NCBI GenBank assembly: GCA_944351395.1
Contig: CALVPP010000010.1
Coordinates: forward strand, 1 to 34,042
Direction: 5' to 3'
Origin: an uncultured Bacilli bacterium
GTDB lineage: Bacteria > Bacillota_I > Bacilli_A > RFN20 > CAG-826
Length of the DNA: 34,042 nucleotides
Made by a program: the position numbers and the translations under genes. Below, in pieces: positions 1 through 34,042 of the stretch. Position 1 is the first letter of the stretch; the number at the start of each line of letters is the position of its first letter. Below the pieces are notes generated by a model, which saw nothing but the letters and a program-made list of their open reading frames with translations, was not told the DNA's origin and did no database searches.

Positions 1-269
1 AGTATTGGATAACTTAATTATAAGCGAGGACTATTTTTTATGCTTTAATTTAGTCTCACATCATTTGAATTAGTACAGAATTAAAAAAGGCAATAATTCG
101 CATAAGAAAACTAATTGATGAGAAGCTTGATGAAATTGTTCATTTTATCAATTCAATCCCAAAATCATTCAAAAAAATTGAGATTATGAGCGAAGCTAGA
201 AAAAAGTACTACATCGCTACATTGAAACTAAGAATCGACAAGTTACTAAATGATGATATTATTTTTTAA
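1..269 (+). pseudogene. Decayed coding fragment at the window edge, unknown family
   Basis: No intact gene starts here. Bases 69-269 are open in one frame for 66 codons and end at TAA. The predicted peptide is Lys/Ile/Leu-rich and helical, with the segment LIDEKLDEIVHF near its start and KLRIDKLLNDDIIF at the end. The first ATG in that frame lies only 28 codons before the stop. A second frame is open from base 2 to the stop at 71-73, so a frameshifted gene entering from outside the window is possible. The family is not recognised. It could equally be a chance open run in AT-rich DNA, although the composition looks protein-like. Confidence 0.3.
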
Positions 270-322
270 TAATGTGGATATTTCTCACTGTGTGAATAAA
301 TGATTTATCAGTTTGATAATAT

Positions 323-351
323 TTCACATTTTTTGATAATTTTAGTAAAAT
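323..351 (+). promoter_or_regulatory. Promoter of the CBS-domain gene, leaderless geometry
   Basis: TTCACA (323-328), a 17-base spacer and TAAAAT (346-351) form a good sigma-A-type promoter. The -10 ends six bases before the ATG at 358, so the expected start of transcription is the A of the start codon. No Shine-Dalgarno sequence lies before the gene. Confidence 0.6.
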
Positions 352-357
352 TATGAC

Positions 358-759
358 ATGAACATCATATTCTTTTTGTTACCTAAATCACAAGTAGCCT
401 ATATTAATTCTAATAGCACAATTAGACAGGCTTTAGAAAAGATGGAACACCACCGCTATAGCGCAATTCCAGTTCTCGATGAAGAAGGCAAATATTTTGG
501 AACTTTATCAGAAGGTGATTTGCTCTGGTTATTTAAGAATGAACATCTTACTTTAGAAAAAAGTGAACAAATAAAAATAAAAGATATTAAGTTCGAAAAA
601 GACATCAAATCGATCCACATCAATAAAGAGATGGATGAATTAGTAGATCTCATCGTCAACCAAAACTTCGTCCCAGTCGTCGATGATATGAATACGTTCA
701 TCGGTATCATCACGAGGAAACAGGTAATATCTTATCTTAAGGATAAGGTTACTTTATAA
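358..759 (+). CDS. CBS-pair protein, CbpB/DarB-like
   Basis: This 133-residue protein consists of little more than two CBS motifs. The first (about residues 12-65) contains IRQALEKMEHHRYSAIPVLD and GTLSEGDLLW. The second (about 75-130) contains NQNFVPVVDD and GIITRKQVISYL. A short N-terminus (FFLLPKSQVAYI) and this size match the stand-alone CBS proteins of Bacilli such as CbpB/DarB, which bind c-di-AMP and report it to the (p)ppGpp synthetase. That ligand is inferred from the family and not visible in the sequence. The start at 358 is supported by the promoter geometry, since there is no ribosome binding site. The hydrolase gene follows after only four bases, so the two are probably co-transcribed. 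Confidence 0.85.
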   Translation: MNIIFFLLPKSQVAYINSNSTIRQALEKMEHHRYSAIPVLDEEGKYFGTLSEGDLLWLFKNEHLTLEKSEQIKIKDIKFEKDIKSIHINKEMDELVDLIVNQNFVPVVDDMNTFIGIITRKQVISYLKDKVTL

Positions 760-763
760 AAAT

Positions 764-1726
764 ATGAGTCAAGATATTTTATTAGCAATCGTCTTACCCC
801 TAGCGTTTTTAGGATTAGTGTTCCTCTTCTTTTTCTTTTGGTTCGTCTTATTAGGCTATTACTATTATCGTTTTGCTTTAAAAAGACAAAAAAGCAAATC
901 GAGTGAAGTCATCATCGAAAACATGCCTGACCTCTATAGTGTCTATCGATATGAAAAAGAATGGTTTGAAAACTTAAAACTAGAAGACGTATATATCACT
1001 TCCTCTGACAATTTAAAACTTCATGGATATTTAAATAGACAAGATAGCCACACTTACATCATCTTCTCACACGGATATCGCGGTACTTATAAAGAAGCGA
1101 CCGCCCAATTAAAACAGATGCAAAAAATATTTGCTCCTGTAAATATCCTCATGATCGATCAACGCGCTCATAATTTGAGCGAAGGTAAACATCTTACGAT
1201 GGGCTATAAAGAAGGCGGGGATTTATCACGTTGGATAGATTTTATCGTATCTAGCGACAAGGAAGCGAAAATCATCCTCTATGGTCAATCTATGGGTGCA
1301 GCGACAATTTTCTTTGCAGAGGGCTATAAACTAGCGAAAAACGTCAAATGTGCGATATGCGATTCAGGTTACACGACAATCCATGATGAATTTAGATTTA
1401 TTTGTCATCTTATATCTAAATCATTAAATCCCAATTTCTTACTTAAACCAGCTGGTTGGTTTATAAAGAAAATCGTGAAGATAGATATCAATATGGATGA
1501 ACCTAGAGCGTCATTATCTAAATCAAAAATACCAACTTTATTCATCCACGGCATGAACGACACGGTCGTGTCTTACTTCTTTCAAGATCAAAACATCAAA
1601 GCATTTAATCCTAATACACCATATGAAAGAATGGATATACCAAACGCAGGTCACTGCTTAGGTTTTTATCAAGATGAACAAAAATACATGGATAAAGTAG
1701 AAAAGTTCGTCAGGAAGTATTTATAA
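764..1726 (+). CDS. Membrane-anchored alpha/beta hydrolase
   Basis: This is a 320-residue serine hydrolase. One hydrophobic segment (residues 5-35) anchors it in the membrane, and the hydrolase fold follows from about residue 70. The oxyanion-hole motif SHGYRG is at 102-107, the nucleophile elbow GQSMG at 174-178 (Ser176), the acid in HGMND at 262-266 (Asp266), and the histidine in AGH at 295-297 (His297). The triad is therefore complete. Its relatives in Firmicutes (the YqkD/S9-like group) are esterases or peptidases of undefined substrate. It sits four bases behind the CBS gene, with the purine-rich ATAAGG inside that gene as a possible ribosome binding site. The direct substrate cannot be deduced. 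Confidence 0.85.
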   Translation: MSQDILLAIVLPLAFLGLVFLFFFFWFVLLGYYYYRFALKRQKSKSSEVIIENMPDLYSVYRYEKEWFENLKLEDVYITSSDNLKLHGYLNRQDSHTYIIFSHGYRGTYKEATAQLKQMQKIFAPVNILMIDQRAHNLSEGKHLTMGYKEGGDLSRWIDFIVSSDKEAKIILYGQSMGAATIFFAEGYKLAKNVKCAICDSGYTTIHDEFRFICHLISKSLNPNFLLKPAGWFIKKIVKIDINMDEPRASLSKSKIPTLFIHGMNDTVVSYFFQDQNIKAFNPNTPYERMDIPNAGHCLGFYQDEQKYMDKVEKFVRKYL

Positions 1727-1836
1727 AAATACACTTTCACTTCTTTTAAAAGGTATCCTTAAAATGATTCCTGCCTATTGATGTAGGAATATTCGAATAT
1801 GACAGCATAATAATCGAACGGTTATTTTAAATATTC

Positions 1837-2010
1837 TTAATTGACAACGACTTGGCTCATTTCTTTAGCTAACGCAGTCAAAATATTAATCAGTAAATCA
1901 TTTTTAAGTCTTAATTCGTTTAGAAAATAGTTAATTATATTAGCGTAACCACCCCTGTTGAGATAATTTTGATGTCTATCAAAATATTTAACTATTCGAT
2001 GTAAGGCATA
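1837..2010 (-). pseudogene. Decayed coding fragment downstream of licD, unknown family
   Basis: On the minus strand 57 codons are open between a TGA (2011-2013) and a TAA (1837-1839). The peptide is protein-like, with HRIVKYFDRHQNYLNRGGYA in its first half and ALAKEMSQVVVN at its end. The only ATG lies seven codons before the stop, so it cannot be a complete gene. The rest of the 311-base gap between 1726 and 2038 shows no gene, only a 12-base palindrome ATATTCGAATAT near 1788. The family was not recognised. This looks like a scar at the edge of the polysaccharide locus. Confidence 0.4.
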
Positions 2011-2037
2011 TCAAAAACTCAAAGCATTAAAACTTTC

Positions 2038-2868
2038 TTACGCTTTGAACTCAACCACGTAATGATGAGGAATTTGATTTTCTTTTTTAGGCGGGGTCAT
2101 GTAATCAATTCCGAAACAAGCAATCAAATTCTCTTCTGCTAATTTTGGGGCGTCCAGCAGCCTTCCTTCAAATTGAACTGAACTTCTGCCCTCGAATAAT
2201 TTTACGGGGCGACGTCTTCCTAAATTTAAACCGACTGAAACAACGGATGTCTTTTTTATGGTGTGTTTATGCAAAAAAGAGTCTCTCCATTTGGCAGCAA
2301 GACTCCTAGGACACCACCACAGCAAAATCCAAGAGATAACATCTGCGATTTTAGAAGTTCTTTTTTTCTTCACAACAGCACCAGGTGGAATCAAAAACTT
2401 AGGAGTTGCTCTTCTATTTAATATGTAGAGTTTAAAATAGAACAAATAGTAAGAAAAATTTTTATTTTCTGGAACATAATAAATTGGAAAGATATCAAGA
2501 AAAATTCCTTGTCTCCATTTTGTTTTCTGAATCGAATATTCTATATAGACGGTATCTCGCTTCGTAAGTTTAGAATAATGATGAAAATAAAACCTATTAG
2601 ATTCTCTATTATCAATATAGTACTTCGAACTATTATCAAAATCTTTAATTAATTTCAAATAATCTCCTATTGGCATACAAACATCTATATCATCGTCCCA
2701 AGGAATATAACCATGATGTCTTATCGCCCCTAAAAGAGTTCCACCAAACAAATAATACGTAAGGTTGTGTTCTTTACAAAATGTTACAAAAACATCTAAA
2801 AGTTCTAATTGTACTTGCTTAAGTTTTTTGCGTTGATTATTGTCTAAATCAACAATTGGTTTAATCAT
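2038..2868 (-). CDS. LicD-family phosphotransferase (first copy)
   Basis: This 276-residue protein carries the two hallmark motifs of the LicD/fukutin nucleotidyltransferase fold: GGTLLGAIRHHGYIPW (42-57) and WDDDID (57-62), whose aspartates bind the metal. LicD proteins transfer phosphocholine or other phospho-alcohols from CDP carriers onto teichoic acids or glycans. No licA/B/C choline genes are seen here, so the donor is more likely CDP-glycerol or a similar compound made by the fusion protein at 16583-18037; this is inference. The ATG is preceded by a strong AGGTGG ribosome binding site. It stands as a single gene on the minus strand with a long AT-rich region upstream. A second, divergent copy lies at 15473-16363. 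Confidence 0.9.
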   Translation of the reverse strand: MIKPIVDLDNNQRKKLKQVQLELLDVFVTFCKEHNLTYYLFGGTLLGAIRHHGYIPWDDDIDVCMPIGDYLKLIKDFDNSSKYYIDNRESNRFYFHHYSKLTKRDTVYIEYSIQKTKWRQGIFLDIFPIYYVPENKNFSYYLFYFKLYILNRRATPKFLIPPGAVVKKKRTSKIADVISWILLWWCPRSLAAKWRDSFLHKHTIKKTSVVSVGLNLGRRRPVKLFEGRSSVQFEGRLLDAPKLAEENLIACFGIDYMTPPKKENQIPHHYVVEFKA

Positions 2869-3285
2869 TTTTTACCACCTCACTGAAACTAATATTTTAT
2901 AATGCTCAAAAAATTAGAGAATCATATTTTTAGCAACTTCGCAAATCTTACTTACTATATCATGACCCATTAACATTATTATTTCTCCGGGTTTTTTATT
3001 TTACAATCATTCGATTTAAACGTAAACTATCAAATACAAGTAGATGATTACGTAACATTTCTTTATGCAAAAGACATTACTATAAAATTAAGACAGTAAG
3101 GTTCTCTTTAAGGGATTTTTGATTGTAGAAACCATGTTGTGTTTTTGACTTATTTTTTACATTTTTTTAATTTTGATGCATCACACAAAAAATAATATGC
3201 TTAATGCTAACTATTATTTACACTCTTATCAAAACAAAAAATGCATGAATAAAGTATAAATTTTCGTTAAGAAGCATTTATAAAG
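2869..3285. other. Gene-free AT-rich region between licD and an acyltransferase
   Basis: These 417 bases contain no gene. The licD ribosome binding site lies at the left end. The longest plausible coding run is 41 codons on the plus strand (2974-3099, including FDLNVNYQIQVDD), without a start codon and without a recognisable family. No repeat longer than short AT-rich palindromes (two ATGCAT sites) and no convincing terminator were found. Confidence 0.5.
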
Positions 3286-3846
3286 TTAGGTCCTTTGCTT
3301 CAAAATTTTTGCAGGGACTCCTCCAATAATTAAATTTTTATCAAACGATTTAGTCACAAGTGAACAGGCACCTAAAACACAACCATCACCGATCGATACA
3401 CCTTTCAAAATTGTAACATGATAACCAATCCAAATATCATTGCCGATATGAATGGGGGAAGATTGTAATGGCTGATCAAGCATTTTAGTGCCTAATTTCA
3501 TGCCGTGATTAGAATCCATTAGGTATAGATAAGAAGCACAATTTACGTAATTTCCTATATATACTCCACCATTTCTGTGTGCATAAATTTGTGATCTTGA
3601 GCCAATAGAAGTATGTTCGCCAATGACAACTAGCCCTTGTCCCCAAAAAGATATGTGATGGCTTAGCCTAGAATATTTTCCAATAATTAACCTGCATCCT
3701 TTTCTTTTTTTACAACCTCGCCCAATATAAAGGCCTTTTTTATATTTAACTCGTAATTTGGCACATCTAAAGATAGTTACCAAAAACTCAACATATTTCG
3801 TATAGATAACATACATATATTTTAGAAAAGATTTAAATCTATTCAT
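3286..3846 (-). CDS. Hexapeptide-repeat O-acyltransferase (LbH fold)
   Basis: This 186-residue enzyme has a left-handed beta-helix made of hexapeptide repeats (about 72-175, for example VVIGEHTSIGSRS and VSIGDGCVLGA) and ends with the usual IIGGVPAKILKQR tail. The segment DSNHG (112-116) supplies the likely catalytic His114, as in maltose/colanic-acid O-acetyltransferases. It probably acetylates a sugar of the surface polysaccharide using acetyl-CoA. The N-terminal 35 residues are hydrophobic and basic and may lie on the membrane. No Shine-Dalgarno sequence precedes the ATG, and the predicted promoter leaves a leader of about five bases. It is transcribed divergently from the glycosyltransferase at 3915. 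Confidence 0.85.
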   Translation of the reverse strand: MNRFKSFLKYMYVIYTKYVEFLVTIFRCAKLRVKYKKGLYIGRGCKKRKGCRLIIGKYSRLSHHISFWGQGLVVIGEHTSIGSRSQIYAHRNGGVYIGNYVNCASYLYLMDSNHGMKLGTKMLDQPLQSSPIHIGNDIWIGYHVTILKGVSIGDGCVLGACSLVTKSFDKNLIIGGVPAKILKQRT

Positions 3847-3857
3847 ATATGATTTAC

Positions 3858-3884
3858 ATTATCAAATAAGTATGTTAAAGTCAA
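3858..3884 (-). promoter_or_regulatory. Candidate promoter of the 3286-3846 acyltransferase
   Basis: Read on the minus strand, TTGACT (3884-3879) is followed after 15 bases by GATAAT (3863-3858). Transcription should start about five bases before the ATG. The spacer is short, so confidence is moderate. Confidence 0.4.
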
Positions 3885-3914
3885 TTTGCACAAAATAAGA
3901 AAAGGATAAATTAA

Positions 3915-5114
3915 ATGAAAATTTGTTTTATAAATGGTTGGGTAGGCGGTTCCACAGGCAACATTATCAAGGATATTTCTTTTTTTCTCGAAAGAGATTA
4001 CAACTCCTCTGCGTGTTATATCTATCGCGAAAAAAGTGATATAACAAAATATGCTGTTCTACAACTAAGGACTGATTTTTTTTCTTACAAATTGGAAAGA
4101 TTACATACTTATTTGTTTGGAAATGATGGTTTTTGTAACTTCATAGGTACAAGACGTGCAATAAAATTTCTTAAGAAAGAAAGACCAGACATCATACACA
4201 TTCATAACATCCATGGTTCATTTATCAACATAAACCAAATTTTAAAATTTGCACATGAAAACAAAATCAAAGTCGTTTGGACTCTACACGACACATGGTT
4301 AGTTAGTGGACGATGCTGTTATTACTATTCATGCAACTTATGGAAACAAACATGTCATATTTGTCCTCATAGGAATTACTATCCTACGTGCGCACGAAAA
4401 AACGTAAAAAAATACGCTATAAAAAAAGAGGAAATGATTAAAAAATATAAAGACGATATAACTTTTGTCAGCCCTTCCAATTGGCTCAAAAAAGTTGTAG
4501 AAACTGGATATAAAGATTTAGATGTCGAAGTAATCAATAATGGAATCAATCAAGAAATATTTACCCCATCAATTCCTAATAAAAAAATAATTGATATGGC
4601 TGGTGGCAAATTCATCATCGGTGCAGCTGCATATCTTTTAAACAATGCTAAAGGTCTAGATTTTTTAAAACAACTAGCAGATGTCATCGATGGGGAAAAA
4701 TACATAATTGTGGCTTGTGGCGCTAAAAATGAAGAGATTGAAAATAATCGAAGGAAAAATCTAATTTTACTCCCAAGAATCAATTCTCGCGAAGAGATGA
4801 AATCATTTTATACAACGATAGATGTATTTTTAAATCCTACTCAATTAGATAATTTTCCAACCGTCAATCTAGAATGTATTTCTTGTGGAGCGCCTATCAT
4901 TTGTTTCAAAGTCGGAGGAGCGGTAGAGATGATTACTGATGGGCTTAATGGTTATGGTGTAACACCAAACGATATAATGGAGACGAAGGATAAAATTGAA
5001 CAATTAGCAAAGAACAAGCTTGATAGAAAAAAAATAATAGAAAGTTCAAAACCTTTTTCTCGCGAAATATTCGCGAAAAAGTACATTAACTTATATAAGA
5101 ATGTCTTATCTTAG
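3915..5114 (+). CDS. GT4 glycosyltransferase with a Cys cluster (WcaC-like group)
   Basis: This 399-residue GT-B enzyme has an N-terminal domain starting MKICFINGW with a glycine-rich loop (GGSTGN, 11-16), HIHNIHGSF (95-103) and TLHDTW (123-128), followed by a cysteine-rich insert (Cys134, 135, 140, 147, 150 and 159). That insert is typical of one group of colanic-acid and capsule glycosyltransferases and probably binds zinc. The C-terminal donor domain has LDNFPTVNLECISCGAP with the usual E/x7/E-like region, where the first Glu is replaced by Asp/Asn. The ATG has an AAAAGGA ribosome binding site eight bases upstream. A second gene of the same type is at 21063-22244. The sugar specificity is unknown. 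It probably forms an operon with the next gene. Confidence 0.9.
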   Translation: MKICFINGWVGGSTGNIIKDISFFLERDYNSSACYIYREKSDITKYAVLQLRTDFFSYKLERLHTYLFGNDGFCNFIGTRRAIKFLKKERPDIIHIHNIHGSFININQILKFAHENKIKVVWTLHDTWLVSGRCCYYYSCNLWKQTCHICPHRNYYPTCARKNVKKYAIKKEEMIKKYKDDITFVSPSNWLKKVVETGYKDLDVEVINNGINQEIFTPSIPNKKIIDMAGGKFIIGAAAYLLNNAKGLDFLKQLADVIDGEKYIIVACGAKNEEIENNRRKNLILLPRINSREEMKSFYTTIDVFLNPTQLDNFPTVNLECISCGAPIICFKVGGAVEMITDGLNGYGVTPNDIMETKDKIEQLAKNKLDRKKIIESSKPFSREIFAKKYINLYKNVLS

Positions 5115-5155
5115 ACATCATTTATTATATCAATTGCTAATTAAAAGGATGTTGT

Positions 5156-6418
5156 ATGAAAATATTGCTAGTGTGCGCTAATCCTATGAATAAATCTTCT
5201 TCTACTCGTGCATTTTACACGTATTTTGGTCATGAAAAAATTGAACTAGCCCAAATTTATACGAATGATCAAAAAATTGACACTAAAGCATGTCCTAATT
5301 TTTATAACATTACAGACGCTACAATATTAAAGAGGCTTTTGAAGAACAAAAACAACAAATATAACAACGTTAGAACTACTAACAGTGATTGTGAAACAAA
5401 AAAGAATGGCAAATTATTGAACTTATTAAAAAAGATAGGCAAAAAAGAATGGCCTATCATCCAGTTACTTCGTAAATCGCTTTGGAAACAAAAAAGATGG
5501 TTGAAAGAGGATCTTATTGAATGGGCTAAAGATTATGATCCTGACTTAATCTTTTACCACAATAGCAACGCTTTTTTTCTTGGTGATATAGCATTTACTC
5601 TCGCTAATTTATTAAATAAGAAAATAGTGATAGAAGTAAGCGATGATTATTATTTTAATAGTCACTTCTCTTTATCGCCTTTCTATTACATCTATAGAGC
5701 TAAATACAAAAAACACTTCGAAAATAACATTAAAAAAGCAGATGGCATCATTTATATTTCAGAAAAAATGAAAGATAAATACGATAAAGAATTTTCTGTA
5801 ATCGGTGAAGTGATTCACATCAGCAGTCAGTTAGAAAGCGTTAAAATTACAAATGAAATCGTACCAAATAAAATTAATTATTTTGGAAATATTGGTCTTG
5901 GTCGCTATAAAACACTAAAACAAATCGGAAAGCAATTGTATAAGAGTCGCAACGACTATTCGATTGACGTCTATTGCCCTGCTATTGGGAATAGTGTCAT
6001 CAAAAAACTTGCACACGCTAAAAATGTGAAATATGCTGGTAGTTTAAACTACGAACAAGTTGTAGAAAAAATGATGAACAGCAAATATCTACTTCTGGTT
6101 GAAAGTTTTTCGAAACGCAATTTAATAGATATTAGATACTCGTTATCGACGAAAGTAGCTGATTATTTATATTCTGGCGTTCCTATCTTAGCAATCGGAC
6201 CAAGTGAAAGCGGAACGATACAATATTTAAAAGAAAATAATTTAGCATTTGTCATAAGTCGTCCAACTGAATTTTTGAACATATTAAATAACATAACAGA
6301 GCAAGAAAAAAAATTAGTTATTAGTAATTGTTACAAAATCGCAAATAGTGAATTTAGCCAAACTAAAAACCTGATAAAATCATTCAAATATCTTCAGAAA
6401 ATATTAGTTTCTAATTAG
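5156..6418 (+). CDS. GT4-like glycosyltransferase
   Basis: This 420-residue GT-B type enzyme starts MKILLVCANPMNKSSSTRAF, followed by a nucleotide-sugar binding C-terminal half with KINYFGNIGLGRYKTL and STKVADYLYSGVPILAIGP, the acceptor-independent signature of capsule GT4 enzymes. An AAAAGGA ribosome binding site lies seven bases before the ATG, and the gap to the preceding glycosyltransferase is 41 bases, so the pair is one operon. Its 3' end overlaps the convergent flippase gene by eight bases. A clear relative with the same N-terminal layout (SSN/GRS near the start, GKLGDCICSLKPFLYIGP near the end) is found at 18940-20229. The substrate is unknown. Confidence 0.85.
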   Translation: MKILLVCANPMNKSSSTRAFYTYFGHEKIELAQIYTNDQKIDTKACPNFYNITDATILKRLLKNKNNKYNNVRTTNSDCETKKNGKLLNLLKKIGKKEWPIIQLLRKSLWKQKRWLKEDLIEWAKDYDPDLIFYHNSNAFFLGDIAFTLANLLNKKIVIEVSDDYYFNSHFSLSPFYYIYRAKYKKHFENNIKKADGIIYISEKMKDKYDKEFSVIGEVIHISSQLESVKITNEIVPNKINYFGNIGLGRYKTLKQIGKQLYKSRNDYSIDVYCPAIGNSVIKKLAHAKNVKYAGSLNYEQVVEKMMNSKYLLLVESFSKRNLIDIRYSLSTKVADYLYSGVPILAIGPSESGTIQYLKENNLAFVISRPTEFLNILNNITEQEKKLVISNCYKIANSEFSQTKNLIKSFKYLQKILVSN

Positions 6419-7985
6419 ATTTTTTAAATATTTTTAAAATTTTAGAATTAATGATATTTCTTTCGTTTTTAGTAAGCCCTATGAAATATGTGAGGCCGAG
6501 ATATAACACTACGAAAACTGAACCTTCGATAAGAAATTTATATAAGACACCATGAGTAATTGCGCTGTCAAAACTTAAATAAAAATGCATGGTTAGTGCA
6601 ATAGGTAAACATAAGATAGCTACAATCAGCATTCTAAAATAAGTTTTTTTATAAAATGTGAATAAAGATACATTTAATTTTTTCAAATAAAAATAGTTTC
6701 TTAGGCATATATCTACGAAGGAACTAATCATGATAGCAAGTGACGCGCCCATGAATCCCAAAATATATGAAAGTCCAAAAGATAATCCGACACATATTAT
6801 AGCTTTCACGATTGCTGATAAAGCAAGCATCTTCACATTATTAGTAGTGAACATTGCGGATCTTAAAACTAATTGTGGTAAATACAATATTTGCATTATG
6901 ATTGCAATTAAAATACCATAATAGGCTGGAAGATACGAACTATCACCTCTCATCCAAATCAAGACAAATTCTTGTCCAAAACATCCAAAAGCAAGAATGA
7001 TAGCCATGATGATGACTAGCTGTACTTTACCAATCGCTACGGAGAGATTAAGCAATTTCTTTCTAAACACTTCTTCACCCTCTTCATAATACCTAGCAAG
7101 TTTAGGGAGAAGCGTTGGCCCAAGTATGTTACCCATCAATGTAGTGTAATAAAGTATTAAACTCACCAATCCAAATAAAGCAATGTTAGTAGAATCGGAC
7201 ACGATGCCTAAAATACTTGGGGAAATGGACGCACTAATGTGAGTAAAAATACCTTCGATTGCCGCCCATAAAGAGTATAAAAGAACCGGTTTAGCAAGTG
7301 CCCAAGTCATCTTGTTGCGAAAAGTTGGCTTTACTTTCAACTTGAATCGAATAATTAAATATTTTATACCTATGATAACTAGATTAGAACCAGCATTAAT
7401 GGCTACAAGTGCATATAATCCCCATTCGAAAACTATGCTAATAGATGTAAAGATGATGAACAATAATTTTTGAACAATATCTAAAAATTTGATCCAGATT
7501 ATTTTTTCATAAGCATTGATAATTCCGTTGAATATAGAAGTTGGTAAAGATATCAAACTAAAGGCTGCAAATATCAAAAAACAAACTTGAAATTGCTCAA
7601 TTTCGCTGGGAGTTAAACCTTGATAAATATAAGGTGAAACAAAATACAATACAACAAAAACAACGAATATAATCGCATCAATTATTAAATAAAGTTTGTA
7701 TATGAGACCTAAGAAATTTTTAATTGCTCCATCGTCATTATTCGCACGATATTTTGCCAAAAAGGCATTGGCGGTAGCACTAAGACCAAAATCAATTAAA
7801 AATAACGATATAAGAGAGTTGGACAACGTATATAGTGAATATTGACTTTGCCCTAGACTTTCTATAATCCATGGTGTAAATAATAAGCCTGATAAAATAT
7901 TGATGCCGATGGCAATATAACCCATTATGGCACCAATGAATATCTGTTTGTTTGCTTTTTTTTCAATATTTTGTATCTCTGTCAT
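6411..7985 (-). CDS. Wzx-type oligosaccharide flippase (first copy)
   Basis: This 524-residue integral membrane protein has about 12-14 hydrophobic segments, the layout of the polysaccharide-transport branch of the MOP superfamily. The conserved N-terminal region (FIGAIMGYIAIGINILSGL, then TLSNSLISLFLIDFGLSATA) moves lipid-linked repeat units across the cytoplasmic membrane. It aligns along its whole length with the second flippase at 13897-15435, including the phrase (S/N)SIFGLV-type loops after ILGI(V/T)SDST. The ATG has no strong ribosome binding site, and a TATAAT lies about 40 bases upstream. It is the last gene of a minus-strand group with the acyltransferase at 8114 and the glycosyltransferase at 8778. 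Confidence 0.92.
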   Translation of the reverse strand: MTEIQNIEKKANKQIFIGAIMGYIAIGINILSGLLFTPWIIESLGQSQYSLYTLSNSLISLFLIDFGLSATANAFLAKYRANNDDGAIKNFLGLIYKLYLIIDAIIFVVFVVLYFVSPYIYQGLTPSEIEQFQVCFLIFAAFSLISLPTSIFNGIINAYEKIIWIKFLDIVQKLLFIIFTSISIVFEWGLYALVAINAGSNLVIIGIKYLIIRFKLKVKPTFRNKMTWALAKPVLLYSLWAAIEGIFTHISASISPSILGIVSDSTNIALFGLVSLILYYTTLMGNILGPTLLPKLARYYEEGEEVFRKKLLNLSVAIGKVQLVIIMAIILAFGCFGQEFVLIWMRGDSSYLPAYYGILIAIIMQILYLPQLVLRSAMFTTNNVKMLALSAIVKAIICVGLSFGLSYILGFMGASLAIMISSFVDICLRNYFYLKKLNVSLFTFYKKTYFRMLIVAILCLPIALTMHFYLSFDSAITHGVLYKFLIEGSVFVVLYLGLTYFIGLTKNERNIINSKILKIFKKSN

Positions 7986-8113
7986 CTTTTCTAAATAATC
8001 ACGATAAGCAAGGCTATATTATACACTTTAACAACTAAATAGAAAAAATTTATTTTAAAATAAAACCAATTAAGTTGGATTAATGGAAAGAGAGGTAATA
8101 AAATATACAGAAA

Positions 8114-8665
8114 TTAAATGTTGCTATTCCAATAATCTTTAAGTATCTGCTCCATTGAGGCATTTGCAGCCAAACATTTATCAAATGATTTTCGCTTTTC
8201 TAAAAGTTTTTCATATTCCCCAATTATTCTTGCTGGATTTCCTCCAACAATAGCACCATCTGGAACATCCTTTGTAACCACGCTTCCTGCTGCCACGACA
8301 ACATTAGAACCAATCTTAACTCCATACATTATTATAGCTTTAGAGCCGATAGCAACATTGTTTCCTATACTTACGGTGCCGTAGAAGTGATTGAATTTTT
8401 CATTTGTCTCGTGCATAAAGACCGCATGTATAACATCGTGAGTAATAAACAAAACATCGCTTGCAACTTTAACATTGTCGCCAATGCTAACGAGAAAAGG
8501 CTCGCTAGGAATTTTATACGGTTGCCAAAAAACACGTTTACCAAAATGATAAAAAATATTTTTCTTTTTAAGATATTTTGCTCTCTTTGTTGGTTTAGTA
8601 AAGACTAGCCTTAGCTGAATCATCAATTTTTTGAACCTAGTTATTTTATTAATAGTTGTGTTCAC
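8114..8665 (-). CDS. Hexapeptide-repeat acyltransferase, GTG start
   Basis: This 183-residue enzyme carries hexapeptide repeats (about 58-140: [40 protein letters not shown]) and the closing [18 protein letters not shown] (74-80) contributes the likely catalytic histidine, as in CatB/NodL-type O- or N-acetyltransferases. The start codon is GTG, fixed by a GAGGAAA ribosome binding site six bases upstream; no ATG occurs before residue 15. It lies between a GT2 enzyme and a flippase on the same strand and probably acetylates a sugar of that repeat unit. Substrate and acetylation position are unknown. Confidence 0.85.
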
Positions 8666-8777
8666 TCGCGTTTCCTCAATTTTGTTTAAAAGTTATTTTC
8701 CATTTTACCAAAATCATTGAAAAATAGAACTATTTTTTAATTCTTGCAACAATTGATGATTAAGATTATCTACCAAA

Positions 8778-9752
8778 TTAAGAACGGTATTTTTTAATAA
8801 AATAGAAAACCGGTTTATAGAAATGGATTATAAAGAAAAACAAAATAAATTTATCTCTTTTCGAGAAATAGAACCAATATTTTATTCCTCTGAAAAAATT
8901 ATATTTTAATGATTTAGCAACGTGTCTAATTTCCTTTTTGTAGTCATATTTTCCTCTAAAATATTTTTTATAAAATATATAAGGCAAAATCATGCGATAA
9001 AGATAGACACTAAATGGTTTTTTACAAACTTCTGAAATTTCGCTCTTGTGAAACCACGCTAGTGGCTCAAGACAGTTATAATCAATTAATCTGTCTGGAA
9101 CATTTTTTCTTGAAATACTGTCTCCTCTTTCTCTATAAAAATATATTCCTTCTCTAACATATCCGACTTTGGTTTTATCATAAAATTGCAGTATGAATAG
9201 CGGCAGTTCTGCTTGAGAATAATCGTATCCATTCTCAATTAAAAACTCTCTTCTAGCCATTCGATTCCATCCACCATATCGTCCTTTAAGCAAAAATCTT
9301 TTTTGTTTAGGACTCATCAAGGGATATGTTTTCTTAGATAGAAATTCGATTTTGGATGTTGGCACACTTTTTTCATTGATGCGTTGACATGAAGAAACAG
9401 CAAAATCCAAATCATTCTCATGGCATAGTTTATATAGTTCTTCAACGTAATTATCAGAAAATTCATCATCTGAGTCTAAATACATGATGTATTTGCCTAA
9501 TGCGACTTTAAATCCTAAGGCTCTAGCTTTATCTGGAAAAAGTTTTTCTTCAGCACGAATAACCGTGTATTTTGAATTGTTCTCTGCTTTAGCGAGACAA
9601 TATTCATATGAACCATCAGTGGATAAATCATCGACAAAAATAACCTCGAAATCTTTAAACGTTTGTGATTCTAACGATTTAAAAAATAATGGGAGATATT
9701 TAATCGTGTTATATACACTTACTAAAATAGAGACTGATGGATAGTATTTCAT
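8778..9752 (-). CDS. GT2 family glycosyltransferase
   Basis: This 324-residue GT-A enzyme opens with SVSILVSVYN (6-15). The metal- and nucleotide-binding aspartates are FVDDLSTDGS (39-48) and YLDSDDEF (91-98). The C-terminal 60 residues are basic, aromatic and hydrophobic (KYWFYFSKRDKFILFFFI), as in capsule glycosyltransferases that sit on the inner face of the membrane. No Shine-Dalgarno sequence precedes the ATG, and the candidate promoter predicts a leader of about five bases. It heads the minus-strand group that continues into the acyltransferase and the first flippase. The sugar is unknown. Confidence 0.9.
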   Translation of the reverse strand: MKYYPSVSILVSVYNTIKYLPLFFKSLESQTFKDFEVIFVDDLSTDGSYEYCLAKAENNSKYTVIRAEEKLFPDKARALGFKVALGKYIMYLDSDDEFSDNYVEELYKLCHENDLDFAVSSCQRINEKSVPTSKIEFLSKKTYPLMSPKQKRFLLKGRYGGWNRMARREFLIENGYDYSQAELPLFILQFYDKTKVGYVREGIYFYRERGDSISRKNVPDRLIDYNCLEPLAWFHKSEISEVCKKPFSVYLYRMILPYIFYKKYFRGKYDYKKEIRHVAKSLKYNFFRGIKYWFYFSKRDKFILFFFIIHFYKPVFYFIKKYRS

Positions 9753-9763
9753 ATTTCAAATTT

Positions 9764-9792
9764 ATCTTAACTAAAATAGGCTGCGCATTCAA
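9764..9792 (-). promoter_or_regulatory. Candidate promoter of the 8778-9752 glycosyltransferase
   Basis: On the minus strand TTGAAT (9792-9787), a 17-base spacer and TAAGAT (9769-9764) place the transcription start about five bases before the ATG at 9752. The hexamers are imperfect but the spacing is ideal. Confidence 0.45.
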
Positions 9793-9804
9793 TAATTTTT
9801 AGGG

Positions 9805-9861
9805 TTAATTGAAAAAATGCAACGAACCATTTCTTCGTGTTGCTTTTGCCTTTTCAATTAA
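9805..9861. repeat. 57-base hairpin between divergent genes
   Basis: The perfect 11-base arms TTAATTGAAAA (9805-9815) and TTTTCAATTAA (9851-9861) enclose a second stem GCAAC (9819-9823) / GTTGC (9838-9842) that can be extended by GAA/TTC with a two-base bulge. It lies upstream of both predicted promoters of the divergent genes at 9752 and 9968. It could be a fossil terminator, a small inverted-repeat element or a regulatory site. No flanking duplication is evident. Confidence 0.6.
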
Positions 9862-9967
9862 CGAAATAGATTTTTTCGACAAAATCCTGTGTGTATGTGA
9901 TATTCTATTTAATATTGAAAGGATGTCTATTTTTTAGTTGAAATAATCTAGAAACATAAGCGTACAG

Positions 9968-11224
9968 ATGACAAGTTTTCTTAGGAAATGCAAAAAAGTT
10001 ATTAAAACTGAGCTATCATATTTAGTTCTAACACTTTTTAGTGCTCTTTTAATCACTGCACTTTCTTTATCTACTTTTATCGTTTCGTTTTCTATGCCTG
10101 TCGAATCTATATCACGCTATTTGGAATATATGCCATCACACACGTTATTAAATTTTACTTATGGTGAAGTGTCAAAAACTGATGTGGATGAGAGTTTCTA
10201 TAATTTTTTTGATATTGTTGATGGTAAAGGTGGTAATGATTTTAAGGATGTGTCTGATACTTATTTTTTGAAAAATGATGATGAAGATTATCATCCGTTA
10301 CTAATCAATGAATTTAATATAAATTGTGACATACTTTTAATGACGAGTTGGGATTTGAACTTATATAATTTAAATTTCGTTTTTGAAACTAACAGTTTAG
10401 AAACAAAAATATTATCATCCGACGAAATTTATATTTCTGACAAGCTAGCTGATAAATTACTGGACGAAGGGAAAAATTATGATGATTTATTAGACACTTC
10501 TATCGATTGCGAAACGATGCGATCATCGACGTCAAGCATCGTAAATAGAAGTTTTAAGATAAAAGGCATAGTAGATACCGACAATGAAAGTTCAAATATC
10601 ATCAAGTATAAATTCGTCGATACAGAAAATCTTGTCATCATGTCTTATCCTTCGGTAGTTAACGTTTTTACGCAACTAAAATACTGTTTCATAATGTACG
10701 AGAGTTTCTTATCTATCAATTATGTTTTAGGAAGAATAACCGATTACGTGTCAAATCATGAAATATACGAAACTTGCATTTTTGATTATGATGCGAATCT
10801 AAATCAGTTAGTAATAGGAGAATCAAATTTGTATTATCGCAACACAATAAATAGTCATAATCCCATTTGGATAGGGGTTCTAATCATAGTCATTTTATTG
10901 TTGTTAATTGTTTTTCATTTCGGTATATTATTCCAATATTTGATTTTTAAACATGGTTCATATGAAATGAGGATTTTTTTCTATTTCTTAACATTTTTGA
11001 TGCCTGCTATATTTCTTGTTATTTTGTTTCTGTTTTGTCCTTACATAATTTCTAGCGGAATCGTATTCAGCACAATCAATTCAAATTTCATCATTTTTTA
11101 CCTTCTGCTCATGATTGCGGCAGTTCCATATTGTTATAAAATTTATGTAATCAATGTTTTGCAAAACAAGTTCACCTACATTTTATCAAGAAGAAAGATT
11201 GAAGAAAGAGAGACAACTATATGA
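9968..11224 (+). CDS. FtsX/MacB-like ABC permease, orphan
   Basis: This 418-residue protein has the topology of MacB/FtsX permeases: one N-terminal membrane segment (about 17-43), a large external domain (44-298), then three or four membrane segments (299-325, 334-360, 372-395) and a basic tail (LSRRKIEE). Inside the external domain, EIYISDKLADKLLDEG (153-168) and SFKIKGIVDT (195-204) match the conserved core of MacB-type periplasmic domains. No ABC ATPase gene is present in the window. The ATG has no ribosome binding site. Its stop overlaps the start of the EpsG-like polymerase gene (ATGA), so the two are translationally coupled. A role in polysaccharide assembly or its control is inferred from that coupling alone. 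Confidence 0.65.
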   Translation: MTSFLRKCKKVIKTELSYLVLTLFSALLITALSLSTFIVSFSMPVESISRYLEYMPSHTLLNFTYGEVSKTDVDESFYNFFDIVDGKGGNDFKDVSDTYFLKNDDEDYHPLLINEFNINCDILLMTSWDLNLYNLNFVFETNSLETKILSSDEIYISDKLADKLLDEGKNYDDLLDTSIDCETMRSSTSSIVNRSFKIKGIVDTDNESSNIIKYKFVDTENLVIMSYPSVVNVFTQLKYCFIMYESFLSINYVLGRITDYVSNHEIYETCIFDYDANLNQLVIGESNLYYRNTINSHNPIWIGVLIIVILLLLIVFHFGILFQYLIFKHGSYEMRIFFYFLTFLMPAIFLVILFLFCPYIISSGIVFSTINSNFIIFYLLLMIAAVPYCYKIYVINVLQNKFTYILSRRKIEERETTI

Positions 11225-12396
11225 TTACGTATCTACTTTTCTTTGCTTCAATTTTTATCTTAGGAACAGTGCCCCTATTCTTTGGAAAAGATAAAAAGAT
11301 ATTTAAAATCCTTGCCGCACTTTTGCCAGTTTTATTTATATATTTTGTAAGCGTGTTAAAAAGTAATGACGTAGGCATTGATACTAGTGTGTATGCTGAA
11401 TATTATGAAGGCGCAAGAAATGTGTCATTTTCTTCCATGCTAAACTATCATGGATGGGAACCGCTATTCTCCTTTTTTATGGTATCTTTTGCTAAAATGG
11501 GATTACCTTTTAGAGTGTTTCAAGCATTTTTATATTTACTAATTTACGTTCCATTATTTTTCTTCGTACTAAAACACGATAAATTACCCGGCCTATCCTT
11601 AGTGCTCTACTCGATGTTCGGTTTTCTTGTTTTGAATTTTAGTGCTTTAAGGCAAGGTGTTGCCATATCGTTATGCATGCTTGCCATTCTCTTATTAGCG
11701 AAGAAAAAAACAATTAACATCATTTTTGGGATTTTAAGTATATGTATTGGGGTTTTATTTCATTATTCCACTATCGTCTTTTTCTTAGCTGTTCCTTTAA
11801 TGTTTATAAGAAATCCATTAAAAGCGATCCCGTTTGCAATCATGATAATACTCTTCGTCTTCGCTTTCTCGCCTCTGATTTATACTTTTATTTCTAATAT
11901 TACAAATCTAAGCGAATATGTTCCAATTCTAAGAACTGATGCATGGGAAACATTCGCAGCTTATCTATTAATTTTGATTCTTTTAGTTATGATATTCAAA
12001 AAAGATAGTAAAATGGTAATTTTTTTAGATAAATTTGGTCTCAAAATAGATGGATTAATTAGTTCCAAGATTAGAGTCTATCCAAAAATTACCAAAACAT
12101 TTTCAGCACAAAAATCTGATGGGGAAACACATTACTTCAATTTGCTCCTACCGATATTCGCAATTGGTGTCGCTTTAGAGTCTTTTATTCTTTCGTCTTA
12201 CGTTTTCCCAAGAATGGCACTGTTTTTCTTGCCGTATTGTCCATTTCTACTTACTGACTCAATTTATCGATTCAAATCATCGTCAATAAAAATCATTATT
12301 TTGATCGTCTTCTTAACTGTATTTTCAGTATATTTCTATTTTGCTTACATCAGTCCTAATTATCTACATTGTGTTCCTTATCAATTGTGGAATTAA
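11221..12396 (+). CDS. EpsG/Wzy-type polysaccharide polymerase
   Basis: This 391-residue integral membrane protein has roughly ten hydrophobic segments. It carries EpsG-family hallmarks: DVGIDTSVYAEYYE (about 51-64) in the first loop, SALRQGVAISLCML (about 140-153) and LFHYSTIVFFLAVP (about 178-191). EpsG/Wzy proteins join lipid-linked repeat units on the outer face of the membrane. The start overlaps the previous permease gene by four bases. It ends 42 bases before a convergent dehydrogenase gene. A second, unrelated-looking polymerase/ligase is at 23310-24605, so the locus has two. Confidence 0.85.
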   Translation: MITYLLFFASIFILGTVPLFFGKDKKIFKILAALLPVLFIYFVSVLKSNDVGIDTSVYAEYYEGARNVSFSSMLNYHGWEPLFSFFMVSFAKMGLPFRVFQAFLYLLIYVPLFFFVLKHDKLPGLSLVLYSMFGFLVLNFSALRQGVAISLCMLAILLLAKKKTINIIFGILSICIGVLFHYSTIVFFLAVPLMFIRNPLKAIPFAIMIILFVFAFSPLIYTFISNITNLSEYVPILRTDAWETFAAYLLILILLVMIFKKDSKMVIFLDKFGLKIDGLISSKIRVYPKITKTFSAQKSDGETHYFNLLLPIFAIGVALESFILSSYVFPRMALFFLPYCPFLLTDSIYRFKSSSIKIIILIVFLTVFSVYFYFAYISPNYLHCVPYQLWN

Positions 12397-12438
12397 TATA
12401 GCGATAGATTTAAATTATAAAGGGGTTTTTAAGATTTC

Positions 12439-13761
12439 TTACAATCTCCAATATTTATAACCTAATTTTTCAAAATATTTCTTGTCTAATATTCCTTTGA
12501 CATCAATGATGACTCGTTTATCATTGCTAATATTCTTTTTAAACATCTTTTCAATTTGTTCATTGCTAAGTTCTTTGAATACATCATGCGCTACTGCGAT
12601 AATAAGAACATCTAATTCTTTAAATGAATCTAAACCAATCATATTGATGCCATAGAATTTTAAAGTATCTTCTCTATCAGCGATAGGATCATGAACAATT
12701 GGTTTAACACCATATTCTTCTAAGCCTAATAAAATATCATTAACCTTAGAATTTCTCGCATCAGGACAATTTTCTTTAAAGGTTATACCCAAACAACCAA
12801 TTTTAGCTTCTTTAACCAATGTATTCGCGTCTATCATCACTTTAATAATTTCTTCAGCAATATATTTGCCCATGCTATCATTCACTCTTCTGCTAGATAA
12901 AATGACTTGTGAATGATAGCCATAACGTTCCGCTCGATAGGTGAGGTAATATGGATCAATACCTATACAATGACCACCCACCAGTCCTGGTCTAAAAGGT
13001 AAGAAATTCCATTTCGTCCCCGCTGCTTCTAAAACTTCTAAAGTATCGATACCAAGTTTATTAAAAATAATCGATAATTCGTTCATAAAAGCAATGTTCA
13101 CATCACGTTGTGAATTTTCGATAACTTTTGCTGCTTCTGCTACTTTAATAGATGAAGCTTTATAAACACCTGCTTCTACTACTAATGAATATACTTTTGC
13201 TACTTCTTCTAACGTCTCTTCGTCCATTCCAGAAACAATTTTCTTAATAGTGGTCAGTCTATGTACTTTATCGCCTGGATTTATTCGTTCTGGCGAATAT
13301 GCGATTTTAAAATCAACACCACATTTTAAACGTGATTCCTTTTCTAAAATTGGCATGCACGTCTCTTCTGTTACACCAGGATAAACTGTAGATTCATAAC
13401 ATACAATGGAACCTTTCGTTAAATTGCGCCCAACAATTGTGCTACTAGAAATTAAAGGGGTTAAATCTGGGGTTGTATCGTCTTTAATTGGTGTAGGAAC
13501 AGCGACGATGATGAATTTAGCCTCTTTTAATTTATTTTCATCACTTGTCCAAAAAACATTACTTTCTTTAATAGCGGCATCCCCTACTTCATTCGTAACA
13601 TCGTGACCAGCAATATAGGAATCAATTTTTTTACCATTAATGTCAAAACCAATAACATCAATATGTTTGGCAAATTCAATGGCGATAGGCATACCGACAT
13701 AACCTAAGCCAACCAAAGCTAATTTTTCTTTTTTGTTTAATAATTTTTCATAAAGTTGCAT
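12439..13761 (-). CDS. UDP-N-acetylhexosamine 6-dehydrogenase (WbpO/TviB type)
   Basis: This NAD-dependent enzyme oxidises C6 of a UDP-sugar to the uronic acid. From the ATG chosen here it has 440 residues: Rossmann motif GLGYVG (18-23), SPERINPGD (156-164), the central Lys/Asn/Asp helix KVIENSQRDVNIAF (212-225) and catalytic Cys265 in GGHCIGIDPYY. SPERINPGD and GGHCIGIDP place it with WbpO/TviB/WbpA (UDP-GalNAc or UDP-GlcNAc dehydrogenases) more than with UDP-glucose dehydrogenase; the exact sugar is inference. A TTG five codons upstream is rejected because GGAGG overlaps it and serves as the ribosome binding site of the ATG at 13761. It is a single-gene unit with its own promoter. Confidence 0.9.
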   Translation of the reverse strand: MQLYEKLLNKKEKLALVGLGYVGMPIAIEFAKHIDVIGFDINGKKIDSYIAGHDVTNEVGDAAIKESNVFWTSDENKLKEAKFIIVAVPTPIKDDTTPDLTPLISSSTIVGRNLTKGSIVCYESTVYPGVTEETCMPILEKESRLKCGVDFKIAYSPERINPGDKVHRLTTIKKIVSGMDEETLEEVAKVYSLVVEAGVYKASSIKVAEAAKVIENSQRDVNIAFMNELSIIFNKLGIDTLEVLEAAGTKWNFLPFRPGLVGGHCIGIDPYYLTYRAERYGYHSQVILSSRRVNDSMGKYIAEEIIKVMIDANTLVKEAKIGCLGITFKENCPDARNSKVNDILLGLEEYGVKPIVHDPIADREDTLKFYGINMIGLDSFKELDVLIIAVAHDVFKELSNEQIEKMFKKNISNDKRVIIDVKGILDKKYFEKLGYKYWRL

Positions 13762-13791
13762 GACACATTCCTCCAAGCGAAGACAATATTA

Positions 13792-13820
13792 AGTATATTT
13801 TAATGAATGTCTTTTGTTAA
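13792..13820 (-). promoter_or_regulatory. Promoter of the nucleotide-sugar dehydrogenase
   Basis: On the minus strand TTAACA (13820-13815), a 17-base spacer and TATACT (13797-13792) give a near-consensus promoter. The predicted leader is about 24 bases and carries a GGAGG ribosome binding site. Confidence 0.65.
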
Positions 13821-13861
13821 GTACTTCAATATTTATATTGATAAACTATAATATAAAGTCT

Positions 13862-13889
13862 TTGACATTATAGTGAGCAACTATATAAT
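13862..13889 (+). promoter_or_regulatory. Consensus promoter of the second flippase, leaderless geometry
   Basis: TTGACA (13862-13867), a 16-base spacer and TATAAT (13884-13889) are both perfect hexamers. The -10 ends seven bases before the ATG at 13897, so the transcript should begin at or one base before that codon. An upstream in-frame GTG at 13873 lies inside the promoter spacer and is therefore unlikely to be the start. Confidence 0.7.
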
Positions 13890-13896
13890 AGTCGAT

Positions 13897-15435
13897 ATGA
13901 GCGAAAACGTCGAATTTAAAAGTAGAAAAAATATCTTACTTGGTTCAATTATTGGTTATGCAACAATATTTTTGAATATTATCTTCGGTCTTTTTTCCAT
14001 TCCACTCATCATCAGCATGGTCGGAGAGTCTGGTTACGGACTCTTTACTCTTTCTACCTCAATTATCAATTCTTTTGTCATTGATTTTGGTTTAGGCACA
14101 GTTGCAAATCACCATTTATCTAAAGCACTGGCGGAGAAAAATGATGAACATTTTAAAATAACTCTTACACTCATTTATCGCATATATCTTATTTTAGACA
14201 TCATTTTCTTCGTCATTATCGGTACTCTAGTTTTATTTTCTAATCAGATTTTTGTTGGCCTCACACCTGAAGAACAAGAATCATTTAAGATTGTTCTTTC
14301 GATGACTGGACTGTTCAGTATAGTGGCTTTACCATCCACTATTTTTAATAGTGTTTTGTCTGCTCACGAAAATTTTTTCTTCATAAAAGTCGTCAATTTG
14401 ATATCTAGAATTCTTTATATTGGCGTCACATTAGCGGTTCTGTTTTTAGGCGGTGGCCTATATGGTCTTGTTCTTTCTCATATAGGCACTTCTTTCGTTT
14501 CGATTCTTGCGAAATTTATTTATATGAAAGCTAAATATAGAACAAAGATAGATTTAAAACGTAAAATATCAAAAATAGAAGTGAAAACAATTCTTGCTTT
14601 TTCTATTTGGGCGTGCATTCAAACTTTGTGCAATAGGTTCTCTGCTACTTTCCTTTCGCCAATACTAGGAATAACTAGTGACTCTACACAAATTGCTATA
14701 TTTGGCGTTATCTACACTTTTGAAAACTATATTTCAATGATTGCTAATGTTATGAGTGGTTTTTTCCTGCCTAAACTAAACCGTATAAATGCTTCTCAAA
14801 ATAAAGAAGAACGTTTGAAACAGATGGCCACTTTCGTCGGTAAGGCACAGACATTCCTTATTTTACTAATTATTATCGGATTTATCTCCTGTGGTAGAGA
14901 ATTCATTTCTGTTTGGATTACAGGCACAGACTCTTTTGACAGTGTTTATATGGGAACCATTTTCATTATAATAGTTGATTTGTTTTATATTCCTCAGTAC
15001 GTCCTTTACACAGCGATGTTCACAGAAAAAGGTAGAATGAAACATCTTGCTTACACCGCCATCGCAAAAACCGTCATTTGCTATACGATTGTTTTCCCTC
15101 TCACCATATATTATGGTGCGATAGGAGGCGCCTTAACAATTGCAATATCAAAAATAATAGAGATATTATTTCAAAATTATTTTTATAAAAAAGATTTGCA
15201 CATTAATCTTCTGCCTTATTATAGAGAAACATATTCGAGATTTGTATTACCATCTATCGCTGCACTTATGTTTGGCTTAATTATTAAATTTGGCGATGGA
15301 AGCAATTGGGCAAAAATTATTAAAACTATCATTATAGTTACCATAGTTTTTGGGGTATTCTCATATGTTTCGTTGAAAAAAGAAGATCGAGATCACTATT
15401 TATCAATCTTAAAAATTAGACGTAAAAAACATTAA
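13897..15435 (+). CDS. Wzx-type oligosaccharide flippase (second copy)
   Basis: From the ATG at 13897 this is a 512-residue membrane protein with about 12-14 hydrophobic segments, homologous throughout to the flippase at 6411-7985 (compare ILLGSIIGYATIFLNIIFGL and FVIDFGLGTVANHHLSK). The start is chosen for two reasons: the promoter -10 ends seven bases upstream, and the N-terminus MSENVEFKSRKNILLG aligns with the paralogue MTEIQNIEKKANKQIFIG. There is no ribosome binding site. The LicD gene follows after 37 bases on the same strand. Having two flippases suggests two different lipid-linked repeat units. Confidence 0.92.
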   Translation: MSENVEFKSRKNILLGSIIGYATIFLNIIFGLFSIPLIISMVGESGYGLFTLSTSIINSFVIDFGLGTVANHHLSKALAEKNDEHFKITLTLIYRIYLILDIIFFVIIGTLVLFSNQIFVGLTPEEQESFKIVLSMTGLFSIVALPSTIFNSVLSAHENFFFIKVVNLISRILYIGVTLAVLFLGGGLYGLVLSHIGTSFVSILAKFIYMKAKYRTKIDLKRKISKIEVKTILAFSIWACIQTLCNRFSATFLSPILGITSDSTQIAIFGVIYTFENYISMIANVMSGFFLPKLNRINASQNKEERLKQMATFVGKAQTFLILLIIIGFISCGREFISVWITGTDSFDSVYMGTIFIIIVDLFYIPQYVLYTAMFTEKGRMKHLAYTAIAKTVICYTIVFPLTIYYGAIGGALTIAISKIIEILFQNYFYKKDLHINLLPYYRETYSRFVLPSIAALMFGLIIKFGDGSNWAKIIKTIIIVTIVFGVFSYVSLKKEDRDHYLSILKIRRKKH

Positions 15436-15472
15436 TGTCGAATATCTATAAGATGCCGTAAGAAAATAAATT

Positions 15473-16363
15473 ATGAGTATTAAATCAGCAAAAAATATTC
15501 TAACAAATAATTTGTCTCAATATATTTTGAGCGAAAAACAACTACAACTTCTTAAAAGTGTGGAGTTATCTATTTTTAATGATGTCTATAATTCTTGCAG
15601 AAAACGCAATATACCTTTTTATCTAATGCATGGCACGATGCTTGGTGCGGTAAGACATAAAGGTTTTATTCCGTGGGATGATGATATAGATACAGCTGCT
15701 TATCTAGAAGACTTAGATAAAATTAAAGAAGCAATAAAGATAGATTATCCACAAAAGTATGAATTCGCAGGAATTTTTGAAGATTATAACGCTAATCCAT
15801 TCTATGGATTAAAAATCATGCTAAAAGGCAGTTTGGCTATCGAAATGAGTTCGGAAAATTTTCCAAATCCCAAAGGGGTATTCATCGATATTTTTCCTAT
15901 TTTCAAAACTAGCCCTAAACTCAAAAAAAGAAATAAATTATATAAAAAAATAAAGTTCTGCATGCATATTGGTGCTTTAACTTTTGAATATAAATATCCG
16001 CCAACTACGCTTATAAGCATGAAAAATAGTGTTGGAAAATATTATCGTAGACGTCGTCTAATTGGTCGTTTTTTATCTCCGTTTTACAAATTATCAAGAA
16101 AGAAAATCTTAAAAATTTATCATCTATACGACAATAAGAATAGCGATTATTATGCGATTAACATCGCTATTGGTCTGAAAAATAAATATAGCATAACAAA
16201 AGATATTTTAAATGAAACGAGTGAATACGAATTTGAAGGTCGTAAGTACGTTTCTCTTGCCAATTACGATTACTTACTAAAAGCACAATATGGCGAAAAT
16301 TATATGACTTTACCTCCTTTAGAAAAAAGAGAAAGACATATGATGTTAAAAATAAAAATTTAA
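15473..16363 (+). CDS. LicD-family phosphotransferase (second copy)
   Basis: This 296-residue protein has the LicD signatures HGTMLGAVRHKGFIPW (53-68) and WDDDID (68-73) and, further on, VFIDIFPI (about 137-144), the same order as in the copy at 2038-2868. It should transfer a phospho-alcohol from a CDP carrier to a glycan. It follows the second flippase by 37 bases and is probably in the same transcript, with only a weak purine-rich sequence before the ATG. It lies tail to tail with the gene for the cytidylyltransferase fusion protein, the most likely maker of its donor in this window (inference). Confidence 0.9.
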   Translation: MSIKSAKNILTNNLSQYILSEKQLQLLKSVELSIFNDVYNSCRKRNIPFYLMHGTMLGAVRHKGFIPWDDDIDTAAYLEDLDKIKEAIKIDYPQKYEFAGIFEDYNANPFYGLKIMLKGSLAIEMSSENFPNPKGVFIDIFPIFKTSPKLKKRNKLYKKIKFCMHIGALTFEYKYPPTTLISMKNSVGKYYRRRRLIGRFLSPFYKLSRKKILKIYHLYDNKNSDYYAINIAIGLKNKYSITKDILNETSEYEFEGRKYVSLANYDYLLKAQYGENYMTLPPLEKRERHMMLKIKI

Positions 16364-16582
16364 GTTAATTTTTTACAAAAATCATGGTCCAATCTCAATA
16401 GGTGTACGTATGGATTTAATTTTCTTTTATTTATTTCAAATCACGCAAAAACGATGTCATATGCCAACCAATAAATGTAGTATTTTAACAACTTATGACG
16501 CGTTAATATAATCTATTTGTCACATAATGACTCTCATTCACATTGTTGATAAGCCATTAAATTAATTAAATATTTCACGCCA

Positions 16583-18037
16583 CTATTTATGTTTAATTTC
16601 TTCTACTAATTTAGTTGAAGATACTCTTTTTGTATATGGTAGATATACTACATCAACACCGATATCTTTTAGTTGTTTTTCATAATTATTCCACTTTTCG
16701 GTATTTTTCCAATCGTCCCCTACCACTATTGCATCAATTTCGTAATGCTTGCACGCTGCTACCTTGTCCATATTCTCTTGCACGACAGCTTTGGTGACAA
16801 AAGGTAATGCTCTTACGAGTCTTACTCTATCTGCGAAAGCGATGATTGATTGTTTACCTTTATAGGAAACTAAATCATCAGATGTAACACCGACGATTAA
16901 TTCATCGCACATTTTACTCGCTCTTTTTAAAATATTTAAGTGACCGATATGGAACATATCATAAACACCTGTCGTATAAATGCGATGATACTTATTAAAA
17001 CAACGATTTCTTAAAAGATATAAGTAATGATCGGCAGAATAAGTTAACCATTTTTCTTCATCTCTAGTGCATCTTTCATAAGCATCTTCATAGAAGATAT
17101 CTTTATTTATAATCTCGCCATAATAATTTGCCCATATTTTTAGTGGCCTTGGTAATGGGTATTTACGAGGAACAAATAAATCACCAACTCGTTCTCTAAA
17201 TAATTCTCTTAAAAAATATTTTTCTTCACCGTTTTTGATTCGCTGATAATCCAATTCAAAATCACGATGAATGTATTCATAAGGTGCTTTTAAAGTAATA
17301 CCTGCAAGTTTCATCGCATTATTAAAATATTTTGTCGTAGCGGTCCCATAGATCTCTGACATGAATTCATCTAATTTAAAATATGGTTCATCATTATAAT
17401 CTTTATAAAAATCATATGGTTCTGCTTCAACTTTCATCACTTTATTAGGATTAACAAAAGTGTAGCGTTCTTTAAATTCTTCATTAGTCCATTTTTTGGA
17501 TAATAAGTTAAATAAACCACCAAAGCATAAATCCGCTCCAGAACCAGTGATAAGATTTTCTAATCCAAAATCTAATGCACGTACCGCCATCTTATGAAGT
17601 CCTATTTCAATAGGTGAAAGAGGTTCACCTTTTTGAAGCATTAAATCATCTTGATAATCTAAAACATCTTGAAATGTAACAGGAACTTCGATGAGTCTTA
17701 ACCCAAATTTATCAGCGTAGATTCTCGCTTGATTAACTTCATCCACTCCTTCCGTTTCAGGATATTTAAGAGTGAACGCTAATGTATTTTTCGGAAGATA
17801 AGATGCAAGTAGAGCACTATCAATACCACCACTTAAACAAATACCAGTCTTATTAAAATCGAGTTTACTAAAATATTTTTTTAAATATTCATCTAAATCT
17901 TTCTTAGTATTAATATTGACTGTTGGTCTTTTTTCAATACTTAAATCTATTTTTTTACCACCTAAAGGACTCGTATCCTTTGGCATATCCCTTTGCACTA
18001 AGAATGTAGCGATACATCTTTCGATTGAGTTATTCAT
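16583..18037 (-). CDS. Asparagine-synthase-like domain fused to a glycerol-3-phosphate cytidylyltransferase
   Basis: This is a 484-residue two-domain protein. Residues about 60-310 form an asparagine-synthetase-type ATP-pyrophosphatase domain with the PP-loop SGGIDS (69-74), TGSGADLCFGG (164-174) and a basic RKYPLPRPLK. The glutaminase domain that normally precedes it (with Cys2) is missing. Residues about 352-484 form a complete TagD/GCT-type cytidylyltransferase: YTTGVYDMFHIGHL (354-367, HIGH nucleotide motif), VGDDWK (439-444) and RVSST (471-475). It should make CDP-glycerol or a related CDP-alcohol from CTP. The N-terminal domain would adenylate a carboxylate, perhaps a uronic acid, for amidation. 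The ATG at 18037 has an AGGAGA ribosome binding site; a TTG 27 codons upstream is not used. Confidence 0.88.
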   Translation of the reverse strand: MNNSIERCIATFLVQRDMPKDTSPLGGKKIDLSIEKRPTVNINTKKDLDEYLKKYFSKLDFNKTGICLSGGIDSALLASYLPKNTLAFTLKYPETEGVDEVNQARIYADKFGLRLIEVPVTFQDVLDYQDDLMLQKGEPLSPIEIGLHKMAVRALDFGLENLITGSGADLCFGGLFNLLSKKWTNEEFKERYTFVNPNKVMKVEAEPYDFYKDYNDEPYFKLDEFMSEIYGTATTKYFNNAMKLAGITLKAPYEYIHRDFELDYQRIKNGEEKYFLRELFRERVGDLFVPRKYPLPRPLKIWANYYGEIINKDIFYEDAYERCTRDEEKWLTYSADHYLYLLRNRCFNKYHRIYTTGVYDMFHIGHLNILKRASKMCDELIVGVTSDDLVSYKGKQSIIAFADRVRLVRALPFVTKAVVQENMDKVAACKHYEIDAIVVGDDWKNTEKWNNYEKQLKDIGVDVVYLPYTKRVSSTKLVEEIKHK

Positions 18038-18083
18038 GTTCAATATTTCTCCTAAAAAATTCGACCTATTAAAAAACAAATTT

Positions 18084-18092
18084 AGTATAACA
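18084..18092 (-). promoter_or_regulatory. Extended -10 promoter of the fusion gene
   Basis: On the minus strand TGTTATACT (18092-18084) is an extended -10 element. It predicts a leader of about 40 bases that contains the AGGAGA ribosome binding site. No good -35 was seen. Confidence 0.45.
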
Positions 18093-18156
18093 TTTTTATG
18101 AAAAGCTCGATACCACAAAAGTTAATATAAAATATTATAACTGAAAAAATCATATA

Positions 18157-18165
18157 TGTTATAAT
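18157..18165 (+). promoter_or_regulatory. Extended -10 promoter, leaderless geometry
   Basis: TGTTATAAT (18157-18165) is a perfect extended -10. It ends six bases before the ATG at 18172, so transcription should begin exactly on the start codon. There is no ribosome binding site and no clear -35. Confidence 0.6.
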
Positions 18166-18171
18166 AACCAC

Positions 18172-18936
18172 ATGAGCATTAGAGATAACGATTTTAAGGT
18201 ATCGATAATTACACCCCTCTTCAATGTTAAAAACTATTTTGAAGAGACGTTTTCTAGCGTTATATCTCAAACTTATAAAAATTTTGAATGGATCATCGTC
18301 GACGACATATCCACTGATGGTTCCTATGAATTAGCGAAAAAATTATCACTACACGACGAAAGAATAATACTTTTAAAATTATCTGAAAAAGGTGGGCCCG
18401 CTAAGGCGCGCAACTTAGGTCTAAAAACCGCTTCTGGAAGATACATAACTTTTTTGGATAGTGATGATTTATTAGATGCAAATTATTTAGAAGAGCAAGT
18501 TGCATTCATGAAAGAAAATGGACCATTAATTACTGCTAGTTATAGAAGATTGGCCGCTAAAACAACAACTGATTTTATGGTGCCAAAAATTAGTACTTAT
18601 AAAATGATTTTAAATGGCAATAATTTATCTTGTCTCACGACGATGTATGATCGATATGTAATTGGTGAAAATTATTTTCCAGAAGATTTTTCAAAAGCAG
18701 AAGATTATGTTTTTTGGCTTAATATCTTAAAAAAAGGTTATGTTGCTAAAGGTAATCAAAAAATATTAGCTTCTTATCGAATTTTACCTAAATCACGTTC
18801 AAAAGGCAAAATGAAGCAACTTAGAATTATGTATCATACTTATCATAAAATTTTAGGTATAAATTGGCTTGCAAGTTGCTACCATGTTGTTAGATGGGCA
18901 ATATATGGTCTAAAAAAATATCGACATGTAAAATGA
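18172..18936 (+). CDS. GT2 family glycosyltransferase
   Basis: This compact 254-residue GT-A enzyme has KVSIITPLFN (9-18), IVDDISTDGS (42-51), GGPAKARNLGL (74-84) and FLDSDDLL (94-101), followed by KAEDYVFW in the acceptor region. It resembles the short capsule glycosyltransferases of streptococci and enterics. No hydrophobic anchor is present, apart from a weak aromatic C-terminus. It has its own promoter and no Shine-Dalgarno sequence. It faces the minus-strand operon 26155-18940 tail to tail with only three bases between the two stop codons. The sugar is not predictable. Confidence 0.9.
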   Translation: MSIRDNDFKVSIITPLFNVKNYFEETFSSVISQTYKNFEWIIVDDISTDGSYELAKKLSLHDERIILLKLSEKGGPAKARNLGLKTASGRYITFLDSDDLLDANYLEEQVAFMKENGPLITASYRRLAAKTTTDFMVPKISTYKMILNGNNLSCLTTMYDRYVIGENYFPEDFSKAEDYVFWLNILKKGYVAKGNQKILASYRILPKSRSKGKMKQLRIMYHTYHKILGINWLASCYHVVRWAIYGLKKYRHVK

Positions 18937-18939
18937 CGA

Positions 18940-20229
18940 TTATCTCGTCAAAATTATCTTTTTCATCTTTTCTTTATTAGATTCTAAAGAAAAATATTTT
19001 CTTGCAACTACTTTCGCTTTACTTTCATTTCCATAAATGTCAATCTCGCAATTTTTTAATGCTAAAACAAATTCATCTATTTTGAAATGATTATTAATTT
19101 GAAAAGCACAACCTTCTTCATTTAAAAATTTACTTGCGTCAGTTTTAGATGGTCCGATGTAAAGAAATGGTTTTAAAGAACAAATACAGTCGCCTAACTT
19201 ACCGCTGAAGGCATGTTCGGTCGTGAATCTATTTTCCTCATCAAATGCATCTATTTGCAAAATAATATCGCTTTCTTCATAGATTTTTACCACTTCTTCA
19301 TAAGAAACATAACCGCGATAATCGACGCACTTGAACGAAGATATTAATTCTTGCTGTTCCTTGTCTAATTTACTAGCTAGAATTAGTTTGAAACATGAAT
19401 GTTTATCGATGGAATTTATAAAATCCAGAATTGTCAAAAATCTTTCGTGTCCTAAAGAACCACAATATGACAAGACGATGTTTTTAGGATCAAATTTTTT
19501 TCGAGGGAAAGATTTCATGGATGAGTTAGGCATGATGACAACGCCATCATGAAAAGTAGAAAAATTTTGAGCGTATTCATCCATAAGAGATTTAGTTAGA
19601 TAAATGGAATTAGATGAACGAGCTAACAATTTCCTTCTAATCTTAAAAAACTTTTTATGATAGAAGTGTTTGAAGAAAAATTTTTCGCCAATAACTTTGC
19701 GAGCGAAGAAACTATTCTTTTTCAAGCAATAATCTTCGGTAGTGTACAGCACTAATTTGCAATTAGTTCTCTTCTGTATTTTTAATGCAAATTTATCAAA
19801 AAAAGGTAATGAAGAGTCTTGAAGTATGATGATATCTGGTCTTTCTAATTTAATCCAATCGTAAATTTTCTTAAAAAAGAGCGAATGGTAATTCCAAACG
19901 ATATTTCGTATGATTCCTTGGATGATAGATTTTTTTCCTCTTACACTACTTTGTGGATAATATGTTTTTAAATTTGATTCAATATTTTCTCCATCGTAAC
20001 TTAAAATTTTAATTTTCTTCAACATTCTTCTTAATGGTCTTGTAAATTGTCTTTCGTCAATTAATAAATATCTGCCTTCTATCCAAGTAGGAATTGGCCC
20101 TTTTATGTAAATTTGAGAAAAATTAATTTTATCTCTTAATGGCAAAATTAAAGAACCAAGACTTCTCCCGTTACTGCTTTCTTTATTTAAAGCTTCAAAT
20201 GATAAAACTAGGACATTAGTTTTTTTCAA
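18940..20229 (-). CDS. GT4-like glycosyltransferase, TTG start
   Basis: This 429-residue GT-B type enzyme is related to the one at 5156-6418. It has an N-terminal SFEALNKESSNGRSLG and a C-terminal IVLSYCGSLGHERFL and GKLGDCICSLKPFLYIGP. The start is a TTG at 20229 preceded by AAGGTG seven bases upstream, and no ATG is found until about residue 69. The start lies inside the end of the previous gene (overlap 14 bases), so translation is coupled. It is the last gene of the seven-gene minus-strand operon that begins at 26155. The substrate is unknown. Confidence 0.85.
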   Translation of the reverse strand: MKKTNVLVLSFEALNKESSNGRSLGSLILPLRDKINFSQIYIKGPIPTWIEGRYLLIDERQFTRPLRRMLKKIKILSYDGENIESNLKTYYPQSSVRGKKSIIQGIIRNIVWNYHSLFFKKIYDWIKLERPDIIILQDSSLPFFDKFALKIQKRTNCKLVLYTTEDYCLKKNSFFARKVIGEKFFFKHFYHKKFFKIRRKLLARSSNSIYLTKSLMDEYAQNFSTFHDGVVIMPNSSMKSFPRKKFDPKNIVLSYCGSLGHERFLTILDFINSIDKHSCFKLILASKLDKEQQELISSFKCVDYRGYVSYEEVVKIYEESDIILQIDAFDEENRFTTEHAFSGKLGDCICSLKPFLYIGPSKTDASKFLNEEGCAFQINNHFKIDEFVLALKNCEIDIYGNESKAKVVARKYFSLESNKEKMKKIILTR

Positions 20230-21046
20230 CGTTTTTCACCTTATCTTTCTTTTTCGCTTCTACTACGCCTTGGAACATATATTTTTTTAACTCTTTGATG
20301 TTTTGACCAAGGTTTTTAAACATCTTCCTATGTTTAACAAGAAAAAGAATGCTAAATATTTTCGCTAGTTTTCCATAAAGAAGATAGTAGATGTAACCAT
20401 GCGAAAAAAGTTCTACCTTAAAATCTCTAGTCTTCGGATCGTGCCACACTGATACTAATTGATCGACGATAAAAGCAATTTCGGTCTCGGACCAAATTTT
20501 ATATTTTTTGGTGAATTCGTGCATGAAAACACCATCTTCCCCGTGGTTTATAGAAGTTCCTGGACCTAACGATTCATTAAATCTTAGATTGTGAGAAACG
20601 AGTAAATCACGCCTGAAAAAAATGCAATACGCTCCAACTGACCTTAAGTGTCTAAAGGTTATGAAACCTTTTTTCTTGATTAGTTTGCCCTTTCTCTCGC
20701 GGTTGGCCGTGCAATAATTATAACGTAGAGCAGGTAAATTTTTCTCGATAACATTTCGCTCGACTTTCTCTTGCATATCGGTCATATAATGCTCATCATC
20801 GTCGACAAAAGTGATGTATTTAGCGCTTGCTTTTGATAACAAAAAATTTCTATTTTTCGATGTTCCTTTACTAGTTAAATCATATATAGTTGCAATGTAT
20901 CCTTCGCCGATGATTTGATATTCTTTTTCTTCTGGGCGGAGTTGATTTCCGACAAGAATATTGCCTTTTATATTAGCCCCATCTAAAAGTGTTTTTAGTT
21001 CATCTGGTTCTTTTTTAATTGTTGTAATCAAGTATTGAAAATTCAT
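20216..21046 (-). CDS. GT2-like glycosyltransferase
   Basis: This 276-residue GT-A type protein lacks the usual opening but has TFVDDDEHY (79-87) as the metal-binding motif and SLGPGTSINHGEDGVF (159-174), a glycine-rich stretch plus the catalytic acid region (GED) found in distant GT2 enzymes. The C-terminal 60 residues are very basic (KKYMFQGVVEAKKKDKVK) and may touch the membrane. The ATG has an AGGAGAA ribosome binding site. It overlaps the next gene by 14 bases and follows the GT4 gene by 16 bases, in the middle of the operon. The sugar is unknown. Confidence 0.8.
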   Translation of the reverse strand: MNFQYLITTIKKEPDELKTLLDGANIKGNILVGNQLRPEEKEYQIIGEGYIATIYDLTSKGTSKNRNFLLSKASAKYITFVDDDEHYMTDMQEKVERNVIEKNLPALRYNYCTANRERKGKLIKKKGFITFRHLRSVGAYCIFFRRDLLVSHNLRFNESLGPGTSINHGEDGVFMHEFTKKYKIWSETEIAFIVDQLVSVWHDPKTRDFKVELFSHGYIYYLLYGKLAKIFSILFLVKHRKMFKNLGQNIKELKKYMFQGVVEAKKKDKVKNVEKN

Positions 21047-21062
21047 AGCAACTTCTCCTAGA

Positions 21063-22244
21063 TTAAGAAATTTTATTATAAAAATTTAATAAAGCGGAAC
21101 AATTAGTGTCCATATCGAATAATTCTCTGCTTCTTTTTAAGCAATTATCAATGTAATATCCTTTGCCTTTTTCAATCACTTTTTCTATCGCATTAATCGC
21201 TTCTTCTTTGTTGTCTGGCTCAATAATAACTCCATAGCGTTCATCATGAACAAGTTCAGGTAGCGCCTGATTATTGAAGACGATAGCGGGCGTCCCACAA
21301 CTTAAAGATTCAGCAACAACTTTACCAAATGTGTCCATCGTTGAAGGATTAAAAAATACATCCGCGGACGAATAGTACTTGCGCAGTAAATCAACTGAAT
21401 TAGTAGAATTCAAAAAATGGATAAATGGATATTTATCATGTGAGAATGAATGCGATCCAACCATGACAAAATTATATTTTTTATGAAGAGTATTAGCGAT
21501 TTCGATAAAAAATTTAAAACGGTATGAACTTTCATTCAATGCCGACCAAATGACCAAGACGACTGGCCTATTATCATTCAAACCAAATATCGATTTATCA
21601 TAATCGTAATAAAATTTCGAAAAATCAATCCAATTGTAAATGACGCATGACGAGGCATTCGCTAAAAAAGACTTTTTGATAATTGATTCGGAAAAATATG
21701 AGTTACATTGTATGCCAAGGTGATTTAGCAACAAAAAGCAGTTCTTTTTCATCTCATAGTACCGTTTCAAATTGAAAAAAATATTTCTTTTAAAATGATG
21801 GCATTCATCGCAGCGCTTCATATCGCAATCATCTTTAGGAATTTTGCATGTAGCGGTCACGAACCAAAAATCATGTGTCGTAAAAACGACTTTGCATTTA
21901 GCTTCAACTAAATATTTGAATAAAATTTTATAATTCACGTAGCTTTCGTGCAAATTTCTTAAATGCACGACATCGGGTTTTATTCGTTTCATCCATCGCA
22001 CAAGTTTACGCGTAGAGAATCTAGAAAAACAGCCTTCTCTCTTCGTGATTTTTGCTAAGGTATTATGTAAAAAATATCCGAACTTATTCGTGATTTTGAA
22101 CATGTGAGGATCGTCTGTTTTTTCGCCTATGCCATAGGCAACGTAAGAATCTTCGCCTCTTTCCAGAAGAAAATTATGTAATTCCATAGTTGTTCTTCCA
22201 GTGCTTCTAGAATTAGCTAAAATATTGATCTGAATAATCTTCAT
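21063..22244 (-). CDS. GT4 glycosyltransferase with a Cys cluster (second copy)
   Basis: This 393-residue GT-B enzyme of the same group as 3915-5114 has MKIIQINI, NSRSTGRTTMELH (11-23), HLRNLHESY (94-102), TTHDFWF (122-128) and the cysteine insert Cys133, 140, 145, 148, a likely zinc site. The donor domain has DTFGKVVAESLSCGTPAIVF. The start at 22244 is preferred because it overlaps the preceding stop as ATGA and has GGTGA seven bases upstream; the open frame begins 12 codons earlier without support. Overlaps on both sides of the operon indicate coupled translation. The sugar is unknown. Confidence 0.9.
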   Translation of the reverse strand: MKIIQINILANSRSTGRTTMELHNFLLERGEDSYVAYGIGEKTDDPHMFKITNKFGYFLHNTLAKITKREGCFSRFSTRKLVRWMKRIKPDVVHLRNLHESYVNYKILFKYLVEAKCKVVFTTHDFWFVTATCKIPKDDCDMKRCDECHHFKRNIFFNLKRYYEMKKNCFLLLNHLGIQCNSYFSESIIKKSFLANASSCVIYNWIDFSKFYYDYDKSIFGLNDNRPVVLVIWSALNESSYRFKFFIEIANTLHKKYNFVMVGSHSFSHDKYPFIHFLNSTNSVDLLRKYYSSADVFFNPSTMDTFGKVVAESLSCGTPAIVFNNQALPELVHDERYGVIIEPDNKEEAINAIEKVIEKGKGYYIDNCLKRSRELFDMDTNCSALLNFYNKIS

Positions 22245-23284
22245 TTTTGATTCACCAGTTCTTTGTATTCTTTTGCACATCTTTTAAAAGAAAAATATTC
22301 TATCAATGAACGTTTTTCTTCCTCGCTAATTGGATGATATTCATCTTTAATTTCCTCTAGACGCGAAGCCAATTCGGTAGCGTTCAAGCAATCCGCGGTA
22401 TGGAAATAATTTTTATGAACGAAGACGCCGCAAGCGCCAGTCGTCGATTGGGTAACCAAATTGCAACCGTTCGTCGCTGCTTCACTAAAAACGATGCCGA
22501 ACGGCTCTAACGAATTCATCGACACAAAAAATTTGCTTTGTTCAAACAATGATTTTACTTCACTTTGAGTTAATTTTCCTTTGAATTCGATACAAGTATT
22601 TCTATATTTGCCGGTAGTGAATAGATTTTCTAACTTACCATATCCTGCAACAGCGAAGCGTAGATTTGGATATTTTTCATGTAGTAAAATAAAAGCATCG
22701 CTAATCATCTCTACTTCTTTTGCTGGAGACAATCGCCCAATATATACAAAATCGTATATTCTTTCTTTTTCAGTATATGATGACTTGAGATTGCATCCGT
22801 TATAAATAACTTTGTCACAATTGAGAAGGATTAATCTTTTGTTCAAGGCATAAGATAAATAAGAAACAGTCACTACTTTATCGCAATGTTTCTTAGAATA
22901 TTTTGCTACTTTATTAATTGCCCAGTATTTGAATCTACCGACCGTAGGACTAGGAACTCCGTGTAGAACGGAAACGTAAGTCGCATTTTTCCAATGACGC
23001 TTATATTTTTTGATACCAACAGTGTATTGGAGCGAGGAGATGACTAAATCTGGTTTGTATTTTTTTATTTCTTTCGCGATGGCACCAAAATGGAAGATTA
23101 TTTTCTTTGCAGAAATGTTTCTATCTAAAATTCTTAAATTATCGATAGTAGATGATTTTGCGACAGATAAAATCTGCACCTCATCGCCCAATTCTTTAAA
23201 GCCATGATATAATCCCTCGTCAAATACTCCTACACCACCACTTAATTTTTCATTAACTATTGGTCCTAATATCAATACTCTCAT
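22241..23284 (-). CDS. GT4 glycosyltransferase
   Basis: This 347-residue GT-B enzyme has SGGVGVFDEG (15-24) in the N-terminal domain and, in the donor domain, FVYIGRLSPAKEV (179-191), VAGYG (212-216) and LEPFGIVFSEA (259-269), the complete E/x7/E donor motif (Glu260 and Glu268). These are canonical for retaining GT4 enzymes that use a nucleotide sugar. A GGAGGA ribosome binding site precedes the ATG. It follows the polymerase gene by 25 bases and overlaps the next glycosyltransferase gene by four. Confidence 0.92.
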   Translation of the reverse strand: MRVLILGPIVNEKLSGGVGVFDEGLYHGFKELGDEVQILSVAKSSTIDNLRILDRNISAKKIIFHFGAIAKEIKKYKPDLVISSLQYTVGIKKYKRHWKNATYVSVLHGVPSPTVGRFKYWAINKVAKYSKKHCDKVVTVSYLSYALNKRLILLNCDKVIYNGCNLKSSYTEKERIYDFVYIGRLSPAKEVEMISDAFILLHEKYPNLRFAVAGYGKLENLFTTGKYRNTCIEFKGKLTQSEVKSLFEQSKFFVSMNSLEPFGIVFSEAATNGCNLVTQSTTGACGVFVHKNYFHTADCLNATELASRLEEIKDEYHPISEEEKRSLIEYFSFKRCAKEYKELVNQK

Positions 23285-23309
23285 CTTTAATCCTCCAATT
23301 TCATAAGCA

Positions 23310-24605
23310 TCAAATTTCTAAATCATTTTTAACGATTTGAGAGGTTCTAATTTCGCTATATTCTTCGAACATGTGAAAGAAAATCATTGAAGCGAATATA
23401 CCTAATATATAAAAGCCAGCCGAGCCGACAAAAACGCCTCCTTCATTAAAAGAAAAATAAAGAATCGATAAGAAACATATTATCGGGAAAATAGGTGCTC
23501 TACTAGTTTTCGATATCGATGCGTTCATCTTGATAAGTAATATTTTGTATAGCATACAAATGAACACAATAAACGGTATGGATCCAAAAAGGACTAACAC
23601 CATGATATAGGCGCCGCCAAGATTATCGATGTTGCCGGCGGTTCCAGATATCGCATAATTACCAAATAAAATATAAAGGATGTTACCCACAAAATGAGAT
23701 AATGCATCGGCGATAGAATAATATCTAGCGGTAATCGACAACTCCATGAGCAAATCTGTAAATAGCCCTGTAAGATCGCTAATATATCCTAGTAACATCG
23801 TGGCAAATATGTAAAAAATTGGCACGAGCACTAAAAAGAGAACTTTAGTTTTTAACTTCATCTTAATTCGCGTGAAGAATAAAATGAGAACGAGAACGCA
23901 AGCGACAGCGAAAGCAATCCAAGAATTTCTCGAACGCGTTAAGAACAAAAACATGATTTCGAATGGAAGGCATAGAGCGGCAAGAATTTTGATGATTTTA
24001 CATTTAGAATAAAAAACTGCTCCTAGGAGTAAAAGAATGTAAACAAATACATACTCCCCTGTCAAGTTAGGATTGACGAGATTTAGCGTTAAATCAACCC
24101 ATTCAGTTGGAGCATTCCAAGTCCTCGCGTATCCGGAGAAAAAGAGGATAATGACTAAGACTGATGATATGATTATCGTAGCGAAAAATATATGCTTTGA
24201 AACATCATTGAATTTGATGTCGACTATCAAGACGTAAAGCGCAAAACAAAAAAATAGACAGAGGAACTGATTAAAATAACTAAGTGAACCAATATTAAAA
24301 TTTGATGTTGCAAACACCGAAATAAGAGTTAGAAAGCCTAAAATAATAAGTGAGACGAAAAGAGCGTTATTATGAGCGTAACTAACTATTGACCACTTGC
24401 CATCTCTTCTTTCATCGATGATGGAAACTATGAATTTAACAATTACCCAAACAGCTATGAAACCGAAAGATAATTGAAAAAGAACGGACATGACATTGCT
24501 TAATTTTAAAACGCTAAGAGTAAGGCAAAGGACGCCGAGAATGAATATACCCAGAGAATAAAATTGTTCGTATTTTTTGACAAAATCACAAAACTTATAT
24601 TTCAT
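23310..24605 (-). CDS. O-antigen ligase/polymerase-like membrane protein (Wzy/WaaL family)
   Basis: This 431-residue protein has about ten to twelve membrane segments and a large external loop. The family mark is FLTRSRNSWIAFAVA (about 220-234) after a membrane segment, matching the TxSRxxW/L signature of Wzy_C-type O-antigen ligases and polymerases. A loop with NAPTEWVDLTLNLVNPNLTG precedes it. It would polymerise or transfer lipid-linked repeat units outside the cell. Its start overlaps the GLUG-protein gene by 11 bases, so the two are translationally coupled. It is the second polymerase candidate beside the EpsG-like protein at 11221. Confidence 0.8.
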   Translation of the reverse strand: MKYKFCDFVKKYEQFYSLGIFILGVLCLTLSVLKLSNVMSVLFQLSFGFIAVWVIVKFIVSIIDERRDGKWSIVSYAHNNALFVSLIILGFLTLISVFATSNFNIGSLSYFNQFLCLFFCFALYVLIVDIKFNDVSKHIFFATIIISSVLVIILFFSGYARTWNAPTEWVDLTLNLVNPNLTGEYVFVYILLLLGAVFYSKCKIIKILAALCLPFEIMFLFLTRSRNSWIAFAVACVLVLILFFTRIKMKLKTKVLFLVLVPIFYIFATMLLGYISDLTGLFTDLLMELSITARYYSIADALSHFVGNILYILFGNYAISGTAGNIDNLGGAYIMVLVLFGSIPFIVFICMLYKILLIKMNASISKTSRAPIFPIICFLSILYFSFNEGGVFVGSAGFYILGIFASMIFFHMFEEYSEIRTSQIVKNDLEI

Positions 24606-25758
24606 AATAAATCAAACATTCTATCCCTTCGCTATCGATGTGCCAAATGGTTTCATCCCAATCTAATTTATCTAAGGATAATTCAGCATATGTTGTAAAA
24701 ACACCTTGTTCGTATTTGCTACCATAAATCGTATCGGAAGTATAATAGCAATTAGTTACGTTCAGTTTTGGAACATTTTCATCACTATAATAAACACCGG
24801 AAATACAATTTTTAGAAGTAGCGCTTGTGATGAATCCTGATACGACAACATTTTCAAATTTACTAAAATTATTATTTTCAATCTTTCCGACACCGAGTGA
24901 ACAATAGGAAATCAATGCTTCGCCATAAATTTGAATGTTCATGCGATTATAGCAATTTGAAATGACATTGTTATCATCTTCGCTCTTGCCGATAAAACCG
25001 CCGAGAGATTCATCTTCCGAGACGTATGAACGAAGTGATGATCCAACTAGATTATTTGTGAAAGTTGAATCTAATGAAATACCGGTGATACCACCACCAA
25101 TTACTTTTGAACCATCACGTATTTCGATAGTAGAATTCATCGTGTTATAAACATAGTTTGCGTTGTCTGAAAATCCTGCCAAACCGCCTACAACTAAAGA
25201 ACCTTCATGCGAAATCGCGGTGTGTATCGTCGTTAGACAAGTGTCGATTGTACCATAATTTTTCCCAGTATAGATGCCGATATTACAACCATCACCGGCA
25301 ACGATTTCTTGTCTGCCAGACCAAATAGTGCATTTTGTTATTGAACCACGATTGATGCCAGCATAAATTCCGTAGTTTGAATTGTTAGATAAGGTCACAT
25401 CAATAAATGAATTGTAAACCTCTACTCCAGTGATAGTTCCTTCATTCACAGCGAATAAGCCAACATTATTCGAACTAGTCGCATCAAAAGATTTAATCGT
25501 GATGGGGTTCCTCGCTTCAAGCGTACCTGTGAAGGGTTTCTCTTCTGAACCGAGCGGTACCCAATTTTCAAAAGTTAAATAACCGGTGATAATATATCTA
25601 GCGCTCATGTCGTCTTCTATTTTCTTAAAATCATCGACATTTTTTATATAAATTGGAACATCAGCAACTGGAGAAGCAAAAACAAAAAAAGCGACCATTA
25701 TAACGCTGACACATATGAGAATAATCATGCCTACATTTGATTTAATTTTGTTTAACAT
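24595..25758 (-). CDS. GLUG-repeat surface protein with N-terminal membrane anchor
   Basis: This 387-residue protein has one hydrophobic segment (about 10-30), a signal anchor or uncleaved signal peptide, and is otherwise outside the cell. After the segment ENWVPLGSEEKPFTGTLEA (about 64-82), typical of GLUG proteins, come repeated units such as VGLFAVNEGTITGVEVYNS, GIYAGINRGSITKCTIW, GIYTGKNYGTIDTC, GGLAGFSDN, GGGITGISL and GGFIGKSEDDNNVISNCYN. These predict a right-handed beta-helix. No LPXTG sorting signal is seen. A GGAGA ribosome binding site precedes the ATG. Both ends overlap neighbours, with 17 bases upstream and 11 bases into the polymerase. A glycan-binding or assembly role is inferred. 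Confidence 0.75.
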   Translation of the reverse strand: MLNKIKSNVGMIILICVSVIMVAFFVFASPVADVPIYIKNVDDFKKIEDDMSARYIITGYLTFENWVPLGSEEKPFTGTLEARNPITIKSFDATSSNNVGLFAVNEGTITGVEVYNSFIDVTLSNNSNYGIYAGINRGSITKCTIWSGRQEIVAGDGCNIGIYTGKNYGTIDTCLTTIHTAISHEGSLVVGGLAGFSDNANYVYNTMNSTIEIRDGSKVIGGGITGISLDSTFTNNLVGSSLRSYVSEDESLGGFIGKSEDDNNVISNCYNRMNIQIYGEALISYCSLGVGKIENNNFSKFENVVVSGFITSATSKNCISGVYYSDENVPKLNVTNCYYTSDTIYGSKYEQGVFTTYAELSLDKLDWDETIWHIDSEGIECLIYYEI

Positions 25759-26155
25759 AGCATTTTCTCCAGACGAATAGAACTAACATCAAAACTAAAA
25801 ATATTGATAGTCCAAATGTCAATAAACAATAAGATGATGAAAAGAAGCTTTGATTGAAGCCTAAAAAATAAAATGCGATGATGAAAAGAAGAGAAAAGAA
25901 CGCCGCTGCGGAAAAAGGCAACAAAAGAAAATAAAATAAATTTTGCTTTTTTTCATAAATGGCAATTTTAAGTGTAATACCGAAAAAGACAAACAAAGAA
26001 AAAAGAATGAAAATAGTAACCCAACAAAGAGCAATCGTAATGGGGCTGATAGAGTCCGCAAGCATCATCATGTACGGAAAGATTAAAATCAAAGCTAGGA
26101 GCAAGAATTCGCAGATGATGTATTTTAATGACGTTTCTAGAATGTTCAATCTCAT
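25742..26155 (-). CDS. Small tetraspan membrane protein, first gene of the operon
   Basis: This 137-residue very hydrophobic protein has four predicted membrane segments (about 12-33, 38-62, 76-99 and 106-128) and short charged loops (YEKKQN, WRKCYVKQN). No known family was recognised. The 3' end overlaps the GLUG-protein gene by 17 bases, and the gene heads the seven-gene operon that ends at 18940. It might be an accessory subunit of the polymerase or flippase, but only the context says so. The ribosome binding site before the ATG is weak (AGAGAA). Confidence 0.7.
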   Translation of the reverse strand: MRLNILETSLKYIICEFLLLALILIFPYMMMLADSISPITIALCWVTIFILFSLFVFFGITLKIAIYEKKQNLFYFLLLPFSAAAFFSLLFIIAFYFLGFNQSFFSSSYCLLTFGLSIFLVLMLVLFVWRKCYVKQN

Positions 26156-26218
26156 ATTTAATCAATTCTCTTTAATAGCGTATAAATATAATACACATAA
26201 AATGACTTATATTCCATA

Positions 26219-26235
26219 AAAAGCGTTATGCTTTT
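26219..26235 (-). terminator. Weak hairpin terminator after the 26261-27397 gene
   Basis: AAAAGC and GCTTTT pair around a five-base loop. On the minus strand the second arm runs into a short T-tract, giving a weak intrinsic terminator between the glycosyltransferase and the next operon. Confidence 0.35.
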
Positions 26236-26260
26236 AATTGCCTATAATAATCAAAAAAAA

Positions 26261-27397
26261 TTAAATTTTGCTCATCGGTTCATCAACATAGTTTGATTGA
26301 TAACCAGATAAATAAAAATCTAAAATGTTTTTCACCGCTACTCTGTAATTATATTTTTCGTCTATAAATTTTTTTGCCTCCACCGCATTATCTTCAATTT
26401 GTTGATAATCATTGAGAATTTTATAAATCTGTTTTTTAAACTGGCGCTTAGTCCTGTAGACGAAACCGTTTTCTCCGTTTTTTAACAATAAATTTGCCGC
26501 TCCTGCTCTAACGTTGCCGATGCAACAACATTTTGCTGACATCGCTTCATACAATACAGCTCCGAACCCTTCACCATTGTCACTTGTAAATAGATAAATG
26601 TGGCTCTTTGACATCAAATCTAACAAATCGTTGTTAGGCAAAAAATCTAAAATTTCGATATTGTAAGCTGCGATTTCTTTAGCGTGTCTCAGTAAAAAAG
26701 CCTCCCTTTGTTCATTTTTCGGACAGACAAATCTAATTGCGTAATTAACACGTTTTTCATTCAAAATTTTTGCTGCGTAAAAAATATATTCTGGGTGTTT
26801 CCAGCCGACAAAACGACCTGACCATAATAGAGTTAGGACATCATTTTTATTTTTGGGAAACATTTTATCAACATCTTCACCTACTAAACCTCTTGGAAAA
26901 TAACCAAATTTGAGCGTTCTATCTTTAAATAAGCGAGCAAGATTAAATTGTTTTTTGCTGAAAGCACTGTTGCATAGCAAAAAGGAATTAGTGTCATCTA
27001 AAAAATTGTAGATTTTGTGAAGATGAATCAATCGTAGCAAATTGATTGGATTGATTTTGTAATGTCTATCCTTAAAAACATGTTCAGCCATGAAAAATGA
27101 TGGTTTGTTTCTATGAATTAATAGTTCTCGATCAAATGAACCAACTAAACAAATGTCAGCGTCATTTACCAAACGAATAATTTCTTCTTTTTTACTATTA
27201 TCGCGATAAAATTTAATGACGAATGTTTCATCCTCATAATTCGCTATTTGCTTCTTAAATTTCGTAGGGCCAAAGCAGGAAATAAATTTAAAATTATCAC
27301 CTAAATAATCATGAAAGGTCTTAGCTATCTCATATTGATGCGGTGAGAGCCAATTGCTCATCATTACAACTTTTAAGTTTTTATATTCCTTTTCCAT
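26261..27397 (-). CDS. GT4 glycosyltransferase
   Basis: From the ATG at 27397 this is a 378-residue GT-B enzyme starting MEKEYKNLKVVMMSNWLSPH. The donor domain contains LLWSGRFVGWKHPEY, followed by TSDNGEGFGAVLYEAM, which supplies the E/x7/E donor motif. This layout belongs to retaining GT4 enzymes. The open frame reaches a TTG 11 codons upstream, but neither start has a ribosome binding site, so the start is uncertain. It is separated from the operon at 26155 by about 100 bases and is divergent from the acyltransferase at 27475. The sugar is unknown. Confidence 0.85.
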   Translation of the reverse strand: MEKEYKNLKVVMMSNWLSPHQYEIAKTFHDYLGDNFKFISCFGPTKFKKQIANYEDETFVIKFYRDNSKKEEIIRLVNDADICLVGSFDRELLIHRNKPSFFMAEHVFKDRHYKINPINLLRLIHLHKIYNFLDDTNSFLLCNSAFSKKQFNLARLFKDRTLKFGYFPRGLVGEDVDKMFPKNKNDVLTLLWSGRFVGWKHPEYIFYAAKILNEKRVNYAIRFVCPKNEQREAFLLRHAKEIAAYNIEILDFLPNNDLLDLMSKSHIYLFTSDNGEGFGAVLYEAMSAKCCCIGNVRAGAANLLLKNGENGFVYRTKRQFKKQIYKILNDYQQIEDNAVEAKKFIDEKYNYRVAVKNILDFYLSGYQSNYVDEPMSKI

Positions 27398-27446
27398 AGT
27401 TTCATTTTTGATATTAAAGTAGAAATTCAATCATTTCGACATTAAA

Positions 27447-27456
27447 ATTATATAAT
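27447..27456. promoter_or_regulatory. Overlapping divergent -10 elements
   Basis: The sequence ATTATATAAT (27447-27456) contains TATAAT on both strands, so one site could serve the divergent glycosyltransferase and acyltransferase genes. No strong -35 was seen on either side. Confidence 0.4.
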
Positions 27457-27474
27457 AATGAGGATTTGAATTAC

Positions 27475-27960
27475 ATGAAAAAAAGATTGATGATATGGAC
27501 GATAAATAAATTTTTCACCGGCACGAGATTTTATAAAACGAAAAGAACGCTTTTAAAATGGGCAGGTTTTAAAATAGGAAAAAATGTAAGGGTGGTCGGC
27601 CCGATGTTCTGTACTGGAAATTTAATTATTGGCGATAATACATTCATCGGAGCGTTTTTCAAAGTAACTGGTGGAAAAGATGTGACGATAGGAAAAAATG
27701 TCGACATCTCGCCAGAGGTAACTTTATCCACTGGTTCGCATGAAATAGGAGATATAACACATCGTGCAGGACCAGGAAAAAGTGATTCGATTGAAATTGG
27801 TGATGGTTGTTGGATTTGTTCTAGAGTTCTTATCTTAAGCGGAACAAAAATAACTCCAGGGGCTGTTGTAGCAGCTGGAAGTGTAGTTACTAAAAATATT
27901 GATACTCCTGATTTGTATGCTGGTGTTCCTGCGATATACAAAAAGAAATTACATAACTAA
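27475..27960 (+). CDS. Hexapeptide-repeat acyltransferase
   Basis: This 161-residue enzyme has hexapeptide repeats (about 33-140: [48 protein letters not shown]) and a terminal YAGVPAIY. STGSHEIGD (85-93) supplies the probable catalytic His89, as in the maltose/galactoside O-acetyltransferase family. It probably acetylates a sugar of the surface glycan. The ATG at 27475 has GAGGA ten bases upstream, whereas the in-frame TTG three codons earlier has nothing. It is the right-hand end of the polysaccharide locus, and CTP synthase follows on the opposite strand. Confidence 0.85.
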   Translation: MKKRLMIWTINKFFTGTRFYKTKRTLLKWAGFKIGKNVRVVGPMFCTGNLIIGDNTFIGAFFKVTGGKDVTIGKNVDISPEVTLSTGSHEIGDITHRAGPGKSDSIEIGDGCWICSRVLILSGTKITPGAVVAAGSVVTKNIDTPDLYAGVPAIYKKKLHN

Positions 27961-28063
27961 GTAAAGATGCTTGAGATACCATAAAGTTTCGCATAGTCAA
28001 CAGCACTATAATAATTATTGAGTAGCAAACAGCAATTAAGCGAAAAATAGACTAGTAATAATG

Positions 28064-29671
28064 TTAACTTGGTTTATGATCCACTGCCTCTCCAACAAAT
28101 CCTATAAACAACGGATGCGGTTTGAGTGGTCTAGATTTAAATTCAGGGTGAAATTGTGACGCCATAAAAAATGGATGATTTTTAAGTTCAATTAATTCAC
28201 ATAATTTTGTTTTTGGATTAATGCCGCTGAAGACGACACCAACACGCTCAAAATCTTCTTTATATTCGTTATTAAACTCATAGCGGTGGCGATGTCTTTC
28301 TTTGATATTTTTTTCACCATATAACATCAAAGCTTTTGAACCTTCCATTAATGCACAATCATATTCCCCTAATCGCATTGTCCCGCCTAATTTGATGCCT
28401 TTATATTGATCTGGTAAATAATCGATTATTTTATGAGTAGTGTCGCTATTGAATTCGGTCGAATTTGCGTCTTCATATCCTAATACATCGCGAGCGATTT
28501 CCACTAATGATAACTGCATGCCTAAACATAATCCTAAGAATGGTATATTATTCTCTCTTGCGTATTTAATCGCTCTAATTTTGCCTTCGATGCCGCGACT
28601 ACCAAATCCCCCAGGAACGATGATACCTGATACATCATTAAAGACTTCTTCAACTTTTAAAGTTTCTAATTCTTCGCTATCGACCCATTTGACATTCACT
28701 TTGACGTTATGAAAATATCCAGCATATTTTAAAGATTCGTAAACGCTTAAATAAGCATCATGTAGTTTCACATATTTTCCTACTAAAGCTATATTAACTT
28801 CTTTTTTTATATTTTTAATCTTTTTAATTAATTCTTCCCAATCATCCATCTTCGCTACATCATCGCACTCTAAGCGTAGATGGTTCACGATTAAATCATC
28901 TAGTTTTTGTTTTTGTAAATTAATTGCAACTTCATAAATGACATCGACATCTTTTACTAATATGACTGCATCGTCATCGACATTACAAAATAATGCTACT
29001 TTTCTTTTCGTAGCTTTATCGATATAAACTGGTGAACGCAATAAAATAGCGTCTGGTTGGATGCCTAAACCAGTTAATTCTTTGACACTGTGTTGAGTAG
29101 GTTTAGTTTTAATTTCACCACTTGTAGGAAGATAAGGCACTAGTGTGGTATGAACAAAAAATGTGTTTTCATATCCTAGCTCACGTCTTAATTGCCTAAT
29201 TGTTTCAAAGAAAGGTAATGATTCTATGTCCCCTACCGTTCCACCAATCTCGACGATGCACACATCAGTATTACCTTTTGCGTTAAAACCATCAAATAAT
29301 CTTCTTTTAATTTCATTAGTGATGTGAGGAATAATTTGAATGGTTGCTCCTAAATATTCCCCTCTTCTTTCTTTATCTAGAACCGCTTGATATACTTTAC
29401 CACTCGTAACACTACACTCTTTCGTCAAATCAGTATTAATAATTCTTTCATAATGCCCTAAATCTAAATCGGTCTCTGCACCATCCTTGGTGACGAACAC
29501 TTCACCGTGTTGATAAGGAGACATCGTACCAGGATCGATATTTAGATAAGGATCTAATTTCATAGAGAAGACGTGTAACCCTCTTCTTTTCAATAATCTA
29601 CCAATGCTCGCTGCACTTATACCTTTACCTAAACTAGAGACGACTCCTCCAGTTACAAATATAAATTTCAT
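28064..29671 (-). CDS. pyrG: CTP synthase
   Basis: This enzyme converts UTP, ATP and glutamine to CTP. The N-terminal synthetase domain starts MKFIFVTGGVVSSLGKG with the P-loop, followed by MKLDPYLNIDPGTMSP and GGTVGDIES. The C-terminal class I glutaminase domain has GLCLGMQ with the catalytic cysteine and HPEFKSRP with the His/Glu pair. From the ATG at 29671 it is 535 residues, matching Bacillus PyrG, and its first residues align with the family. GTG at 29698 and ATG at 29686 also lie in frame and no start has a convincing ribosome binding site, so a nine-residue extension is possible. CTP is also the substrate of the cytidylyltransferase in this locus, but as a housekeeping gene the link may be accidental. 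Confidence 0.97.
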   Translation of the reverse strand: MKFIFVTGGVVSSLGKGISAASIGRLLKRRGLHVFSMKLDPYLNIDPGTMSPYQHGEVFVTKDGAETDLDLGHYERIINTDLTKECSVTSGKVYQAVLDKERRGEYLGATIQIIPHITNEIKRRLFDGFNAKGNTDVCIVEIGGTVGDIESLPFFETIRQLRRELGYENTFFVHTTLVPYLPTSGEIKTKPTQHSVKELTGLGIQPDAILLRSPVYIDKATKRKVALFCNVDDDAVILVKDVDVIYEVAINLQKQKLDDLIVNHLRLECDDVAKMDDWEELIKKIKNIKKEVNIALVGKYVKLHDAYLSVYESLKYAGYFHNVKVNVKWVDSEELETLKVEEVFNDVSGIIVPGGFGSRGIEGKIRAIKYARENNIPFLGLCLGMQLSLVEIARDVLGYEDANSTEFNSDTTHKIIDYLPDQYKGIKLGGTMRLGEYDCALMEGSKALMLYGEKNIKERHRHRYEFNNEYKEDFERVGVVFSGINPKTKLCELIELKNHPFFMASQFHPEFKSRPLKPHPLFIGFVGEAVDHKPS

Positions 29672-29848
29672 CTTTGATTTGTCCATATTTTTAGCCACTT
29701 ATCAATATTTCTTCGTATATTGTATATGATTTAAATGGCAACCATAAAAGCATAAATGACGCTAAATACACTTTTATTAGAAAACATGCCTAAAAAGTAA
29801 TTTTATAGTTATGAATAAAGAACTAAGTATTCACAAAAAATAATGGGA

Positions 29849-30913
29849 CTATATTAAAAATGAAAAGTCATAATACACTTGCAATTGCTTAGTCATACTA
29901 GCATAGCTTACCAATCCTTCTTTTTGTAAACGTCCCAAAACGATACAAGGTAAAATGCCATTTCTACGCGAGAATTTTAAAATGCTTTTTTCATCAAATT
30001 GTGAAGTTTTTTTGAAAATGGCCCACTCCTCTTTTTCAATCAATTGATCACAAGCAAACTGATTTGCTTCATCTTCAATATTTTTTTCATCATTGATGAG
30101 CATCTCACGGCGGTGTTGCATCAAGACGTGTGAACATTCATGAAATAAAGTAAACCAGAATGAGTCTGCTCGACCATTACGGTTAGATATAGCAATTAAT
30201 GGGTGATCGCTAGTGATCCACTTCGTAATTCCATATATATTTGTCTTAGATAAATAAGGCAAAAAGACGAGTGTTATACCACATTCTTCAAATATCTTCT
30301 TGAGTTTTGGATAAAAAGTTTTAGGTTCGTTTAAATTTAAATTTCGGATATCTTTTAGACTATTCTTAAATTTTTTTTGATCGTAAGGTAAATGGGGATA
30401 ATTTCTCGCTTCTTTTAACGCTAAAGATATCCAAAGATTTTTAAAAAATAAGTTTTGTTTGTCTTCATGGTTGAGAGATTTATACGATACGTATAGATTG
30501 TCTCTTTCTAAACTAGATAAATAATTAACTCCGACAATTTTACGAATTTGATTAACTATTTCTTCATGACTAGAATTTTTTTCAACAGCATAATATTTTT
30601 CAAAATAATCAATAACTGGTTTAACTAATTTGTAATCGTAATCTATTGTAGACATTTCATCGACTTCTTTTTTATATAAATCGAATTGATTTTGTAGATT
30701 AGTCCAAAAGTTAATTGAGGTGCCAAAATATTTTGATAGATTATAGGCAATATCAAAGGTGATGTTACCAGTTTGGTTTATTAATGAAGAAAGGGTTCTT
30801 TCAGAAATACCGCTGCGCGCAGAAAATTCTTTAGAGGACATATTTAAAGATTCTAATGAATCCTTAATGAAAACACCTGGATGAAATTTTTTAGTATTTG
30901 GCATAGTGTTCAC
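29849..30913 (-). CDS. HigA-like HTH antitoxin fused to ImmA/IrrE metallopeptidase
   Basis: This 354-residue protein has an N-terminal XRE/HigA-type helix-turn-helix (about 10-70: GVFIKDSLESLNMSSKEFSA then SGISERTLSSLINQ and FGTSINFWTNLQ). The C-terminal half is an ImmA/IrrE (M78) peptidase domain with the zinc motif HECSH (258-262) and the third ligand in EDEANQFA (Glu282). The GTG start at 30913 has AAGGAG four bases upstream; an ATG three codons later has a longer spacing of 13. It overlaps the end of the broken HigB-like gene by 23 bases, the usual coupled toxin-antitoxin order. It should repress its own promoter at 31267-31310, and the peptidase could respond to a signal. Confidence 0.85.
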   Translation of the reverse strand: MNTMPNTKKFHPGVFIKDSLESLNMSSKEFSARSGISERTLSSLINQTGNITFDIAYNLSKYFGTSINFWTNLQNQFDLYKKEVDEMSTIDYDYKLVKPVIDYFEKYYAVEKNSSHEEIVNQIRKIVGVNYLSSLERDNLYVSYKSLNHEDKQNLFFKNLWISLALKEARNYPHLPYDQKKFKNSLKDIRNLNLNEPKTFYPKLKKIFEECGITLVFLPYLSKTNIYGITKWITSDHPLIAISNRNGRADSFWFTLFHECSHVLMQHRREMLINDEKNIEDEANQFACDQLIEKEEWAIFKKTSQFDEKSILKFSRRNGILPCIVLGRLQKEGLVSYASMTKQLQVYYDFSFLI

Positions 30914-31253
30914 TCAACTCCTTTATCCTTATTTTTTTAATGCTTTTTAGAAAAGTAATTTCATTATTACTTGGTCTAACAACTTTATCATCAGCATCGA
31001 GCATTTGAATTACAATTCACCACTTAGTTGATTTTCCAAATGGAGATGCTGAGTAATAGTTAGCCATATTACCATGTTTATGTTCTAAGTTCATGAATGG
31101 CAGTGCTTTTATATCATAAGCATTTTCAGCACTGACCACTGCTTGAATAAACTTAGTAATACCATCCGCAATTTTTACATTATATTTTTTCTTTAACAGT
31201 TTATAATTTTCGAATTCATCTTTAAGCGACGGTGGCTCATACTCATAATCCAT
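30891..31253 (-). pseudogene. HigB/RelE-like toxin broken by an in-frame TGA
   Basis: Translation from the ATG at 31253 (ribosome binding site AAGGAGG) gives 78 residues ending KSTKW, then TGA at 31017-31019. The same frame continues without interruption for 41 more codons (IVIQMLDADDKVVRPSNNE to ELSEHYAKY) to a TAA at 30891. Joined, this is a 120-residue protein with the HigB/RelE layout (ALPFMNLEHKHGNM, then YYSASPFGKSTKW-x-IVIQML). Position x is arginine in HigB proteins (the WRI motif), so CGA to TGA is the likely mutation. The frame overlaps the antitoxin start, which supports it having been one gene. As it stands the toxin would be truncated at its active region. Confidence 0.8.
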
Positions 31254-31266
31254 TATGATCCTCCTT

Positions 31267-31310
31267 TTGTAAAATGTACTTTCATTTTACCGAAAATGTA
31301 ATTTGAAATC
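31267..31310 (-). promoter_or_regulatory. Promoter and operator of the toxin-antitoxin operon
   Basis: On the minus strand TTGATT (31310-31305), a 17-base spacer and TAAAAT (31287-31282) form a promoter. A perfect inverted repeat, GTAAAATG (31267-31274) and CATTTTAC (31281-31288) with a six-base spacer, covers the -10. That is the expected place for autorepression by the HigA-like protein. Confidence 0.65.
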
Positions 31311-31442
31311 AATACTTGTATGTAAAAATGTTTGACACCGTGATTGGGTTGGTCAATACGTTTTATTGGCAATAAAAAAATATTTAACTACAAAAGAAAA
31401 AATTGTATAAAAGATTGTTGATTATCGTAATAAGTAAAATTC

Positions 31443-32372
31443 TTATTCTATTAAATCCCATGTCGCGATATTATCAAAAGAAGGATTCATCTCAACACTA
31501 CGTAGACTATTAGAATATTCTAGGCGATAAGAATAACTAAGATTGTTAAGATTCATACAACTCGAGTAAATTGTTTTTTCTTGTTCGTCCCTTTTGCTCA
31601 AGGCAACACCGCGAAAGAAAGATAATGACTTTAACATGTCGATAAAAACTATAATTTTCTTTTCTTCATCTTCTGGTAAATTCACATACTTAGTTAAATA
31701 GGCAGCTTTTAAGAAGCGAGAACGAGATGAGTAATCACCTGGTAAGCCAAAAGAACCAAAGCCGACAGAATCAGGAATAATATTTAAAGATTTGACGTAA
31801 TCATTAAAATATTCATTCGATATTTTTGATAGTTGTTTCACATTATTTAAATGAATAGGAAATATCGGATTATTAGTCAAAACATTTACTGAATTATCAT
31901 AGACGTGTAAGCCATCTTTATCTTGCTCTAAAACGATGGATCTATTCTTATCAGCGAATATGTAATGAAGAGGCGCTAGAGGGATGTCTTTAGAAAAAGG
32001 GACATCGATAAGATTAGCGGTCTTTAAAAAACCTTCCACTTCATCAACGTTTTTGAAATGTGATAAGACATAAGGCAATAATTCATAAGGAGATAAATTA
32101 TTTTTATTCTCTTGAACTTGATTAAATTGTGCATTATCTGGAAAGTTTAAACCAGCACCCGCTAAACCACATTCATTAAATGCATCGAAATAAAGCGGAT
32201 AATCATCTACTAACAATCCTATGCCTAAAATAGCGTAATGGTTATTAGTTTTATCTAAATGAAGAAAAGTAAAAGGGTGGCTTCTAGGAATGAAAATTAC
32301 TTTTCCATTAATTGAATAATCTAAATCTAAATTACGACCGAATAAGTTGTCTTTGCTAATTGCTGTACACAT
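31443..32372 (-). CDS. Choloylglycine hydrolase family enzyme (bile-salt hydrolase / penicillin V acylase type)
   Basis: This 309-residue Ntn-hydrolase exposes its nucleophile as Cys2 once the initiator Met is removed (MCTAISKDNLFGRNLDLD, with Arg13 and Asp16/18). Other family positions are present: AGLNFP (71-78, Asn), LTNNP (165-169, Asn) and LPGDYSSRSRF (210-220, Arg). The enzyme hydrolyses a linear amide. Gut bacteria use it for conjugated bile salts, while relatives act on penicillin V or acyl-homoserine lactones; the sequence alone does not decide. No signal peptide is present, so it is cytoplasmic. No Shine-Dalgarno sequence is seen, and an extended -10 directly before the ATG suggests a leaderless mRNA. 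Confidence 0.9.
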   Translation of the reverse strand: MCTAISKDNLFGRNLDLDYSINGKVIFIPRSHPFTFLHLDKTNNHYAILGIGLLVDDYPLYFDAFNECGLAGAGLNFPDNAQFNQVQENKNNLSPYELLPYVLSHFKNVDEVEGFLKTANLIDVPFSKDIPLAPLHYIFADKNRSIVLEQDKDGLHVYDNSVNVLTNNPIFPIHLNNVKQLSKISNEYFNDYVKSLNIIPDSVGFGSFGLPGDYSSRSRFLKAAYLTKYVNLPEDEEKKIIVFIDMLKSLSFFRGVALSKRDEQEKTIYSSCMNLNNLSYSYRLEYSNSLRSVEMNPSFDNIATWDLIE

Positions 32373-32378
32373 AATTTA

Positions 32379-32387
32379 ATGATAGCA
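32379..32387 (-). promoter_or_regulatory. Extended -10 promoter of the hydrolase, leaderless geometry
   Basis: On the minus strand TGCTATCAT (32387-32379) is an extended -10 ending six bases before the ATG at 32372. The expected transcription start is the A of that codon. No clear -35 and no ribosome binding site were seen. Confidence 0.55.
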
Positions 32388-32513
32388 GTTATTTAAAAAT
32401 ATTGATGATAATATTCTTAAAAATTTGAATTATTCTTGATTTAATTAACTGACAAACTCATTGCAACCTAACTGTTTTTAGTTTGCTTTCTTTCTTTGCT
32501 TTAATAAATATCT

Positions 32514-32852
32514 TCAAGTTCTGCATACTTTTTTCGCCAAATAGTTTAATCTTGCTGCGTGGTCGTGTTCATCCTTAACTAATAGTTCAAACTCCTTATA
32601 CATATCATTAAGTTCATTAGTTAATGCTTCTAGTTGTTTATCTAAAGATGATGTATCAAGTGCTTTATTAACGGCTTCTAATAGATTTGAAATAAGGACG
32701 TCTTTACTCATAATCATCTCGTTATAGGTTTTTAAAAACATTGGCTTCACTTCTTCTTCATCAAAATTAGGAGTATGGCATTTATTCTTAAACTTGAAGT
32801 TACATTGAAGAGTCTCTTTTCCATAAATCGTACCTGAGCAATAATTACTACC
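32514..32852 (-). pseudogene. Relic of a large serine recombinase (C-terminal part)
   Basis: One frame is open for 112 codons from just after a TAA (32853-32855) to TGA at 32514. It reads CSGTIYGKETLQCNFKFKNK, then CHTPNFDEEVKPMF and LKTYNEMI, followed by a coiled coil (LDKQLEALTNELNDMYKEFE). That matches the recombinase zinc beta-ribbon plus coiled coil of large serine integrases, but the ribbon is shortened by roughly ten residues and the catalytic and DNA-binding domains are gone. The first possible starts (GTG 32750, ATG 32741) fall after the ribbon. A neighbouring frame upstream (to 32920) is open and may be a frameshifted continuation. It is probably non-functional. Confidence 0.6.
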
Positions 32853-32982
32853 TTACTAACATCACCAACAACATCTTTTATATTTGGTCTGGTAATACTT
32901 TCTAAAAGAAAATAATAGCCTTATCAAAAACTTAAGTTTTAACTGCATGTTTGCAGCAAAATTAATCTACCAAATACACACT

Positions 32983-33015
32983 AAAAAATAAAAAAAGGAT
33001 TACCATGTAATCCTT
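32983..33015 (-). terminator. Intrinsic terminator after tRNA-Leu
   Basis: On the minus strand AAGGATTAC and GTAATCCTT form a perfect nine-base stem with a three-base loop, followed by TTTTATTTTTT. It is a strong intrinsic terminator 14 bases beyond the tRNA 3' end. Confidence 0.85.
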
Positions 33016-33028
33016 ATTATAATTCGTG

Positions 33029-33113
33029 TGGTGCTCCCGATCGGAATCGAACCGATATGAGTTTCCTCGTACGATTTTGAGTCGTATCTGTCTACCAGTT
33101 TCAGCACGGGAGC
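33029..33113 (-). tRNA. tRNA-Leu (anticodon CAA)
   Basis: The 85-base cloverleaf has a full acceptor stem GCTCCCG/CGGGAGC, the anticodon stem TACGA/TCGTA around CTCAAAA (anticodon CAA, reading UUG), a long class II variable arm (CGAGGAAACTC) and the T-loop GGTTCGATTCC. The discriminator A and CCA are encoded. It begins eight bases after the stop codon of the upstream membrane protein gene and may share its transcript. Confidence 0.95.
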
Positions 33114-33121
33114 AATGTGAT

Positions 33122-33589
33122 TTATGACAACATTTTAGCCGTAAATTTTCTCGGTCTAAACATGATGACGTAAAGATTATATAACAAAGTTTCGATGATG
33201 AGAAGAAAACCTACACTAATGATGAGTAAACATATGCCTTTAGTGTCAGAAACTTGTTCTGGATTAAAATAAAGAACTAATCCTACGACAAATATAGTAA
33301 CGCCTATAGCGAGAAGCACATTCACTATAATAAGAGCGGGTTTATTTATTGATTTAAATCTATTGAAAGCAATATGCCCTAAATTCAAATCTCTCCCTAT
33401 ACTAATTAAAATTATGACAATTTGAAGAAGCACGAACACCGCTGCAACCATGACACATATCATATTAAATAAATATTTATTATCTTCATTGAACGAAAAT
33501 GCATCAATGAACAAATATAGTGATAACGCCACTGACGGTAGAAGCATTAGTGAAGAAACAATACGATATACTAGGTTTTTCTTGTCCAT
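33122..33589 (-). CDS. Tetraspan membrane protein of unknown function
   Basis: From the ATG at 33589 this is a 155-residue protein with four hydrophobic segments (about 8-29, 38-62, 84-108 and 118-142) and a basic tail (FRPRKFTAK). A central cytoplasmic loop reads GRDLNLGHIAFNRFKSINK. No known family was recognised. The open frame starts 18 codons earlier at a TTG, but the promoter (TTGATT, 17 bases, TATACT) ends seven bases before the ATG at 33589, so transcription should begin there. There is no strong ribosome binding site. tRNA-Leu follows eight bases after the stop. Confidence 0.7.
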   Translation of the reverse strand: MDKKNLVYRIVSSLMLLPSVALSLYLFIDAFSFNEDNKYLFNMICVMVAAVFVLLQIVIILISIGRDLNLGHIAFNRFKSINKPALIIVNVLLAIGVTIFVVGLVLYFNPEQVSDTKGICLLIISVGFLLIIETLLYNLYVIMFRPRKFTAKMLS

Positions 33590-33596
33590 GCCTATA

Positions 33597-33625
33597 AGTA
33601 TAACTAAATGACCATTAACAATCAA
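33597..33625 (-). promoter_or_regulatory. Promoter of the tetraspan gene, leaderless geometry
   Basis: On the minus strand TTGATT (33625-33620), a 17-base spacer and TATACT (33602-33597) form a good promoter. The -10 ends seven bases before the ATG at 33589, predicting a leader of about one base. Confidence 0.6.
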
Positions 33626-33711
33626 AATAAAAACTCGTATCAAAAAAATGTTATCAGTTCGACGATAAAAATATTAGAATGACTCTAGCATTTTTATGCA
33701 ATTTTACCACA

Positions 33712-33727
33712 TTATAGTTAACTATAA
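33712..33727. repeat. 16-base perfect palindrome
   Basis: TTATAGTTAACTATAA is a perfect palindrome about 65 bases upstream of the promoter at 33793. It is a candidate operator or a chance AT-rich palindrome. Confidence 0.45.
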
Positions 33728-33767
33728 GTTTATTAACAAAAATGACAAATTTTCAAAGATTTTTTTG

Positions 33768-33786
33768 ATATAGATTTAATCTATAT
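33768..33786. repeat. 19-base inverted repeat just upstream of a promoter
   Basis: ATATAGAT and ATCTATAT flank the three bases TTA. The repeat ends six bases before the -35 element at 33793, a position typical of an activator or repressor site. Confidence 0.5.
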
Positions 33787-33792
33787 GGAATG

Positions 33793-33820
33793 TTGACAAT
33801 TCTATAACTACCGTTATAAA
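33793..33820 (+). promoter_or_regulatory. Promoter of the rightmost gene with a long leader
   Basis: TTGACA (33793-33798), a 16-base spacer and TATAAA (33815-33820) predict a start near 33827. The coding region begins at 33993, leaving a leader of about 165 bases. Confidence 0.6.
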
Positions 33821-33937
33821 ATATTACACAGATAAAACACATGACTGCCTTTTTTAGCAAGAAAGCTTCAATTATTTAAGCCAAGCACCATACGCTTAAT
33901 ATTTGAATTTTTTTGTTGAATTTTATGGCGACATGTG

Positions 33938-33956
33938 CCTAATACTCGCTATTAGG
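33938..33956 (+). promoter_or_regulatory. Hairpin in the 5' leader of the rightmost gene
   Basis: CCTAATA and TATTAGG form a perfect seven-base stem around the loop CTCGC, within the long leader and about 25 bases upstream of the AAGGAGG ribosome binding site. No known riboswitch was recognised. Confidence 0.45.
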
Positions 33957-33992
33957 TCTAAAATCTGTTTCTTTTATTAAGGAGGAAATTAA

Positions 33993-34042
33993 ATGGAAAA
34001 GAAACTTAAATTATCAGCAGTGACGACCGCTTGTGCTTTAGT
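33993..34042 (+). CDS. Secreted or lipoprotein precursor, cut by the window end
   Basis: Only the first 16 codons are visible: MEKKLKLSAVTTACAL. A strong AAGGAGG ribosome binding site lies six bases before the ATG. A basic start followed by a hydrophobic stretch is the beginning of a signal peptide. The cysteine at position 14 is too early and in the wrong context to be called a lipobox with certainty. The function is unknown. Confidence 0.7.
   Translation, partial: MEKKLKLSAVTTACAL

Follow-up and report, generated by a model that had tools for sequence, protein, structure and literature searches.

A candidate two-step enzyme, with an asparagine-synthetase-like PP-loop domain fused to a cytidylyltransferase, that may prepare an amide-bearing CDP-alcohol for LicD-type transfer

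A 34,042-nucleotide stretch of DNA from an uncultured Bacilli bacterium (contig CALVPP010000010.1; the whole stretch is called the window below) encodes a protein in which a PP-loop domain of the asparagine-synthetase C-terminal type is fused to a cytidylyltransferase domain of the TagD fold, and this protein probably acts as a two-step enzyme whose product, an amide-bearing CDP-alcohol, would serve phosphodiester transfer by LicD onto a surface glycan. The C-terminal domain would convert CTP and a phosphorylated small alcohol into a CDP-alcohol, and the N-terminal domain would activate a carboxylate with ATP as an acyl-AMP and then attach ammonia or a small amine. Both steps would concern one small molecule, the PP-loop step either preceding or following CDP activation, and the LicD enzymes encoded nearby would pass the phosphorylated unit to the surface glycan. 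We infer the chemistry and the order of these steps, and we take both domains to serve one small molecule because the PP-loop protein and a cytidylyltransferase are constantly paired.

The reading frame runs without interruption on the minus strand from an ATG at 18037 to a stop codon at 16583-16585, with AGGAG 11 nt upstream of the ATG (Table 1). Pfam models were matched above their cut-offs at residues 63-201 (Asn_synthase, E 3e-18) and 354-479 (CTP_transf_like, E 2e-18), and an AlphaFold2 model, for which an alignment of 37 sequences from the window and the fetched loci was used as input, contained two ordered domains (mean pLDDT 90.3, pTM 0.88). Full-length homologues with 71, 71 and 56 % identity were present in other genomes (loci L002, L003 and L004), and an assembly artefact was rejected on account of these independent copies. 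Given one frame, two Pfam domains and full-length homologues, the fusion put forward in the original prediction is real; the motifs named there were all recovered (SGGIDS, HIGH, GDDW at residues 440-443 and RVSST at 471-475), as was the absence of an N-terminal glutaminase (GATase) domain, none being detected by Pfam scan and only about 40 residues lying ahead of the PP-loop domain. Several genera belonging to a single Bacillota family with small genomes retain the fusion, and the fusions form one clade in both the PP-loop and the cytidylyltransferase tree. Both parts gave dN/dS values of about 0.05-0.10 (about 0.10 for the PP-loop part) with dS near saturation, which by sequence comparison indicates purifying selection. 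Two copies are broken: that in L005, 81-88 % identical, has a one-base frame break (L005:10760-10930, single contig), and that in genome G047 is decayed with stops (contig 9, 15782-16332), so that the trait is being lost, or is phase-switched, or the breaks are assembly errors.

Table 1. Coordinates of the fusion gene, its domains and motifs, other genes of the window, and DUF362 genes in related loci.
Feature	Position	Strand	Remarks
PP-loop/cytidylyltransferase fusion CDS	16583..18037	-	484 aa; Pfam, homologues, dN/dS
PP-loop domain (asparagine-synthetase C-terminal type)	17003..18037	-	residues 1-345 (about); Pfam PF00733, VIA-align
Cytidylyltransferase domain (TagD fold)	16586..16993	-	residues 349-484; Pfam PF01467, VIA-align
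PP-loop SGGIDS	17816..17833	-	residues 69-74; SGGxDSA invariant in 18 relatives save x
Nucleotidyltransferase HIGH motif	16940..16951	-	residues 363-366; kept across the cytidylyltransferase clade
LicD-family phosphotransferase	15473..16363	+	convergent with the fusion; Pfam LicD, E 9e-38
Second LicD-family phosphotransferase	2038..2868	-	in L004, homologue immediately upstream of the fusion
Family-2 glycosyltransferase	18172..18936	+	divergent with the fusion; homologue near the fusion in L002, L003
Polysaccharide flippase	6411-7985	-	
Polysaccharide flippase, different from the other	13873-15435	+	
CTP synthase	28067-29698	-	about 10 kb from the fusion
Choloylglycine-hydrolase family protein	31446-32372	-	
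DUF362 gene	L007:10927-12153		
DUF362 gene	L008:10930-12153		
DUF362 gene	L125:8116-9333		
DUF362 gene	L127:3307-4509		
DUF362 gene	L128:9547-10755		

Alignment of the PP-loop domain to structures of the AsnB type with VIA-align gave Z values of 17-22 across 255-306 residues, with TsnB9, a hydroxyamidotransferase, at 22.3, human ASNS at 20.0, the carbapenam synthetase CarA at 19.5 and E. coli AsnB at 17.4. The synthetase fold and the PP-loop SGGxDS are common to the fusion, to AsnB and to its offshoots (beta-lactam synthetase, CarA, TsnB9), whereas AsnB has a glutaminase domain and the fusion has none, the PP-loop domain being instead joined to, or in relatives encoded beside, a cytidylyltransferase. 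An ordinary asparagine synthetase was rejected: there is no glutaminase, the score against the AsnB model TIGR01536 is 50.5 bits and hence below the cut-off of 267.1 bits, and the position of Glu348 in E. coli AsnB is not Glu. Glu348 has a role in the AsnB reaction according to published work. It aligns with Ser166 of the fusion, where the AsnB motif GxGxDxxFGG reads GSGADLCFGG (165-174); the fusions have Ser or Met at this position and the split relatives have Glu, Asp or Asn, with Glu retained by seven relatives. Lys292, Arg277, Arg297 and the PP-loop are invariant in 18 relatives, and Lys292 lies in an R-x-K motif resembling that of AsnB, its pairing with the catalytic Lys449 having been made by motif and by eye. 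Ser or Met at the Glu348 position could mean that PP-loop activity is altered in the fusion clade.

The C-terminal domain was aligned to B. subtilis TagD with a Z value of 18.9 (rmsd 1.6 over 125 residues) and to the cytidylyltransferase domain of Fom1 with 17.7. The HxGH motif of TagD and its Lys44, Lys46, Arg55, Asp94 and Trp95 (B. subtilis numbering, counted by hand) have equivalents in the fusion, where the HxGH and the two lysines correspond to His363, His366, Lys393 and Lys395, whereas Arg63, Asp66 and Arg113 are replaced by Pro412, Thr415 and Tyr468 and the TagD signature RTEGISTT reads YTKRVSST. The original prediction that both active sites look complete thus holds for the motifs and falls short at these three TagD residues and at Ser166; the Pro/Thr/Tyr replacements could alter cytidylyltransferase activity. 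Against the glycerol-3-phosphate cytidylyltransferase model TIGR01518 the domain scored 79 bits, below the cut-off of 165.4 bits, and in the tree it was placed outside the TagD/TarD clade on a long separating branch (support 100/100); a likeness to ethanolamine-phosphate cytidylyltransferase was also seen. Because the domain is below that cut-off, belongs to a separate clade and is without three TagD active-site residues, 'CDP-glycerol-type', as it had been called, is on sequence grounds a fold label only, and the corresponding enzyme label was given up. A substrate call from residues separating PP-loop-associated from other cytidylyltransferases was dropped, since the differences follow clades and therefore permit no call of specificity.

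The two domains were also found as separate neighbouring genes in Lachnospiraceae, in Butyrivibrio and on Lactiplantibacillus plantarum plasmids. In Butyrivibrio sp. INlla18 (L006) the cytidylyltransferase, PP-loop and TagF-family genes are consecutive; on six L. plantarum plasmids the cytidylyltransferase gene adjoins the PP-loop gene, and a TagF-family gene precedes the pair on the three whose annotation was read. The L. plantarum proteins, annotated as 'asparagine synthase C-terminal domain-containing protein' and 'adenylyltransferase/cytidyltransferase family protein', have the same two domains as the fusion and are 38 % identical to it overall. Their genes lie within a polysaccharide cluster beside a CDP-glycerol glycerophosphotransferase-family gene, two genes and a TagF-type transferase thus standing where the window has one gene and LicD. 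The pair is uncommon rather than widespread with a known function: a PP-loop-only profile had matches in 5 of 392 genomes sampled from the phylum and in 8 of 348 genomes of the family of Clostridium porci, and no published study of the pair was found among open-licence papers, so that one published elsewhere could have been missed. No PP-loop relatives were found in 369 Gammaproteobacteria and 296 Bacteroidota genomes, both samples being without a positive control, and phage records gave no match.

All nine split loci newly obtained with the PP-loop-only profile (L121-L129) had a cytidylyltransferase within about 3 kb, and in total the PP-loop protein was fused to a cytidylyltransferase or encoded within about 3 kb of one in 16 of 16 non-redundant loci, which are related to each other and drawn from a sample (4 fused, plus the window, 7 adjacent, 4 one gene apart and 1 two genes apart). 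With custom profiles built from few members rather than Pfam models, a LicD- or TagF-family transferase was called within 10 kb in 15 of these loci and a UDP-uronate (UDP-sugar) dehydrogenase in one. The coupling of PP-loop chemistry to the making of a CDP-alcohol for LicD, or TagF, that had been predicted was thereby borne out, since the link recurs in all the loci obtained, whether as a fusion or as separate genes, while the predicted tie to a uronic-acid-forming dehydrogenase was not. Since 58 loci have the cytidylyltransferase without a PP-loop gene, the PP-loop protein depends on the cytidylyltransferase and not the reverse, and behaves as an optional tailoring enzyme. That cytidylyltransferases of this clade also work where no PP-loop gene is present counts against the amide-bearing product, as it would agree with an ordinary substrate, for instance glycerol-3-phosphate. 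The PP-loop-associated cytidylyltransferases are spread over several clades of the tree, and the association was therefore made or kept more than once.

Several other features of these loci were recorded. In 5 of the 16 loci the PP-loop gene adjoins one for a DUF362 protein (about 400 aa), which is encoded in none of the 58 loci with the cytidylyltransferase only; this protein is possibly part of the same pathway, and its structure model (pLDDT 51.7) was too poor for a structure search. In L124 an aminotransferase gene lies between the split PP-loop and cytidylyltransferase genes. In Clostridium porci (L008) a single locus combines two different PP-loop paralogues (5825-6964 and 9878-10921) with one cytidylyltransferase and three LicD genes. 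Elsewhere a same-clade cytidylyltransferase ends a 562-aa protein (L068:8753-10441) and a GT2-GT2-LicD protein is encoded directly before the cytidylyltransferase gene (L009:7188-9977).

The LicD gene convergent with the fusion likely encodes the user of the CDP-alcohol, and its homologue, 70 % identical, adjoins the fusion in L005 too. In agreement with the original prediction, the window contains a UDP-sugar dehydrogenase gene, 2.8 kb from the fusion, and two LicD genes. The host genome (1.05 Mb, estimated at 99.5 % complete) has these two LicD genes and no others, and four PF01467 proteins, one of which is the fusion and the other three of which fit the housekeeping enzymes CoaD, NadD and RibF by size, one (NadD-like) also by sequence. 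The only other PF00733 match is NAD-synthetase-like, and there is therefore no ordinary AsnB beside the fusion; matches to NTP_transf_3 comprised a 225-aa protein, IspD-like by reading, and two others, and no PEP mutase was found in this genome. Because of this inventory of LicD, PF01467, PF00733 and PEP mutase genes, the fusion is the best candidate source of the LicD substrate in the host genome. A phosphonate pathway, raised by the PEP mutase and TPP-enzyme (phosphonopyruvate-decarboxylase-like) genes of locus L007 and by the structural match to Fom1, was rejected for the window for want of a PEP mutase in the host. The window also holds a CTP synthase gene, which could supply CTP or be unrelated, a choloylglycine-hydrolase family gene, which would make sense in a gut bacterium exposed to bile salts, and two different polysaccharide flippase genes, which suggest two repeat-unit pathways in the cluster or a composite locus.

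The PP-loop domain might instead link the amine of an aminoalcohol phosphate such as ethanolamine or serinol phosphate with a carboxylate, for example that of an amino acid, giving an N-acylated decoration and not a primary amide. An amine other than ammonia would fit the missing glutaminase and the fusions' lack of an AsnB-like Glu348, and the aminotransferase in L124 and the resemblance to ethanolamine-phosphate cytidylyltransferase point the same way, but no aminoalcohol-making gene is recurrent among the loci, Glu is kept at that position in the seven relatives, and, as glutaminase-less NH3-dependent synthetases exist, the missing domain does not decide between the two amine sources; we regard this reading as rather unlikely. 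A cytidylyltransferase that makes plain CDP-glycerol (or CDP-choline or CDP-ethanolamine), joined in the fusions to a PP-loop domain that has degenerated or has a purely structural role, is improbable: the lost Glu348 position and a C-terminal fold closest to TagD would agree with this, yet the PP-loop, Lys292, Arg277 and Arg297 are invariant in the 18 relatives, the PP-loop part is under purifying selection and the TagD clade does not include the cytidylyltransferase.

Amidation of uronic acids by asparagine-synthetase-like proteins is known from some O-antigens, and with a UDP-sugar dehydrogenase gene so near, the PP-loop domain could amidate a uronic acid, as nucleotide sugar or in the glycan, the fusion merely joining two steps of a capsule pathway. 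This is highly improbable and was discarded as the principal explanation, because the dehydrogenase is not a regular companion of the PP-loop gene (1 of 16 loci, as against 16 of 16 for the cytidylyltransferase).

For the preferred reading, a two-step enzyme preparing an amide-bearing CDP-alcohol, 2- or 3-phosphoglycerate is tentatively proposed as the leading candidate substrate, which would be converted to CDP-glycerate and then to CDP-glyceramide. Phosphoglycerate is favoured because no substrate-making gene consistently accompanies the pair and phosphoglycerate is a glycolytic intermediate, and because both CDP-glycerate and D-glyceramide 2-phosphate exist in nature: the former is a metabolite made by CpgD, the CTP:phosphoglycerate cytidylyltransferase of Caulobacter crescentus, with D-2-phosphoglycerate preferred (PMC12275187), and the latter is a group of the O-antigen of Providencia alcalifaciens O22 (PMC6222762). 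CpgD would share the first step of the fusion if the substrate is phosphoglycerate, but it has the COG1213 fold, without homology to TagD-type enzymes, and the accessible part of its description mentions no amidating partner (PMC12275187); the likeness is therefore one of analogy and not of homology, and that the sole CDP-glycerate-making enzyme found in the literature has an unrelated fold counts against the amide-bearing CDP-alcohol.

LicD- and TagF-type transferases are widespread, yet few CDP-alcohol donors are known. The pair is a tangible candidate for the type of reaction needed to form the glyceramide phosphate groups of O-antigens; if the phosphoglycerate proposal is true, a CDP-glyceramide synthase would supply glyceramide phosphate for LicD- or TagF-type transfer, a new substrate class for both. 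It would then be the first enzyme assigned to the glyceramide phosphate group, none having been assigned yet to our knowledge. The conserved, sometimes fused pair points to an unassigned donor and suggests that gut Bacillota, as well as culturable, food-grade lactobacilli, have a surface decoration that had gone unrecognised.
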